From positions 3,987,741 to 4,051,740 of the forward strand of contig NZ_CP110848.1 in NCBI RefSeq assembly GCF_026240635.1: a stretch of DNA of 64,000 bases. The letters run 5' to 3'. The stretch's first letter is position 1. Each line of letters starts with the position of its first letter. Below are positions 1 to 64,000 of this stretch, one piece after another. Under the pieces are notes generated by a model. The model was not told the origin of the DNA, searched no databases, and saw only the letters and a program-made list of their open reading frames with translations. Source of the DNA: Trichothermofontia sichuanensis B231 (GTDB lineage Bacteria; Cyanobacteriota; Cyanobacteriia; B231). Made by a program: the position numbers and the translations under genes.

Positions 1-2086
1 CGCCCGTATTCCCCAACTCTTGCTCAACGGCTCCTCCGGCATTGCCGTGGGGATGGCTACCAACATCCCCCCCCACAATTTAGGCGAACTGGTCGATGGT
101 TTGATCGCCCTGATCCACAATCCCGCCATCAGCGACCAGGAACTCATACGCTATATTCCCGGACCCGACTTCCCCACGGGCGGGCAAATTCTTGGGACTG
201 CTGGGATTCGCGAAGCCTACCTCACGGGACGCGGTTCAATTACCATGCGGGGGGTAGCCACGATCGAAACCCTAGAGGTACGGGGTCGTCCCGATCGCGA
301 CGCCATTATTATTACCGAACTGCCCTACCAAACCAACAAGGCGGCCTTGATTGAGCGCATCGCCGAAATGGTGAACGAGAAACGCCTGGAAGGGATTTCC
401 GATATTCGCGATGAGAGCGATCGCGATGGGATGCGGATTGTAATTGAACTCAAACGGGATGCCTATGCGCGGGTAGTGCTGAATAATCTTTACAAGCAAA
501 CACCCCTCCAGTCCAACTTCAGCGTCAATATGTTGGCCCTGGTCAATGGTGAACCCCAAACCCTATCCCTCAAACAGCTCCTGGAAGTCTTCCTGGAATT
601 CCGGGTAGAAACCATTACCCGCCGTACCCGCTACGAACTGCGCAAGGCAGAGGAACGGGATCACTTGTTGCAGGGGTTACTCATTGCCCTGGGTAATTTG
701 GATCAGGTGATTGCCCTGATTCGCCATGCCGCCGATGCCCCCACCGCCCGCCAGGAACTCATGGATTCCTATGGTCTGAGCGAAGCCCAATCCGACGCAA
801 TCCTGCAAATGCAATTACGGCGTCTGACCGCCTTGGAAGCCGAAAAAATCCAACAGGAACATGAAGAACTACAAGCACGTATTGCTGATTTACAAGACAT
901 TCTGGCCCGACGCGATCGCATCTTAGCAATGATTGAAGCCGAAGTCTTGCAACTCAAGCAGGCCTACGGTAATCCTCGCCGGACCGTGATTGAACACGTG
1001 GATGGTGAGCTAGGGGATACTGACCTGATTGCCAACGAAAAGGCAATTATCCTCCTCACCGAACAGGGTTATATTAAACGGATGCCAGTGAATACCTTTG
1101 ATCCCCAAAGTCGGGATGGTCGCGGCAAAGCGGGAACCCGTATGAAGGAAGATGATGGGGTTGAACATTTTCTCAGTTGCTGCGATCACGACAGCGTGTT
1201 GTTCTTCTCAGAACGAGGTATTGTCTACTGCCTGCGGGCCTACCAAATTCCCACCGGATCGCGCACCTCACGCGGGGTTCCCATTGTCCAATTGCTCCCG
1301 ATTTCCCACGATGAAAAAATAACTTCGATCGTCTCCGTTTCTGAATTTACGGAGGATGAATACTTGGTTATGCTCACCCAGAAGGGGTATATCAAGAAAA
1401 CCGAGCTAGCCGCCTTTAGCAATATTCGCGCCAACGGGCTAATTGCCATTTCCCTGGAAGAGGGAGATCAATTACGTTGGGTACGCCGCGCCCGTCCAGA
1501 AGACAGCATCATCATCGGCTCCTCCCAGGGCATGGCGATTCACTTCCAGGTCAACCATGAACAATTGCGTCCCCTGGGGCGGGCCACACGGGGGGTGCGA
1601 TCGATGACCCTCCGCGAAGGGGATGAACTGGTTGGGATGGATATCCTACCCAGTAGTGTGGTAGCCGCGATCGCCCAGAGTGATGAGTCAGAAACCGAAG
1701 AAGCCGAATTAGAGGAACTAACCGGGGCTGAGGATCAAAATCTGTGGGTGCTGGTGATTACGGCCAATGGCTACGGTAAACGGGTGCCCGTCTCTCAATT
1801 CCGTCTACAAAATCGGGCGGGCAAGGGTACGATCGCCACCAAGTTCAAATCCCACCTGAGCCACGATGCCATGGTCGCCCTGCGATCGGTCACGGCAAAC
1901 GATGAACTGATGATCATCACAAGCCGCGGAATTATTATTCGGCAGGCGGTGAATGCGATTTCAATCCAATCCCGTGCGGCAACTGGGGTACGGGTACAGC
2001 GTTTGGATGAAGACGATCAAATTGTGGCCGTTGCCCTGGTTCCTCCCTCCAATGGGGAATCTGAGGACACCAATGGGGGTGAGTAG
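1..2086 (+). CDS. gyrA: DNA gyrase subunit A, 5'-truncated by the window edge
   Basis: The reading frame is open from base 2 and ends at TAG 2084-2086 (about 694 codons visible). It starts inside the conserved breakage-reunion domain, at the stretch reading [20 protein letters not shown], so the first roughly 160 residues with the catalytic tyrosine lie outside the window. The C-terminal half shows the beta-pinwheel blades, with a GyrA-box-like motif SRDGRGKAG near bases 1110-1140. GyrA with GyrB introduces negative supercoils in an ATP-dependent reaction. Cyanobacteria often carry two GyrA/ParC-like genes; the GyrA-box favours gyrA over parC. No downstream partner is on the same strand. Confidence 0.93.
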
Positions 2087-2193
2087 CAAAGCCCAGGGAC
2101 TTGCGGCAATCCCAGAGTTTGACGGTGGGTGAGCACTGGGGTGCGATCGCACTGCACAAAACAAAATAGTGTTGGTTACCTAACCCATCTTTG

Positions 2194-2228
2194 CCTCTCA
2201 CGTGAGGAGAGAGAACAGAGAACAGAGA
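2194..2228. repeat. palindrome plus GAACAGA heptamers next to a family-1 element
   Basis: A 10-bp palindrome CTCACGTGAG (2197-2206) is followed by two tandem heptamers GAACAGA (2213-2226) that run straight into the terminal repeat of the family-1 element at 2229. The same arrangement, with a longer heptamer array, precedes the family-1 copy at 17217. No gene is seen in 2087-2348 apart from these repeats. Confidence 0.7.
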
Positions 2229-2334
2229 TATGGTAAATTCAAATAAGAAAGATACAGTTTTTCACTCCCCTTTCCCGCTCTAGGAGAGGGGTGGGGGTGA
2301 GGGGGCTGTTTCAACCTAAATTGCAATGACTATA
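2229..2334. mobile_element. family-1 MITE-like element, copy 1
   Basis: Begins TATGGTAAATTCAAATAAG and ends AATTGCAATGACTATA. Read inward, the two ends are imperfect inverted repeats (TATRGT-A-T-CAA). The centre holds the GC-rich hairpin CCCGCTCTAGGAGAGGGG and a run of GGGGGTGAGGGGG. Related copies are at 17217, 27171, 33221, 41360, 50798 and 54365. No coding capacity. Confidence 0.75.
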
Positions 2335-2348
2335 GTATTGTAGTCTCC

Positions 2349-2723
2349 CTACAATCCCACCAATTCACGACTTTCTAAACCGGTCAATTGTTGAACAATG
2401 AGCAGGCGAGTTTCTAGCTTCGCCACGCTAAAGTGATTCCGCAGTTGCTCCAGGTAAGCCAAGGCATTGGCCTTCTCAGTCGTCAACTGCAATAAGCGTT
2501 CTTGGGTTGGTTCATAAGCCGGATTGGCTTGCAAAACTTGATGGCGGCGAGCCTTGCGTTGAAAATCATTTTTCAGCTCGCTGTCAAAGGCAACCACCAC
2601 ATCCGCCTGGGCCTCCAGGTTGGCCAACTGTTGTTTCACTTCGGCAATCTGGTGTTCCAATTCATTAGCAGCTTGGGCAGCTTGGGCGATCGCCTCGGGA
2701 TATTGCTCAAGGCGTAGTTTCAT
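2349..2723 (-). CDS. hypothetical coiled-coil protein
   Basis: Predicted protein of 124 residues starting MKLRLEQYPEAIAQA. It is rich in Ala, Gln, Glu and Leu, and residues about 8-50 form a likely coiled coil (heptad-like spacing of A/L). A longer frame extends to 2795, but its extra 24 residues look like leader sequence and a weak purine-rich site precedes the ATG at 2723. No family recognised. It is the last of three unknown minus-strand genes (3753 to 2349), separated from the next one upstream by a hairpin and a repeat core, so co-transcription is uncertain. Confidence 0.6.
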   Translation of the reverse strand: MKLRLEQYPEAIAQAAQAANELEHQIAEVKQQLANLEAQADVVVAFDSELKNDFQRKARRHQVLQANPAYEPTQERLLQLTTEKANALAYLEQLRNHFSVAKLETRLLIVQQLTGLESRELVGL

Positions 2724-2819
2724 AAACACTTCTGGGAGTTCAATGGGAGTAACAGTAGGGCTCTTCTGGGATTTTGGGGTAAACAGTATCAGCAACTACA
2801 AATAAACGATCGGAAACGT

Positions 2820-2862
2820 TGAGTTTATGGTGGGGGCGCGTAGCGCCCCCACCATAAACTCA
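2820..2862. repeat. perfect 20-bp inverted repeat with 3-nt loop
   Basis: A hairpin with about 20 uninterrupted base pairs around the loop GTA; the arm contains TTTATGGTGGGGGCGC. A shorter relative (13-bp arms, TGGTGGGAGCGC around TAC) lies at 54195-54223. There is no T-run on either side, so it is not an obvious intrinsic terminator. It resembles dispersed GC-rich hairpin repeats common in cyanobacteria. Confidence 0.85.
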
Positions 2863-2889
2863 GGAGAGCCAACAGTAGTTTAGATTGGT

Positions 2890-2930
2890 CTCCCTTCTCC
2901 CAAGCCGGGAGAAGGGGTTAGGGGATGAGA
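2890..2930. repeat. solo GC-rich core of the family-2 type
   Basis: Contains CCCTTCTCCCAAGCCGGGAG followed by AAGGGGTTAGGGGATGAG, the same hairpin core seen in family-2 elements, but without recognisable terminal repeats. Probably a degraded copy. Confidence 0.5.
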
Positions 2931-2955
2931 GCTGTGGGTTGAATCACCCCCCGAC

Positions 2956-3342
2956 TTACACAGCCGCTAGGTGGTGATTGGGGGTTGGGCTGGGTACTTC
3001 CACTGGACGCGGGGCTTCAACAACCCGTTTGGGTATCTCGCCATCCCGGAAACGAACAGCAGCAGGGCGATCGCCGGAACGATCCACCGGTGCAACGGGC
3101 CGTTCCTCGGGATGATGACGGTAGGCCACTGGCGGCATATCCTCGGTCACGATGGGCGTTCGCTCTAGCACTTGTACGTCTAATTTAATCGCTACCAGAT
3201 AATTACCACTGGCTTCACCTACAGCATCACGGACTAATTCAGCCAAATCGGGACGCGCCGCTGTCATGGGATCACGCAGCGTACAGCGGTCCCATTCGTA
3301 CTTGGCAGTGGGATCAAGGGTGAGAATGTAATGCTTTTGCAT
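2956..3342 (-). CDS. hypothetical protein, 128 aa
   Basis: Starts MQKHYILTLDPTAKYEWDRC. The first 70 residues have mixed helix/strand character; residues about 75-128 are Pro/Arg/Glu-rich and probably disordered (PVAPVDRSGDRPAAVRFRDG). No family recognised. It lies 72 bp downstream of another unknown gene (3415-3753, same strand) across a pure purine/pyrimidine tract. The frame is uninterrupted and its codon pattern is like the neighbours, so it is probably real. Confidence 0.55.
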   Translation of the reverse strand: MQKHYILTLDPTAKYEWDRCTLRDPMTAARPDLAELVRDAVGEASGNYLVAIKLDVQVLERTPIVTEDMPPVAYRHHPEERPVAPVDRSGDRPAAVRFRDGEIPKRVVEAPRPVEVPSPTPNHHLAAV

Positions 3343-3365
3343 GGGTCGTACCGGAATGAAGAACT

Positions 3366-3414
3366 GGAGAGGGGAGAGGAAAAAGGAAAGAGAAAAGAGA
3401 AAGAAAAGAGAGGA
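3366..3414. other. 49-nt homopurine/homopyrimidine tract
   Basis: The plus strand has 49 purines in a row (G/A only) between two minus-strand genes. On the mRNA this is an unbroken pyrimidine tract. Such tracts can form triplex DNA in vitro; no function is shown here. Confidence 0.85.
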
Positions 3415-3753
3415 TTAGGAAGGATGGGTCGGGGTGGGTGGCAATGGCGATCGGGTTTGGCGTTCCCAGTGGGCGATCGCGCGAGCAAGATGACCAGGGT
3501 TGAAGACTTTGACTTCGTAGGCATAGGGCAACTGCTGCCCCAATCCCACTTGAAAACGACAGTTGAGCAAAGCTAGACGTTGAGCAAATCGCTGCGCTAG
3601 GGATAGGCGATCAAACCCCACATAACAGGTTTCCACTGCCCCTGCCGCTGCCGCTGGCGATCGAAAGGGCGTCCGCACCATCAACACCCGCGGGGAAAGA
3701 TATTGCCCCACCTGGCCCTGCTGAAGTGAAAAGAAACGACCAATCTGCATCAT
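3415..3753 (-). CDS. hypothetical protein, about 112 aa
   Basis: Chosen start gives MMQIGRFFSLQQGQVGQYLS; a longer frame to 3783 adds ten residues. AGG lies about 8 nt before the chosen ATG. The protein is compact at first (PRVLMVRTPFRS, VGFDRLSLAQRFAQR) and ends in a Pro/Thr-rich tail. No family recognised. It heads the three-gene minus-strand group 3753-2349. Confidence 0.5.
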   Translation of the reverse strand: MMQIGRFFSLQQGQVGQYLSPRVLMVRTPFRSPAAAAGAVETCYVGFDRLSLAQRFAQRLALLNCRFQVGLGQQLPYAYEVKVFNPGHLARAIAHWERQTRSPLPPTPTHPS

Positions 3754-3887
3754 GAGTACCTGTATCCAAAATGGGTAAGCCAATCACGGAACTCATCACA
3801 CCGGATAGCTGCCTCAACACCCTATTTGGTACAAGTATACTATCTGATTCACCAATTGGCAAGGGTTAGAACTTCACTTGAGCGCTA

Positions 3888-4894
3888 CTACGTGCCGATA
3901 TAAAGGGTTTGGGATTCAACGACCTTAAGGCGGATAGTTCGACCACTCAGGAGGCCACGGGTGAGATCCTCAAGCTTGCTCAGTGGCGGTAGCTCGCCAC
4001 CGCCCAAAAGGAGGAGGTTTACGGTTCCAGCCGCTGTTTCGGCATCAACCGACAAGACCCGGTATCCAGAACCATCGAGCCATGTCTGGCTGAAGGTGTA
4101 GGTCCGTGCGGCGATCAGATTGGTGACGATCAATTGATAACTGGTGACTGAGAGGGGAATCCCAATGATCAAAAGGGCGGCAAAGGCAAGCGTCAAGGCT
4201 CGGCGCTGTGCCCGCGTCTCCAATGGCGACATAGCAGCCTGCCGGAACCCCATCACGGTAAAAACCAGTGCGCCAGTGAGGAGAATGGACACGTAGTTGG
4301 TCACGAACAGTAACAGGCTACCGGCAGCAAGACCAGGTTCACCTAGCGCCAACAGAATCCCCACATTCGCCAGGGGAGCACCAACGATATCGCAATCGCC
4401 ACACCGGGCAGCGTGTCAGAAACATCCTTACGGGCGATCGCGAAGGCTCCTGCCAAGCCTGTGGCTAGTGCCGCCATGAGATCGAGTAAGTGTGGTGACG
4501 TGCGGACCATGATCTGCTGGATGGCCTCCGGATGGATAACCCCAGCAATCGGCAGCGTCAGGACGAATCCCACCGTCACCGCCATCGCAATCCCCGTGAG
4601 GCTGACGAGCAATGTGTTGATCATTGATTGGCGATCGCCAATACCAATGCTGAACGCCAACCCCATGATCGGTAGCATCAACGGGGCTACGATCATCGCA
4701 CCGATGATGACGGCCACCGAGTCACCTAGAAGGCCAAAGGTTGCGATGCAGGCAGCCAGCACGAGCAGACAGGCAAACTTAATAAGTTTAGGTGCGAATT
4801 GCTGCCGCTCGAAGATCAAAATCTCTCTAACCCGTTGCACCTCCCCAACGTCCACAGGTCCCCCGTGCAAGATCTCAGCGAATGGCCTGACCAT
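3888..4894 (-). pseudogene. DUF389 (TIGR00341-like) membrane protein, frameshifted
   Basis: Two overlapping frames together make a normal DUF389 protein of about 335 residues. The 5' frame (4894-4343) covers the N-terminus with VAVIIGAMIVAPLMLPIMG and ends after GVAIAISLV. The 3' frame (from about 4376 to 3888) resumes with PLANVGILLALGEPGLAAGS and continues through more membrane helices to a soluble tail. Family members normally read LVPPLA at the join, so one base is missing near 4372-4379. The rest of both frames is intact, so this is either a recent mutation or a sequencing error. DUF389 proteins are polytopic inner-membrane proteins of unknown function. Neighbours give no clue to a role. 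Confidence 0.85.
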
Positions 4895-5090
4895 ACTTCG
4901 TCAATCTCCATGTTAATGTTAATAACAATTAGTGAGTTGTTATAAAGGCTGTCATGTTAGCATCATTTGTTTCCAGATCACGCATCAGATTACTCAGTGA
5001 TTAGCCGCTCTTTGAGATCCTGCTTAGGACTGAAGTCAACGAGCATACTGTGCTACCTTTAGTGATGGTTGAGAATTATAGATTCCCAAA

Positions 5091-5312
5091 TACAGCCTTT
5101 CCCTCAATCATAAAGTACAGTTTTACCAAGGTAGAATGGGTGCAGCCCGCCGGTGTGGCCTTCACCCTCAATCCCTCTCCTGCTCTGGGAGAGGGACTTG
5201 AAAATCCGGCTCCCCTTCGCCCCACTTGGAAGAAGGGGTTGGGGGATGAGGGCTGCCACTAGGATCAAGATTCAAACCTTAATTTTGTACTGAGTAAACT
5301 AGGTAAAAGCTA
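5091..5312. mobile_element. family-2 MITE-like element, copy 1
   Basis: Flanked by TA on both sides. The left end is CAGCCTTTCCCTCAATCATA; the right end read inward is GCTTTTACCTAGTTTACTCA, giving imperfect terminal inverted repeats around TTTACCT. The interior carries two GC-rich hairpin cores. The region 4895-5544 holds no gene: only this element, two tandem duplications and the upstream region of the DUF362 gene. Confidence 0.75.
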
Positions 5313-5363
5313 TATCAGCTTGCAATAGGTTTTATTCATCCGTATGCATCCAAAAGACTCATG

Positions 5364-5389
5364 AATTATGTTAAGAAATTATGTTAAGA
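5364..5389. repeat. perfect tandem duplication, 13 bp x 2
   Basis: AATTATGTTAAGA occurs twice with no spacer, about 155 bp upstream of the DUF362 gene. Confidence 0.9.
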
Positions 5390-5428
5390 AATGACTGATG
5401 CAACCTATCCCTGATAAGGATTTGCAGC

Positions 5429-5460
5429 TTTTGACCGTTTTTTCTTTTGACCGTTTTTTC
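5429..5460. repeat. perfect tandem duplication, 16 bp x 2
   Basis: TTTTGACCGTTTTTTC occurs twice with no spacer, about 85 bp upstream of the DUF362 start. Each unit carries TTGACC, which resembles a -35 hexamer. Confidence 0.9.
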
Positions 5461-5544
5461 TCTTTCTAGAGGGACAAAATAGGTTTAATCTATCACGTCC
5501 TTTCCTGTTTCCATTACCCCTGTACCCGAATTGAGGACGATCGC

Positions 5545-6504
5545 ATGACTGCTGTAAGTTTGCTCCGTGCCGATTCCTATGATCTTCCGGCCCTGCGGGT
5601 TGCCATTGAAGACTTGTTGGCTCCGTTGGGCGGGATGGGGGCTTTTGTGCGACCCGGCGATCGGGTGTTGCTCAAGCCCAACCTGCTCACGGGTTCTCGA
5701 CCCACGGCGGAATGTGTCACCCGACCTGAAGTGGTGGCCTGTGTGGCAGCATTGGTGCGCGAAGCGGGGGGGGAGCCGTTCCTGGGGGATGCGCCTGCTT
5801 TTGGCTCGGCACGAGGAGTGGCGATCGCTAATGGCTATCAACCCTGGTTAGAATCGCTCAATCTGCCCGTGGTGGAATTCCGGGGCCAGCGCTACGAAAC
5901 CGTGAGCGAGACGTTCAATCACCTGCGCCTGTCGAAGGAGGCCATGAGTGCCGATCGCGTCATCAACCTGCCGAAGGTGAAATCCCACTGTCAACTGACC
6001 GTTACTTTGGGGGTGAAAAATCTGTTTGGCTGTGTTCCTGGCAAGATGAAGGCCTGGTGGCACCTGGAGGCTGGCAAAGATGCGGCCCGGTTTGGAGAAA
6101 TGCTGGTGGAAACAGCACGGGCGATCGGGCCAGATTTAACGATCGCGGATGGCATCATGGCCCATGAGGGGAATGGTCCTAGTGGGGGTGAGCCCCGTTT
6201 TCTCGGCATCCTGGGGGCAGCGGCGAATGTGTTTGCCCTCGATCGTGCCTGGGTTGAGATTCTCCAGGTAAACCCAGCCCAAGTGCCTACGGTAGCAGCC
6301 TCCCAACGGTTAGGGTTATGTCCAGATTTAGCAACTGTGGACTTTCCGCTCCTGCATCCATCAGCGTTAGTGGTTAATGATTGGCGACTGCCCGATCGCA
6401 TGATCCCGATTGACTTTGGGATACCCCGTATCCTGCGATCGTCTCTGAAACACCTGTATATTCGGTTTATTCAGGAACCCTTACATCTCTATGTAGGCCA
6501 TTGA
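5545..6504 (+). CDS. DUF362 domain-containing protein
   Basis: 319 residues starting MTAVSLLRADSYDLPALR. Hallmarks of the family are visible: VLLKPNLLTGSRP at about 41-53, and INLPKVKSHCQLTVTLGVKN at about 140-159 followed by LFG. The family is of uncertain biochemical function; some members are fused to ferredoxin domains, but no iron-sulfur cysteine cluster is present here. It stands alone on the plus strand behind a repeat-rich leader. The product is probably soluble, as there is no signal peptide. Confidence 0.85.
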   Translation: MTAVSLLRADSYDLPALRVAIEDLLAPLGGMGAFVRPGDRVLLKPNLLTGSRPTAECVTRPEVVACVAALVREAGGEPFLGDAPAFGSARGVAIANGYQPWLESLNLPVVEFRGQRYETVSETFNHLRLSKEAMSADRVINLPKVKSHCQLTVTLGVKNLFGCVPGKMKAWWHLEAGKDAARFGEMLVETARAIGPDLTIADGIMAHEGNGPSGGEPRFLGILGAAANVFALDRAWVEILQVNPAQVPTVAASQRLGLCPDLATVDFPLLHPSALVVNDWRLPDRMIPIDFGIPRILRSSLKHLYIRFIQEPLHLYVGH

Positions 6505-6662
6505 GTATACCCAATCAAACCGAGGTGTTGCGATTCACTTAGGGAGCCTGAAACAGGGCATAAATATCAGCCAGAATATCAGCCAGGGTTACAGAGTCAG
6601 CCATAACCGTTAGCCCCTGGGGAAGGGACCTATCCCCAGGATTGCCCTTTCCCCCTTAACGG

Positions 6663-7412
6663 CTAATCTTCTGGCTCAATCCCTGCCGCCCGTAATTGCG
6701 CTAGTAAGCGATCGGCCCGTTGACGTTCCTGCTCGGCGCGTTGGCGTTCCTGTTCCGTGCGTTGTTGCTCCAGGGCCACCCGTTCCGTTCCCCACAGCAG
6801 CAAATTCCCCTGCTCATCCCACCACCGCAGCCAGTAACCGGGGCGGTTTTCCCGGCTGCCCTGCCAAACCCCCAGGAACAATTGCATCTCTGGAATCCAA
6901 AAGCGCCCTTCCTCATCCGGCGCGGTGAGTTTATACTGGCCGCTTTCCTGAAGCCGATAGAGTTCTAGTTGCCCGGTGACAGGTTCAAAAATCCCGTAAT
7001 TCGGTACCTGCAAAATCTGCTCGTAATAGAAATATTTCCCCGGTGGATAGGTCTCCTTCACTGAATATTCGGTGCCGTCCGTATCCGAGAGAAATTCCAA
7101 CACGATCGCGGGAATCTCTCCCTGAAGATGCGGCGTATAACTGCGGAATACCTCAGCACGATCAACCGTAATGTGGGGAATAAAGGCCCAATCCGGAGCC
7201 TTGACCACAAACCTATCGTTCACCTTGGCACAGATGCCGTAGTTGGTGGGGGTGAGTGCTGTTGCCGGTAATTTGCCTGCTAATTGCAAGCTTTCCGTTA
7301 AGGCAGCGGCTAAAGTCGGTTGATTGATGTTGTCCACAGGATCATCCGGTAGTACAAAATCGTCGGGTAACTTTTCCCAGGTAATTGTGTAGGGGGAAGC
7401 GGTGGCTAACAT
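6663..7412 (-). CDS. Uma2 family (DUF820) endonuclease-like protein
   Basis: 249 residues. The middle region, with the PAIVLEFLSDTDGTEYSVKE and YYEQILQVPNYGIFEP stretches, matches the Uma2/DUF820 fold, a PD-(D/E)XK-like superfamily greatly expanded in cyanobacteria. Residues about 211-243 form a charged coiled-coil tail of repeated EQERQRA units. The cellular function of the family is not established; nuclease activity is inferred from fold only. It lies 34 bp downstream of the CruA-type cyclase gene on the same strand and may be co-transcribed. Confidence 0.8.
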   Translation of the reverse strand: MLATASPYTITWEKLPDDFVLPDDPVDNINQPTLAAALTESLQLAGKLPATALTPTNYGICAKVNDRFVVKAPDWAFIPHITVDRAEVFRSYTPHLQGEIPAIVLEFLSDTDGTEYSVKETYPPGKYFYYEQILQVPNYGIFEPVTGQLELYRLQESGQYKLTAPDEEGRFWIPEMQLFLGVWQGSRENRPGYWLRWWDEQGNLLLWGTERVALEQQRTEQERQRAEQERQRADRLLAQLRAAGIEPED

Positions 7413-7446
7413 AAAGGTTCACCCCAAGGCAACAGGTATTTCTAAT

Positions 7447-9621
7447 TTAGCGGGTTTCCGGCGGATTTCCGGTTACCGGACTGGGTTCACGGCCTATGGG
7501 CGGTGTAGATGGGTTGGAGTTAGGCCGATCGCGATCCGAAAACCGACCGATCGGCGGTTGGCCCATGCCACTGGTCAAGCGATAGCTTTGCGTGAGCAAC
7601 CAGAACCAGAGCGAGGGATTACGGGGTTCGAGCCACGATCGCACTCGCCGCGTCAATCCCGGTAGCCAGCCAAAGCACCAACTCAGCAGGGCAAAGACTG
7701 TAAAATCCCAATAACTCTTAAGCCAGCGCAGCATATCCTGGGGACCCGCCAGCTCCCAAATCCACAGCAACATCGCCGGATTTTGACTCGCGGCAGTCAG
7801 CGCCAACCGATTGAATGTCCACCAGTCAATTTGATCCTTCATGAACCGTTCGGCCACCTGGGGATCGGTGTTTGCCAAAATGCCAAAGAACGTGTTGAGC
7901 ATGGCGTTAATCCGTTCCGGCGGCAGAAATTTCCCCGTGGGCACCATCATCCCCTTCGAGAATAGCCAGGTCACCGACAGATTACTCTGGTAAGCCCGAA
8001 TTTGATTTAAATGTTTAGCGCTGAGCAGATCATGTTTCAATGCCGTATCCAACAAATCGGTCAGCCGTCCCAAATTACGGACGAGGGAGCCAAAGCCGGT
8101 GAAAATTAAGGGTGATTGCAAGGAAGCCGCATCCCCGATCGCGATCAGCCGATCGAACGCCACCTGGCGATCGCGTTCACTAGTGGTGAAGTAACCCGGA
8201 ATATAGCCAAATGTCGGTTTCTTCCAGGTTAATTTGTCCAGATCGCAGCGACGATATTCCGGGAAAATTGTAAAAAAGTCCTCATACATTTCCAGCAACG
8301 AGCCGGGATTATCGGGGTGGATTTGGTGATAATGGAATAGATAAACCGTTAAATCCTCACCCTCGACCGGGAACAGTTCCCAAATTAACTGGCGGCCACG
8401 GGAAATATCCCCATGACTATTCAACACATCCCCATAGCGGCTATCCCACACCTCCGGCTCCAGACCACTGAACACTGCGCCTACTGTCGGACAAACGCTA
8501 TCAAAGGCACGGCCATTGTTTAATTGCCAAGCGATCGGGGACGCCGTACCCATTGCATCTACCAACAGCCGCCCCTGGGCCGATCGCACTGCCTGCGTGC
8601 CTAAATGCCGAGTTTGCACTGTGACTTGAGTCGGATCAACATCCACCCGTTCAAACTCCGTTTCATCCCAGATTTCTCCCCCCGCTGCCCGCAGTTTCTC
8701 CCCACAGAGTTGGATTAACTTGTCGGAATTAACGGCAATATTCAACACCGTTGGCGTGTGCAAAATTGGGGCTTTCGCCTGGGGGGGATTATTGGCATCA
8801 AAGAACTTATGGAAGCCATCAATATATTCACGGGCAATCACGCTCTCAAACTCCGCCGCCGTGAATAAACCCAGGTCAATCAACCGCTGGAACTCATCCC
8901 TGGAGATATTCCATTCCCGGTTCATCCGCCCAAACGGCATCCGTTCGATCAACAACACCCGATAGCCTAACTGGGCCATCGCTGCCGCATGGATCACCCC
9001 CAAAGCACCGCCAATATAGATCAAGTCGTAGGTTGGGGCCGTGGTACTCAACGGTTGCGCCTGGGAGAAGACTACCTGGCGGGGCGATTGCGGATTGCGT
9101 ACCCCTTCCCGCCAGCGTTGCTCCCACCAGTAGGCACGGGTGAGGCCATACTCCCCATTGGGAAATTTGCGGAAATACTCGACCGTCTTGGGATAGTGGG
9201 CCGCTAGGGCCTCAAAGATGGATTGCTGGCTCAGATCGATCGCGGGCGGTTCCGGATAGTGGTGGGGAAACTGTTGCCGGAGGGCCTGGGTTAGCTGGGC
9301 CAACATCTGACGTTCACCGGGCAGAGAGCGCTCCGCCCAACGAAAGGCTTTGAGATAGGTCGTCCGTTGCAACGACCAGACAAAAATTGCGACTTCCTCC
9401 GGCAGCGAGGCATCCGTAGCTTCAGTTGCTTCAGCCGCTGGCGGCATCGTGGGCAGCGATTCCCCTGCAGAGACGCTGCGCGAACGTTGTAAGCGAATCC
9501 CCGTTGGGGTTGATACTTTCAACCATTGCTCAGTCCCCTGGGGCGCGAAGTGCTGCTGGAGCCAGTCACGCACAGCAACCGTATCAGGGGTCGGGATTTC
9601 CAGGTAGAGAACTTCTTGCAT
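7447..9621 (-). CDS. cruA: CruA/CruP-type lycopene cyclase family flavoprotein
   Basis: 724 residues. A Rossmann FAD/NAD-binding segment lies at about 198-227 (YDLIYIGGALGVIHAAAMAQ), followed by the family signature NREWNISR at about 234-241 and a conserved GDAASLQSPLIFTGFGS segment. CruA-type enzymes cyclise lycopene ends to beta-rings in cyanobacteria and green sulfur bacteria; CruP is a shorter paralogue with a different role. The IERMPFGRMNREWNISR form and the length favour CruA, but the two cannot be separated safely by eye. About 190 N-terminal residues precede the FAD domain and the last 40 residues are Pro-rich. crtE and zeta-carotene desaturase are elsewhere in the window, not in an operon with it. 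Confidence 0.75.
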   Translation of the reverse strand: MQEVLYLEIPTPDTVAVRDWLQQHFAPQGTEQWLKVSTPTGIRLQRSRSVSAGESLPTMPPAAEATEATDASLPEEVAIFVWSLQRTTYLKAFRWAERSLPGERQMLAQLTQALRQQFPHHYPEPPAIDLSQQSIFEALAAHYPKTVEYFRKFPNGEYGLTRAYWWEQRWREGVRNPQSPRQVVFSQAQPLSTTAPTYDLIYIGGALGVIHAAAMAQLGYRVLLIERMPFGRMNREWNISRDEFQRLIDLGLFTAAEFESVIAREYIDGFHKFFDANNPPQAKAPILHTPTVLNIAVNSDKLIQLCGEKLRAAGGEIWDETEFERVDVDPTQVTVQTRHLGTQAVRSAQGRLLVDAMGTASPIAWQLNNGRAFDSVCPTVGAVFSGLEPEVWDSRYGDVLNSHGDISRGRQLIWELFPVEGEDLTVYLFHYHQIHPDNPGSLLEMYEDFFTIFPEYRRCDLDKLTWKKPTFGYIPGYFTTSERDRQVAFDRLIAIGDAASLQSPLIFTGFGSLVRNLGRLTDLLDTALKHDLLSAKHLNQIRAYQSNLSVTWLFSKGMMVPTGKFLPPERINAMLNTFFGILANTDPQVAERFMKDQIDWWTFNRLALTAASQNPAMLLWIWELAGPQDMLRWLKSYWDFTVFALLSWCFGWLPGLTRRVRSWLEPRNPSLWFWLLTQSYRLTSGMGQPPIGRFSDRDRPNSNPSTPPIGREPSPVTGNPPETR

Positions 9622-9722
9622 CAGTACTTCAACCGTCAGCGGTGGACAACCACAGGAATTCTTAAAGAAGCTTAAATGGTAAGGGGGACTTCTGGCTAAG
9701 GAGCAGGTTACTATAGGATGCT

Positions 9723-9956
9723 ATGCGGTACCCGATCCCAGCTAATGCTCAGGAAGTCTTGGACTTGCAACACCAGCCGATCGACGAGGAAGTCGTGGCG
9801 GCAGCGATCGCGGGCGTGATCCGGATTGCCCGCGCCCAGGGACGCACCCTGGAGGACCTGTCGGCAGAATTGCTGGCTGAAGATGGCGTTTTAGACAAGG
9901 CCCAACGCCGTTGGCTCCAAGAGCTAGTCACCCACGCCTGGGAAAATTTACCCTAG
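9723..9956 (+). CDS. small conserved hypothetical protein, 77 aa
   Basis: Starts MRYPIPANAQEVLDLQHQPI; predominantly helical and acidic, with AGVIRIARAQGRTLEDLSAE in the middle. AGGA lies close upstream of the ATG. It is transcribed divergently from the CruA-type gene and followed by two GC-rich hairpins. No family recognised with confidence. Confidence 0.65.
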   Translation: MRYPIPANAQEVLDLQHQPIDEEVVAAAIAGVIRIARAQGRTLEDLSAELLAEDGVLDKAQRRWLQELVTHAWENLP

Positions 9957-10054
9957 ACCCGCCCAGAGGCATCCGCGTAGGGGCGGGTCGCACCGCACAA
10001 CCGTGACCGCACCCCGGCCCTCTTCCTAGACCTGCCCAGCCAAGGGGGGCAGGT
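9956..10054. repeat. two GC-rich inverted repeats
   Basis: First hairpin: GACCCGCCC (956-964) with GGGCGGGTC (981-989). Second: ACCTGCCC (10030-10037) with GGGCAGGT (10047-10054). The second is followed by TTATCA but no long T-run, so terminator function is doubtful. Similar GGGCGGGTC pieces recur near 15500. Confidence 0.6.
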
Positions 10055-10105
10055 TTATCAAGATTATTACTGAACGCCTAAAATTTAACTGCAACCTGCC
10101 CCTAC

Positions 10106-10147
10106 CTCATTTACATCCCTCATTTACATCTCATTTACATCATTTAC
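10106..10147. repeat. short tandem repeats of CTCATTTACAT
   Basis: Four consecutive, slightly unequal copies of a CATTTACATC-like unit immediately precede the NurA start codon, replacing a Shine-Dalgarno-like sequence. Confidence 0.8.
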
Positions 10148-10161
10148 TGATCCCCCCACCA

Positions 10162-11490
10162 ATGCTTGACCTGACCAAACTGGCGCAGCAACTTCAGGGC
10201 CTCAGCCAACACCTGTCCCAGGAGGCTACCGCTGCCCAGAAACGTCTGGACTTCGCGCTACAATTCCTACAACAGGCCAGCGATCGCCAACCGGCCCTAG
10301 TCCAAACCCATCAAGATTGGCGCGATCGCCTTGCCTTCACCGCTGCTGTCCCCGTGGAACCGTTAACCACCCAGGTCGAGATTCAGCCCCCACCCTCTAG
10401 CCATACGGTCATCGCCACCGATGGTTCCCAGATCGCCCCCAGCCACCACGAGATCGCCTATTGTTATTTACTCAACATTGGCCGAGTGGTGTTGCACTAT
10501 GGCCAAAACCGTCAACCCTTATTAGATAGCCTACCGGAGGTGTTTTACCGGTCCGAAGACTTATATCTCTCGCGCCAGTGGGGGATTCGCACGGAAGAAT
10601 GGATGGGCCATCGCCGCACGGTATCCGAAACCACGGTGTTGGCCGAGTTGGCCACCGCCTTGACACAGGTTGATCCAGCGCAGGGAGTAGGTGTGGACGA
10701 TCGGGCCACTGATTCGGACGACGATCGCACCCTCAACACGACAGAGCAAACGGTTAAAACCAGCCACACGAGAATGCCCCCCCTACTGGCAATGGTGGAT
10801 GGTTCCCTGATCTACTGGTTTTTGGACCCACTGCCTGCCGAAGCCCGGTCCCTGATTTTGCCGCCGATCCTGCGGGCCTGGGAGCAATTACGCCAGCAAC
10901 GAGTTCCCCTCATTGGCTACCTGAGTGCTTCCCGCAGTGGCGAAAGTACGAATTTCCTCCGCCTGCAAGCCTGTCCCTATCCTACCCCAGATTGTTTCAA
11001 ACACTGTTACCGAGAAGGGGAACCATCGGCCTCGGAGCCTCATCGCCAATTGTCCCTCCCGCTCAAGCAACCACCCCCCTGCCATTGTTTTGATCCCCTG
11101 CGGGATACGGCCCTCTGGGCTGCCCGCCTCAAACCGGGACACCGGGGACCACTGTGGCGCAGTTCGGCCCGGATTCTAGAGCAATATGGCAACCAGGCGA
11201 TTTATTTTTGTTATGTCCACGTCGGCACGGAAATCGCCCGAATTGAATGTCCCGCCTGGGTGGCTGAGGAGACCGACTTATTAGAGACGGCCCTGAGTTT
11301 GACGATCGCCCAAGTGCAAAAGGGCTATGGTTATCCCGTGGCCCTAGCCGAAGCCCATCATCAGGCAGTGGTACGAGGGAGCGATCGGAGTCGCTTTTTT
11401 GCGCTCTTGGAGCAGGAAATGATTCGAGCCGGGTTAAAAAACGTGGGTACGTCTTACAAAGAAACCCGCAAGCGCGGCAGTATTGCCTAG
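10162..11490 (+). CDS. nurA: NurA domain 5'-3' nuclease
   Basis: 442 residues. The two metal-binding aspartate motifs of NurA are visible: VIATDGSQI with Asp87, and LLAMVDGSL with Asp213. In archaea NurA acts with the HerA translocase in end resection during double-strand break repair. Cyanobacterial NurA-domain proteins are common, but no herA gene is in this window. Residues about 172-205 between the motifs are an Asp-rich, low-complexity stretch that looks like an insertion. No Shine-Dalgarno sequence is seen; the ATG follows CCCCCCACCA. Confidence 0.83.
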   Translation: MLDLTKLAQQLQGLSQHLSQEATAAQKRLDFALQFLQQASDRQPALVQTHQDWRDRLAFTAAVPVEPLTTQVEIQPPPSSHTVIATDGSQIAPSHHEIAYCYLLNIGRVVLHYGQNRQPLLDSLPEVFYRSEDLYLSRQWGIRTEEWMGHRRTVSETTVLAELATALTQVDPAQGVGVDDRATDSDDDRTLNTTEQTVKTSHTRMPPLLAMVDGSLIYWFLDPLPAEARSLILPPILRAWEQLRQQRVPLIGYLSASRSGESTNFLRLQACPYPTPDCFKHCYREGEPSASEPHRQLSLPLKQPPPCHCFDPLRDTALWAARLKPGHRGPLWRSSARILEQYGNQAIYFCYVHVGTEIARIECPAWVAEETDLLETALSLTIAQVQKGYGYPVALAEAHHQAVVRGSDRSRFFALLEQEMIRAGLKNVGTSYKETRKRGSIA

Positions 11491-11575
11491 GTATCTATCA
11501 AGCTTAATCCGGTCGATGAATCCAGGAGATGGGGTCAACCACCGTGCACTCCAACCAAGCCCAAACCCTCATCCA

Positions 11576-12472
11576 CTAACCCACTAAGCCTAAACAATGT
11601 TGCATTTGTTTAGGGAATTGGCGGCGTAACTTGTTCAGAGCACTGCGTTCCAGTTGCCGTACCCGTTCCCGACTGAGGTGGAGAAGTTCACCAATTTCAG
11701 CGAGGGAGCGGCGCTCCCCATCCTGGAGACCAAACCGAGCAATTACGACTTCGCGTTCACGTTCGGTCAAGATTTCAAGTAACAGGGCAATCTGATCCTG
11801 AACCAGGATGAGATCGGTGACTTCATCCGGTAACGGTTGCGTGGACTCCAGCAATTCTCCTAATTGGGTATCTCGCTCAGTGCCAACCCGCAGGTCTAAT
11901 GACACCGGACGTGCCCGACGGTGATGTTCGATGAGTTTTTCAATTTCCTGGCGATCGACCGCGAGGGCCGTGGCCAGTTCGGTAATGGTGGGTTTGCGCC
12001 CCAATTGTTGCGAGAGTTGGCGGCTCATGCTTTTGATGCGGTTGAGCTTTTCGGTAATATGGACGGGTAGGCGGATCGTGCGGGACTGTTGGGCGATCGA
12101 GCGGGTCATGGCCTGACGAATCCACCAGTAGGCGTAGGTTGAAAAGCGATACCCCTTGGTCGGATCAAACTTCTCTACCGCCCGGCTAAGGCCCAGATTT
12201 CCCTCCTGGATCAGATCCAACAATTCCAAGCCCCGGCGTTGATACTTTTTGGCCACAGCAACGACTAACCGTAGGTTGGCCTGCACCATTTGCGCTTTAG
12301 CGCGTTGGCCGTGGCGGATAATGTTTTGCTGTTCGGCGGTGGGCTGTTCTAGCGCCAGCAACGGCATCATGGCCTGCACCTGTTTGCCTAACGCGATTTC
12401 CTGCTCCGGGCTGAGGAGGGGCACCTTCCCAATTTCCCGTAAATAGACTCGAATATCATCAACGTCAGGCAT
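11576..12472 (-). CDS. group 2 RNA polymerase sigma factor (RpoD/SigA-like)
   Basis: 298 residues from ATG 12472 (MPDVDDIRVYLREIGKVPLL); a longer frame to 12535 adds 21 residues not typical of the family. Region 1.2 is at the N-terminus, region 2 contains GNLGLSRAVEKFDPTKGYRF and STYAYWWIRQAMTRSIAQQS, and region 4.2 contains SLAEIGELLHLSRERVRQLE. The short region 1 and length fit the non-essential group 2 factors (SigB-SigE) that redirect transcription under stress, light or nitrogen changes. Which paralogue it is cannot be told by eye. It lies 80 bp downstream of pabBC on the same strand and converges with nurA. Confidence 0.93.
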   Translation of the reverse strand: MPDVDDIRVYLREIGKVPLLSPEQEIALGKQVQAMMPLLALEQPTAEQQNIIRHGQRAKAQMVQANLRLVVAVAKKYQRRGLELLDLIQEGNLGLSRAVEKFDPTKGYRFSTYAYWWIRQAMTRSIAQQSRTIRLPVHITEKLNRIKSMSRQLSQQLGRKPTITELATALAVDRQEIEKLIEHHRRARPVSLDLRVGTERDTQLGELLESTQPLPDEVTDLILVQDQIALLLEILTEREREVVIARFGLQDGERRSLAEIGELLHLSRERVRQLERSALNKLRRQFPKQMQHCLGLVG

Positions 12473-12551
12473 AGGACTTATCGGGATGATGGCAGAGTAA
12501 GGCTGAAGCGTATCAATTGGCCAATAATCTATCACCTCTTTTCAAGAACGG

Positions 12552-14432
12552 CTAATGTTGATCCTGATAATTTTGGTTTTTCGGGTGAGGGGTTTCCCTG
12601 ACGATCGTTGCCATCAGTACGGGCCGCATTCCCCGAACTGAGTTCACCAGATAGATACCCGTACAGTGATCTAAATCATCCCGATAGAGAACGTGCTCCT
12701 GGACCTTTCCCTGTTGGAGTAACCAGGCCCGAAAGGTACCGGCTAAAAGGCCGGATGACACGGGGGGCGTATACCATTGGCCCTCGCGGACAACGACTAG
12801 GTTGGCAAAACAGGATTCGGTTACTTCCCCCCGTTCATTCCACAGGAGCACGTCATCCCAATCCGGGTGTATCTGGCGGGCGGTTGCATAGGCGGTTTCA
12901 TACAGGTCACGCCGGGTGGTTTTGTGGTACAGAAAAACGTCCTCAGAATTGATGGGAGTTCTTGCCCAGCCAACTCGGAGTAGTGGGTCGCCTTGCTCAT
13001 TTAAACATTCGGTTTCTCCCTGCATCACGCCCGATCGCGCCACCCGCAGGCGAATTTTGTGGGGTTTAGGCGGCAGCGATCGCGTCAAGGCATCCAGATA
13101 CTCACGCACCTGCGCTAGGTTAAGGGAAAAATCAAAATAGCGGGCCGATTGCTGGAGACGTTCCAGGTGTAAATCCAACAAAAAATAGCCCGTCTCTGGG
13201 TCCCAGCGTAGGGATTCCAGCAGTTCAAAAGTGGGATAAGATGGCTGCAAGATTTGGGTTTTTGTCCCACACTCTTGCCATTCGCTATTGCCCTCGGAAT
13301 CCCACACAATCCCGCCTCCGGTACCATACTCCGCCTGCTGCTGACACTTATCAATTAAAACAGTACGAATTGCCACATTGAATTGGGCGATGCGGTGGGG
13401 GGCCAGCATGCCAATGGTACCGGTATAAATCCGGCGGGGTGAATTTTCTAAATCAGCAATAATCTGCATCGTGCGGGTTTTGGGAGCACCGGTAATCGAA
13501 GCACAGGGAAAGAGCGATCGCAGAATCTCTACCCAACTGGCATCGGTTAACGCCTGTACCGTTGAGGTCATTTGCCAGAGGGTGGGATATTGCTCGATCG
13601 CGAAGAGTTCTGTGACCTGGACTGTTCCCCGCCGTGCAATGCGCCCCAAATCGTTGCGAATCATATCCACGATCATGACATTCTCTGCCTGGTTTTTGAG
13701 CGAGTGCCGCAAGGTTTCAGCCATCTGGCGATCGTCGGCATAACTCAAGCCGCGACGGGCTGTTCCCTTCATCGGACGACAGGTAATCGTGCGCTCGTGA
13801 AGTGTTCCCTTTGAGAAGTCATCAAGCCGGAAAAAGAGTTCTGGCGATGCGCAACAAATTGCCCAGTTATCCAGATTCACAAAAGCACCATAATGACAAT
13901 TTTGAGCCTGAATTAGCTGCTGAAAATAGGCCCACGGATCAGCGGTAAAGCGCGATCGCAGGCGTAGGGAAAAGTTCACCTGGTAGGTATTCCCCTGGGC
14001 AATCTGGTGCTTAATTTCAGCAAAGGCGTGCTGATAGTCTGCCGGGGTGATCGTGGCTGTCCACTCAGGGGTAATCAGGGGGGCAGACAGCAGGCTAGGC
14101 AGATGAATCCTGTCAGGAGTTGGATAGACCCCAAACCAGGCCAGGGGAAAATCGGCAGCCGCTTTAACCACAAAACTCGGATCAAACGCAGGGGCGGCTT
14201 CATAGCTAAGCCAGCCAACAGCATAGTACCCCTGGCGATCAACGGCAGCTTGCACAGCCTCCAGAACCGGCATCACTTCATCAGTGTACATGGCGACAAA
14301 TGTGGCCACAGGTTGGTGAAAATAAAGCCACTGATGGGCCTGGGCATCATAAAGAACCACCCCATTGGTCGCGATCGCCCCTGGCGAAAAGTCAGCGATC
14401 GCGAAAGGACAGGTAGCAGTCGAAACAGTCAC
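12552..14432 (-). CDS. pabB: aminodeoxychorismate synthase component I fused to aminodeoxychorismate lyase
   Basis: 626 residues from GTG 14432; the frame also runs to an ATG at 14504, but those 24 residues look non-coding. The N-terminal two thirds is PabB: TCRPMKGTARR at about 217-227 (catalytic Lys), NVMIVDMIRNDLGRIARRG, and PCASITGAPKTRTMQII at about 309-325. From about residue 400 a class IV aminotransferase domain follows, with NERGEVTESCFANLVV and SSGLLAGTFR, corresponding to PabC (PLP-dependent lyase releasing pyruvate). Together they convert chorismate plus ammonia to p-aminobenzoate for folate synthesis; the PabA glutaminase is not in the window. Confidence 0.92.
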   Translation of the reverse strand: MTVSTATCPFAIADFSPGAIATNGVVLYDAQAHQWLYFHQPVATFVAMYTDEVMPVLEAVQAAVDRQGYYAVGWLSYEAAPAFDPSFVVKAAADFPLAWFGVYPTPDRIHLPSLLSAPLITPEWTATITPADYQHAFAEIKHQIAQGNTYQVNFSLRLRSRFTADPWAYFQQLIQAQNCHYGAFVNLDNWAICCASPELFFRLDDFSKGTLHERTITCRPMKGTARRGLSYADDRQMAETLRHSLKNQAENVMIVDMIRNDLGRIARRGTVQVTELFAIEQYPTLWQMTSTVQALTDASWVEILRSLFPCASITGAPKTRTMQIIADLENSPRRIYTGTIGMLAPHRIAQFNVAIRTVLIDKCQQQAEYGTGGGIVWDSEGNSEWQECGTKTQILQPSYPTFELLESLRWDPETGYFLLDLHLERLQQSARYFDFSLNLAQVREYLDALTRSLPPKPHKIRLRVARSGVMQGETECLNEQGDPLLRVGWARTPINSEDVFLYHKTTRRDLYETAYATARQIHPDWDDVLLWNERGEVTESCFANLVVVREGQWYTPPVSSGLLAGTFRAWLLQQGKVQEHVLYRDDLDHCTGIYLVNSVRGMRPVLMATIVRETPHPKNQNYQDQH

Positions 14433-14510
14433 AAGACAAGCACCCACTCGGCTGAAATAAACTGAATAGAATGAAACCGGGGCGAATACACAGACGATCA
14501 CCACTAGCCA

Positions 14511-14540
14511 ACGTTCGTAGTGCTGACTTCAGTCAGCCTT
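14511..14540. repeat. half copy of a cloverleaf-like cyanobacterial repeat
   Basis: ACGTTCGTAGT is followed by the hairpin GCTGACTTCAGTCAGC (14522-14537). This matches one arm and outer stem of the complete repeat at 56606-56656. Confidence 0.65.
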
Positions 14541-14705
14541 CCCCAATATCCCCCTTGCTATCCTGACCCAATACCCTCGGGCCATAGCCCTGCGATCGTG
14601 CAATTCACCAAATCTCTTCTTTAACATGAGAGGCGACCTTAAGATGCGACATTAAAACTGCTGCATTATCAATGCAACACGAGATCGTTTTACCCCAACC
14701 TCCCC

Positions 14706-15416
14706 ATGACTGACGTATCAGATCGATCGATCACAGACCCATCAGAAATTCCCCATGTTCGCCAACACGCCCCTGCCACCTACCGCAATCGGGACCCCAT
14801 TCTAGCGGTTCTCCAAGACGTTCTGCCGCCTGATGGGACGATTTTGGAGATATCGAGTGGCACGGGGGAACATGCCGTCTTTTTGGCGCCGCGTCTGGCC
14901 CCGCGTGCTTGGCTTCCCTCCGATCCCAATCCTGTCGCCCGTGCCAGTATTGCCGCCTGGCGAGACCATCTCCCCTCGCCCAATCTGTATCCCCCGATCG
15001 CCCTGGACACTGAAGATACCTGCTGGCCCGTAGAGCAGTCGCCCTTGCCCACTACCTTAGCAGGGCTGGATTTGCAGCAAATGCCAATTCGGGCGATCGT
15101 CAATATCAATATGATCCACATTGCCCCGTGGTCCGCCTGTTTGGGCCTGTTTGCGGGGGCAGCCCGAATTTTGCCCGTGGGTGGCATTCTCTACCTGTAT
15201 GGTCCCTTTATGCAGAACGGACGCCACACGGCTCCGAGCAATGCTGAGTTTGATGCCACCCTCCGTGCTAGAAACCCCGCTTGGGGGGTCCGCGATCTGG
15301 ATGCCGTGACGGCGGTGGCTGCTACCCACCACTTTTCCCTGCACAAAACAGTCCCGATGCCTGCGAATAATCTGTCGGTAGTGTTTGAGAAGACGGCGAT
15401 CGGATTGGCAGAGTAG
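14706..15416 (+). CDS. DUF938 family SAM-dependent methyltransferase-like protein
   Basis: 236 residues. The SAM-binding glycine motif is ILEISSGTGEHAVFLAP at about 46-62, followed by acidic SDPNP and a conserved NMIHIAPW segment at about 139-146, which together are typical of DUF938. The substrate is unknown. The C-terminal PMPANNLSVVFEK completes the family domain. It starts 274 bp upstream of the DNA methyltransferase region with a repeat-like spacer between. Confidence 0.83.
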   Translation: MTDVSDRSITDPSEIPHVRQHAPATYRNRDPILAVLQDVLPPDGTILEISSGTGEHAVFLAPRLAPRAWLPSDPNPVARASIAAWRDHLPSPNLYPPIALDTEDTCWPVEQSPLPTTLAGLDLQQMPIRAIVNINMIHIAPWSACLGLFAGAARILPVGGILYLYGPFMQNGRHTAPSNAEFDATLRARNPAWGVRDLDAVTAVAATHHFSLHKTVPMPANNLSVVFEKTAIGLAE

Positions 15417-15682
15417 TTTTTTTGTATTATTTGTATTATTATTGCCGCAGGGTATACGGGGCTAGGTGGACAGGTCGATGAAGGTGCCAGGGCCGGTCGA
15501 TCCCAGATACAGACCATAGGGCGGGTCGATGAAGATAGTGGGTTTGCCAATGAGAGGCTGGCACGACCCGCTCCTACAGAATTTTGGTGGGGGATAGACG
15601 AAATTGGGGAATGGGGATACGTTGTGGTGATTCTGACATTACGGCGACTAATAATCGGTTTAGGAAAATAGGGATAGCGATC

Positions 15683-17023
15683 GTGCCGTCTAATGCACTT
15701 AACAAACTAGCACTTGGCTCACTTCAAAGCGAGGACTATAGTCGGCCTGAAATTAATCAACTGCGCTTAGAAGACCGGGTGGTGCATGATTGGTATCGGT
15801 TTGTGCTGTCATTCCCGCCCCATCTGGTGCAGGCCTATTTGAACAAATTTGAAATTGGTGACCATCAGCACGTGCTTGATCCCTTTTGTGGCACCGGGAC
15901 AACGGTAGTCGAGTGCAAAAAACTGGGAATTCCTAGCGTTGGAATTGAGGCGAATCCAATGGCCTGGTTTGCCGGGTCTGTTAAACAGGATTGGACACCG
16001 GAACCGGAGGCTTTGCAGGCGATCGCAGAAGCAATTGCCTTCACCGCTGCAACACTTATTGTTGAATCTCCGACCCTACGGCGCTTATCGCCTGAGTGTG
16101 AAGCTCTGACTTTGAAGAATTCCATTAGTCCTATTCCTCTTCATAAAACGCTGATCCTTCTAGATGCCATTGAGCAACATTCGACTCAGGAAACTATCCG
16201 TCATCTCAAGCTAGCTCTGGCAAAAGCACTGGTCACCACGATCAGTAATCTCCGCTTTGGACCAGAGGTGGGTGTGGGGAAGTTAAAAGAAGATGCCCCT
16301 GTGATTGAGGCTTGGCTCCAAGAAGTCAGCACGATCACCCAGGACTTAAGACAATTGCAAGGCTTAAAAGCCGTCCCCAGCCAAATCTATGCTGCTGATG
16401 CCCGTCAAATCCAGGCAGTCCTGCTCCCACAGACGATTGATGCTGTCATTACGTCGCCTCCCTATCCGAATGAGAAGGATTACACGCGTACAACCCGCCT
16501 CGAATCAGTCCTATTAGGCTTTATTAAAACCAAAGCCGATTTGCGCACCTTTAAGGAAAGTTTGATTCGCTCCAATAGCCGCAATGTGTATAAATGGGAC
16601 ACTGACGATCGCTGGGTGAGTCAGCATTCGGGTATTCAGGCGATCGCCCACGAAATTGAAACGCGACGCCTAGAACTCGGTAAAACCAGTGGCTTTGAAC
16701 GCTCCTACCACCGTGCCGTAAAGCTATACTTTGGGGGAATGGCAAAACATTTAGCCGATCTGCGTCCTGTCCTACGGGCCGGTGCCCAACTGGCCTATGT
16801 AGTCGGAGATCAACGGTCCTACTTACGGGTCATGATTCGGACGGGCCAAATTTTAGCTGAACTGGCCGAAGGACTGGGTTATGAGGTGATGGGTATTGAC
16901 CTTTTCCGAACTCGTACTGCAACCATTACCAAAGAGCAGGTCAGGGAAGAGGTGGTTCTGCTACGTTGGCCCGGACAATGGCCCGATCGCCCCTATCCTT
17001 TCAGTGATTTTCCCTTGGGCTAG
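15683..17023 (+). CDS. site-specific DNA methyltransferase (amino-methylating, TSPPY type)
   Basis: 446 residues from GTG 15683, which is preceded by AGGGA; the frame is open back to 15584, so the start is uncertain. Motif I DPFCGTGTT is at about 66-74 and the catalytic motif IV TSPPY at about 257-261. TSPPY is found in N4-cytosine and some N6-adenine enzymes; the target base cannot be read from sequence. No restriction endonuclease gene lies beside it, so it looks like an orphan regulatory or housekeeping methylase. The spacer 15417-15682 holds only short GGTCGATGAAG-like repeats. Confidence 0.85.
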   Translation: MPSNALNKLALGSLQSEDYSRPEINQLRLEDRVVHDWYRFVLSFPPHLVQAYLNKFEIGDHQHVLDPFCGTGTTVVECKKLGIPSVGIEANPMAWFAGSVKQDWTPEPEALQAIAEAIAFTAATLIVESPTLRRLSPECEALTLKNSISPIPLHKTLILLDAIEQHSTQETIRHLKLALAKALVTTISNLRFGPEVGVGKLKEDAPVIEAWLQEVSTITQDLRQLQGLKAVPSQIYAADARQIQAVLLPQTIDAVITSPPYPNEKDYTRTTRLESVLLGFIKTKADLRTFKESLIRSNSRNVYKWDTDDRWVSQHSGIQAIAHEIETRRLELGKTSGFERSYHRAVKLYFGGMAKHLADLRPVLRAGAQLAYVVGDQRSYLRVMIRTGQILAELAEGLGYEVMGIDLFRTRTATITKEQVREEVVLLRWPGQWPDRPYPFSDFPLG

Positions 17024-17130
17024 CATTGAGGTAAAGGTCGTATTTTCGTGCTTCTGGGTTGTGGTAGCATAACGCTAACTCGTTGCCTGCCCAGACCCTG
17101 GTTGACCGACAAATCTTTTCCCCTTTCACG

Positions 17131-17216
17131 AGGGAAGAGAACAGAGAATAGAAAACAGAGAATAGAGAACAGAAAACAGAAAACAGAAACAGAGAATAGA
17201 GAATAGAGAATAGAGA
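17131..17216. repeat. heptamer tandem array, about 12 units of GARYAGA
   Basis: Imperfect head-to-tail copies of GAACAGA, GAATAGA and AAACAGA fill this stretch and abut the family-1 element at 17217. It is not a CRISPR: units are 7 bp with no spacers. A two-unit version precedes the family-1 copy at 2229. Confidence 0.85.
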
Positions 17217-17319
17217 TATAGTTATTTGAGATTAGAAAGAGATGTCTAAGCCCCTCTCCCGCTCTGGGAGAGGGGTTGGGGGTGAGGGGGCTGTTTCAGC
17301 CTAAATGGCAATGACTATA
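17217..17319. mobile_element. family-1 MITE-like element, copy 2
   Basis: Starts TATAGTTATTTGAGATTAGA and ends GGCAATGACTATA, with the hairpin CCCCTCTCCCGCTCTGGGAG inside. Lies in the 385-bp gap between the DNA methyltransferase and the RfaE2-like gene, which has no gene. Confidence 0.8.
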
Positions 17320-17407
17320 TGATTGCGGTAAAGGCTGTAAGTTGTTGGGTAATCCCCCAACCAGCTTAGTATGACGACTGGACGTTGAACCCATTTTCTT
17401 CGCCTCT

Positions 17408-17905
17408 ATGAAACCCCCTGTCTATTCCCTTGTCAGCCTCCAGGCGATGATTGCTGCCAATCCAGCCCGTTGGCGACCGCTGGTGCTGACCAATGGGTGT
17501 TTTGATCTACTCCACGTGGGTCACCTACGATATCTGCAAGCAGCCCGATGCCTGGGGCGATCGTTGGTCGTTGGGGTCAATAGTGACCAGTCTGTGCAAG
17601 CGCTCAAACCCGCACTACCCGGCTATCCCCCTCGCCCAATCGTGCCGGAACAGCAACGAGCGGAACTGCTGGCAGCCCTCAAGCCCGTGGATGGAGTGGT
17701 GATTTTTGAAGAAAGAACCGCCTGCCAATTGATTAAAACCCTGCAACCTGAAATCTATGTCAAAGGGGGAGACTATACCCTTGACACCTTACCAGAAGCC
17801 CCAACCGTGCAAGCCTATGGTGGCCAGATTCAGCTAATCGCTATTGAGGTACCGATCTCCACCAGTGCCCTCCTCGATCGGATCCTGCTTGCCCATTTAT
17901 CATAA
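17408..17905 (+). CDS. rfaE2: RfaE2-type nucleotidyltransferase (heptose-1-phosphate adenylyltransferase-like)
   Basis: 165 residues comprising a single cytidylyltransferase-fold domain. The nucleotide-binding motif TNGCFDLLHVGHLRYLQ lies at about 28-44 and IYVKGGDYTLDTLPE at about 117-131, both typical of the second domain of HldE/RfaE. The family transfers AMP to D-glycero-D-manno-heptose 1-phosphate for LPS core or glycan synthesis. The kinase half is not fused and not nearby. The true sugar substrate in cyanobacteria is inferred. No clear ribosome binding site. Confidence 0.85.
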   Translation: MKPPVYSLVSLQAMIAANPARWRPLVLTNGCFDLLHVGHLRYLQAARCLGRSLVVGVNSDQSVQALKPALPGYPPRPIVPEQQRAELLAALKPVDGVVIFEERTACQLIKTLQPEIYVKGGDYTLDTLPEAPTVQAYGGQIQLIAIEVPISTSALLDRILLAHLS

Positions 17906-18019
17906 ACCGTCAAGTTTTTCACCACGCCAGGATCTTTTTCCTGATCCCTGTATACACTGTGGGTAACTTTTGCAGAAACCCCTTGGCCCCAAAACGCATT
18001 GAACCGGAAGCAAGTCGCC

Positions 18020-19186
18020 ATGTCTGAAGATGTCAGGACCCATCGTAGTGCATCCGATTATCCCAATGCCGCGCCACTGAACCAACCGGATGGGCAGGAC
18101 TGGGAGGAGGCCACGGCTAGTGGGATGATTGCGGGTCCGGAACCGATCAGCGTTGAGCGTTATGCCAATCGGCTAATGGATGATCTATTTGGCGATCTGG
18201 AACGGGCTTTAGAGGGTAGCCTGCAATTGCCCAATACCCCCCTCTCCCCAACCGAGGGGGTTTCACTCAAACGGCTGGCCCTTGCCGAACTTTCCCTACC
18301 GCCGATCGTTCCCCCCGCCCAAGATTGGCCCTTCGCCCAACCGGTTGCTGCCCCCCCGCAACGCTCCCGACAAGCGTCAGAGACAACCCGTACCCTCCCC
18401 ACTTCCCGGCAACGTCTCCCCCGGCGACGTTGGCAAAAACGCTGCTTGCGGTTGCTTTTTGGCCTGGGATTAATCTCCCTGGTGGCAGGGGTCGGCCTCT
18501 GGAGTCGACAACTGGAGAATCGTCAACGCGTGCGAGCGTGGTTAGCCGCGATCGCCCCATCGCCAGCACCGCCAACGGCCACGCCTGCCCCACCCGCTAA
18601 CCCGGATGTGGAATTCAGCCGCTATCTGCAACGGGCTTTAGCAATGATTGAGCAGCAGCCCAGCAGTGGGTCAACGATCGCCGCACCTGCGGTGCCCAAC
18701 AGTATCAACCTTGCGCCACCCCTCGTACCGCCCCTCATCCCCTCCCTGAGTCCCCTCCCCACCTCCCCCCTGGAGACCCTCGTAGGCGATCGCGTCTATG
18801 TGCCCATCTACCCCACCAGCCAATCGCCCGCCGCCAATACCCCCACCCGTGTACCCCTACCGGCGCCGATCCCAGCCGTTCCCACTGTCGCTCAATCGGT
18901 ACCCCTGCCCGCTAACCTGCCCGTCCTGCCGACCCCAACCGCATCAGCAACAACGGCCTCCAGTCCCTCTCCCACTACGAGCGCTACCAAGTATACCCTG
19001 GTAGGAGTGTTAGAATTGGGCGATCGGTCCACAGCCCTCTTTGAGTCCAATGGTGTCGCTCGACGCATTAATATAGGGGAAAGCATCGGGACAAGCGGTT
19101 GGTCACTCGTAGAAGTTAACAACCAGGAAGCAATTATCCGTCGCAATGGGGAAGTGCGATCAATTTATGTAGGGCAATCCTTTTAA
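18020..19186 (+). CDS. single-span membrane protein with GspC/PilP-like periplasmic domain
   Basis: 388 residues from ATG 18020 (MSEDVRTHRSASDYPN), with GGAAG nine bases upstream. About 135 cytoplasmic residues and a basic RRRWQKR stretch precede one membrane span (LRLLFGLGLISLVAGVGLW), then a long Pro/Thr/Ala-rich linker, then a C-terminal beta-rich domain starting YTLVGVLELGDRSTALFESN and ending RSIYVGQSF. That order (cytoplasmic tail, one span, linker, small beta domain) is the GspC layout, and the last domain resembles the homology region shared by GspC and PilP. The lipoprotein gene at 21295 ends in a similar domain. Function inferred only from layout. Confidence 0.6.
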   Translation: MSEDVRTHRSASDYPNAAPLNQPDGQDWEEATASGMIAGPEPISVERYANRLMDDLFGDLERALEGSLQLPNTPLSPTEGVSLKRLALAELSLPPIVPPAQDWPFAQPVAAPPQRSRQASETTRTLPTSRQRLPRRRWQKRCLRLLFGLGLISLVAGVGLWSRQLENRQRVRAWLAAIAPSPAPPTATPAPPANPDVEFSRYLQRALAMIEQQPSSGSTIAAPAVPNSINLAPPLVPPLIPSLSPLPTSPLETLVGDRVYVPIYPTSQSPAANTPTRVPLPAPIPAVPTVAQSVPLPANLPVLPTPTASATTASSPSPTTSATKYTLVGVLELGDRSTALFESNGVARRINIGESIGTSGWSLVEVNNQEAIIRRNGEVRSIYVGQSF

Positions 19187-19329
19187 GCGCTGCTGCTAAA
19201 TGAGACACTGCTCATGAACCCAGTAACTCCCCCGTTGGGTAGGGCAAGCCACCGTGCTTACAAGCCGGCAGGGTACCCCTAGACCAACTGTCAGACACAC
19301 CCTCTGTATCCTAGTAGGCAGGTATCCTC

Positions 19330-19911
19330 ATGGGTTTATTAGACGATTTCAGCCGCTTTCTCGAAACCCGCCTGGAAGAATTTCTGCGGGCACATCCCCA
19401 GTTAGAACTCCAGGCACTGGAAGAACAACTGCGAGAACAGGAAGAAGACACCCTGCGGCTGGTAGCGGATTTGCAACGGCAAGAGCAGCAATTGCAGGCA
19501 CAAATCCTGGAAACTGCCCAGGAAATCCAACGCTGGCATATTCGGATCGAAAAGGCGAAGCAAGCCCGCCCTGATCTGGTTGAACCTGCCCAGCAACGGG
19601 AGGCTGCTCTCCTGCGCCACGGCAATCAACTCTGGGGCCAAATGCAAGGAGCTAAACAACGCCAACAGCAGGCCCAAAACCTGTTACGACAAATTCAGGA
19701 ACGTCGCCAACAGGTAAAAGCCAAAGCCGCTGAACTTGAAACTGCCCGTGCAGCGGCTAAGGCTCAGACCGAGGTAAACTGGGCAACACGGGGATGGAAT
19801 GAAGCCTATTCCCAAACCCGTCGCGATCAAACCGACCCCTTGGAGGAACAATTCCGTCGCCTAGAATTAGAAGAGGAGATGGCGGCAATGAAGCAGCAAA
19901 TGGGACGCTAG
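19330..19911 (+). CDS. TIGR04376-like cyanobacterial coiled-coil protein
   Basis: 193 residues starting MGLLDDFSRFLETRLEEFLR. Residues about 25-150 are almost entirely Gln/Glu/Arg/Leu coiled coil, and the C-terminus is again helical and charged. The N-terminal MGL-DD-SRFLETRLEEFL pattern matches a cyanobacterial family known as TIGR04376; function unknown. The last four bases overlap the end of the convergent STAS gene. Confidence 0.75.
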   Translation: MGLLDDFSRFLETRLEEFLRAHPQLELQALEEQLREQEEDTLRLVADLQRQEQQLQAQILETAQEIQRWHIRIEKAKQARPDLVEPAQQREAALLRHGNQLWGQMQGAKQRQQQAQNLLRQIQERRQQVKAKAAELETARAAAKAQTEVNWATRGWNEAYSQTRRDQTDPLEEQFRRLELEEEMAAMKQQMGR

Positions 19912-20246
19912 TTGACGGCTTCGATCGCCGAGACCTCTTCTAAACCGGTAATCGAGAGAACCACCCGCATAGCCGGATGCACATTACGCAACGTCAGGGC
20001 CACTCCTTGTTGACGGGCAAGATTGATATTGGTAACCAGTGCATCCAAACCATAACGATCTAAAAAGGAAGTCTGGCTACAATCCATCACGATTTGCTTG
20101 GAGGAAGGTCTCTTTTGCAAAAGTTGCTGACACACTTGGGTAAACAGAGGGGCTTCGTAGTTACTCAACCTTGCCGGTAATTGTAGGAGTAGCGTACCGT
20201 CGAAGTCAGTGACTGTCAGTGGATGTATCTGGTCTTGAATCAACAT
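19908..20246 (-). CDS. STAS domain protein (anti-sigma factor antagonist-like)
   Basis: 112 residues from ATG 20246, with AGGA eight bases upstream; an alternative TTG at 20264 is less likely. The fold-typical strand-turn reads IVMDCSQTSFLDRYGLDALV. In regulated antagonists such as SpoIIAA this turn is D-S-S-G with the phosphorylated serine; here it is D-R-Y-G, so serine phosphorylation at that site is not possible. It may be a constitutively active antagonist or a structural STAS module. Partner switch kinase is not in the window. Confidence 0.8.
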   Translation of the reverse strand: MLIQDQIHPLTVTDFDGTLLLQLPARLSNYEAPLFTQVCQQLLQKRPSSKQIVMDCSQTSFLDRYGLDALVTNINLARQQGVALTLRNVHPAMRVVLSITGLEEVSAIEAVN

Positions 20247-20817
20247 GATCTGTTTCCTGCCCAATCAACCCTTCAAGCAACTAGGTTCAAAGCAACCGAG
20301 TTTGGAACGTACCGTGAGCACCAGGGTGCCCCTCTTGTCTGAATTAACCTATCTGATTAACCTATCTGTATCCTTTGCAGGATGCAGGCATCATGGCAGA
20401 TCCAACGGGTAGAGACCAGTTCCTGCTCCAACTTCATCAAAATAAAACCAACCCCCCCAAGTTTAGGTGAATATGCGGGCGATCGCCGCGGCCCGCTTCA
20501 TAAAAACTACATATTACTCCGACTGCCACCCTTCCAAGCAAGGGAGTAGCCCCCAGTAATCCTGTTAACAGACTTCACCCCTTTGCCAGGATAGTTGAGC
20601 AGTTGCGGTTGCGAGTGTCAACGTTGTTAGCTTGACAGACAAAAGTGGCATCAGGGTATTACCTTATCCCCCGTAAAAGTTCAGGTGTGACGTGTCCCGC
20701 AACGCCCTGAAGAGACCAGGGACCAGTTCAGAAACTGCCACAGTCATACCCAAACCCCGCGATCAGCAACGTACAATAGCCAATGGTGTGAGTAGGTATC
20801 AGTAGCCAAAGGGTCCT
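20247..20817. promoter_or_regulatory. non-coding interval, possible promoter of the 89-aa gene
   Basis: No gene seen in 570 bp between two divergent genes. TTGACA occurs at about 20632-20637 and TACAAT at 20772-20777, but they are not spaced as one promoter. The latter could be a -10 element about 45 bp before the start codon at 20818. Confidence 0.25.
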
Positions 20818-21087
20818 ATGTCCAATTCTCTAATGGTGATGTCTACGGTGTTAACCCAGGCCCCTATCCCTGCGGAGGTCAGCCCCGTCAATCCGCCGCT
20901 CCCTGATGTTGCGTTCTCATCCGAGAAAATAAAGTCGCTCTACCGCGAAGATGTGCGGGCTGAGTTTCTGCATTTACAAGCGGAAGCCGATTGTTTGCTT
21001 CAGCAATTACAGTCCCTACAGCAAGCCAAGCGCAAAATGGCTGGCTCCGTCGTCACCGCGATCGGCCAAACAGTCTCACTTAGCTAG
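20818..21087 (+). CDS. small hypothetical protein, 89 aa
   Basis: Starts MSNSLMVMSTVLTQAPIPAE; first 35 residues Pro-rich, then a helical segment with LQAEADCLLQQLQSLQQAK that may pair as a short coiled coil. No family recognised. It precedes the PilP-like lipoprotein gene by about 207 bp on the same strand. Confidence 0.5.
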   Translation: MSNSLMVMSTVLTQAPIPAEVSPVNPPLPDVAFSSEKIKSLYREDVRAEFLHLQAEADCLLQQLQSLQQAKRKMAGSVVTAIGQTVSLS

Positions 21088-21294
21088 GCAACGTCAGCTG
21101 TTGGGTTAATCCCTGCTGGCTTGACATTTCCCCCCTCAGCGTCCCCAAGCCTTGGCCACGGGGAAGAAAGACACCTTTAGCCTGATATGGATGTAAAGTT
21201 TTGTTAACACTTTTCGCAAGTTTTCGCGGCGGAGGGCATCCATTTAGGTGAAATCCGACTATGCTAGACGGATGATGTGAGGAGAGTTGATGTT

Positions 21295-22110
21295 ATGAAG
21301 TGGATTTCCTATCTGGCTGGTTATGGCAGTGTGGCTCTGCTCGTTGTTGGTTGTGGAGGAACCCAACCATCGGTAGTCTCCGATCGGCCTGCGGCTGGCA
21401 CCCCCTCCCCAAGTGCACCAACGGCTTCATCAACTTCAGGGGGGAGTTTGCCATCAGTTGCTCAAATTCCCATGTCTGGGGCACCCTACGTTCCCGCAAC
21501 CGCTGCCAAACCTCGCCCCGGTGAAGCGCCTAATCAATCAACTCAAAATGACTTGATTAAGCCGGTGACGGCAACTGAGCGACTTCCCAAAGTACGGCTA
21601 GGGCGTCAAGATCCGTTTGCACCGGTAACGACACAGGCCGTTGTCGTTGCCACTCAACAGGCTCCGCCGGTGGCAGTCCCCAATTTGCCCCCGCCGCCGG
21701 CACCCGCAAGTTTACCCGTGAGTTCACCGGATCTCAGACTCCCCACTTTGCCCACCCTACCCACGACGGCAACTACGGCAGCGGTGCCTAGTCTAGTTGT
21801 ACCGGCGCCTCCAGCCCGATTGGCGGACGAAATTGCTATTTTGGGAGTGGTGTCAGTGGCGGGACGGGCCAGTGCAATTGTCCAGGTTCCCCATGAAACG
21901 ACTAGCCGCTATGTCCATGAGGGTGAGTTCCTCTCTGGCGGGCGACTTTGGGTGAAGCGGATTGATCCTGGCGAAATGGGGGATCCAATCGTCGTCCTCG
22001 AGGAAGGAGGCGTCGAAGTTTTGCGAGGGATTGGTCCTGCGCTGAGCCAACCCGCGATCGGCAGCACGCCCAGTACGCCTGAAACGATGCCGACGATTTC
22101 CGTGTCCTAA
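21295..22110 (+). CDS. lipoprotein with PilP-like C-terminal domain
   Basis: 271 residues from ATG 21295 with GAGGAG about 11 bases upstream. The N-terminus MKWISYLAGYGSVALLVVGC is a lipoprotein signal peptide with the lipobox VVGC. Residues about 25-175 are Pro/Ala/Thr-rich linker with the segment RLGRQDPFAPV. The C-terminal domain begins DEIAILGVVSVAGRASAIVQ and contains YVHEGEFLSGGRLWVKRID and VVLEEGGVEVL, which follow the strand pattern of PilP (LG-L---GR--ALI / V--G--LG---V--I). The short RQDPFAP motif also occurs before the folded domain of some PilP-type proteins. Assignment rests on pattern, not on a search. Confidence 0.6.
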   Translation: MKWISYLAGYGSVALLVVGCGGTQPSVVSDRPAAGTPSPSAPTASSTSGGSLPSVAQIPMSGAPYVPATAAKPRPGEAPNQSTQNDLIKPVTATERLPKVRLGRQDPFAPVTTQAVVVATQQAPPVAVPNLPPPPAPASLPVSSPDLRLPTLPTLPTTATTAAVPSLVVPAPPARLADEIAILGVVSVAGRASAIVQVPHETTSRYVHEGEFLSGGRLWVKRIDPGEMGDPIVVLEEGGVEVLRGIGPALSQPAIGSTPSTPETMPTISVS

Positions 22111-22255
22111 AATCTGCTACTTCATCCCCTCTAAGCTGTCTCAGCCGTTCACGGCAGTAGCGAGGGGGCTATCATGGGGTGCGCTACCCCTTGGCGCAGG
22201 AGTGGATCTGGGGTTTTGTCCTGCACTTTTCCAGTTTTGGCCACCAGCGTTTGAG

Positions 22256-23233
22256 ATGTCCCTGAGTACCCTTCAGCAAGCGCTTCAGCAGATCGACCAG
22301 TCTCTGCAAGCGATCGCGCCCGCGTTGGCAGGTCACCTGCGATCAGGATTGACGGCGGCACACATCAGGGCAAAATTGGCATCGCTGCCCTTACAACTCC
22401 CGGCTGAGGTCTATACTCTGTACCAATGGCACGATGGCAGTGATCTAGAACACCCGGTTGAACTCTTACCGAATTATCGTTTCCTATGCCTCGACGAGGT
22501 GTTGGCAGTGTATGCCCAAACCGTCGCAATTTACGAAGGTGTGGACTGTGAAGAGGGACGATCGCGCTACACCCCCACCTGGTTTCCCCTATTTGCCGAG
22601 GACGGCAACTATTATCTCGTGCAGGGGGTAGACCGAGGGGTCGATCCGCCGCCAACAACGGCGCCAATTTTAGATTTTTGCAGTGAAGATCCGGAAACTC
22701 CAGTGGTTTTTGATTCCCTCACGGCCATGATGCAGGCGATCGCGGCCTGTTGGCAGTCTGGGGCCTACCGGGTAGAACCGCTGGCAGAAAGCCAGTTTCA
22801 CACGGTTGGGGACAATAGCTGCGCTCGTCTGTGGCTCACCTATCAACCCGAACGATCCGCCCAACTGGCAGCGCTGATCCGGGGGGAAACTGCCCAGCTC
22901 ACGCCGGAACAGCGACGTCAGAGCTATAGGGACCTGGTGGCTACGCAGCCAGAACTGGCTCTGTCGATCTTAAGCGCAGAACTGGCGACCCGCAGTCAAA
23001 CTGACCCGGACCACTGCTTCGACCTAATCCATGCGCTAGGCCAGTTACAAACCCCAGCGGCAACAGCTAGCTTGTTACCCTACCTGAACCATGCGCATCA
23101 GGGCATTCGAGCGGCTGTGGTGGGGATACTCGTTTGGGCTGTACCCACTCCCATCCTCCAGGCAGTCCCGAACCTGGCCGCGATCGTGCCGTCGTTGCTC
23201 TCTCTGTTCAACCGTGAACCCGACGAGGAATAG
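22256..23233 (+). CDS. SMI1/KNR4-like protein with HEAT repeats, ends at a premature in-frame stop
   Basis: 325 residues from ATG 22256 (MSLSTLQQALQQIDQSLQ) to TAG 23231-23233. The N-terminal 170 residues match the SMI1/KNR4 fold (LPAEVYTLYQWHDGSDLEHP, FAEDGNYYLVQGV). Helical HEAT-type repeats begin at about 235 (LALSILSAELATRSQ, LPYLNHAHQGIRAAVVGIL). The same frame stays open for another 103 codons beyond the TAG with further HEAT sequence, so the protein was probably about 428 residues. SMI1 domains in bacteria are often immunity or scaffold modules; role here unknown. Confidence 0.75.
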   Translation: MSLSTLQQALQQIDQSLQAIAPALAGHLRSGLTAAHIRAKLASLPLQLPAEVYTLYQWHDGSDLEHPVELLPNYRFLCLDEVLAVYAQTVAIYEGVDCEEGRSRYTPTWFPLFAEDGNYYLVQGVDRGVDPPPTTAPILDFCSEDPETPVVFDSLTAMMQAIAACWQSGAYRVEPLAESQFHTVGDNSCARLWLTYQPERSAQLAALIRGETAQLTPEQRRQSYRDLVATQPELALSILSAELATRSQTDPDHCFDLIHALGQLQTPAATASLLPYLNHAHQGIRAAVVGILVWAVPTPILQAVPNLAAIVPSLLSLFNREPDEE

Positions 23234-23542
23234 CCAACCCAAAGGCGGGATATTCCCCTATTACTGGGCTGCATTGGTGATCCGAGGGCAGTTCCGCCCC
23301 TAGTGGCTGCCCTAGCAACCCCTGCTATCCTGCCTGGGACGGCGGGTGTGTCGCAGGTGCTGCTGGCGACTCTTTACGATCGCGATGTGCGCTTAGCGAT
23401 CGTGACCAGTTTAGGGCAATTGGGTTCTCCGCAAGCCATAGATGCCTTGTCCAGAGTCGCTCAGACGGATGCCGATCTCAGCGTGCGACACTCGGCGGCA
23501 AAGGCATTGGCGCAATTGAGGAACGATCGGGGTCGGTCATGA
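23234..23542 (+). pseudogene. HEAT-repeat tail cut off by the in-frame TAG
   Basis: Directly continues the frame of the preceding gene with no shift: PTQRRDIPLLLGCIGDPRAV, then PPLVAALATPAILPG and LGQLGSPQAIDALSRVAQTD, and ends at TGA 23540-23542. HEAT repeat phasing is kept across the stop. Separate translation from GTG 23303 is possible but would start inside a repeat. Interpreted as the C-terminal part of one gene interrupted by a nonsense codon (mutation, sequencing error or readthrough). The 220 bases after it contain no gene. Confidence 0.75.
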
Positions 23543-23766
23543 AATGCTGAGAATCCGGATCTACTGAACGGATCTACTGAAAAGGGCAACCCCCTGATGC
23601 CACGTTTGCGTACTTGTGCACAACCAGTGGGAAGGTTGCCGATCGCCGAATGGTTCCTGACCACTGACAGTATGGGGAACCGCCTTTGCCAGGGTGCGTA
23701 GAACAGGGCCACATCCCTAGTGAAAACGCGATCGGCAAATTAATGGAGATTCGCTAGACATGGCGA

Positions 23767-24294
23767 CTAGCTAATGGTGATGACCCAGGTACCGAGATAG
23801 CGGAGCAGCGGTACATCCCCAGGGGTCTCAATTTGCGCATTGAAATAGTACATCCCCCCAAAACTGGGATTTTTCACATTGGAGAGGATAATTTCAACCG
23901 GGCTACCGGCAGGGACCGGTTCAACGGGATAGAACTCCAAACGTCGATTCTCCCGATCCCAGACAACTTCATCCATCTCGATTTTCTTACCCTTAACTCG
24001 CACTTCCATGCGGTTCGGATCGAACTCGCCTTGGAAGTTGTCGCTGTAGGTAACGGTAAAGCGAGCGGCGGCAAGGTTCAGTTTTTTGGCAGGAATCCGC
24101 AGACGATAGCGATCCCAACCGTTGGCCCGTCCGCCAAAATCCAGGCGATAACGCAGTTCATTACCAGCACCCGGTCCCCCAAAAATGGTTAAGCCGGGTA
24201 GGCCCTGGGCATGGGTGGCGGCAGGAATACCCGCCAGTAGGCATCCTGCGATCGCCACCATGGCAAGGCGCTGTTGCATCCATCGGTTTGTCAT
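23767..24294 (-). CDS. DUF2808 domain secreted protein
   Basis: 175 residues from ATG 24294 (MTNRWMQQRLAMVAIAGCLL); the frame also contains an ATG at 24315. A signal peptide ends near THAQG. The mature part carries the family features RYRLRIPAKKLNLAAARFTV and SGxPVEIILSNVKNPSFGGMYYFN-type sequence. DUF2808 proteins are small exported proteins found mainly in cyanobacteria; function unknown. Confidence 0.85.
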   Translation of the reverse strand: MTNRWMQQRLAMVAIAGCLLAGIPAATHAQGLPGLTIFGGPGAGNELRYRLDFGGRANGWDRYRLRIPAKKLNLAAARFTVTYSDNFQGEFDPNRMEVRVKGKKIEMDEVVWDRENRRLEFYPVEPVPAGSPVEIILSNVKNPSFGGMYYFNAQIETPGDVPLLRYLGTWVITIS

Positions 24295-24614
24295 AGTTTT
24301 GCGACCCAACATCAAAGAAACATTACAGTTCTAACAATTTACTGATCTTTATGCTAGCTGAGAGATCGTCGCTTCCCTACAGCATAGGTTCCTGGGGACT
24401 CAGCGACGTTCAGCCCTAGGGGGAGTTCCCAAGTCTCCATCCCTGGTTAGGCAACACCCTAGCGCTTCAGCAGTCCTGGTGTCTGGTCAAGGAGATTGGG
24501 CGCGATCGGGTTGAGGCGAATTCAGGGATAAGTGGGGATGTCGAAATTGTTAGAATGCAAATCGGAATTGCAATCGTGGGACTGAACGCATACACTGCCG
24601 AGGGGTCAGGTTAA

Positions 24615-25616
24615 ATGAAAGCTGTCGTGATGACTGCGCCCGGTGGGCCAGAAGTTCTCCAACTGCAGGAGGTGCCCGAACCTCAAATTCGCCACGATCG
24701 CGACCTGCGGATTCGCTTAAAGGCGGCGGGTGTGAATCCCATTGATACCAAATTGCGCAGTCGGGGTACATTTTATCCTGAGCAAATGCCTGCCATTTTG
24801 GGTTGTGATGGCGCAGGCATTGTGGAAGCCGTTGGGCCAGGGGTTGAACAGTTTCAGGTAGGGGATGCTGTCTATTTCTGCAATGCCGGTTTGGGCGGCC
24901 ATCCGGGTAATTATGCAGAAGTTGCCGTGGTAGATGAGCGGTTTGTGGCCCCCATGCCCAAGTCTCTGAGTTTTGCGGAAGCCGCTGCGGCTCCCCTTGT
25001 GTTGATCACCGCGTGGGAGGCCCTCTACGATCGTGGACGCCTGCAAGCGGGGCAATCGGTGCTGATTCATGCCGGGGCAGGGGGAGTTGGCCATGTGGCA
25101 GTACAACTCGCCCAGCTCCAGGGCGCAAAAGTCGCCACGACGATCAGTACACCCACTAAAGCTGAATTTGTCCGCCACCTCGGAGCAGCCTTGCCGATCT
25201 TTTATCGGCAGACAGATTTTGTCCAGGCCATCCTGGATTGGACTGACGGTGAAGGGGTGGACTTGGCCTTTGACACGATCGGGGGTCCGGTTTTCGAGCA
25301 AACCTTTCCAGCGGTACGGGTGTATGGGGATATTGTCACTATTCTGGCACCCGATCCCAAGACGAATTGGAAAGTCGCCCGCGATCGCAATTTACGGATT
25401 GGGTTGGAACTCATGCTGACGCCGATGCTGCAGAATTTGGCCCATGCCCAACAGGACCAGGCCAAAATCCTCAAGCAATGTGCCCGTCTGATTGACCAGG
25501 GGCAACTCCAGATCAAACTGAGCCATACTTTCCCGTTAGCTGAAGCCGCCGCTGCCCATCGCCTCCTAGAGCAGGGATCGACGCTGGGCAAAATTGCCTT
25601 GACGATCGCGGATTGA
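24615..25616 (+). CDS. zinc-free MDR family NAD(P)H:quinone oxidoreductase
   Basis: 333 residues starting MKAVVMTAPGGPEVLQLQEV. GroES-like N-terminal domain with AAGVNPIDTKLR and GCDGAGIVEAVGPGV, then the nucleotide-binding motif HAGAGGVGHVAVQLAQ at about 153-168. Structural-zinc cysteines of alcohol dehydrogenases are absent, which places it in the quinone reductase branch. Likely reduces quinones or reactive enones in the cytosol. It stands alone; AGG lies just upstream of the ATG. Confidence 0.88.
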   Translation: MKAVVMTAPGGPEVLQLQEVPEPQIRHDRDLRIRLKAAGVNPIDTKLRSRGTFYPEQMPAILGCDGAGIVEAVGPGVEQFQVGDAVYFCNAGLGGHPGNYAEVAVVDERFVAPMPKSLSFAEAAAAPLVLITAWEALYDRGRLQAGQSVLIHAGAGGVGHVAVQLAQLQGAKVATTISTPTKAEFVRHLGAALPIFYRQTDFVQAILDWTDGEGVDLAFDTIGGPVFEQTFPAVRVYGDIVTILAPDPKTNWKVARDRNLRIGLELMLTPMLQNLAHAQQDQAKILKQCARLIDQGQLQIKLSHTFPLAEAAAAHRLLEQGSTLGKIALTIAD

Positions 25617-25657
25617 CACATGTGGGCGAATTCCGTGCCCATGTCTGGGCAGGAGGG

Positions 25658-25687
25658 TTGCCTCTGCCTGCTCGAAGATGCTATGAT
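25658..25687 (+). promoter_or_regulatory. candidate promoter of the RRM gene
   Basis: TTGCCT (25658-25663) and TATGAT (25682-25687) are spaced by 18 bp. A transcript from here would have a leader of about 120 nt, T-rich near its end, which is like the long leaders of cold-inducible cyanobacterial rbp genes. Confidence 0.35.
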
Positions 25688-25813
25688 GCACTCGACGGGG
25701 TAAATATCGGTTGTAGCAGTTGTTTCTAGTACGAACGGGTTTTCGTTTTTTGACTGACAAGCTTCTCTCCGAAATTTCACTCTCTGCATTTTTCTCGATT
25801 TTGGAGACTAGCG

Positions 25814-26122
25814 ATGTCGATTTACGTAGGTAATCTTTCCTATCAGGTTACGGAAGCAGATTTGAGTTCTGTATTTTCAGAATATGGTTCGGTCAAGCGG
25901 GTGCAATTACCCACTGATCGCGAAACGGGCCGGATGCGGGGCTTCGGTTTTGTAGAAATGGGTACTGAGGCGGAGGAAGCAGCCGCGATCGAAGCCCTCG
26001 ATGGAGCGGAGTGGATGGGCCGCGACCTGAAGGTTAACAAGGCGAAGCCCCGTGAAAACCGGAGTGGCAGTGGTTCCTTTGGTGGCGGGCGTCGGAGCAA
26101 TAGTTTCTCCCGTAGCTATTAA
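25814..26122 (+). CDS. rbp: RNA-binding protein, RRM type (cyanobacterial Rbp)
   Basis: 102 residues: a single RRM with RNP2 IYVGNL (3-8) and RNP1 RGFGFVEM (42-49), then a short Gly/Ser/Arg tail (SGSGSFGGGRRSNSFSRSY). This is the standard layout of cyanobacterial glycine-tailed Rbp proteins, which bind RNA and are often induced by cold. GGAG lies nine bases before the ATG. Its 3' end runs directly into a family-2 element. Confidence 0.92.
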   Translation: MSIYVGNLSYQVTEADLSSVFSEYGSVKRVQLPTDRETGRMRGFGFVEMGTEAEEAAAIEALDGAEWMGRDLKVNKAKPRENRSGSGSFGGGRRSNSFSRSY

Positions 26123-26333
26123 AGGTGTTATCCGTACACAATTAAGGTTTGGATCTGGATCCTAGTGGTAGCCCTCATCCCCCAACCCCTTCTCCCCACT
26201 TGGGAGAAGGGCAGATGGACTTTCAAGTCCTTCTCCCAGAGCGGGAGAGGGATTTAGGGTGAGGGCCACACCCATGGGCGGCACCCATTCTACCTTTGTA
26301 AAACTGTACTTTTATGATTGAGGTAAAGGTGTA
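26123..26333. mobile_element. family-2 MITE-like element, copy 2
   Basis: Starts at the RRM stop codon. Interior reads CACAATTAAGGTTTGGATCT, then two GC-rich cores, then GTAAAACTGTACTTTTATGA and ends TTGAGGTAAAGGTG-TA. The left terminus is degraded. This copy shows the uninterrupted sequence AACTGTACTTT that is split by an insertion in the copy at 54223. Confidence 0.75.
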
Positions 26334-26369
26334 ATCAAGGGGAGTCAGTATCGTTACCCTATTGTTGCC

Positions 26370-27116
26370 CTATCGTTGCTCTAACTGTTTTTCCCACTGT
26401 TCATGGTTAGCCTTAGCGGTTTTTACCAGTGGTGAGCGGATGAGGATTTGGGAAACAGTCCAGTTTAGCAGTGACATGGGAAAGCGCAGGGGACGGGCGA
26501 TGTCGAGGAACAGGACAACTCGGTAGTCATCTGTTTCATTCCATACTTCATGGTAGAAGGTGTCATCAAACAATAGGCATTTTCCTTCTTCCCAATAGGC
26601 GATTTGATCAGCCACGCGAATACGGCAGGCTTCTCTGGGTTCGGGTACTTTCAAGGCAAGATGACAGCGGATCAAGCCTTTATGTTTACCTCGATGCTCA
26701 GGAATGTGTTTGCCCGGAGCCAGAATTGAAAAGAAGGCAACTTTGAGGCCGGGAATGGATTGGAGGATCTTCCAGGTTTCGGGGCAGCGATCGCAGTTGG
26801 TTTGGGCTACATAGCCAAAGGCACAAAAGTAGTAGGTTTTCCAGCGATCGTCTTGGGTAAGGCGGGACTGACGGGGCATAATGTCCTGGAAATTGGGCAG
26901 GCGATCAACATCTTGCAGGATTTGATCGAGTTCCTGGCGAATCACCTGCCAGTTTGCCTCTAAGGAGTTGACCCAGGGGAATTGTTCACGGGTGAAAAAG
27001 GCAGAATCGCCAACTAAGGATGCATTCGCTGCCCACTGCTCTAGTTTCTGCCCTAATGAGCTAGTCACGAACGTCGTAATCAGATCCTTCACAGTCACTC
27101 CTGGGTCAACACCCAC
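26370..27116 (-). CDS. aspartyl/asparaginyl beta-hydroxylase domain protein
   Basis: 248 residues. The double-stranded beta-helix core is visible: FFSILAPGKHIPEHRGKHKG with candidate metal-binding His, RCHLALKVPEP, then LLFDDTFYHEVWNETDDYRV. These match the 2-oxoglutarate/Fe(II)-dependent hydroxylase family that modifies Asp/Asn (or lipid) substrates. Residues 1-25 may form an amphipathic helix. The substrate is unknown. It is convergent with the RRM gene. Confidence 0.85.
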   Translation of the reverse strand: MGVDPGVTVKDLITTFVTSSLGQKLEQWAANASLVGDSAFFTREQFPWVNSLEANWQVIRQELDQILQDVDRLPNFQDIMPRQSRLTQDDRWKTYYFCAFGYVAQTNCDRCPETWKILQSIPGLKVAFFSILAPGKHIPEHRGKHKGLIRCHLALKVPEPREACRIRVADQIAYWEEGKCLLFDDTFYHEVWNETDDYRVVLFLDIARPLRFPMSLLNWTVSQILIRSPLVKTAKANHEQWEKQLEQR

Positions 27117-27170
27117 GCTAATCTGGATAATGCAGGCATGATTATAACTTCAGAGCCTGCCAGCACTGAG

Positions 27171-27273
27171 TATAGTTATTTCAGATTAGAAAGAGATGTC
27201 TAAGCCCCTCTCCTCCTGGGGGAGAGGGGTTGGGGGTGAGGGGGCTGTTTCAGCCTAAATTGCAATGACTATA
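27171..27273. mobile_element. family-1 MITE-like element, copy 3
   Basis: Ends are TATAGTTATTTCAGATTAGA and, read inward from the other side, TATAGTCATTGCAATTTAGG: 15 of 20 positions agree. Interior is nearly identical to the copy at 17217. It occupies most of the gap between the hydroxylase gene and crr7. Confidence 0.85.
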
Positions 27274-27466
27274 AATTCGGTCAAGGCTGTAAGTCCTTGC
27301 TGGGTGGTTGGGCGGTTGGGCGGTTTGGAGCACCTCTGGGAGGGTTTTGGTGTATCTGGTCATGGCGCGGCGATCGCTGCGTCTTGGTCAACGAGCGGCA
27401 TCCAAGGCCATTTGTGGGTCTATGGAGGGTACACTAGGGCTTACGTACCCAATTGCCATTGCCCTC

Positions 27467-27724
27467 ATGCCTGATCCCATTCTGTATCAAGAAGACTATT
27501 ACGTTGTTCTGGAGTCCGATCGTCCCGAGGAGTTTTTAACCGCCGCTGCCATGCTGGCCAAACTTGAAGCGGTACTCGCCGCTAACCCAGACCGAATTCC
27601 TGCCGATGTGCAGCGTTTCCCCACGATCGCGCAGCAGGCCCAGTACCTTTTCAATACTGCCTGCGAATTCGATCTAGGACCCGGGAAATACTTACAGTGG
27701 TATGCTGTGCGGCTGGAAAAGTAA
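27467..27724 (+). CDS. crr7: CRR7 family protein (chlororespiratory reduction 7)
   Basis: 85 residues from ATG 27467 (MPDPILYQEDYYVVLESDRP); the frame is open further upstream but that part is not family-like. The characteristic ending GKYLQWYAVRLEK and the P-ILYQEDYYVVLE start match the CRR7 family, whose plant member is needed for stability of the chloroplast NDH complex. In cyanobacteria a link with NDH-1 is inferred. Confidence 0.85.
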   Translation: MPDPILYQEDYYVVLESDRPEEFLTAAAMLAKLEAVLAANPDRIPADVQRFPTIAQQAQYLFNTACEFDLGPGKYLQWYAVRLEK

Positions 27725-27762
27725 TGGTTAGCCGTTATGCCTGATGGGACCTATTCCCTACG

Positions 27763-28041
27763 TCAGGAGCCTTCTAGGGTCTCAATCAATAAATCGACTT
27801 CCTGCTGCTTTTGCTCCAGGAAGGCTTGACAGCGTTGTAGCTGCTTCACCGCCGTTGCAAACTCGGTAAACACCTCCGCCAGATCCAACTGTCCCGACTC
27901 AATGCGGGTGACGATCGCCTCCACCTCTGCCACCGCCTCTTCATAGACCCAGCGCTCCTCACCGTCTATAAGGAGACTTCCCTGATCCAAATTGGGAGCC
28001 AAATTGGCTGCTGTCAGGGACTTTGAGAGTTTCTTTGCCAT
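27763..28041 (-). CDS. xseB: exodeoxyribonuclease VII small subunit
   Basis: 92 residues. The typical three-helix core reads [20 protein letters not shown], then [20 protein letters not shown] and a Glu/Gln-rich end. XseB binds several copies per XseA to make the single-strand-specific exonuclease VII. xseA is not adjacent here. Converges with crr7 with 38 bases between. Confidence 0.9.
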
Positions 28042-28273
28042 AGTGGGTACAGGGTCGATTCTTCCCCTTTGGGAATGCTGCGCGCATACCCTGATCAGAC
28101 CACAGGGCCGCTGACCACACTGTCATTATACGGGAGGGATATCCCTTCCCAGTGGTACCTTAAGGATGCACTCAGAATGCACAGCAGTCCTGTGCCGGAT
28201 GGTGGCACGCCCGGAAACCCCTCTGAAGCCACCCTCAAACACCTAGCAAGCCCCATCGTAAGCGGTAGAACCT

Positions 28274-29041
28274 ATGGCAGATTCGCAACAACCCAATGCA
28301 CAAAAGCTTGATGCGCCTTCAGAGACGCTGCGCGAACAACCCCTCGACTATGAGGCTGCCTGGGATCAGTATGGGCAGCAGTGGCGGGAATGGTATCCCC
28401 ACCAGGCCCATGCGGGCGATGAGTGGACTGGCGAAGGGGCCGGGGCAGCGCGATCGCTGGCGGAATATGAGGCCCTGATTGAGCGGGAATTTGTTGCGCC
28501 CTATATTGCACCCACCGATACAGTGTTGGAAATTGGCGTGGGGGGCGGACGGACGGCACGCATTCTCAAGCGTTACTGCCAACATCTGGTCTGTGCCGAT
28601 ATTTCCAGCCAGATGTTGCAGGCCACCCGCGATCGCCTTGGCGAAGTGGGGGTTACCTACGTCAAGCTCGATGGCAAAACCTTGGCTGGGATTACACCGG
28701 GGTCGATCGATGTCTGCTTTTGCTATGACACGATGGTGCACCTCGAACCTCGCGATATTTTTAACTACCTGACCCAAATTCCAGCTCTGATGCGGGGCAA
28801 GCGCCTGTGCCTATTCCACCATGCCAACACGCTCAGCGAGTTAGGCTGGCAAAAATTCCTGAGCGAATGGCAATACAACCTGATGGGTCGCCGCCAGGGG
28901 ACAGCCTTCTCAGTCATGACCCCAGCAATTATGGAGCGCTTCTTGAGCCACCTGGGGTATACCGTCCAGCGTCAAGAACTGACCCTGGTACCACGGGATT
29001 GTGTCTGGATTTGCCAAGCACCTGTCTCTACCGATGCCTGA
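28274..29041 (+). CDS. class I SAM-dependent methyltransferase
   Basis: 255 residues. The SAM-binding motif VLEIGVGGGRTARIL is at about 83-97, with an acidic CADIS at the end of the second strand and DVCFCYDTMVHLEP as post-motif. The N-terminal 60 residues are acidic and Trp-rich (AAWDQYGQQWREWYPHQA). Substrate unknown. Followed by an array of GC-rich repeat cores. Confidence 0.8.
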   Translation: MADSQQPNAQKLDAPSETLREQPLDYEAAWDQYGQQWREWYPHQAHAGDEWTGEGAGAARSLAEYEALIEREFVAPYIAPTDTVLEIGVGGGRTARILKRYCQHLVCADISSQMLQATRDRLGEVGVTYVKLDGKTLAGITPGSIDVCFCYDTMVHLEPRDIFNYLTQIPALMRGKRLCLFHHANTLSELGWQKFLSEWQYNLMGRRQGTAFSVMTPAIMERFLSHLGYTVQRQELTLVPRDCVWICQAPVSTDA

Positions 29042-29098
29042 AGACCCAGGCGAGGGATACTGCCGCGTACCCTCTAAGGCAGATTGATTGCTCAGTCG

Positions 29099-29303
29099 TT
29101 AGCCCTCACCCCCAGCCCCTCTCCCAGGGCGGGCGAGGGGAGTGAAAAACTGTATCGTTCTTATTTGGATTGACCATAAGTCGTTGGCCCTCACCCCCAG
29201 CCCTCTCCCAGGGTGGGCGAGGGGAGCCAGAGCAGTCCCCCTTCGCCTACATTACCCTCACCCCCAGCTCCTCCTTCAGGGCGGGCGAGGGGAGTTGGGG
29301 AGT
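29099..29303. repeat. three successive GC-rich repeat cores (family-1 type)
   Basis: CCCTCACCCCCAGC plus CCTCTCCCAGGGCGGGCGAG occurs three times at spacings of about 85 and 75 bp. The first copy is followed by AACTGTATCGTTCTTATTTG-GATTGACCATA, the end of a family-1 element. Small frames through this array are repeat artefacts. 29042-29458 contains no gene. Confidence 0.7.
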
Positions 29304-29458
29304 GATCAAGCCCTGCCACGTACAATGTGAAGCGTACCCGTGTAGGTACAGGATGCGCACCCGTGCTGCGTACAATTGAGGATGATCAATAGAGCGATAG
29401 CCAGGGTGAAATTGGCCCTAGTGCTTAAGAGTGAATTGGTTGAGTTGGTAGGAGCGGG

Positions 29459-30406
29459 ATGGTAACAGCAAATAACCCACAGACCCAGACAGCAGCCTCC
29501 GATCAGGCCCCAGCCCTGGCGGCTTTCGATCTCAAAACCTATCTGGCCGATCGCCAGCGTCAGGTGGAAGCGGCTTTAGAACTGGCGGTGCCCCTCACCT
29601 ACCCCAACACGCTCCATGAAGCGATTCGGTACTCCCTCCTCGCGGGTGGTAAGCGCCTACGCCCAATCCTGTGTTTGGCCAGTTGCGAACTGGTGGGCGG
29701 CACGATCGCCCAGGCTATGCCCACGGCCTGCGCCCTGGAAATGATCCACACCATGTCGTTGATTCACGATGATCTCCCGGCAATGGACAACGATGACTAT
29801 CGGCGCGGTCGGCTGACCAACCACAAGGTTTATGGCGAAGCAATGGCGATCCTGGCCGGGGATGGTTTGCTGGCCCATGCGTTTGCCTGGGTGGCACAAC
29901 AAACCCAAAATGTACCGGCTGAGCGTGTGGTCGAAGTCCTAGGCCGCCTGGGGCAGGCAGCGGGCATTGGCGGGCTGGTCAGCGGTCAGGTGGTGGATCT
30001 GGAGTCCGAGGGACGCTCGGATGTCACCCTGGAAACGCTACACTACATCCACACCCATAAAACAGCCGCCCTGCTGGAAGTTTCAGTGGTTTCTGGAGCG
30101 ATTCTGGGGGGAGCCGATCGCGATACGGTCCAGCGCCTTGCCCGCTATGCCCAAAATATCGGGTTAGCGTTTCAAATTATCGACGATATCCTGGATATCA
30201 CCGCCACCCAGGAGGAACTGGGCAAATCGATCGGTAAAGATATCCGGGCGCAAAAAGTGACCTATCCCCGTCTGCTGGGACTAGAAGAATCCCAACGACA
30301 AGCGCAACAGTTAATCGATGAAGCCAAAGCCCAACTGACAGACTTTAGCCCAGCAGCCCAACCGCTCCTGGCTCTGGCCGAGTTTATTACGGCTCGTAAA
30401 CATTAA
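29459..30406 (+). CDS. crtE: geranylgeranyl diphosphate synthase
   Basis: 315 residues. First Asp-rich motif [10 protein letters not shown] begins at Asp104; second DDILD at about 241-245; GGKRLRP near 63-69 and KTAALL complete the prenyl-synthase set. The small residues before the first motif fit a C20 product. The enzyme condenses IPP with allylic diphosphates to supply carotenoids, phytol and quinones. TAGGAG lies eight bases before the ATG. The PAP2-like gene follows 84 bp later on the same strand. Confidence 0.93.
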
Positions 30407-30490
30407 TCCTGTACGCTGGAAGTGGAGGCCGTGGGCAACCGTGCCTGTGGCCCTGGCTGGACCGCTGAACTCAGTGTGGTGAATCACTTG

Positions 30491-30949
30491 ATGGGGAGAC
30501 TGATCGAACTCAATACGCTGTTTGATAACCGGGTCTTGCTGGTGTCGTTGGTGGCCTGTTTCCTGGCTCAGGGCATTAAGTTCTTTGTGGATGTGGTCCA
30601 GCAGCGCAAGGTCAATTTCCGTGTGCTGTTTGGTAGCGGCGGGATGCCCAGTTCCCACTCAGCCCTAGTGACCGCGTTAGCCGTTGGGGTGGGTCAAACC
30701 CTGGGGTGGGATAGTCCCGAATTTGCGATCGCACTCATTTTCGCGATTATTGTCATGTACGACGCAGCAGGGGTGCGGCAGGCTGCCGGGAAGCAGGCCC
30801 GTATCCTTAACCAGATGATGGATGAATTTTTCCAAACCCACGAGTTCAGCGAAGAACGCTTGATTGAACTGCTGGGTCATACCCCATTTCAGGTGATTGT
30901 GGGTGCCCTACTGGGGGCGGTGATTTCCTGGTTCGCTGTCCCGGTTTAG
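30491..30949 (+). CDS. divergent PAP2 family membrane protein (DUF212)
   Basis: 152 residues from ATG 30491 (MGRLIELNTLFDNRVLLVSL); a longer frame to 30422 exists. The signature GSGGMPSSHSALVTALAVGV is the PAP2-like phosphatase motif of this family, followed by two hydrophobic spans and YDAAGVRQAAGKQA. Members are small membrane proteins related to acid phosphatase/haloperoxidase folds. Adjacent to crtE, a pairing seen in other cyanobacteria; a role on prenyl diphosphates is only inference. Confidence 0.85.
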   Translation: MGRLIELNTLFDNRVLLVSLVACFLAQGIKFFVDVVQQRKVNFRVLFGSGGMPSSHSALVTALAVGVGQTLGWDSPEFAIALIFAIIVMYDAAGVRQAAGKQARILNQMMDEFFQTHEFSEERLIELLGHTPFQVIVGALLGAVISWFAVPV

Positions 30950-30974
30950 CGTTTCCACGCACCCACTCAGGGCA

Positions 30975-31628
30975 TTAACTCAGTAAATTTTGATGGAACT
31001 GCTGGATATGGGCTACGATCGCCGCCCACTGTCCGGCCTCGACCCAATCAGTGGGAAATAGAGCACGGGATAGCCCAACTGCGATCGCCCCCGTCTCTAG
31101 CAATTCGCGCGCATTGGCACAGGTGACCCCTCCCGTTGGAATCAGGGGAATGTGTCCCAATGGCCCCTGAAGGCTTCGCAAATAGCTGGCCCCGCCCACC
31201 GCGTTGATTGGGAAAACCTTAACGCTACTGGCTCCCGCCTGCCAGGCTGTGATAATCTCCGTCGGCGACAGGGCACCGGGGATAATCGGAACCGCCTGGG
31301 TGACTGCCGCTTCAATTAAGACAGGATGGGTGTGGGGCGTAAAGCAAAATTGGGCACCTGCCGCGATCGCTTGGTTAAGATCTGCCAAGGATAACAGGGT
31401 ACCCGCCCCAATCCAGCAATTCGGCAGGCGATCGCGGAGTTGGGCAATCAGCACCTGCGGGCGATCGCTATTCCAAGTAATTTCAATGAACTGGAGGCCC
31501 GCCTCTGCCGCCACCTCCGCCAGTCGTAGGCCCAGGTCTAGGTTCGACACGCGGATCACGGCAATCACCCGTTGCTGTTGCAGGGGCACAAGCCAGCGTT
31601 GTGCCAGCGAGTTGGAGGGGATAGGCAT
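30975..31628 (-). CDS. eda: KDPG/KHG aldolase
   Basis: 217 residues from ATG 31628 (MPIPSNSLAQRWLVPLQQQR). Conserved elements of the class I aldolase barrel: VIAVIRV, FIEITWNS with Glu49, GAGTLL, and the Schiff-base lysine in SSVKVFP (Lys137), then IPTGGV. It cleaves 2-keto-3-deoxy-6-phosphogluconate to pyruvate and glyceraldehyde 3-phosphate (Entner-Doudoroff) or 4-hydroxy-2-oxoglutarate. Sits just downstream of a tRNA-Ser gene on the same strand. Confidence 0.9.
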   Translation of the reverse strand: MPIPSNSLAQRWLVPLQQQRVIAVIRVSNLDLGLRLAEVAAEAGLQFIEITWNSDRPQVLIAQLRDRLPNCWIGAGTLLSLADLNQAIAAGAQFCFTPHTHPVLIEAAVTQAVPIIPGALSPTEIITAWQAGASSVKVFPINAVGGASYLRSLQGPLGHIPLIPTGGVTCANARELLETGAIAVGLSRALFPTDWVEAGQWAAIVAHIQQFHQNLLS

Positions 31629-31663
31629 TAAGCAGATCCTGGAACCTATCAAGCGATGAAGAA

Positions 31664-31751
31664 CGGAGAGGGAGGGATTCGAACCCTCGTTACCCGGTTA
31701 GAGTAAACAGCATTTCCAGTGCTGCGCCTTCAACCACTCGGCCACCTCTCC
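31664..31751 (-). tRNA. trnS-GGA: tRNA-Ser (anticodon GGA)
   Basis: Read on the minus strand: acceptor GGAGAGG pairs with CCTCTCC, D-arm GCCGAGTGGTTGAAGGC, anticodon loop CTGGAAA with GGA, long variable arm as in class II tRNAs, T-arm GAGGGTTCGAATCCCTC. 88 nt with discriminator G; CCA is not encoded. Confidence 0.95.
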
Positions 31752-31950
31752 CCCTGTCAATGCCTGATTCAATAGACAAAGCCATCGATGAGCAGTCACG
31801 ATAGGCAGTATTTAATTCTATCCTAATTGGGTGTCATTAGCGCACGATAAACAAGATTGGCAAGATTTTTAGAGCTGCCCCCAGGTTCCATCTGGGTCAC
31901 CTCTCTACTCACCGCAGGCACCAGCGATGGTTGACACCCAGTCAGCGTCC

Positions 31951-33124
31951 CTAGCGTAGCTGCTCCTGGCTGGTTAAAGGCGCGTTGCTCTGCGCAAGAT
32001 CTGGTGGTGGAGGGGGTAGCTCACCAAGCAGTGTTGTTGACCGGCTGGGTTCAGTGGTCCTAGCCTCAGTATGCACCCAACCTTCAGTCAGCACCGGTTC
32101 ACGGGACCTTGCACCCGGTTCAGCAGGTTGGGTGGGCAGGGGCACAGTAAACGGCTTGCTAACCTGAACTGCTTGTACCACCAGATTTCTCTGTTGTCGT
32201 CGCAACTTGACCCAGAAATCAGAAGTTTGCTCGACAGGATCAAAGTTAACCGTGAAAACAACTTGTGGATCGGGTCGCAAACCAGAACCTGGGCAATTTG
32301 AGATTGGGGTCGATTCAGCGGCACACGGCCCACTGCCGTATCATTCACCCGTACCGTCAAGTTGGAGCGCGAGGGGACCAAGGCGGGCGAGTGCTGAAAG
32401 CGCAACAACACTTTCACCGACTGCAAATCCCACCCCTGGGGTCGAGGAAACCCCAATTGGGTTTGGGCAAATACGCCTTGTAGACGCAGACGGTTGCCGG
32501 CGGCGGCGGTTATCCTCCCCCCACTGCAGGGTGCGGGCAAAGGTATCCGGATCATCCATCCAGACAGCCCGCAGCCTGGCATAGGCTTGCCCCTCCGAAG
32601 TCGATCGCCGACGATCGGGAGTTTCCCAATCAATCACCCGATCGCAAACGCCGGGTCATCCGGTTGTGTCGCCGCCATCTGACGGTACAGCGCTAAGGCG
32701 GTGGCTGCTTCCCCCGGAATACTACTTAAGACATCCGCCGCCTCCCGCAGTAGGCTCGGATCGGGATCAGCGGCAGAATCCCTGGCGAAGAGACCGCCGG
32801 TAGGGATGGCAGGACACCCTCGGTCTCTCCGCTAATGGCCAGATCAGGGTTAGGCAGGGGGGCAGCGATCGGTAAGGTCAGCACTGCTGGAGTGACGGGT
32901 TTACCCAATGGGCCAGGGATCTCAGCGCCAGTCGGCAGAGGATGAATGCGCTGGATAAAGGGGGGCAGAGACATCTCTACAATGGCCTTCGACTCTGCTA
33001 ACGCCGAAGGCGAGCCAAGCGATACAGCCATCATCCCCACAGAATAGAAGGTAAGGGGGAGCCAGGGTTTATACACAATGGGGTAACGGGGGAAAGGTGC
33101 CATAAACAGTCCAAAGTGGGGCAA
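31951..33124 (-). pseudogene. secreted protein gene broken by about four frameshifts (BcsB-like segment)
   Basis: Coding-like sequence runs through three frames. It begins with a signal peptide (MAPFPRYPIVYKPWLPLTFY then GMMAVSLGSPSALA) and a Pro-rich part; after a shift near 32770 it reads DPSLLREAADVLSSIPGEAA; after a shift near 32645, DWETPDRRRSTSEGQAYARL; after one near 32500, LQGVFAQTQLGFPRPQGW and LRFQHSPALVPSRSNLTVRV; and after one near 32285, VVFTVNFDPVEQTSDFWVKL. The SPALVPSRSNLTVRVND part follows the pattern of BcsB-type cellulose-synthase partners, but this is weak. With several breaks this is a decayed gene rather than one sequencing error. Confidence 0.55.
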
Positions 33125-33220
33125 AGCTTACGCTAACAGCCCCCAGCCGGCGGGTAAGTGACCCTATCTATCTTAAGTAGGTAAACTTCCTACCGTTATG
33201 ACTGTCATTATTGGGATAGC

Positions 33221-33327
33221 TATGGTCAATCCAAATAAGAACGATACAGTCCCTCGCTCCCCTCTCCCAGAACGGAAGAGGGGCTGGGGGTGAGGGTGTT
33301 GTTTCAGCCTAAATTGCAATGACTATA
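33221..33327. mobile_element. family-1 MITE-like element, copy 4
   Basis: Starts TATGGTCAATCCAAATAAGA and ends AATTGCAATGACTATA, i.e. the alternative left end also seen at 2229 and 54470. Lies between the decayed gene and DUF928; the rest of 33125-33469 holds no gene. Confidence 0.8.
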
Positions 33328-33469
33328 AATCTCGCTCTGACTACCGTTATGCAACAGGAACATCACAGCACCGTAGCCAAACCCCCTGACACACCCCCCT
33401 ATCCCTCAAATAGCCCCCTCAGGTAGGAAACGCCCAAAAAGTGATAAACGCTCAAGGCGTTGAGTCAGC

Positions 33470-33994
33470 CTAGAGCTGACCCTCAAATACAGGATCATTC
33501 GGGTCGATCATTTGATTACAAATCAAACCCAACGACCAACGATACGACTGACCCGCCTCTAAGGTAACAGCGGTCTTCGGTAACGGTAACTGCGTCACAC
33601 TGGTAGCCCCGGTCGTAGGTGCTAGAGAGAACTGGGTATGGTAAAGATCATTTCCCTGCGCGTCCTCCAGCTTAACCATCGCCTGTTGGGCGGATGTAGC
33701 CGGGACTTGCACCCACAAGGTTTGAGGATCTGAATCAGCCAGCGCAACCTGAACTGGCATGAAGTCTGGAGCTGAAATCGCAGCCGCTTCAGGCGTGTGG
33801 CAGAGAAGCGCCGCCCGTCGCCCCCCACTGGAATTAGAGTTGGGGGCCTTCCGTGGCGTGAACTTGGAGGCGAATACAGGGGAAATACCCTCCCAGAACA
33901 CCCCTGTCATCACCAAATACATCACCAAATAGATGAGGGGAACAGTCTTCAACACTAGCTTTGCTTTTACTAGCTTTGCTTTTACTTGATGCAT
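33470..33994 (-). CDS. DUF928 domain protein, probably shortened at the C-terminus
   Basis: 174 residues. A hydrophobic signal anchor (LKTVPLIYLVMYLVMTGVFW) precedes the DUF928 core with ALLCHTPEAA, QTLWVQVPATS and SYRWSLGLICNQ. Members usually run on past a VEGW motif; here the frame stops right after DDPVFEGQL-like sequence (DPNDPVFEGQL). In the next frame an open stretch (SSRLTQRLERLSLFGRFLPE) follows, so a frameshift near 33475 is possible. The leader region contains two in-frame tandem duplications (VKAKL twice, YLVM twice). DUF928 genes commonly neighbour CHAT-domain genes, as here. Confidence 0.75.
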   Translation of the reverse strand: MHQVKAKLVKAKLVLKTVPLIYLVMYLVMTGVFWEGISPVFASKFTPRKAPNSNSSGGRRAALLCHTPEAAAISAPDFMPVQVALADSDPQTLWVQVPATSAQQAMVKLEDAQGNDLYHTQFSLAPTTGATSVTQLPLPKTAVTLEAGQSYRWSLGLICNQMIDPNDPVFEGQL

Positions 33995-34029
33995 CCCACC
34001 CTGACCCTCCCAACTTGAGGAACCCTAAC

Positions 34030-35409
34030 CTAGCGCCAATCACCGGCCAAAATAAAGGGTGCCCAGTAATACGGATGCTCATACGCATCACCGTACAGCA
34101 AACTCAACTGTGCCTGACGCAGGGCATTGGCCCTACTCAGTTGCTGGTGCACTAAGCCTCGATAAAAGCACGCCATCAGGTCCGCTGTTGAACGATCGTT
34201 GACCGCCCAAAGTGTTGCGACGACACTCCGAACCCCCGATCGTATGGCTAATCCTGCTAACCCGAGTGCGGCCCACTGCTCTCCAGATGCTGTTTGACAG
34301 GCACTGAGTATTAGTAACTCAATTGTAGTGGATCTACGGACATTTGCATTAAGAAATTTGCTAAAGTTAGCAGCCCTCAATTGATCATCCCAGGTCAAGA
34401 TAAACGTAGCTTCGGGGCTAGATCCGACTTGGGCATGACTGGCGATATGGACAATGGGGGCCGGCCAATCCTGCAGCGCTGCGGCCAGGGCAATTTCCGT
34501 GAATTCCGCATTGACAAGGGTGTGGGCCGGTAAAAGTGTCGTGATGGCGGCTAGTTCCGCCTCAACGGCGGGCAGGGCTGGAAACCCCTGGCGAGCTTCC
34601 GATAATCCCACTGCTAACAGGGTGACGGGGGCAAGGTTAGCCAGGGGAGTCGCCGGCAGGAGAGTCAGGCTGGGAGCTAGGGCGATCCCATATCGCTCAA
34701 TCAGGTAGTGATGCCCATCATGGAGGGCAGCCATCGGTAGATCGCGCAGGGGGCTATCCAGGGTAAAAACCAGGGTCTGAATCTGTGCCTGTGTGAGAGC
34801 AGGTTCCAGGGGACGCAGCAGCCAGTCATAGATCTGTTGGCTGGCTTGAAGACGCAGGGCATTGGGATAGACCGGATGCAAGGATTGGCGGAACTGACGC
34901 AGGGTAGCCATCACTTGGGCCTGGGGTTGCGCGATCGCATGATAGGCCAAGGGCTGATCCGGAATGGCAGCGATTACGGCCAACCGATCGGGTAAGACGA
35001 TCGGGTAGATAATGGCCGCCGTTGGATCCAGTTCGGTAACGGCTTGGGGACGGCTGGCAGAGGTCCCTCCTGGAACTTGGGTAGCCAAGGCAGTTTGCTG
35101 CAAGCCGGCGAGTTTCGTGATCGCCTGTCTCAGGTGTGCTTGACTCGGTGTTTCGGTTTGAAGTAAGGCCGCGATCGCCTGGCGAAGGGGGATTTCCGCG
35201 GCTGGGAAAGGCGTCGACAGTGGCGGTGGGGCAGGAGCAGTCGCGAGCGTCTGACTGGATAACATACCCAGGCTAAGACCTAGGACGAACCAACCTGCCA
35301 GTAAGTGCGCCGTGAGTTGCGCCGTCAACACGGGTGCAGCGAAGCGTCGCCGCACGCTTGGTCGTACAGTTAGGCGCACGGTTGATCGTTGCCGGTCGAA
35401 CACGCCCAT
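34030..35409 (-). CDS. CHAT domain protein (caspase-like peptidase fold)
   Basis: 459 residues from ATG 35409 (MGVFDRQRSTVRLTVRPSVR), preceded by a G-rich site; the frame is open to 35490. A signal anchor (LLAGWFVLGLSLGMLSSQ) is followed by an Ala/Pro-rich region and the CHAT domain: catalytic His in VHIASHAQ and Cys in LSACQTASGEQW, then SVVATLWAVND. The usual long TPR array in front of cyanobacterial CHAT domains is missing, so this is a short, exported or membrane-tethered form. It and DUF928 form a same-strand pair with 35 bases between. Confidence 0.87.
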   Translation of the reverse strand: MGVFDRQRSTVRLTVRPSVRRRFAAPVLTAQLTAHLLAGWFVLGLSLGMLSSQTLATAPAPPPLSTPFPAAEIPLRQAIAALLQTETPSQAHLRQAITKLAGLQQTALATQVPGGTSASRPQAVTELDPTAAIIYPIVLPDRLAVIAAIPDQPLAYHAIAQPQAQVMATLRQFRQSLHPVYPNALRLQASQQIYDWLLRPLEPALTQAQIQTLVFTLDSPLRDLPMAALHDGHHYLIERYGIALAPSLTLLPATPLANLAPVTLLAVGLSEARQGFPALPAVEAELAAITTLLPAHTLVNAEFTEIALAAALQDWPAPIVHIASHAQVGSSPEATFILTWDDQLRAANFSKFLNANVRRSTTIELLILSACQTASGEQWAALGLAGLAIRSGVRSVVATLWAVNDRSTADLMACFYRGLVHQQLSRANALRQAQLSLLYGDAYEHPYYWAPFILAGDWR

Positions 35410-35508
35410 GTCCCTACCCCCCCTCTTGTTTGAGAGCGTTCCCATCGGCAAAAGCTGCTTTATTGAACTGATGGTACATAGATTGGGCATAGATACATAG
35501 ATTGCACA

Positions 35509-35658
35509 TACAGCCTTTACCTAATTTACTCAGTACACCGTTAAGGTTTGGATCTGGAGCCGACCGGCAGCCCTCATCCCCTTCACCCCTTCGCCCACAA
35601 GGGGTGAAGGGGAGCCGGATTTTCAAGTCCCTCGCCTGCCTTGGGAGGCCGAGGGGGA
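35509..35658. mobile_element. family-2 MITE-like element, truncated copy 3
   Basis: Starts TACAGCCTTTACCTAATTTA, continues through ACCGTTAAGGTTTGGATCTG and two cores, and stops at the end of the amylase gene without the right terminus. Part may have been lost or replaced. Confidence 0.7.
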
Positions 35659-37149
35659 CTATGCCTGGTGGTTGGGGGCAGTTCCCACGATCAGGCCGGT
35701 TCGGGCAGGGAGGGTTAGGGTCAGGTGCGAATCCTGGCGATCGCAGTGTCCTGGGGTATGGGAATGGGTACTGAACAACATCGTCAGCGATCGCGCGGCT
35801 AGGGAAGGCTCCAACAAAACCTGACATTGAGCCACATCGGTCCCTGCATTGACAGCAACCAATAGGTAATCATCCCCTAGGCAACGGCTAAAGGCATAGA
35901 CAAGGCCCACTGTGGCCATGATCGTATAGGTACCTCGACGAAGGGCCGGGTGGGCATGGCGCAGGGCAATCAGATCCCTGTGTAGGATGAGCAGATCCTG
36001 ATCCCAGTGTGACTCGTGGGGGAAACCGCGCCGACAGTCGGGGTCAAGCGCACCGGGTAGACCCACCTCATCGCCATAGTACACACTGGGGGCACCGGGG
36101 AAGGTAAACAACAATAGAGTCGCCAGTTCAACACTCGCCCGATCGCCCCCAGCGATCGTTAACAACCGGGCGGTGTCATGGCTGGCCAGCAGATTCAACT
36201 GGGTTAGCTGGATCTCCCAGGGATACAAGTCTAACAAGGCCCGCATCTTCTCGCCATAGCCCGCCGCATCCAGAGCCGGATAGGGTTCATAGGACCGATC
36301 CTGTACGTGGTGACGAATGACCCGATCGCCTGCCGCAAAGGCGATCGTCGGCGCCGTAAATAGATAATTCATAACCCCATCAAACTGGGTACCGTCTAAC
36401 CACTCCCGTGCATCTCCCCAGACCTCACCGACAATATAGGCATTCGGATTAATCGCCTTTACCCGATCGCGAAATTCCTGCCAAAAACCTGGCACCTGAA
36501 TGCAAAAAGGCACATCCAGCCGCCAGCCATCAATGCCCTCGCAAATCCAGTATTCGGCAATTCGCATAATGTATTCACGCACGTCGGGGTTAGCATGATT
36601 AAACTCTGGCAGGGCACGATTTCCCACCCAACTCTGGTAATTAGCCGGTTGAGAACCGTCATAGGCAGAAAGCGGCCAACCCTCAATCTTGAACCAATCA
36701 ACCCAAGGAGAATAGGGACCATTTTCCAAAATATCATTGAAGAAAAAAAATCCTCGACTGGCGTGATTAAACACCCCATCCAAAACAACCTTGAGGCCGC
36801 GATCATGGGCCGCCGTTAACAAGGCCCGAAAGGCATCATTCCCCCCCAATAAGGGATCAACTTGGTAGTAGTCGTGGGTGTGGTAACGATGGTTGCAGGC
36901 AGATTGGAAAATTGGAGTGAAGTAAATCGCCGTCACCCCCAAGGACTGGAGATAGTCGAGCTTCTCAATCACCCCCCAGAGATTACCCCCTTTATACCCC
37001 TGCAAGGTGGGGGGCGCCTCCCAGGGTTCCAAGGTTAGGTGGCGGGCAATCGCGATTGGGGTCTGCTGACCAATGGCAAAGCGATCGGGAAAAATCTGAT
37101 AGAAAACCGCATCCTTCACCCACTCTGGCGTCTGAATCCCTGTCGGCAT
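35659..37149 (-). CDS. GH13 alpha-amylase/neopullulanase-like glycoside hydrolase
   Basis: 496 residues, no signal peptide, so cytosolic. The four GH13 regions are present: DGVFNH at 124-129, GWRLDVP with nucleophile Asp212, GEVW with acid/base Glu242, and ASHDT with Asp325. YYGDEVGLPG and a C-terminal beta domain follow. It probably acts on glycogen-derived maltodextrins or cyclodextrins. The N-terminus is short, lacking the extra domain of many neopullulanases. Its stop codon touches a truncated family-2 element. Confidence 0.9.
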   Translation of the reverse strand: MPTGIQTPEWVKDAVFYQIFPDRFAIGQQTPIAIARHLTLEPWEAPPTLQGYKGGNLWGVIEKLDYLQSLGVTAIYFTPIFQSACNHRYHTHDYYQVDPLLGGNDAFRALLTAAHDRGLKVVLDGVFNHASRGFFFFNDILENGPYSPWVDWFKIEGWPLSAYDGSQPANYQSWVGNRALPEFNHANPDVREYIMRIAEYWICEGIDGWRLDVPFCIQVPGFWQEFRDRVKAINPNAYIVGEVWGDAREWLDGTQFDGVMNYLFTAPTIAFAAGDRVIRHHVQDRSYEPYPALDAAGYGEKMRALLDLYPWEIQLTQLNLLASHDTARLLTIAGGDRASVELATLLLFTFPGAPSVYYGDEVGLPGALDPDCRRGFPHESHWDQDLLILHRDLIALRHAHPALRRGTYTIMATVGLVYAFSRCLGDDYLLVAVNAGTDVAQCQVLLEPSLAARSLTMLFSTHSHTPGHCDRQDSHLTLTLPARTGLIVGTAPNHQA

Positions 37150-37289
37150 CCCTACTAGACCTCCGCAAACCCTGAACTAATTTGTGAAGAAACATTACAA
37201 AATTGCCGTCATGCTGGCAAGCTGGCTTGACATTTCTGGCTAGGACGACTACCTTGCATACATGCCTCGCAAAGATGGCTTAGGAAAAT

Positions 37290-37658
37290 ATGCAGGATAA
37301 GCACCAGGATAAGCAAAAAGTTACGTTGTACTTCTCCCCAGAGTTGCATCAGCAGCTAAAAATTCGGGCTGCTGTCGATGGAGAGCCGATGTCGTCGATC
37401 GCAGAGCGGGCCATTGCCTTCTTCTTGCAATATTCAGACGTCATCGAAGCCACGGAAGCAATTCAGGGCAAAGTTCATCGGATCCTAGAGTGTCCTGAAT
37501 GTGCTGCCAGTCTTGTTTTCCGCGAGTCAGAATTGGCAGTGATTGGTTCTCATTCAGCTTTTTTGACGGATGAAAACCTCACGCCAGAGGCTGTGCGTCA
37601 CTCGACAGCAGAGCCAGGATCAGATTCGCAACCTGCTCACAGTCTGGTGACTTGTTAG
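37290..37658 (+). CDS. ribbon-helix-helix-like protein with CPEC motif
   Basis: 122 residues. Residues about 10-48 (KVTLYFSPELHQQLKIRAAV, then EPMSSIAERAIAFFLQYSDV) have the strand-helix-helix pattern of Arc/CopG-like DNA-binding proteins. A CPEC motif lies at about 69-72, which could be half of a metal site, and a disordered tail follows. AGGA precedes the ATG. Target unknown; not paired with a toxin gene. It lies upstream of ycf46 with 650 bp between. Confidence 0.6.
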   Translation: MQDKHQDKQKVTLYFSPELHQQLKIRAAVDGEPMSSIAERAIAFFLQYSDVIEATEAIQGKVHRILECPECAASLVFRESELAVIGSHSAFLTDENLTPEAVRHSTAEPGSDSQPAHSLVTC

Positions 37659-38311
37659 GGGTTATTAGCAACTTGGTTAACAGCCTCTTTCTCATTAATT
37701 TCTCTCTAAGTGTTGGAATCGATAGGTTCCTTTACATTTCTCAAACAACTACAAAACAACTACAGTTGAAACCAGTTGAAACGATAACTAATAAGGAGAC
37801 TTAATAAGGGGACTTATTCTCAGCCATCGGTTGAAAAGCCATTGGTTGGAATCGAGATTTAACAACCTTTTGCCATTGCTTCTACCTAAGGGTTGTGCCT
37901 ACTTAAAGCCCTACTGAAAGCAAGTTAGGTCTCACCTTTGGTCTCCTGCATCTGTTGACTTTCTGTTGACTTTTTATTTCTCTCTGTTCTGTAGTCCTCT
38001 ATTCTCTCGTCTCGTATCTGTCTGTTGACCAGCCAGTGTCGAGAAATCCAATTGTACTTTAGTAGGTTTTTGTAAGGTAACCCGCTTTTTGAGGCAGTTC
38101 TTCCTGCTAAAAACCTTCGGTAGGGTTACTATCAAAACCAGCTCAAGTCAATTTCCAGGTGGTCTTTCTACCTGTCTACTAGGTCTACTGGTTGTCTGCT
38201 AGTAGTCTATAGTTTTAGGTTCACCATTCCTAACTTTTGTTCTCGTGAGTTCTTGCTAATTGGTAGCGCCGCGAGGGCCTGTCATCTCCTCCTACACCTA
38301 GGTCGATATCC
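37659..38311. other. 653-bp leader of ycf46 built of short tandem duplications
   Basis: No gene seen. Consecutive doublets include ACAACTACA (745-763 region), AGTTGAAACC/AGTTGAAACG (37764-37783), TAATAAGGAGACT/TAATAAGGGGACT (37789-37814), GCCATCGGTTGAAAA/GCCATTGGTTGGAAT (37823-37852), and an exact TCTGTTGACTT pair (37951-37972). The 3' half is T- and CT-rich. Probably a long transcribed leader or several promoters. Confidence 0.6.
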
Positions 38312-39820
38312 ATGTACGAAGAGCTAAACATACTCATTCAAGCTCAGTACCCCTTGGTCTATCTCATTACCTCGGAAGAGGAACGGGCGGAGCAGGCGAT
38401 CGCGGGTCTGGTACAACAAAAGCCCCCACGGCGGTTGTATATCTGGACGGTGACTCACGGTATTGTCGAATACGGTCAACCTCGCCATACGACCCAGCAT
38501 AATACGGTATCACCGGAAGCCGCGATCGAATGGGTGATTCGGCAACGGGAGCCGAGCATTTTTATCTTCAAGGATTTACACCCATTCATCGATTCGCCCC
38601 CGGTCACACGCTGGTTGCGGGATGCCGTGGCGAACTTCAAGGGCACTCAGAAAACCATGATTCTAATGTCGCCCCTGCAAGTCGTACCGGCAGAGTTGGA
38701 AAAGGAGGTTGTGGTTCTTGACTATCCTGTTCCTGATCTGACAGAGCTCAATAAAGTGCTTTCCCGTCAATTGGAGCAAACACGGACCAAGCGGATTAGC
38801 ACTGAGGGGCGTGAAAAGCTACTCAAGGCTGCATTAGGACTAACTGAGGATGAAGCTGAAAAAGTCTTCCGCAAGGCCCACGTTACTCGCGGTCGCCTGA
38901 CCGAGGCGGAGGTGGATATTGTCCTTTCGGAAAAGAAACAAATTACTCGGCGCAATGGCATTCTCGAATTCATTGAGGAAGCCGAAACGCTTGATAACGT
39001 TGGCGGCTCGGATGCCCTGAAGACTTGGCTGCGGCAACGGGCGAATGCATTTACGGAACGGGCACGTGAGTATGGCTTACCCCAGCCGAAGGGCGTATTG
39101 CTGCTGGGTGTTCCCGGTTGTGGGAAGTCCCTGATTGCGAAGGCTACGTCGCGTTTGTGGGGACTACCGCTGCTACGTCTGGACATGGGCCGGGTGTATG
39201 ATGGCTCAATGGTCGGGCGATCGGAAGCTAACTTGCGCAGTGCTTTGCGTACGGCAGAATCGCTGTCACCAACGATCCTCTTTATTGATGAACTGGATAA
39301 AGCCTTTGCCGGTGGTGCCGGTTCAGCCGACTCTGATGGCGGCACATCCAGCCGGATCTTTGGGTCCTTCCTCACCTGGATGCAGGAAAAGACATCACCT
39401 GTATTTGTGATGGCAACGGCTAACCGGGTAGAGCGCCTGCCCGGAGAGTTCCTCCGCAAGGGCCGGTTTGATGAGATTTTCTTTGTGGATCTGCCGAATG
39501 CGGAAGAGCGGCAGGATATTTTCCGAATTCATCTCGCCAAACGTCGCCGCGATATCACTCGCTTCGATCTAGAGCAACTGGCGACGGTATCCGATGGTCT
39601 TTCTGGGGCCGAGATTGAACAGGCGATCGTGGCGGCGATGTACGAAGCGTTTGCTGACGATCGTGAGTTCACCCAACTGGATATTATTGCAGCGATTAAG
39701 GCCACTTGGCCGCTCTCCCGCACCATGAGCGAGCAAGTCTCGGCCCTGCGCGACTGGGCACGCCAACGCACTCGCCCAGCGGCCATCTCCGACGCGGAAT
39801 ACCAGCGGTTGGAGTTTTAA
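38312..39820 (+). CDS. ycf46: Ycf46-type AAA+ ATPase
   Basis: 502 residues. The N-terminal 220 residues are the Ycf46-specific domain (LNILIQAQYPLVYLITSEEE). The AAA module has Walker A GVPGCGKS at about 266-273, Walker B ILFIDELD at about 322-329, and MATANRVERLPGEFLRKGRF with the sensor and arginine-finger region. Ycf46 is encoded in red-algal plastids; a cyanobacterial homologue has been linked to CO2 utilisation. The ycf35-like gene follows 178 bp downstream on the same strand, the usual arrangement. Confidence 0.92.
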   Translation: MYEELNILIQAQYPLVYLITSEEERAEQAIAGLVQQKPPRRLYIWTVTHGIVEYGQPRHTTQHNTVSPEAAIEWVIRQREPSIFIFKDLHPFIDSPPVTRWLRDAVANFKGTQKTMILMSPLQVVPAELEKEVVVLDYPVPDLTELNKVLSRQLEQTRTKRISTEGREKLLKAALGLTEDEAEKVFRKAHVTRGRLTEAEVDIVLSEKKQITRRNGILEFIEEAETLDNVGGSDALKTWLRQRANAFTERAREYGLPQPKGVLLLGVPGCGKSLIAKATSRLWGLPLLRLDMGRVYDGSMVGRSEANLRSALRTAESLSPTILFIDELDKAFAGGAGSADSDGGTSSRIFGSFLTWMQEKTSPVFVMATANRVERLPGEFLRKGRFDEIFFVDLPNAEERQDIFRIHLAKRRRDITRFDLEQLATVSDGLSGAEIEQAIVAAMYEAFADDREFTQLDIIAAIKATWPLSRTMSEQVSALRDWARQRTRPAAISDAEYQRLEF

Positions 39821-39998
39821 CAGGCTTTCTCTCCTGCCCCCAACGGGAGAGCAAAGGTCAGCCAAGTAACCCAGGTCACCTCGGTAAACTAGCTGGCAGT
39901 CACAACCAAAAGAACTATCCCGCCCCCGTGGCAGTGGGTAGTGTCACTCAACTCTAAACTCGTCGTTCTCTCTAACGTCCTTACAGGAGGAAATTCCC

Positions 39999-40352
39999 AT
40001 GTCTCATTTCAGCACACTGCGCACCAAGATCACCGATATTGAAATCCTGAAGGATTCACTCCGGAGCCTTGGGATCTCTGTCAAGACCAACGCAGACGTG
40101 CGGGGGTACAACGGTCAGCGGGTTCGGGCTGATCTGGTGGCTGTCCTCGAAGGTGAATATGATTTAGGTTGGACCCGCAACACGGAAGGAACCTACGATC
40201 TGATTGCTGACCTCTGGGGGGTTGCCAAGAAGCACAACCAGACTGAGCTGATCAATGCGATCAACCAGAAGTATGCCGTGAACAAGACTTTGGCTGAAGT
40301 CAAGCGCCCTGGTTTGCAAAACGCCAACGTCAAGCTCGTGCTGCAAAAATAA
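39999..40352 (+). CDS. ycf35: DUF1257 / Ycf35-like protein
   Basis: 117 residues starting MSHFSTLRTKITDIEILKDS. The whole length matches Ycf35: SLGISVKTNADVRGYNGQRV, YDLGWTRNTEGTYDLIADLW and the basic C-terminus. A strong AGGAGG lies ten bases before the ATG. Function unknown; association with ycf46 is conserved. A rho-independent terminator follows. Confidence 0.92.
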   Translation: MSHFSTLRTKITDIEILKDSLRSLGISVKTNADVRGYNGQRVRADLVAVLEGEYDLGWTRNTEGTYDLIADLWGVAKKHNQTELINAINQKYAVNKTLAEVKRPGLQNANVKLVLQK

Positions 40353-40376
40353 GCTCTCAGCGCGTTCCCAAGTCAG

Positions 40377-40410
40377 CGGGTTAGCCAAATCTGGGGTTAA
40401 CCCGTTTTTT
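40377..40410 (+). terminator. rho-independent terminator after ycf35
   Basis: Stem CGGGTTA (40377-40383) with TAACCCG (40398-40404), extended by G-T and two C-G pairs, loop of about eight bases, then six T. Confidence 0.85.
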
Positions 40411-40604
40411 CATATCAGGGCATCACCGCAAGACAACCGCCTCTGTGGTTGGAAACGGGTTGAAAGAAAGGGTTGATGATAACTTTTTGGCCCCTAGAAG
40501 GCTAATTGTCCGGGTTGGCAGTCGTTGAGTGGCTATTAAGGATCAGGGAGTTTGTTTTCCTATCCTTTCTGGGGACAGAACAAACACCATCAATACCTTC
40601 TAAG

Positions 40605-41330
40605 ATGGAGGCGGTAAGTTTGTCATCGCGTGTAGTCCTTCCCATGCAGACTGAATCGTTTGCTCAGACCTTCCCTCTCTTTAGTACGGTTAGCCCTGAG
40701 ACGCTGGAATGGTTGCTAGCCCCGGCGACAGAGCTTGAGTACCCCAGCGATCGCGCCGTGGTGATGGAGGATGCGTGGGGAAATGCGGTTTATTTCATTG
40801 TGTCTGGGTGGGTGAAGGTACGGCGGTTATCGGGGGATAGCGTCATGACCTTAGCCGTACTGGGTCAGGGGGACTTTTTTGGGGAAATGGCGATTCTCGA
40901 TGAGTCGCCGCGATCGACGGACGTCATTGCCCTGTCGCGGGTAAAGCTGATCAGCATTCCGGCCCAGCGGTTTATTGAAACCCTGTTTAGGGACCCCCAT
41001 TTGCACCATCGGATGTTGCAGTTAATGGTGCATCGCTTGCGCCAGACCAATATGCGGCTACAACTCCAGCGTCAAGCACCAGCGGTCAAACTGGCCAACA
41101 CGCTGCTCTCTTTGGGGGAAAGCTATGGCGAACAACGGGCGGATGGCACAGAACTCTTCAGTATTCCATACCAGGATTTAGCGGATGTGGCAGACATCAA
41201 CCTGGAGGAGACAAAGAAAATTATGCAGAAGCTGGAGGAGAAAGGCTGGCTCAAGTACGATCCGCAACAACAGGTGATCCAGTTAATCAATCTTAAGAAT
41301 TTGACCCATCTGGCAGGTCGCTTGTCGTGA
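40605..41330 (+). CDS. Crp/Fnr family transcription regulator
   Basis: 241 residues from ATG 40605 (MEAVSLSSRVVLPMQTESFA); the frame is open to 40506. Cyclic-nucleotide-binding fold: AVYFIVSGWVKVRRLSGDSV, then FFGEMAILDESPRSTDV, where the phosphate-binding position is ESPRST. The C-terminal winged helix reads YQDLADVADINLEETKKIMQ. There is no Fnr-type cysteine cluster. Regulon not deducible; the effector (cAMP, cGMP or none) is uncertain. Confidence 0.88.
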   Translation: MEAVSLSSRVVLPMQTESFAQTFPLFSTVSPETLEWLLAPATELEYPSDRAVVMEDAWGNAVYFIVSGWVKVRRLSGDSVMTLAVLGQGDFFGEMAILDESPRSTDVIALSRVKLISIPAQRFIETLFRDPHLHHRMLQLMVHRLRQTNMRLQLQRQAPAVKLANTLLSLGESYGEQRADGTELFSIPYQDLADVADINLEETKKIMQKLEEKGWLKYDPQQQVIQLINLKNLTHLAGRLS

Positions 41331-41359
41331 GGGGAGGGGGTTGCCCCATTTCCATCCTC

Positions 41360-41470
41360 TATAGTCATTGCAATTGAAGCTAAAACAGCACCCTCACCCC
41401 CAGCCCCTCACCCCAACCCCTCGCCCACTCTGGGCGAGTTGGCGAGTCAGGGTTTGGGGTTTGAAGTCCC
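41360..41470. mobile_element. family-1 element, one end only (copy 5)
   Basis: One terminus TATAGTCATTGCAATTGAAG and the adjacent CACCCTCACCCCCAGCCCCT are clear; the other end is replaced by GGGCGAG-rich sequence. It runs up to the stop codon of the GT9 gene. Confidence 0.6.
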
Positions 41471-41471
41471 T

Positions 41472-42419
41472 CTATTGACCAAACATTTTGGCCAGGACAG
41501 CGTCTGGCTTAATATCAGCGAGATTAGCCGTTGGCGATTGGACAGCTAAGTATTTTTCGCTTTTGGGTAGGATGGGCAGGGTAGGGGTAGGAAGTAGGGC
41601 GATCATGTAGGACTGAACCGCTACCGCCAGTTGTAAAGGCGCACTGTCGGGGCAGATCACCAGATTAGCACCGGCAATCATGGCTGCTTGTTGGCCGATC
41701 GCGGCAGGGGCTGTGACCTTGGCGGTTGGACAGAGTTTTAGGATCTCCGCGACCACTGCCTGATTATCGGGGGTTCGGAGGAGGACGATCGGCGGTTGCG
41801 GCTGACGTGCCTGAATCCCCTCAATCACGGCTTGCCAAGCACTAGGGGGATAAGTTCCTGCGGTCGTTGCAGCCGCAGGTTCATCGTAAATCAGAATATA
41901 ACCCGTCTCCTTGACCCCTAGACGGGTTTGTTCCGCCTCTGCCCAGTCGATATCCTTGCGGGGTACATTGATGGCGATATCCGGGCAAGGGGTAGCAATC
42001 CCTAACCCCTGGAGCAGGTCATGATAGGTATGGGCCACATACTGTTCTGACTTCAGCGGGACGGGATGGGTCAGAAAGAAACTGCCGGGTTGGTCGGCGT
42101 AACCCACACGCACTGCAATTCCTGCCAGCCATAGGAGAAAACCTGTTACCCAACCAGAAGCCAGGGAAATCACGGCGTCAAATTCCCGATCGCGCATGAT
42201 CCCTAGCAGATTCACCAGATCTGCCGGGCTGTTGCGGTCTTGATAATCAAAGGGGAGGGCCTCATGGACCGATCGGCACACCCGATAGGCGGCCTTGGCG
42301 CGGGGTTCGACGAGCACATCCACCTGGGCCTTGGGGTAGATCCGCTTGAGATCATCCAGCGTTGGAAAACAGAGGATTTGGTTGCTGATGTCACCAGGGA
42401 TGAGAACAAGTATCCGCAT
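41472..42419 (-). CDS. glycosyltransferase family 9 (heptosyltransferase-like)
   Basis: 315 residues from ATG 42419 (MRILVLIPGDISNQILCFPT). The GT9 pattern is seen: N-terminal Rossmann start, DLKRIYPKAQVDVLVEPRAK, and the donor-site region ICPDSAPLQLAVAV. GT9 enzymes add heptose or related sugars to surface glycans; it may relate to the RfaE2-like gene at 17.4 kb, but they are not linked. The expected D-x-G-H acceptor motif is altered to CPDSAPLQLA. Confidence 0.82.
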   Translation of the reverse strand: MRILVLIPGDISNQILCFPTLDDLKRIYPKAQVDVLVEPRAKAAYRVCRSVHEALPFDYQDRNSPADLVNLLGIMRDREFDAVISLASGWVTGFLLWLAGIAVRVGYADQPGSFFLTHPVPLKSEQYVAHTYHDLLQGLGIATPCPDIAINVPRKDIDWAEAEQTRLGVKETGYILIYDEPAAATTAGTYPPSAWQAVIEGIQARQPQPPIVLLRTPDNQAVVAEILKLCPTAKVTAPAAIGQQAAMIAGANLVICPDSAPLQLAVAVQSYMIALLPTPTLPILPKSEKYLAVQSPTANLADIKPDAVLAKMFGQ

Positions 42420-42666
42420 GGGGGCTAGGAAGAAATGAGGACACGGGACCGTAACTAATATACTCCGATACTTCCCCAATACTGCCATCCTGACTGGCCT
42501 CCGCTGCCCAGGGCACCCCTAACAGCACACTCAGTTCGACGATAGGCGGCGTCCTGGGCGTATTTGCCTATGGACATTCGGGTGAAATTTTGCTGGGTGA
42601 GGGGAATGGGGGAGATGTTCTGGGGGGAGGGCGCTAAACTATGAAATGATTGTTAACAGTTAAGGT

Positions 42667-42972
42667 GTGGTGGGAGTGGACGTTCAAATCAATCGGCTAG
42701 AGGCGATCGTGCAGCAGATTGGCGATGCCGTGCTGGCGACCACTGAAACGGTCGAGCGGCTTTCTGAACGGGTTGATGCCCTGTCCATTCAGGTTGAGCA
42801 GCAGGCCAATCAGGTGCAGCAGCAGGGGTATCAGATTTTTGCCCTGGGAGATGCGGTCCAAACCCTTGCGAATAATCAGGATAATTCGCTCCAACGCCTA
42901 AATCAGTTAACGGAAGCGTTGCAAACCCTGTTGGCATTTTTGGAAAGCCACGAATCGGTGGGCAATCCCTAA
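42667..42972 (+). CDS. hypothetical coiled-coil protein, about 100 aa
   Basis: Starts at GTG 42667 or 42676. Residues about 8-90 show heptad spacing (RLEAIVQQIGDAVLATTETV, SIQVEQQANQVQQQGYQIFA). No family recognised; no partner apparent. The AAGG before the start favours one of the GTG codons. Confidence 0.55.
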   Translation: MVGVDVQINRLEAIVQQIGDAVLATTETVERLSERVDALSIQVEQQANQVQQQGYQIFALGDAVQTLANNQDNSLQRLNQLTEALQTLLAFLESHESVGNP

Positions 42973-43088
42973 TAGCCTTGCTCCCCTATCGGCGATCGCC
43001 GCCGTGTTCAGGGAGCCTTGCTTCTCTGCCTCCCGCGCCGCGCACGTACCCCCCAACGAGACCCCGAATTGTCATTATTATTAACTAA

Positions 43089-44240
43089 ATGCTTATGCAG
43101 GTCGCCCCTCCCATGACATTGGCTGAAACTCTGACCGCAGAATGGCAGCAGCGCCTTGAGGTAGATTGTCCTACCCTCAAGCCTGCGACCAGAACAGCCA
43201 TTATCAACTGGCTCTTGGGCGAGCATCCCGAAACCTTGGATCAACTGGATGCCGACTTCCAAGCGATTACACGGCAGGCGATGGACTACCGTTATCGGAT
43301 TCTCCGTGCCCGTTATTTGGAGGTGTCACCGGAAGCCGCCCATCGATCGCTGATGAAACGCCTGGGGAGCCTGTTCCTGATCCGGCAAAAGATCAAAACC
43401 TGGGTTGCTCTGAGCCGCGATCGCCAGCGGACGGTAATGGATGTGGTGCAGGAGGTGGTCCAGGAGTTGTTGCAGAACGATCGCAAGCTGCAACGGCAGA
43501 TGCACTGGATTTCTCAGTGTACACCGGATCCCCGGCTGCGCAATGCTCTGCTTTTGGCCAGCCTGGAGGAATATTGCCTGCGGCCTGTGCGCAACCAACC
43601 CCTATTTGTCTATCGGTTTGTGAATTATCTACGGCGAACCCAACGGGGGGGCCTGACCCAGGTGCCAACGGGAGATCTGGTGCGGCTGGTTTCGGAGGAG
43701 ATTGCACTGGATGAGACCGATAGTCCGGTCAGTTTATTCGACGCCCAGGCGATCGCCCAATACCAGGAGGCACAGGATTGGGAAGAGCGGCAAACGGCCC
43801 GTCTGAAGGTACAACGGGAGTTTATGACCTACCTGGAGGAACAGGTGGAACCCTTGGCGGCCCAATGGTTAAAACTGTATTTGCAGGGGTGTACCCAGGA
43901 GGCGATCGCGGAAACCCTCCAGGTTCCGATCAAGCAGATCTATCGCTTGCGGGAAAAGGTGAGTTACCATGCGATTCGGGTTTTTGCGGTGAAATCCCAA
44001 CCAGAGTTAGTGGCCCATTGGCTAGAAACCTCGCTCAAGGAGCACAACTTGGGGTTAACCCCCAACCAGTGGGATCGCTTTTGGCACAACTTAACCCCCC
44101 CGCAACAGCAATTGCTGACCCTCCTACGGGAAGGGGCCAAGGTAGAGGCGATCGCCAAACAATTGCAGTGGAAAACCAGCCAGGTGATGAGCGAGTGGAG
44201 TAAGCTCTATCTCGCCGCTTTGGATCTGCGTAATCAGTAG
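43089..44240 (+). CDS. HetZ-related protein
   Basis: 383 residues. The central block LRNALLLASLEEYCLRPVRN followed by QPLFVYRFVNYLRRTQRGGL is characteristic of the HetZ-related family of filamentous cyanobacteria. Two HTH-like segments follow: QEAIAETLQVPIKQIYRLRE and KVEAIAKQLQWKTSQVMSEW. HetZ itself acts early in heterocyst differentiation and interacts with the HetR network; HetZ-related paralogues also occur in species without heterocysts. hetR is 13 kb away. Assigned by memory of the family motif, not by search. Confidence 0.65.
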   Translation: MLMQVAPPMTLAETLTAEWQQRLEVDCPTLKPATRTAIINWLLGEHPETLDQLDADFQAITRQAMDYRYRILRARYLEVSPEAAHRSLMKRLGSLFLIRQKIKTWVALSRDRQRTVMDVVQEVVQELLQNDRKLQRQMHWISQCTPDPRLRNALLLASLEEYCLRPVRNQPLFVYRFVNYLRRTQRGGLTQVPTGDLVRLVSEEIALDETDSPVSLFDAQAIAQYQEAQDWEERQTARLKVQREFMTYLEEQVEPLAAQWLKLYLQGCTQEAIAETLQVPIKQIYRLREKVSYHAIRVFAVKSQPELVAHWLETSLKEHNLGLTPNQWDRFWHNLTPPQQQLLTLLREGAKVEAIAKQLQWKTSQVMSEWSKLYLAALDLRNQ

Positions 44241-44247
44241 TTATCCG

Positions 44248-44997
44248 TTACAGGATGGCGCCGCCATCGAGCACAAGGGCTTGTCCCGTCATATTGGCCG
44301 CTGCTTCACTGAGGAGGAACCGGACCAGAGCAGCCACTTCCGGAGGTTGAATGATGTGCCCTAGGGGAATCTCCTTCGTCACATCGACTGTGGTTAGCCC
44401 CAACTCAATGAATCGGGCTTCAGCCATATCGGTTTGTACCCAGCCGGGACAAATGGCATTCACCGTGATCCGTCGCGGTGCAGTATAGAGGGCTAAACTT
44501 TTCGTAAAACCGACAACAGCGTGTTTAGCGGCACAGTAGGCGGTTTGGTCCGGCACGGCTTTTAAGCCTAAGACCGAGGCGATATTGACAATGCGGCTGC
44601 CATCTACCAGATAGGGCAGCGCATATTTACAGAGGTAGTAGGTTCCGTGCAGGTTGACATTCACGATGGCGTGCCACAGATCGTCATTGCTCTCCGGAGC
44701 CAGGGGATTACTCCCCGCGATCCCAGCGCTATTGACCAGGGCATTCACCTGACCATACGTTTCTCTAATGATCTGGAGAGTGGCTTTGACCTGGGAAAGG
44801 TCAGTTACATCACACACCAGTTTGAGATCAGCCGGTGAGAGATGTAAGCGTTCTTGGGACGTCGCGATCGCGGCAACCTCCCAGTGATCCTGTTTTAATG
44901 CCTGCACGATCGCAGCCCCAATGCCTCTCGACCCGCCCGTGACGATCGCCACTTTAGGGGTTGGGTTGGGTTGGGTATGGGTTGTGATGTTGGTCAT
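44248..44997 (-). CDS. SDR family oxidoreductase (FabG-like)
   Basis: 249 residues. Cofactor motif TGGSRGIGAAIV near 21-32, NSAGIAG, catalytic Ser in NIASVLG and the YCAAK motif (Tyr, Lys), then PGWVQTDMA. Its ATG overlaps the TAA of the upstream SDR by one base (TAATG), so translation is coupled. Converges with the HetZ-related gene. Confidence 0.88.
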   Translation of the reverse strand: MTNITTHTQPNPTPKVAIVTGGSRGIGAAIVQALKQDHWEVAAIATSQERLHLSPADLKLVCDVTDLSQVKATLQIIRETYGQVNALVNSAGIAGSNPLAPESNDDLWHAIVNVNLHGTYYLCKYALPYLVDGSRIVNIASVLGLKAVPDQTAYCAAKHAVVGFTKSLALYTAPRRITVNAICPGWVQTDMAEARFIELGLTTVDVTKEIPLGHIIQPPEVAALVRFLLSEAAANMTGQALVLDGGAIL

Positions 44998-45740
44998 TAT
45001 TGGGCAACGCCTCCCCCATCAACGGGAATGACTGCACCTGTAATGTAGGATGCTGCGTCACTGGCCAGGAAAGCGATCACCCAGGCAATTTCCGTAGGTT
45101 GAGCCAGACGTTGCAAGGGAATGGCTGCACGACAGGCATTGAGCAGATCTGTACCACTCTGGTGGGGATAATAGCGTTGGGCTAAGTCATTCAACACGAA
45201 GGACAGCATGGGGGTATCGGTACTGCCGGGGGCGACGCAGTTAATCCGAATGTTGTGGGGTCCCCAATCTAGCGCTGCACTTTTAGTGAGTTGGGCGATC
45301 GCCGCCTTGCTGGCGCCGTAAATGGCAGCGGCTTTTTTCCCAATCAGGGCCTGATCACTGGCGTTATTGACGATCGCGCCCTTTCCCCGCTTCAGCATAG
45401 AAGGAATCACCGCCTGCATCAGCAGAAAAGGCGCCTTGAAGTTAACGGCTAGGACGCGATCGATATCATCCGAAGTCGTTTCCAGAATGGTGCCATTCAG
45501 GGTAATTCCTGCGTTGTTAATCAGAATATCAATATCACCATAGCTCTGGATAACCGTATTGACATAGCCTTCGATTTTATCGCTTTTGCTTAAATCCTGT
45601 TCCGGTAAATCAAAGCCAACGACCGTGACCCCCAGTCGGCTAAACAGGGAATAGGTCGCTGCCCCAATGCCACTTTTATGCCCCGTGACGATCGCCACTT
45701 TTCCCCTTAACCCCGGTAGGCTGTATTCAAACTGACTCAT
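44997..45740 (-). CDS. SDR family oxidoreductase
   Basis: 247 residues. TGHKSGIGAATYSL replaces the usual TG-x3-GxG spacing with a KSGIG form; NNAGITLNG, a Ser in NNASDQ and YGASK supply the active site, then PGSTDTPML and VPVDGG-like ending. Translationally coupled to the next SDR gene; a small helical gene lies just upstream. The two enzymes are distinct, so they may act in successive steps on an unknown hydroxy/keto substrate. Confidence 0.88.
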   Translation of the reverse strand: MSQFEYSLPGLRGKVAIVTGHKSGIGAATYSLFSRLGVTVVGFDLPEQDLSKSDKIEGYVNTVIQSYGDIDILINNAGITLNGTILETTSDDIDRVLAVNFKAPFLLMQAVIPSMLKRGKGAIVNNASDQALIGKKAAAIYGASKAAIAQLTKSAALDWGPHNIRINCVAPGSTDTPMLSFVLNDLAQRYYPHQSGTDLLNACRAAIPLQRLAQPTEIAWVIAFLASDAASYITGAVIPVDGGGVAQ

Positions 45741-45749
45741 GCTGCTTCT

Positions 45750-45995
45750 TTATGAGATCGACGTCGGTCGCAGGTCTTCGTTTAGAGACCAGCGGTAATC
45801 GATCGCCTGGTTAGACCGGCGACAGGCTTCCTCTAACTGTTTTTGCTGAGCCATCGCTTTGCGAAGGGTAATAATCAATTCCTGCAATTGTGCCCGTTGC
45901 GGCGAACCCGGTTCGATCGCGATCGCCGTTTGGCGTTCTAGCAATTGCAGCAGCAGTTCATAATGAACGTAGGAGGGGAGAGGAATCGGTTGCAT
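45750..45995 (-). CDS. small conserved hypothetical protein, 81 aa
   Basis: Starts MQPIPLPSYVHYELLLQLLE; helical, with IITLRKAMAQQKQLEEACRR and a C-terminal YRWSLNEDLR segment. A longer frame to 46031 exists. Ends ten bases before the SDR pair, so probably the first gene of a three-gene unit. No family recognised. Confidence 0.6.
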   Translation of the reverse strand: MQPIPLPSYVHYELLLQLLERQTAIAIEPGSPQRAQLQELIITLRKAMAQQKQLEEACRRSNQAIDYRWSLNEDLRPTSIS

Positions 45996-46137
45996 AGGAC
46001 ATCTATCTAGAAAAGGAGGAGAAGGTAGCAAGAAACAGTGAGCATCTGCGGAACGTTTTCACAGAGGAATTGCATCTGAGAGTGAAGTGAAACCGGTTAG
46101 AGGCGCCATCCCTCCAACTCAGAAAGATCAAGATTTC

Positions 46138-47079
46138 CTAATATGCAGACTTCCCCTCTACCGCTCCGGATGCTGTAGCCATTACACGATGGGGCAAGGG
46201 TGCCATCAGCGTCTGGAGGGCTTGCTGAAGATCAGGCTGACGCATCAACGACTCACCGATGAGGACAGCCCCAGCCCCAGCCCCGGCCACAGCGTTTAAA
46301 TCAGCCGACGTATACAATCCTGATTCACTCACACACAGAATTCCACGGGCTTGCAGCAAGGGGCCGTAGCGGTTGAGTAGATGCTTTGTAGTCTGGAGAT
46401 CTACAGAGAAATCCTGAAGATTGCGGTTATTGATCCCCACCAAAGTGACCCCCGTTAGGGACAAGACCCGCTCTAATTCCGTCGCAGTGTGCACTTCAAT
46501 CAGGGCAGCCATGCCTAAGCCCTGGGCAATTTTCAGAAAATATTGTAGATCCTGATCCGTCAGAATTGCCGCAATCAGGAGCACAGCATCTGCACCATAA
46601 CGTCGCGCTAGGTAAATCTGGTAAGGATAGATGACAAAGTCCTTGCATAATAGAGGCACATCTACAGTGGCCCGAATTTGGGCGAGATAGTCGAAACTAC
46701 CCTGGAAAAATTCTCGATCAGTGAGCACCGAAAGGCAACTGGCTCCCCCCTGAGCCAGTTGTTGTGCGATCGCGATCGGCTCGAAATCTGCCCGAATAAT
46801 TCCTTTACTGGGGGACGCCTTCTTGACTTCCGCGATAATGGCAGGAGTTTGGGGGGCCGCCCGGAGGGCAGCCACAAAATCCCGTGGGGGAGGGCTGGTA
46901 GCCACTTGACGGCGTAACTCTGCGAGGGGGAGTTGTTCCCGCCATTGATCGACTTCGCGTTCTTTGTGCCAAACAATTTTCTCTAGGATATGCTGTGGCT
47001 CAGCATCAGGCACATGGACATAATAGGACAGATGCTGGACAGTTACGGGTGGATTGGGAGGACGACGACGCACTTGCAT
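46138..47079 (-). CDS. trpC: indole-3-glycerol phosphate synthase
   Basis: 313 residues from ATG 47079 ([20 protein letters not shown]), the usual cyanobacterial start with an N-terminal extension. Core motifs: [25 protein letters not shown] (catalytic Lys), [19 protein letters not shown] and SESG. Closes the indole ring in tryptophan synthesis. Not clustered with other trp genes, as is normal in cyanobacteria. Confidence 0.95.
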
Positions 47080-47640
47080 AGGCAACCAGTTCACTGGCAA
47101 ATGGGGGTTGAATCCCTCATACCCCACCCACAGACCCGTTGGTCTAGTAGCGGGTAACGTAGGTTACGTACTAGGCTAACTTAGCCTGCTTGGCTAGCCC
47201 TTGGCAAGCAACAGCAGCGGGGGTATTATCAGAAGCCATTTGGCTACAGCAGCAACAACGATCGTCTGCTATCAGTGGCGGATGCCAGTCGATCCGTGTG
47301 CCACGCTCGCAGCCCATTTCCCCTAGCAAGTCCCCGTCCCCTGGGGCCAAAGAGGAGAGAGGAAAGAGAAAAGAGAACAGAGATCGTCACTCAGTTGCCC
47401 TTACTGCTCACTGCTCTATCCTCACTCCCAAATTGAGGGTGAGGACAGTCCGAGTTTTGTCAGTCAATCAACGCCTCTAGGGAGGGATTATTGACCATCA
47501 TTGGCCATTGCCGTTTTGCCCTCTGCCGAGAGCAGCATTCAGCGCCAGGCGAGAGGCAACGGGGAGGCCCCTAACCCCACGCCCTGGTATGGGCAAAGAG
47601 GCGCCGCCTGTGACTGGCAGCATAATTAACGACGATCGCC

Positions 47641-47685
47641 ACAATCATCACCTCAACAATCATCACCTCAACAATCATCACCCCA
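47641..47685. repeat. 15-bp tandem repeat x 3 in the pepN leader
   Basis: ACAATCATCACCTCA occurs twice exactly and a third time with one change (T to C), followed by decaying CACCCCAATAATGA units up to about 47710. The rest of 47080-47752 holds purine-rich sequence and no convincing gene. Confidence 0.9.
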
Positions 47686-47752
47686 ATGACAGTAATCACC
47701 CCAATAATGAGTACCAATCATGAGTACGGTAATTTAGGGAGCATAGCTAGTT

Positions 47753-50539
47753 ATGTTGCAATCACACCTCTACGCTGATGAAGACAAGGGTGGGCTGCGG
47801 GCGTTTGAATTACCGGGCGCCCGCCCTCACTATACGCCCGATCGCCCTGGACAGGTTGAGCATATTTTTTTAGACCTGGCGATCGATATTCCTAACCAGG
47901 CATTACAGGGAACCTGCTCGATTCGGTTAAACCCCATTCGCGATGGCATCGAACACCTCACTCTGGATGCGGTGGCTTTAGAAATTCAATCCGTTACGGT
48001 AACAACCGTTGCCCAACCCCAAGCCCAAGCCTGTGCGTTTGACAGTGATGGCGAAACCCTGACGATTGCCCTGCCCCAGCCCACGATCGGCGGGCAACCC
48101 CTCACCTTGGCGATCGCCTATGCCGTTGAAAAGCCGCGCCGGGGGTTGTACTTTATCCAACCAACCCCCGCCTATCCCCATAAATCGATACAGGTGTGGA
48201 CACAAGGGGAAGATGAGGACTCGCGCTACTGGTTCCCTTGCTTTGACTATCCGGGGCAGTTGGCCACCTCGGAAATTCGAGTGCGGGTACCCCAGGCGTT
48301 GCAGGCAATTTCCAATGGCGAATTGATCAGTACCGAGCACTGCGGTGACGACAAGATTTACCACTGGCACCAGCGACAAGTCCATCCTAGTTACTTGATT
48401 GCCCTAGCCGTGGGCGACTTTGCCATCATTGCGGAGGAATGGCAGGGTAAACCCGTGACCTATGTGGTCGAAAAGGGGCGGGAAGCCGATGCCCGTCGCA
48501 CGCTGGGGAAAACGCCCCAAATGCTGACCTTTTTTAGTGAGTTTTTTGGCTATCCCTATCCATTTTCCAAATACGCCCAGGTTTGTGTCGAGGATTTCAT
48601 CTTCGGCGGTATGGAAAATACGTCAACCACACTGCTGACCGATCGCTGTTTATTGGATGAACGGGCGACGATCGATAACCGCCGCTCTGAGACCTTGGTT
48701 GCCCATGAATTAGTCCACCAATGGTTTGGCGATCTGTTGGTGATTAAGCACTGGTCCCATGCCTGGATTAAGGAGGGGATGGCCTCCTATTCCGAAGTCT
48801 TGTGGACTGAGCAGGAATACGGGGCTGATGCTGCTGCCTACTATCTTTTACAGGAGGCACGCAGTTATCTGAATGAAGATCGATCGCGCTATCGGCGTCC
48901 GATCGTTACCCATGTGTATCGGGAACCGATTGAACTGTACGATCGCCATCTCTATGAGAAGGGTGCCTGTGTCTACCACATGATCCGGGGGGAACTAGGG
49001 GATGCGCTCTTTAAGCAGGCAATCCAGACCTTTGTGCGCGATCATGCCCACCAAACAGTGGAAACGGTGGATTTGCTGCGGGCGATCGATAAGGCGACGG
49101 GGCGCAACTTGCTGTTTTTATTTGACCAGTATGTGTTTCGTGGAGGCCATCCCGACTATAAGGTAGCCTACAGTTGGGATGGCGACAGCCAACTGGCAAA
49201 GTTGACGATTACCCAAACCCAGGCCAACCCCAATGCTAAGGGAACGGACAAGGGGTTATTTGATCTGAAATTGCCGATCGCCTTTGGGTATGTCGAAGCG
49301 GCAAAAACCCCACCCCCGCCGCAACCGAAAAAAGCCCGTAAAGGGGATGCGCTGCAAGCAGAACCCCCTGCTCCCGCGGTAACCTTGAAAACCTTTACCA
49401 TCCGTGTCCATGAAGCTGAACAAAGTTTCTATTTCCCCCTAGCCGCAAAACCCCAATTTATTACTATTGATCCCGGTAATTACCACCTCAAAACTCTGAC
49501 GCTGGAATACCCTATTCCCGAACTCAAGGCCCAACTCCAGTTTGACCCAGACCCCATTTCTCGGATTGAAGCCGCGATCGCTCTGGGGAAAAAGGGTGGG
49601 TTAGAGGCTGTCAAGGCACTGATTACAGCCTTGCAACAGGACCCGTTTTGGGGGGTGCGGGTGGAGGTCGCCGCGCAACTGGGTAAACTGAAGCTTAACC
49701 AGAGCTTTGAAGGACTGGTGACCGGATTGAGCGATCCGGAAGCACGGGTCCGGCGAGCCGTGGTGGAAGCGCTGGCTGAATATAAAACCCAGGCCAGTTA
49801 TCAGGCCCTCGTGCCATTGGTGGAAACGGGTGATCCGAGCTATTACGTGGAAGCAGCAGCCTGTCGGGCGATCGCCAGCATTGTCGCCGCCCAGATCAAC
49901 GATGTCCCCAAGGAAGACGAGGTGATCGATCGGCTCAAACGGGTGCTCCAGGAGCGGGCGGGCTGGAATGAAGTTGTCCGCTCTGGGGCAATCGCCGGTC
50001 TGAGTGCCTTGAAAACTTCTGTGGCGGCCTTAGACCTCGTGCTGGAGTATACCGAACTGGGGGTACCACAACCCCTGCGATTGGCGGCCATTCGGGCGCT
50101 AGGCCCCATTTCCACAGGCCAAACCAGTGCCCAGGTCGATCGCATCCTCACCCGGCTAGAAGGCCTTGCCTACGAAGACTTTTTCCTCACCCAGGTAGCA
50201 GTTGTAACTGCTTTGGGGCAAATGGAAACCCCCAAGGCGATCGCCCTGCTCCAGCGGTTGAGTGCCCAAACTGCCGATGGTCGGGTGCGCCGGCTGGCCG
50301 AGGAGGCGATTCCCAAAGTTCAGAAAAGTGTCGGGACCGATCGTACCCTCGAGCAAATTCGCCAGGAACTGGAGCAAATGAAGCAGGAAAACCAGGATCT
50401 CAAGAGCCGTCTTGCCCTATTGGAGAGTACAAAAGACGCAGCCCAGAAAAATGGCCAGACACCAGCGGGTGAGGGGAAAGCCGCTGCTGCCCATAGCGTC
50501 TCCACCCGCAAATCAAAGGTAGCCCGGAAAAAACACTAA
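47753..50539 (+). CDS. pepN: M1 family aminopeptidase with C-terminal HEAT repeats
   Basis: 928 residues. M1 catalytic domain: GGMENT at 285-290, zinc site HELVH at 318-322 with Glu341 in KEGMASYSE. From about 590 on there are at least six HEAT-type repeats (RIEAAIALGKKGGLEAVKAL, WGVRVEVAAQLGKL) and then a coiled coil (LEQIRQELEQMKQENQDLKS) and a Lys-rich end. M1 enzymes remove N-terminal residues from peptides; the HEAT part is reminiscent of TATA-factor TAF2-like and cyanobacterial PepN architectures. No signal peptide. Confidence 0.92.
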   Translation: MLQSHLYADEDKGGLRAFELPGARPHYTPDRPGQVEHIFLDLAIDIPNQALQGTCSIRLNPIRDGIEHLTLDAVALEIQSVTVTTVAQPQAQACAFDSDGETLTIALPQPTIGGQPLTLAIAYAVEKPRRGLYFIQPTPAYPHKSIQVWTQGEDEDSRYWFPCFDYPGQLATSEIRVRVPQALQAISNGELISTEHCGDDKIYHWHQRQVHPSYLIALAVGDFAIIAEEWQGKPVTYVVEKGREADARRTLGKTPQMLTFFSEFFGYPYPFSKYAQVCVEDFIFGGMENTSTTLLTDRCLLDERATIDNRRSETLVAHELVHQWFGDLLVIKHWSHAWIKEGMASYSEVLWTEQEYGADAAAYYLLQEARSYLNEDRSRYRRPIVTHVYREPIELYDRHLYEKGACVYHMIRGELGDALFKQAIQTFVRDHAHQTVETVDLLRAIDKATGRNLLFLFDQYVFRGGHPDYKVAYSWDGDSQLAKLTITQTQANPNAKGTDKGLFDLKLPIAFGYVEAAKTPPPPQPKKARKGDALQAEPPAPAVTLKTFTIRVHEAEQSFYFPLAAKPQFITIDPGNYHLKTLTLEYPIPELKAQLQFDPDPISRIEAAIALGKKGGLEAVKALITALQQDPFWGVRVEVAAQLGKLKLNQSFEGLVTGLSDPEARVRRAVVEALAEYKTQASYQALVPLVETGDPSYYVEAAACRAIASIVAAQINDVPKEDEVIDRLKRVLQERAGWNEVVRSGAIAGLSALKTSVAALDLVLEYTELGVPQPLRLAAIRALGPISTGQTSAQVDRILTRLEGLAYEDFFLTQVAVVTALGQMETPKAIALLQRLSAQTADGRVRRLAEEAIPKVQKSVGTDRTLEQIRQELEQMKQENQDLKSRLALLESTKDAAQKNGQTPAGEGKAAAAHSVSTRKSKVARKKH

Positions 50540-50578
50540 CCCAAACCAAGCGGAAACTCACCCCCACTGCCCCTTAGG

Positions 50579-50757
50579 TACGGCCTTTACCTCAATCATA
50601 AAGTACAGTTTACAGGGGTAGGCTGGGAGCAGCCCGCGGGTACGGCCCTCACCCTAAATCCCTCTCCCAGAGCGGGTGAGGTGCTTATCGAGCCAGGTTT
50701 TGCGGTTCAAGTCGCTTCGCCCCTGGTGGGCGAAGGGATTTAGGGATCAGGGGAAGT
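50579..50757. mobile_element. family-2 MITE-like element, truncated copy 4
   Basis: Starts TACGGCCTTTACCTCAATCA, then AAGTACAGTTTACAGGGGTA and two cores. The right terminal repeat is not recognisable. A family-1 copy follows 40 bp later. Confidence 0.7.
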
Positions 50758-50797
50758 GAGGGTACTAACCTGAGCAGGCACAGCTTATTGGGAGGTT

Positions 50798-50893
50798 GTA
50801 GTTATTTCAGATTAGAAAGATCTAAGCCCCTCTCCCACAGGGGGAGAGGGGTTGGGGGTGAGGGGGCTGTTTCAGTCTCAATTACAATGTAGC
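50798..50893. mobile_element. family-1 MITE-like element, copy 6 (decayed ends)
   Basis: Starts TGTAGTTATTTCAGATTAGA, interior CCCCTCTCCCACAGGGGGAG, ends CAATTACAATGTAG. Both outermost hexamers carry changes relative to TATAGT. Confidence 0.75.
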
Positions 50894-50897
50894 ACTG

Positions 50898-51152
50898 CTA
50901 TCGTCCCGGTTCAGTGGGGAAAAATCGGCGTGATATCCAGCTAACGAGGCCACTTAGGATTGCCCCCCCCATGAGGATCCCGATCGCGGGAGTGAAAACC
51001 GGCTCCCACAACCGTAGCCAGACATCCAACCCTAGCGGGACATCCAACGATTTGCCAATCACGGCCACCACCAGCCAGCAAAAGCTGAAAAACACAAAGC
51101 CCGTATTAGCAACCAGGAGCCAATTTAAGCCGTTTAAAAACTTTTCCTTCAT
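50898..51152 (-). CDS. small two-span membrane protein, 84 aa
   Basis: Starts MKEKFLNGLNWLLVANTGFV. Two hydrophobic spans at about 10-32 and 52-74 (IGILMGGAILSGLVSWISRR), with a polar loop containing KSLDVPLGLDVWLRLWEP. No family recognised. It lies 68 bp downstream of the TPR gene and may be part of the iscA-TPR unit. Confidence 0.65.
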   Translation of the reverse strand: MKEKFLNGLNWLLVANTGFVFFSFCWLVVAVIGKSLDVPLGLDVWLRLWEPVFTPAIGILMGGAILSGLVSWISRRFFPTEPGR

Positions 51153-51220
51153 GGCAATTTTCCTACGGCGAGGCTGTGGGATTGAGGAGCTAGGCTTGAG
51201 AAGCTGGGGCGTGCCAGCGT

Positions 51221-51682
51221 TTACTCAAAAATCCAGCTTTGGACCCGTTTCAAGCTGGACCAATCCGGCTTGCGCTGCAAGCCATCGGCAAAATTCGCCT
51301 GTACCTCTTCCCGCAACTCCGCCACCACACTGACGATCTGCTGAGCCAACTCCACATGGGGGCGTACCCCCTTTTGGCCACTATCCAGCATGGCGATCGC
51401 CAGGTTGATCCGCGCTTGGGGATCTTCTGGATTTAACTTCACCGCTTTTTGGGCCGCCTTATAAGCTGATTTAGGCTGATCATTGAGTAAGTATAACCAG
51501 GCCAGACAGGTCCAGGCAGGGCTGCTCTTCGCAGCCCGAGCGCAAATATCACGGAACACGGGGATGAGCGTGGCTGGTGACTCACCCTCGCGATAGCGCT
51601 GGAGGGCCTGGTCAAATAGGGTCTCAACCGGCAGCGTTTCAGCAGTCTGCGTTGCCAACGTTTCAGTCGATTCAGTCGTCAT
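51221..51682 (-). CDS. TPR protein
   Basis: 153 residues. A tetratricopeptide pair is centred at about 65-105: SPAWTCLAWLYLLNDQPKSA and YKAAQKAVKLNPEDPQARIN. A short N-terminal Thr/Glu-rich segment and a helical C-terminus ending VQSWIFE complete it. It begins three bases after the iscA stop codon, indicating an operon and a possible scaffold role. Confidence 0.82.
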   Translation of the reverse strand: MTTESTETLATQTAETLPVETLFDQALQRYREGESPATLIPVFRDICARAAKSSPAWTCLAWLYLLNDQPKSAYKAAQKAVKLNPEDPQARINLAIAMLDSGQKGVRPHVELAQQIVSVVAELREEVQANFADGLQRKPDWSSLKRVQSWIFE

Positions 51683-51685
51683 TGC

Positions 51686-52042
51686 TTAAGTGGAGAAGGA
51701 CTTACCACAGCCACAGGTTTGGGTCGCATTGGGATTCGTAAACTGGAACCCCCCCCCAATCAGGGCATCACTGTAATCCAGCACCATACCATAGATGTAG
51801 AGCAAACTGCGCTTATCGCAAACGACCTTAAACGATCCATAATCCGACACATCATCATCGGGTTGGATGGTCGCCGGGTCCGCGAAATCCATCATATAGG
51901 ACATCCCCGAACACCCTCCCTGGCGCACCCCTACCCGTAAACATAGCTCCTTCCCCTGCTTCTGTTGGAGCGATCGTAACTGGTGCAAGGCCGCCTCGGT
52001 CAGTTGAATTGACTGGGGCCGGGATTCTGTAGCCTGGGGCAT
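51686..52042 (-). CDS. iscA: A-type Fe-S cluster carrier (IscA/SufA/ErpA family)
   Basis: 118 residues with the three conserved cysteines: Cys44 in GGCSGMSY and Cys110/Cys112 in TCGCGKSF. Full family length plus about ten N-terminal residues. Such proteins hold iron or assembled [Fe-S] clusters and pass them to apoproteins. First gene of the iscA-TPR-membrane protein unit. Which cyanobacterial paralogue (IscA or SufA) is not resolved. Confidence 0.92.
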   Translation of the reverse strand: MPQATESRPQSIQLTEAALHQLRSLQQKQGKELCLRVGVRQGGCSGMSYMMDFADPATIQPDDDVSDYGSFKVVCDKRSLLYIYGMVLDYSDALIGGGFQFTNPNATQTCGCGKSFST

Positions 52043-52453
52043 GGTTCATTAACCTCCATCAATGGTTAGCATTAAGTAGAAATAACCGTCAAATCCAAGC
52101 AGCAAGCGCACTTGCGTCTATTCTAAGGCAAACCTCCTCAACCGTTTGCCGCCGTTGCTCATCGATGGGTAAGGAGTAGGAAGAGGGGGTGCAAGCAATT
52201 TTCAGGGAGCATTGGTAAAGTTGAGCGTTCCCAGGCATTTCCCTTTAAAGTGAGAATAGCACCGACGTCATTCCCCCTTGGGGAGATAGCCTCCCAATCT
52301 TGTGCCGCAGAAGTCAGCCCCGATGCAAACCCATTCTGCCAGTAAACTGATCGCCAGCGATCGCCCGCTCAAGATCGCCAGAGACGCTAGACTGCAAGGG
52401 ACCTAGAGCGCCGTGACGCCATTGGAAGCTTCTGTGAAAGAGAACACCGAATC

Positions 52454-54151
52454 ATGACCACCCTGAACCGCACCACTTGTCGCCGTTTACAGAAATTACC
52501 CCAGCTCACCAGTGTTTGGGAGGGCGATCGCCGTGTCTTGCCCAATGGCATGAGTACACGGGATGGGGATGCGGCAGGGGAGTGTATTCTCTGGGTAGAC
52601 GGTTCTGAAGGGGTGGTACGGGCAATGGATGTGGTGGCCCCAGAGGTTGGACATGAGGCGGTTGTCCGTACCCTGCTGCGGGCGATGGAACATCCCCATA
52701 GTTTTACAAAACCGGCACGGCCTCGAAAGATTGTCGTGCGCGATCGGGAACTCCAGTTTCTATTGCGGGGGATCCTTCAGGATCTGGATATCATTGTTGA
52801 CTACGAACCGGCCCTGCCCGTCATCGATGAACTGCTGCGGGGGTTCGAGGAATTTGCTAGCAATCGTCCACCCCAACTGCCCCCCCACTTGGATCGGCTG
52901 CTCAATCAGGTCGCAGCCACCATTTGGGAAGATGCCCCCTGGGATTACCTCCAGGAGCAGCAAATTATCGCGATTACGATTTTCCTCCCTCCCCTGCCGG
53001 ACGAGAAGACCTCCAAAGCTAGCGCTACCGAGCCAGAAACCCTCTATGTGTCCATTATGGGGATGTTAGGCATGGAGTATGGCCTATTGCTATATCGATC
53101 GCTCGAATCCCTCAAGCAATTTCGTGCCTCAGCCATGCAGCCCCACTCCCTGGAGGTGATGGAGGAGGCATTTCTGCAACAGGATTGCCTGTTCCTAACC
53201 TATGAAGCAAGGGAAGAGGCGGATCGGGTTGACAACATCGATCTGGCCAGCCTCTCACCAGAAGCGATCCAAGCTAACTTTGGCAACATTCACCCCCTAG
53301 AGGGCATTCGTCCCGTTCTCTACACCGAAGAAGCCATCACCGTTTTTCTAGCCCTAGAAGCATTACACCGCTTTTTGCAAAAGCACGCCCGCAAGCTTCA
53401 GCAGCAACATTTCCCCGCCCTCAACAGCCGTTTTCAGATTGCCCTACCCGCAGCCACCGAACTACAACTCGCTTCCCAGCGGCCCTCATCGCCAACCCAG
53501 CCAACAGCAACCGTTAAGCTGGAAACCCTACCCGATTTGGCAGCGGAACTCGTAGGGCCAGACAATACCATTGATGTCCCGCTCTTGCGCAATAACCTGC
53601 TCCCCGAAAATTCCCTCGTGAGTATTGGTATGTTGCCGTGGTCCCACGTGCGGACGGTGCGGCAGCGGGCGGTTCACTACCAGAAACCTGATCGCACGTT
53701 TCCTGAGAAGGGTCAGGGACTGCCCATTATTTTGGTCCAGACGAGTCGGCCTAAGGCGAAACAATTGATACAGCAGATTGCTGAAGCGGGAGGGTTAGAG
53801 GCCATTTGTTTTCATCCAGGCGAAGATCCCTTTGGGGAAGAGCAGTTTGATTTGGGTATCCTGAAATTGGCGAATCAGCAAATGCAGTTATTTGGGGAAT
53901 ACCTCGCCCACGATCCGATTCACCGCAACGCCCGCAAAAAATGGGATCAGCGCTGCCGCTCAACCCAGGGTTACTGTGGACTGGTGATTGCTATGGGCAT
54001 TTCCGTGGCACGGGAAAATCCCCAAGCTGAACACATGCTGGCTTTATATGAAGTCCCGTTTCTAACCCCCAAGGAATTGGGCATCGGTCCCTTACAGCTA
54101 CAACCGCCTTTGCTCCCCGATTGGGTGTGGGAAGAGGACGAAGAAGACTAG
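52454..54151 (+). CDS. conserved cyanobacterial protein, DUF6930-like
   Basis: 565 residues, soluble. N-terminal block with TSVWEGDRRVLP, LWVDGSEGVVRAMDVVAPEV and RPRKIVVRDRELQFLLRGIL resembles the family annotated DUF6930. A second half contains a repeat of a similar alpha/beta layout (LPIILVQTSRPKAKQLIQQI) and an acidic tail WVWEEDEED. Function unknown. The 370-bp gap before it (52080-52453) shows no gene or recognised riboswitch. Confidence 0.65.
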   Translation: MTTLNRTTCRRLQKLPQLTSVWEGDRRVLPNGMSTRDGDAAGECILWVDGSEGVVRAMDVVAPEVGHEAVVRTLLRAMEHPHSFTKPARPRKIVVRDRELQFLLRGILQDLDIIVDYEPALPVIDELLRGFEEFASNRPPQLPPHLDRLLNQVAATIWEDAPWDYLQEQQIIAITIFLPPLPDEKTSKASATEPETLYVSIMGMLGMEYGLLLYRSLESLKQFRASAMQPHSLEVMEEAFLQQDCLFLTYEAREEADRVDNIDLASLSPEAIQANFGNIHPLEGIRPVLYTEEAITVFLALEALHRFLQKHARKLQQQHFPALNSRFQIALPAATELQLASQRPSSPTQPTATVKLETLPDLAAELVGPDNTIDVPLLRNNLLPENSLVSIGMLPWSHVRTVRQRAVHYQKPDRTFPEKGQGLPIILVQTSRPKAKQLIQQIAEAGGLEAICFHPGEDPFGEEQFDLGILKLANQQMQLFGEYLAHDPIHRNARKKWDQRCRSTQGYCGLVIAMGISVARENPQAEHMLALYEVPFLTPKELGIGPLQLQPPLLPDWVWEEDEED

Positions 54152-54194
54152 GGGGGAAATTTTTAGATTTTAGTTAGATTTGCCTCTCTTGTTT

Positions 54195-54223
54195 ATGGTG
54201 GGAGCGCTACGCGCTCCCACCAT
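54195..54223. repeat. 13-bp perfect inverted repeat
   Basis: ATGGTGGGAGCGC and GCGCTCCCACCAT around the loop TAC. Related to the longer hairpin at 2820; touches the left end of a family-2 element. Confidence 0.85.
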
Positions 54224-54495
54224 GCAGCCTTTACCTAATTGACTCAGTACACAGTTAAGGTTTGGATCGGGATCCTACTGGCAACCCTCATCCCCCAACC
54301 CCTTCTCCCACAAGGGGCGAGGACCGCACCCGTGGGCGGCATCCAGCCTACCCAGGTAAAACTGTATAGTCATTGCAACTTAGACTGAAACAGCACCCTC
54401 ACCCCCAGCCCCTATCCTAGAGCGGGAGAGGGGAGTGAAAACTGTATCGTTCTGATTTGGATTCACCATACTTTATGATTGAGGTAAAGGCTGTA
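54223..54495. mobile_element. family-2 MITE-like element, copy 5, containing a nested family-1 copy
   Basis: Left end TGCAGCCTTTACCTAATTGA, right end GAGGTAAAGGCTG-TA, so terminal inverted repeats CAGCCTTTACCT are exact here. The interior sequence AACTGTA/CTTTATGATTGA is split by the family-1 element at 54365-54470. 54152-54677 otherwise contains no gene. Confidence 0.85.
54365..54470. mobile_element. family-1 MITE-like element, copy 7, inserted in family 2 at a TA
   Basis: Core 54367-54468 (102 bp) begins TAGTCATTGCAACTTAGA and ends GATTTGGATTCACCA, flanked by TA on both sides (54365-54366, 54469-54470). The uninterrupted relatives at 5091 and 26123 have a single TA at this place, which directly shows a TA target-site duplication. 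Confidence 0.88.
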
Positions 54496-54677
54496 AACCT
54501 AACATTGCAAATTTTGTGTTTGTAGTTGCTTATACGGTTTACAGCCAAATATCGGAAGCGCCTTAGATGTTAGAGTTGGGTTGTTGCTCTGGGTGAGGCA
54601 GATGGCTCCCGGTTCTCTGGCTGATAGCTGCTACAATTTGTAACGAAATGTCAATTCAGGCTGGGAAGTAATCCGGG

Positions 54678-56111
54678 ATGCGGGTGGCGATCGTTGGTGC
54701 GGGGTTGGCCGGCATGGCAGCGGCGGTGGATCTGGTGGATGCTGGACATACGGTCGAACTGTTTGAGGCGCGGCCTTTTGTGGGGGGGAAAGCGGGGAGT
54801 TGGGTGGATGCAGACGGCAACCATATTGAGATGGGTCTGCATGTGTTTTTCTTTAACTATGCCAACCTGTTCGCGTTGATGGAAAAGGTGGGGGCACGGG
54901 CGCATTTGCTGCCTAAGGCCCACACTCATACGTTTGTGAATCGGGGAGGCCAGATTGGGGAGTTGGATTTTCGGTTTCCTCTGGGGGCGCCGTTTAATGG
55001 CTTAAAGGCGTTTTTTACGACGAACCAGTTGTCGTGGCTGGATAAGGTACAGAATGCGATCGCGTTGGGGACCAGTCCAATTGTGCGGGGGTTGATTGAC
55101 TATGAGGGGGCCATGCAGCAAATTCGTGCCCTCGATCGGATCAGTTTTGCCGATTGGTTTCGGCGGCAGGGCGGGTCTGAAAATAGTTTGAAACGGCTGT
55201 GGAATCCGATTGCCCTGGCCCTGGGGTTTATTGACACGGAACAGATCTCGGCCCGCTGTATGCTCACCATTTTTCAGATGTTTGCGGCCAAAACGAATGC
55301 CTCGAAGCTGAATATGCTCAAGGGGTCGCCGGATACCTATTTACACCAACCGATCGTCAACTATCTGCAACAACGGGGGGCACAGATCCATACCCGGCGC
55401 GGGGCACGGGAAATTTTATTCACGGAAGATAACGGTCAAACCCGGGTGACGGGGCTGGTGGTGGCCAGGGGGGAGGAAGCGGAAATGATTACAGCGGATG
55501 CCTATCTGTGTGCCTGCGATGTGCCAGGGATTCAACGATTGCTGCCTGCTGCCTGGCGCAAATGGCCCCAATTTGACAATATCTACAAACTAGAAGCAGT
55601 CCCCGTGGCAACGGTGCAACTGCGCTTTGATGGTTGGGTAACGGAACTCAATGATCCGGCTAAGCAAAAGCAATTAAAAGAAGCTGCGGGCATTGACAAC
55701 CTCCTCTATTCGGCGGATGCGGATTTTTCCTGTTTCTCGGATCTGGCCCTGTCGAGTCCAGCGGATTATTACCGGGAAGGCCAAGGTTCCCTAATTCAAC
55801 TGGTGCTAACCCCTGGTGATCAATTTGTCGGCATGGCCAATGACGCGATCGCCCAATATGCCCTCAAACAAATTCATGACCTGTTCCCCGCTGCCCGTGC
55901 GTTAAACATGACCTGGTACAACGTGGTCAAACTTGCCCAGTCCCTCTACCGAGAGGCTCCCGGTATGGACCCCTATCGTCCTGATCAGAAAACACCGATT
56001 CCGAACTTTTTTCTGGCGGGGAGTTACACGCAACAGGACTACATCGATAGCATGGAAGGAGCGACCATTTCGGGACGACGGGCGGCCCAGGCAATTTTGG
56101 AGATGGTATGA
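54678..56111 (+). CDS. crtQ: 9,9'-di-cis-zeta-carotene desaturase
   Basis: 477 residues. FAD-binding motif at 4-32 ([20 protein letters not shown]), then [14 protein letters not shown] and [20 protein letters not shown] typical of plant-type zeta-carotene desaturases, and C-terminal [20 protein letters not shown]. Converts zeta-carotene to lycopene, the substrate of the CruA-type cyclase. Its stop overlaps the next start by four bases (ATGA), so the SRPBCC gene is translated with it. Confidence 0.93.
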
Positions 56112-56566
56112 CCGATTGGCTAGAGCATAGTGTGCAAATTGAGGTAGACACGCCGATCGAGGTCGTGTGGGGGCTGTGGTCGGATCTGGAGCAGATGCCC
56201 CGCTGGATGAAGTGGATCGAGTCGGTGCATATCCTGGAGGAAACGCCGGAATTGTCCCAATGGAAGCTAGCATCGGGTGGCTTTGAGTTTAGCTGGCTGT
56301 CGCGGGTGTTGAAACTGGTGCCTAACCAGATTATTCAATGGGAATCGGTGGATGGCCTACCCAATCGGGGGGCGGTGCGATTCTACGATCGCAAGGGCAG
56401 CAGTATTGTCAAGCTCAGCATTGCCTACGCCATCCCCGGCATCCTCGGTCAGATTATGGATCGGCTGTTCCTGGGGCGCATTGTCGAATCGACGTTACAG
56501 GCAGACCTGGAACGCTTCCGGGACTACGCGATCGCCCATGCAAAAACGCCGACAAATGCTAACTAG
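56108..56566 (+). CDS. SRPBCC family protein
   Basis: 152 residues: [31 protein letters not shown] and the C-terminal helix [14 protein letters not shown] give a helix-grip (START-like) fold for a hydrophobic ligand. Overlaps crtQ by four bases; this zds-SRPBCC pairing suggests a role in handling carotenoids or quinones, but no activity is known. Confidence 0.88.
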
Positions 56567-56605
56567 TCAGTTGAATAGGTGGCAATCTGATAACCATTTT
56601 GTCGG

Positions 56606-56656
56606 GGTTTGTAGTGCAGGCTAAAGCCTGCAACGACTGAAGTCGTTACTACGAAC
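56606..56656. repeat. cloverleaf-like repeat (outer stem plus two hairpins)
   Basis: Outer stem GTAGT/ACTAC encloses GCAGGCTAAAGCCTGC and AACGACTGAAGTCGTT, each a near-perfect hairpin. A half copy lies at 14511. Such elements are dispersed in many cyanobacterial genomes; function unknown. Confidence 0.85.
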
Positions 56657-56661
56657 AAGGA

Positions 56662-57327
56662 TTAGTTTTCTGGTTGCTGTAACTGTTGCATGAACCAATT
56701 GGCAGCGGCAGTATTGGTCTCAGTTGTCAGGCGTTCGAGGGTTTGTTCCAGCAGCGCGATCGGCAAGCCCGTTAACACCTGCGAGTCAGCGATCACCTCA
56801 TAATATCCGGCTGTCGTCAACCCAAAGGCAAATACCCGCAGCCCTTTGACATCAATCACCCAGTATTCAGCAATGCCCAAGCTAGCGTAAAGTTGCTTGT
56901 GTTCATCCAGGTCAAGGCTGAGGGTGGTGTCGGCAATTTCCCCCACCAAGTCGGGGACACGGTGGTGACGGAGATCAATGCGGCGCGGTTCACCCGCTTG
57001 CCATTTGGGAATTGGGTTGCCCTTGTACAGCACCAGATCGGGCGCACAGGCGTGGGTGTCGGGATGCTCAAGCAGGCAACGACCATAGGACTGCAAAACC
57101 ACCTCCGGATGGAGGAAAGCCCAAAACCCAAAAATGATGGTGATTAAATCACTGAAGGAGGCATGATTTGGCCCTTCTTTGCCCATATCAACCCACAACC
57201 ACCCGCGATGAAAAGAGAGTTTGCGCCAGTCCATTTCCGGATCATCCCGAATGGTCACGTAGTCTGACCACGTGGCATCATAGCGCGGGCGAACGGGTGC
57301 AGCGGACTGGGCAAGCGAGAGAGTCAT
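56662..57327 (-). CDS. Uma2 family (DUF820) endonuclease-like protein
   Basis: 221 residues. Family features: LLEHPDTHACAPDLVLYKGN, RIDLRHHRVPDLVGEIADTT, and LGIAEYWVIDVKGLRVFAFG, with the PD..E-like Asp in CAPDLV and Glu in GEI. This is the classic Uma2 layout, more typical than the one at 6663. Two exact 17-bp repeats lie directly upstream of the ATG. Function unproven. Confidence 0.85.
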   Translation of the reverse strand: MTLSLAQSAAPVRPRYDATWSDYVTIRDDPEMDWRKLSFHRGWLWVDMGKEGPNHASFSDLITIIFGFWAFLHPEVVLQSYGRCLLEHPDTHACAPDLVLYKGNPIPKWQAGEPRRIDLRHHRVPDLVGEIADTTLSLDLDEHKQLYASLGIAEYWVIDVKGLRVFAFGLTTAGYYEVIADSQVLTGLPIALLEQTLERLTTETNTAAANWFMQQLQQPEN

Positions 57328-57330
57328 GGG

Positions 57331-57364
57331 TTGGATGGCGTCTCTATTTGGATGGCGTCTCTAT
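57331..57364. repeat. perfect tandem duplication, 17 bp x 2
   Basis: TTGGATGGCGTCTCTAT occurs twice with no spacer, three bases upstream of the Uma2 start codon (on the other strand), i.e. across its ribosome-binding region. Confidence 0.92.
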
Positions 57365-57454
57365 AATGAAGAAGCGTCTGTGCGGGGCAAGGCATTGACG
57401 ATCGCCCACACAACCGTGACGGGCCTCCCACACCTGCAACTCCCGCTTCCCTGC

Positions 57455-58429
<975 letters not shown>

Positions 58430-58718
58430 TCATACCCGGCTTTGGAACTGACAGTTAGCCTCAACGCTCCCCTAAGCCTCCAAGGGCTACGCTTAGATCG
58501 GTGGCAATCCCCTACCATGCAATCTGTGTTCACACTGAAGCGTAGCGAGTTGTTCAATAAACCTGGAGGTTACAGTTGTTAACATTCTGATGCACCCTCT
58601 TCTCGATTATACGGGACAAACAGGAGCAGTTGCGATTTTGACAGCAAACATCCAGCCAACCCATTGAGTCAATCCCAATCTGAAGTAACGGTCCCTGGCA
58701 CCAGCGATCGCCGACGAT

Positions 58719-58784
58719 CGCCGATCCACCTGGATCGGCGAATCATTTGGGGGTGCGATTGGCGTCTGATTGACGCCTGCACCC
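58719..58784. other. two consecutive stable hairpins in the hetR upstream region
   Basis: Hairpin 1: CGCCGATCC-ACCT-GGATCGGCG, nine perfect pairs (58719-58740). Hairpin 2 (58751-58784): GGGTGC pairs with GCACCC, then an internal loop, then GGCGTC-TGATT-GACGCC. No T-run follows. May be part of an unrecognised structured RNA or a protein-binding region. Confidence 0.6.
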
Positions 58785-59701
58785 GGGGAAACGTGAACTC
58801 AGTCTGCATGGAGATATGACCCTGGCATGAAGCTTAAGGAGCGACGGTAGCCTGTGCTGCCGGGGGGTTCCTGCTTCGGTCTGTTTGTTTACGCAAGTGT
58901 ACTGACTAATTTAAACTTTAGCACTCAAACATGGAAAAGTTGTGGAGAAAAGCCAGTTATTACGAGGGGGTCTGTATCCAGGTTTGCCGGTAATCTCTTT
59001 ATCAGGCCAATCAGACTGATCTCGCAGGGATCAGTTAGATCATTAGACAAAAGATTCGTACCTAGCCGTTACTTGAGAACAACCTGAGCGATAAGCCATA
59101 AAGCAGCAAAGTTCATTGATGTCTACTTTCTGTTAATACTCCTGTTAATTGTGATTAATTTTTGTCAGCAATTTGCTGATTTTTGCCAGCAAATTATCGG
59201 TGCTCTTGTGGGTAGCCCTGTGATCAACTTTGGTAATAGAATTGAAGCTATGCCCACCACAAGACCGTTTTAGAAAAAGTGATAACCGCAACCAAAAACC
59301 CATCATCAATGCTGTCGCACAATGAAAACAAATAGCACCCTGTTAGGCTAACGACCACTTCCACGGTGATCGAAACTGTTATAATATTGCGACTGTAATG
59401 CCTCGATGTGTATCGAAGTCGAGTCAATGTTTGGTTGATCAGCGTTGGATAGGTATGTTGGGGACATCAGTGCAGTCATCACTACGCTAGCCACGGATAA
59501 GAGAGTGGAGATGGTCATAGAAAACCTCGATGCCAGAATGTCTAGACACAGATACGGGAATTCCTAATCGGCGTCAGGAAAGTTAGCGAGATTTTTCTGA
59601 AGAGGCTCTGGTGATGGGGCTAGCGTTCTAGGTGCGGTTGAAGAGTCGGCAGTTGAGGAAATCGGCCACTACGACTGGCGTAGCACATGCACGGTAAGGT
59701 T

Positions 59702-59731
59702 TGTCGGTATCTGTCGGTATCTGTCGGTATC
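59702..59731. repeat. 10-bp direct repeat x 3
   Basis: TGTCGGTATC three times in tandem, one helical turn apart, 76 bp upstream of the gene at 59808. Confidence 0.92.
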
Positions 59732-59807
59732 TGGCTGAAGGATGTGATTGACATATTTTGAACGCACGCTAGGCTGGTGAAGGAGCCAAGCGACGATCAT
59801 TCCGATC

Positions 59808-60251
59808 ATGAAGTTCTGGATTACCAGTTTTATCCTGCTGTTTGCTTTAGCGGAGTTGTACCAGTGGGTGCAGCATTTCACGCTGCCCCTGCCTGTGTTC
59901 ATTCTGGGGGGAGCGTTTTTAGCGATCGCGTCCAATCATGACAAGCGGGTAGGGTTTCCCGGGCCACGTCCCCCCACTGGCTCCCCCCCTGCCGATGCTG
60001 CCCCAGTTTCGCCAACCCCAACTCAACTGCCCACAATGGTCCAGCCAATGGCCCCTCAATCCCCTGCCGAGTGTTCGCACGGCGCCTCCTCCGCAGCATC
60101 ACGTAACGCCGCCGTGCAAGCACCTACCTCTCCTTTTGACCACTATGCGGCGGGGGCCAAGGCGACGGCAACTGAGGCAGAAGGGGGACAAGCGGCTGCA
60201 GCCGCCCCACCACGATCGATTTCATTCACGATCGATCCGGCTAAGCATTGA
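59808..60251 (+). CDS. small membrane-anchored hypothetical protein, 147 aa
   Basis: Starts MKFWITSFILLFALAELYQW. One or two hydrophobic spans within the first 45 residues (LPLPVFILGGAFLAIASN), then a disordered Pro/Ala/Ser/Thr-rich tail. Reading direction is opposite to hetR. No family recognised; similar small anchored proteins occur in cyanobacteria. Confidence 0.65.
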   Translation: MKFWITSFILLFALAELYQWVQHFTLPLPVFILGGAFLAIASNHDKRVGFPGPRPPTGSPPADAAPVSPTPTQLPTMVQPMAPQSPAECSHGASSAASRNAAVQAPTSPFDHYAAGAKATATEAEGGQAAAAAPPRSISFTIDPAKH

Positions 60252-60339
60252 GATCCTGGGTAGCCATGCAGCCCCAATCGCCCCAATCGCGGCAGCTATT
60301 CTCCCAGGGGTTGATGCAAGAGGATAGGTTTCGGGCGTT

Positions 60340-60837
60340 TCAATCCAGGGCAACCCAATGGCTATAGGTCGCGGCTTGGCCCCAGTTGTGTCCTTCTGGA
60401 TCAATCACGTTCCAGAGCAGGCCATTTTCAATGCGAAAACGTTGGCCAGTCGGGGTAATGCGATTGGCTGTGAAGTGAGCGACATATCCCTGCTGGGCTG
60501 CCTGGGCTAAAAGGCGATCGCGTTCGGCTTGCAGCATGGGTTCAGCCGTATGACGGGAGGGCATTTGGGTAAAGGTGTCCCAGTCGAGTTGCCACTGTTC
60601 GAGGGCGCGGCGATTGGCATAGTTAAAAATGGGATCAGCTTCGGTGCCGTGGGCAATCAGGACAAAGGGAGCTTCAAAGAGCCGTTGAGCTATTTCAGCT
60701 TCGTCAACCGCTTGCCAATTTGCTATGGGTAGGAGCGGTTGGCCAGTCCAGTATTCAAAACTATAGAGCAATCGTTGGGAGTGGCAAATGACGGCTGGCA
60801 GTTGCCACGGCGGCTGTATGTACAAACATCGGGGCAT
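60340..60837 (-). CDS. MEKHLA domain protein
   Basis: 165 residues. PAVICHSQRLLYSFEYWTGQ, APFVLIAHGTEADPIFNYAN and FTQMPSRHTAEP are the MEKHLA landmarks; the fold is PAS-like, and the domain is shared with plant HD-ZIP III C-termini. GxRFRIENGLLWNV completes it. Likely binds a small ligand or senses redox/light, but function is unproven. No ribosome binding site is visible. Confidence 0.88.
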   Translation of the reverse strand: MPRCLYIQPPWQLPAVICHSQRLLYSFEYWTGQPLLPIANWQAVDEAEIAQRLFEAPFVLIAHGTEADPIFNYANRRALEQWQLDWDTFTQMPSRHTAEPMLQAERDRLLAQAAQQGYVAHFTANRITPTGQRFRIENGLLWNVIDPEGHNWGQAATYSHWVALD

Positions 60838-60929
60838 AACGATAGGGGATCACAGTCCGTCCCGTACAGAATTTGTCCTGGGTGAATTGAATTATAGTCA
60901 ACTTAATTACATGTGTGTGAGGTGTGGCT

Positions 60930-62366
60930 ATGACAGGACCTGCTGCTCCCTTTGCGGCTTCCCGGCGCACGGTGACGGATCGCCAGCCGATCGCGTTGAT
61001 CTCGGTGCAAGGTGATCCTACGGCAACCAATGTGCAGGGGGGAGCGATCGGGCAAAGTGTCTATGTACGCCAGGTGGGGGAAGCCTTGGCCAAACTGGGA
61101 TGGCAGGTGGATATCTTTACCCGCAAGGCCGAGGCTGATGGCGCGGCGATCGTGGAGCATGGTCCCCACTGCCGGACCGTCCACCTACCCGCTGGCCCGC
61201 CCACCCAATTGCTTGAGGCAGAAGTCTTTCCCCATTTACCAGAATTTATTCAAGCGCTGCAGGCCTTTCAGACCAAACAAGGTAGCCACTATCCGCTGAT
61301 CCATACCAACGGCTGGCTCTCGGCCTGGAGTGGCCTGCAATTGCGGCAACAGAGCAATGTTCAACTGGTGCATACCTACCACACTTTGGGCTGTATTGAA
61401 TACCAAGCCTGTCCCCAAAAGCCTGCGATCGCCCCCACTCGCCACCAAATCGAGCAACAAATTTTGCAGCAGGCCCACCGGGTAGTGGCCACCAGCCCCC
61501 AGGAACAGGAGGCCTTGCGTCGGCTCATGGCTACTGATGGTCAGATTGAAATAATTCCCTGTGGGGCCGATCTGGAGCATTTTCGGAGCTTGCCCAAGGC
61601 GGAGGCGCGAGCCACGCTAGGGTTAGCCGATCACACGCAGGTGGTGTTGTACGTGGGACGATTTGCACCCCATAAGGGGGTTGAAACTTTGATTCGGGCC
61701 TTTGCCCAGTGTTACGAGCGGCAAGGCTCGGTTGGTAGCGCGTCTCCGTCGGAGAATCGCCTGCGGTTGTTGCTGGTGGGCAGTGGTCAAGCCATTGGCG
61801 GCGCCTCTGGCTCGGAGCATCAAGCTGATGATCCGGAACGGGAGCGCTTGGCGGCGTTGGTGCACCAATTGGGCGTCGCACACGTAACCCAATTTGTCGG
61901 TCAGGTCAGCTACGATCGTCTACCTGTGTACTATACTGCTGCGGATGTGTGCGTAATTCCCAGCCATTATGAACCCTTTGGGTTGGTGGCGATCGAGGCC
62001 ATGGCCTGTGGCACACCCGTCGTTGCCTCGGATGTGGGGGGTCTCAAATTTACCGTTATGCCGGGGGAAACCGGATTACTGGTTCCCTCCCAGGATGTTA
62101 GCGCCTTTGCCCGCGGCATTGAACGGGTATTGGCAGATGCCGATTGGGCCAATCAGTTGAAGCAACAAGCGGCCCATCGGGTGCGACAAACCTTTAGCTG
62201 GGCAAGTGTTGCGGGTCAACTTAGTGATTTGTACCGCCGTTTATTAGCCCAGTCCATTACCCAGGAACAACTATGGGTCGATGGCCCCGCTGTGCCTTGG
62301 CCTTGCCAACCGTCAACGCCCACGGTGGAACCCCTGTCTCCCTTCTCCGGGGTACAAGCCTCCTAG
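60930..62366 (+). CDS. glycosyltransferase family 4 protein
   Basis: 478 residues from ATG 60930 (MTGPAAPFAASRRTVTDRQP), with GAGG eight bases upstream; GTG 60924 is an alternative. N-terminal glycine-rich loop QGGAIGQSVYVRQVGEALAK, then VVLYVGRFAPHKGVETLIRA and the donor-binding SHYEPFGLVAIEAMACGTPV. The layout with VQGDPTATNVQGG resembles sucrose-phosphate/sucrose synthase-like GT4 enzymes. A Ser/Gly-rich loop at about 270-310 looks like an insertion. Product unknown. Confidence 0.88.
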   Translation: MTGPAAPFAASRRTVTDRQPIALISVQGDPTATNVQGGAIGQSVYVRQVGEALAKLGWQVDIFTRKAEADGAAIVEHGPHCRTVHLPAGPPTQLLEAEVFPHLPEFIQALQAFQTKQGSHYPLIHTNGWLSAWSGLQLRQQSNVQLVHTYHTLGCIEYQACPQKPAIAPTRHQIEQQILQQAHRVVATSPQEQEALRRLMATDGQIEIIPCGADLEHFRSLPKAEARATLGLADHTQVVLYVGRFAPHKGVETLIRAFAQCYERQGSVGSASPSENRLRLLLVGSGQAIGGASGSEHQADDPERERLAALVHQLGVAHVTQFVGQVSYDRLPVYYTAADVCVIPSHYEPFGLVAIEAMACGTPVVASDVGGLKFTVMPGETGLLVPSQDVSAFARGIERVLADADWANQLKQQAAHRVRQTFSWASVAGQLSDLYRRLLAQSITQEQLWVDGPAVPWPCQPSTPTVEPLSPFSGVQAS

Positions 62367-62404
62367 GAGTTTCAGGCCGTCGTCGGTGCAGGCGTTCCCT
62401 GCTC

Positions 62405-63682
62405 CTAACTGCGGAAAGGTGAGATCCAGCCCCGCAAGAAGTAGAAGATCGAAGTTAGGTATTCGCTGAGTGCTCTCGTGGTCTGGGCGAGGGCCGTGGC
62501 ACTGGGGATAAAGGCATCGATCGTGGGCTTGGGCCAAGTAGGCGCTGGGGCAGCCGCTGGCTCTGGAACACAGAGCGGTTGTTCGGGGGATGTTGCGCGG
62601 GGGGCGGTCGGCGTTGGGGGGATGCTACCCGTGTCTCCAGACTGGGCAAAGCTCCCATCCCCCCGTTTTCCCCGCCAGCGGCTGGGGGTGCTGGCAGTGC
62701 ACTCTTGCTTCGTCGGATCAGTCCGGGGGGGGTCAGGAGCCGTAAACGTATAGAAGTTAGTGGGACGGGCGATCGGTTCGAGACCCAGGTGCTCAAAGGT
62801 CAACACAGCCCGTGCCATTTCCAGGGCCGAGCCCACCAGCACTAGGCGATTGGGGGGTTGATTGCCCTTGAGCAACTCCTTTACCCGTTCACCGATTTGG
62901 TGGAGATTAGCCCCGGCACAGAAGGGTTGGCGTTCGACCTCATGGCTGCTGCCGTCAGGGGGCACGAGTTGCGTGCGGGTGATAGCATCTTTCCGTACTG
63001 ATAAAATTGCCGTTTCGGCAATACCGGGGCGATGACTGCGCAGGGCGATCGCCGTATCTTCAGCCATTTGCACTTCGGGTTCCCAATTGCCATCATTATT
63101 CGTTGGGACACAGACTATGAGGGGAAAGTCTTTTTTCGTGAGGCTTTGATAGAGTTCTGCTGTGTAGGGAACCCGGTCATCCATAACCTGCACGCGGTTC
63201 GGGAGTTCAGCAAAGCTGGCAAAGTTAGCCCGACGGGTGGCATCCGCCGCTAATAAGACGAGGGGACCAGCGACATCCGGTAGGGGTTTGATTTCATGGA
63301 GGGCTTCCATCTCCAACTCGCGGGTGAGAAGCGTTGCTACGAAGGGCAGACTGGCCAAGAACAGCAGCGGTAAGGCAATGCGGGCCATGAGCATCGGGAG
63401 GCCCCCCTTGCGGATACCCCCCACGGTGAAGATCAGTAACAGAATGACGATGCCCAGCGGGGTGAACAGCCACGGTAGGATCAGATCCCCCAAGTGACCG
63501 ATCGTGCCACTGCCCGCACTGCGAAACATGAGGGTGAGCAGGAGAAAGAGCACCAACCCACCCAGGAGTGTCAACCAAAAGGGGGGGATCAGCCGCAGAA
63601 ACACATACCACAATAGCGATCCCACCACAGCCCAAAGGAACAGTTGGGTGATCAGGGAGAAAATATCAACCACCAGGAGCAT
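62405..63682 (-). CDS. YdcF/DUF218-like membrane protein
   Basis: 425 residues. Four hydrophobic spans in the first 120 residues (LITQLFLWAVVGSLLWYVFL, LLFLASLPFVATLLTRELEM), then a soluble domain with TPI-like SALEMARAVLTFEHLGLEPI, the C-terminal part of the DUF218/YdcF fold. Residues about 325-385 are a low-complexity Pro/Thr/Gly insertion. The DUF218 N-terminal motif is weak (LLAADATRR), so the family call is moderate. Role probably in the cell envelope. Confidence 0.65.
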   Translation of the reverse strand: MLLVVDIFSLITQLFLWAVVGSLLWYVFLRLIPPFWLTLLGGLVLFLLLTLMFRSAGSGTIGHLGDLILPWLFTPLGIVILLLIFTVGGIRKGGLPMLMARIALPLLFLASLPFVATLLTRELEMEALHEIKPLPDVAGPLVLLAADATRRANFASFAELPNRVQVMDDRVPYTAELYQSLTKKDFPLIVCVPTNNDGNWEPEVQMAEDTAIALRSHRPGIAETAILSVRKDAITRTQLVPPDGSSHEVERQPFCAGANLHQIGERVKELLKGNQPPNRLVLVGSALEMARAVLTFEHLGLEPIARPTNFYTFTAPDPPRTDPTKQECTASTPSRWRGKRGDGSFAQSGDTGSIPPTPTAPRATSPEQPLCVPEPAAAPAPTWPKPTIDAFIPSATALAQTTRALSEYLTSIFYFLRGWISPFRS

Positions 63683-63869
63683 GGGGTGCTCTCCTCACAA
63701 CCAGCGTCATTCAACCTGCCCAGATTATGACCTGATTTCGTCAAATCGCCCGTTGATCGGAGCGATCTGCTTGCGGCCCAGGTACCTGGCTTGATTTAAT
63801 GGGCAACGGGGACAGCCGCCGCTTGGAGGTGGTTTGCCTGGTGATATCTTGGTGTTAAGGGGAGGCAGT

Positions 63870-64000
63870 ATGGCAGATGCACTGACACCAGCGGTCAGCG
63901 ATCGCATTTGTAAACACATGAATGAGGACCATGCCGAGGCGGTAGCCCTCTATGCCCGCGTTTTTGGTCAACTGCCAGCGGTGACAGCGGCCCAAATGCA
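63870..64000 (+). CDS. DUF2470 domain protein, 3'-truncated by the window edge
   Basis: 43 codons visible: MADALTPAVSDRICKHMNED then HAEAVALYARVFGQLPAV. The KHMNEDH pattern is the start of the DUF2470 (HugZ C-terminal-like) domain, found in haem-binding or haem-degrading related proteins and as stand-alone cyanobacterial proteins. GGAGG lies seven bases before ATG 63870. Confidence 0.85.
   Translation, partial: MADALTPAVSDRICKHMNEDHAEAVALYARVFGQLPAVTAAQM

Follow-up and report, generated by a model that had tools for sequence, protein, structure and literature searches.

Nested MITE insertions at TA in a cyanobacterial genome and their probable ISY100-like source, now decayed or absent

Results

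A family-1 element within a family-2 element

The window analysed here is a stretch of 64,000 nucleotides (G000:C1:3987741-4051740) from a 4.44-Mb single-contig genome. At 54223-54495 it holds a MITE of one family (family 2, the host) that is split by a MITE of another (family 1, the guest), with the following features:

54223..54495, plus strand: family-2 MITE (host), internally shortened and split by the guest; ends TGCAGCCTTTACCTAATT / TACAGCCTTTACCTCAATC, 18/26 positions matching the IS630-A ends of the same genome
54365..54366, no strand: TA target-site duplication, left copy
54367..54468, plus strand: family-1 MITE (guest), 102 bp, without a gene
54367..54392, plus strand: family-1 left terminal repeat (putative transposase-binding end) TAGTCATTGCAACTTAGACTGAAACA; 21/26 equal to the ISY100-group consensus TATAGTCATTTCAAATAAGAATGAGACA after TA
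54396..54437, plus strand: C/G-rich hairpin core CCCTCACCCCCAGCCCCTATCCTAGAGCGGGAGAGGGGAGTG of the guest; related cores in family 2, and widely found without these ends
54443..54468, minus strand: family-1 right terminal repeat TGGTGAATCCAAATCAGAACGATACA (minus-strand reading); 19/26 to the ISY100-group consensus in this copy
54469..54470, no strand: TA target-site duplication, right copy
54489..54546, no strand: family-3 palindromic repeat GGCTGTAAACC...GGTTTACAGCC, adjoining the host right end; empty equivalent of the family-1 site at L015

Direct reading confirmed the arrangement described in the initial annotation, a complete 102-bp family-1 element inside the family-2 copy with TA on both sides: the left flank ...GGTAAAACTGTA is followed by the element (TAGTCATTGCAACTTAG...TTTGGATTCACCA) and then by TACTTTATGATTGAGGTAAAGGCTGTA. 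Rejoined at 54366, minus the 102 bp and one TA, the flanks read GGTAAAACTGTACTTTATGATTGAGGTAAAGGCTGTA. The conserved ends of family 1 are TA followed by TAGTCATTGCAATTTAG and TA followed by TGGTCAATCCAAATAAG; two substitutions set the right end at 54468 apart from this form. The host copy is, in addition, shorter internally than intact copies, at 169 bp (273 minus 104) vs 224 bp. Palindromes GTTTATGGTGGGAGCGC...GCGCTCCCACCAT at 54191-54223 and 2823-2855 of the window represent another repeat family, one copy of which adjoins the family-2 copy at 54223.

Further copies of both families, and of a variant (family 1b), are found elsewhere in the window:

2231..2332, minus strand: family-1 copy, full length
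33223..33325, minus strand: family-1 copy, full length
29103..29176, plus strand: family-1 copy without the left end
41362..41408, plus strand: family-1 fragment, left end alone
17217..17319, minus strand: family-1b copy, with the family-1 left end and right end TATAGTTATTTGAGATTAGAAAGAGATG
27171..27273, minus strand: family-1b copy, right end TATAGTTATTTCAGATTAGAAAGAGATG
50797..50889, minus strand: family-1b copy, degraded
5091..5314, minus strand: family-2 copy, 224 bp, empty site
26123..26334, plus strand: family-2 copy, empty site (one extra T nearby)
50579..50668, minus strand: family-2 partial copy, empty site
35509..35636, plus strand: family-2 partial copy, left part alone

The empty site, AACTGTACTTTATGATTGAGG, is intact in the family-2 copies at 5091 and 50579 (both on the minus strand), the second of these being additional to the two copies, at 5091 and 26123, that had been cited as uninterrupted. 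That reading stands for 5091; at 26123 there is likewise no insertion, but the site is AACTGTACTTTATGATTGAGG plus one extra T. For family 1b (17217, 27171 and 50797), the right end TATAGTTATTTCAGATTAGAAAGAGATG is also close to the ISY100-group ends considered below. A stretch resembling the family-2 right end follows both of the copies at 17217 and 27171 (17314-17340, with TGATTGCGGTAAAGGCTGTAA at 17314, and 27266-27292), and no family-2 sequence was seen on their other side. An Rfam search of the window returned tRNA alone, and folding the family-1 element as RNA gave z = -1.4, no strong sign of selected RNA.

Family-1 copies, TA flanks and empty sites across the genome

At ≤3 mismatches, the genome has 399 matches to the 26-nt family-1 left end, vs 0 for a reversed-pattern control. 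We read copies together with their flanks, in line with the check proposed in the initial annotation, and TA was found on both sides in 83 of the 92 distinct full-length copies read. The copy-finding profile had been trained on TA-flanked copies, but copies without TA could enter, and did. In the remaining copies TA is missing from one flank (from both flanks in a single copy), the pattern that point mutation would leave. In 464 kb sampled without bias (the window and 20 stretches of 20 kb each), 22/25 copies had TA/TA, where the frequency of TA per position is 0.04. This sample contains 26 full copies; as it covers 10% of the genome, ~250 would be expected genome-wide.

Family 1 is 102-103 bp long, lacks coding capacity, is present in many copies and has imperfect terminal inverted repeats (TATAGTCATTGCAATTTAG vs TATGGTCAATCCAAATAAG), as is typical of MITEs; its constant TA duplication with paralogous empty sites is characteristic both of MITEs and of IS630/Tc1-mariner targets. 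Copies are 82-98% identical to the consensus (median 93.5%). A pattern search of this genome for other interiors behind a family-1 left end found variant copies and one truncated end, and nothing else. The exact 29-nt left end had 0 matches in genome_contigs, where this or near-identical genomes are possibly absent. At L006 (G000:C1:2292479), the left end is partly duplicated outside the element (GGTCATTGCCATTTA joined to TAGTCATTGCCATTTAGG). The 83 TA/TA sites show an A/T-rich target preference, ANTTAANT, that is palindromic (A-N-T-TA-A-N-T), and TTAA occurs at 19 of them (vs 7% of TAs, p = 8e-6).

To find empty sites, the flanks of each copy were rejoined and matched against the genome DNA. 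This yielded an uninterrupted paralogous empty site for 16 family-1 copies, ~8 of them clear and some weak. Insertions into family 2 use more than one TA and occur in either orientation (54366 in the window, L113, L101, L132 and L110), and at L015 family 1 has inserted in family 3, with 54494-54552 of the window as the empty counterpart (96.6% identity across the junction). The nested insertion with its TA duplication is real, and it is not a one-off. Empty sites occur at different TAs, in either orientation and in more than one host family, which answers the refuting condition set in the initial annotation: family 2 did not have the nested arrangement ancestrally. The filled and empty sites had earlier been said to prove that family 1 moves as a unit and targets and duplicates TA. 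That wording is slightly strong, and the claim itself is borne out as far as sequence comparison can indicate, by the 83/92 TA/TA flanks and several independent filled/empty pairs.

These data also bear on spread without transposition, in which family 1 would be ancestral in family 2 or would have spread by recombination or gene conversion between hairpin repeats. Recombination is conceivable given the related hairpin core common to families 1 and 2, yet the empty-site pairs already contradict this explanation: family-1 copies keep TA/TA flanks amid otherwise different surroundings, the nested ones occupy different TAs and are precisely joined to hosts of more than one family, and an ancestral structure would require repeated precise loss of the element and one TA. 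We consider it scarcely credible.

The ends of family 1 match those of ISY100-group elements

A search of other cyanobacteria for TATAGTCATT-type end pairs identified a complete IS630 element of 957 bp in G349 (L183:372-1328, ends TATAGTCAATTCAAATAAGATTGAGACAG / TATAGTTATTTCAAATAAGAATGAGACAC). Its transposase is encoded in two overlapping frames, orfA (PF01710, HTH_Tnp_IS630, E=1.2e-48) and orfB (PF13358, DDE_3, E=4.1e-33), and the named elements most closely related to it are plasmid-borne IS630 elements of cyanobacteria. An element on pSYSA of Synechocystis PCC 6803, which we take to be ISY100, has the same end type, with ends 950 bp apart and ~76% identity in orfB. ISY100-like elements are carried on plasmids of Synechocystis and of other cyanobacteria.

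From 18 ends of nine ISY100-like elements we built the group consensus TATAGTCATTTCAAATAAGAATGAGACA, which the consensus ends of family 1 match at 20/26 (left) and 21/26 (right) non-TA positions. When the family-1 ends were shuffled, 0/100,000 shuffles reached their score against this consensus, and the best scorers among 36,651 TA-anchored 28-mers of the sample were family-1 or family-1b ends or the own end of the remnant described below. Family 1 shares its ends with an autonomous partner group, as MITEs do, and the partner is intact in other genomes alone. The Tc1/mariner-IS630 source originally proposed is supported by this end match and can probably be narrowed to the ISY100 group.

A 2-bp TA duplication by itself is not specific to IS630, since it is also made outside that family, e.g. 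by the IS427 group of IS5, and another transposase family of this kind could in principle move family 1. We regard this as highly improbable: the ends match ISY100-group ends over ~26 bp, nothing unrelated in the sample matches, and ISY100-like remnants are present in the genome.

Some further observations concern elements of this end type. TATAGT-type ends have 379 matches in G306 (2.8 Mb) and 111 in G149 (3.5 Mb), both cyanobacterial genomes very rich in repeats of that end type. The ISY100-like transposase genes of L183 and of L220 (pSYSA) are split at an A run (RKKKN / KKKELRYRERN) into overlapping frames, which hints at programmed slippage or a recurrent frameshift. The transposase at L165 (G062) was considered as a partner of family 1 and rejected, as its element, an IS630, has TACAGTCTTTT-type ends and a 118-bp family-1-like MITE merely adjoins its right end.

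IS630-A and the family-2 host

PF13358 (DDE_3) marks about seven places in the genome, mostly IS630-A and a diverged relative. IS630-A is ~1.03 kb long; its five copies, of which one is truncated, are ~98% identical (they include L031, L033, L034 and L035 of G000). The two copies read (L031 and L033) have the transposase split at an identical position, with a 161-aa orfA ending ...DESGINLALTR. With its near-identical copies and shared split, IS630-A is either dead or makes use of readthrough or a frameshift.

IS630-A was our first assumption for the element that moves family 1 in trans, as it is the abundant DDE_3 element of the genome and, being an IS630, is expected to use TA. This is very unlikely. 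The IS630-A ends (TACAGCCTTTCCC... and TACAGCATTTCC...) agree at just 9-10/26 positions with the ISY100-group consensus that family-1 ends follow, whereas they agree at 17-20/26 positions with the ends of family 2 (copies in register); they are family-2-like, not family-1-like. Family 2 itself has TA at both outer edges in 7/10 paired copies and appears to be a non-autonomous element with IS630-A-type ends. As the ends of family 1 are of ISY100 type and those of family 2 of IS630-A type, the nested site joins two MITE families of two IS630 lineages.

Decayed ISY100-like elements in the same genome

The 4.44-Mb contig yielded no intact ISY100-like transposase. Two remnants were identified. First, a decayed ISY100-like element lies at G000:C1:1822910-1823817 (L222:1410-2317), with ends TATAGCTAATTCAATTAGCAATGAGACG / TATAGTTATTGCAGATAAGAATGAGACAC, and a class-wide protein search matched G000:C1:1823279-1823596 within it. 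Its orfA is 76% identical to that of L183, its orfB has stops and a gap at the second catalytic Asp, and it keeps a family-1-like end, the right end being TATAGTTATTGCAGATAAGAATGAGACAC. Second, a remnant at about G000:C1:880010-880253 has a family-1 copy adjoining it. An IS630-family gene with ends matching those of family 1, for which a search had been suggested, thus exists intact in another cyanobacterium (L183), but in this genome only as broken copies. With nothing intact on the contig, the source in this strain is one that we infer; the end match and the ISY100-like remnants support the earlier expectation of a source acting in trans.

An intact ISY100-like transposase might still reside on a plasmid or in a subpopulation outside the assembly, in which case family 1 would still be mobile. 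The best family-1 copies are 98-99% identical to the consensus, and the plasmid location of ISY100-like elements in Synechocystis and other cyanobacteria would suit such a source. Nothing intact was found on the one contig, however, and the median family-1 identity of 93.5% indicates that most movement is old, which argues against present mobility. We consider this variant of the ISY100-group reading unlikely.

The hairpin core of family 1

Between its ends, family 1 has a C/G-rich hairpin core that does not derive from an ISY100-like element or remnant. A family-1 query matches 210/390 genomes of the class Cyanophyceae, mostly via ~40 bp of this core. In nearly all of ~29 loci read, the core (CCCTCACCCCCAGCCCCTCTCCC-N5-GGGAGAGGGGAG) has no ISY100-type or IS630-A-type ends nearby, and related hairpin cores occur in family 2. 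Core repeats (L063-L091) are sometimes clustered, L070 holding as many as 6 within 3 kb, and L068 and L069 have a common flank with different core copy number. A literature search by core sequence gave no match.

The core may tentatively be viewed as a repeat in its own right, spread across cyanobacteria and captured independently by MITEs of two IS630 lineages, which would make it a shared passenger in at least three levels of nesting; we consider this rather less likely than not. The core shared by families 1 and 2 could instead stem from convergence, from recombination between the families or from one ancient capture.

Discussion

Family 1 is very probably a MITE that an ISY100-like element, by now dead or absent, cross-mobilised. 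Some observations count against an ISY100 source: the contig has yielded nothing intact of this group, several positions distinguish the two family-1 ends from one another and from the remnant ends, and the interior of the MITE does not come from the remnant. For ISY100 itself, nearly all insertions are at a TA flanked by A/T-rich sequence (PMC6400869), the transposase is the only protein needed for movement of mini-ISY100, and mini-ISY100 with 30 bp per end moves as well as the whole element (PMC2170065). For the locus at 54223, the history would begin with insertion of family 2, TA-flanked and with IS630-A-type ends. An ISY100-like transposase acting in trans would then have bound the ~26-bp ends of a family-1 element and excised it, and the excised copy would have entered the TA at 54366, in the right end of the older family-2 MITE, where repair of a 2-bp stagger would have duplicated the TA. 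The ISY100-like source would later have decayed here, or may sit on DNA outside the assembly. The enzymology, the order of decay and any present mobility are parts of this history that we infer.

Orphan (type II) MITEs of cyanobacteria have been reported without a known source. One high-copy orphan family can now be tied to the ISY100 group, decayed remnants of which lie in this genome as well, and MITE families from two IS630 lineages prove to be layered on each other. The ISY100 transposase has been purified and is active in vitro, so the assignment to the ISY100 group is directly testable.

By every defining feature tested, family 1 is on sequence grounds an IS630-type MITE, and it closely parallels RUP of Streptococcus pneumoniae. 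RUP (107 bp) is of nearly the same size, reaches high copy, has IS630-Spn1-like ends and is proposed to be moved in trans (PMC3049150); it resides in another host, the likeness is by description with no sequence relation claimed, and the presumed partner IS of RUP is common in its host, whereas the partner group of family 1 is represented here by remnants alone. With ISY100 (ISTcSa; Synechocystis sp. PCC 6803, IS630/Tc1-mariner), family 1 shares the end type, the TA target and its duplication, and the A/T-rich flanks (PMC6400869), and short ends suffice for ISY100 to move (PMC2170065). ISY100 is autonomous and ~947 bp long, whereas family 1, at 102-103 bp, is gene-less and its hairpin core is unrelated.

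Among cyanobacterial MITEs, the type II MITEs of Anabaena sp. 90 have no matching IS in their genome (PMC3542288), which resembles the situation of family 1 as regards intact elements, and the Nezha MITE goes with ISNpu3-like elements (PMC3049150). All three are high-copy and gene-less with terminal inverted repeats, as compared by description and not by sequence. For family 1, unlike the type II MITEs, decayed ISY100-like copies account for its being an orphan. In the literature searched, which left out most subscription papers, no ISY100-type MITE was described. Further counterparts are 95-bp multi-copy TATAGTCATTTCAA-ended repeats in G265, G270 and G349, which have the end type of family 1 with other cores and far fewer copies, and G349 also carries a complete ISY100-like IS.
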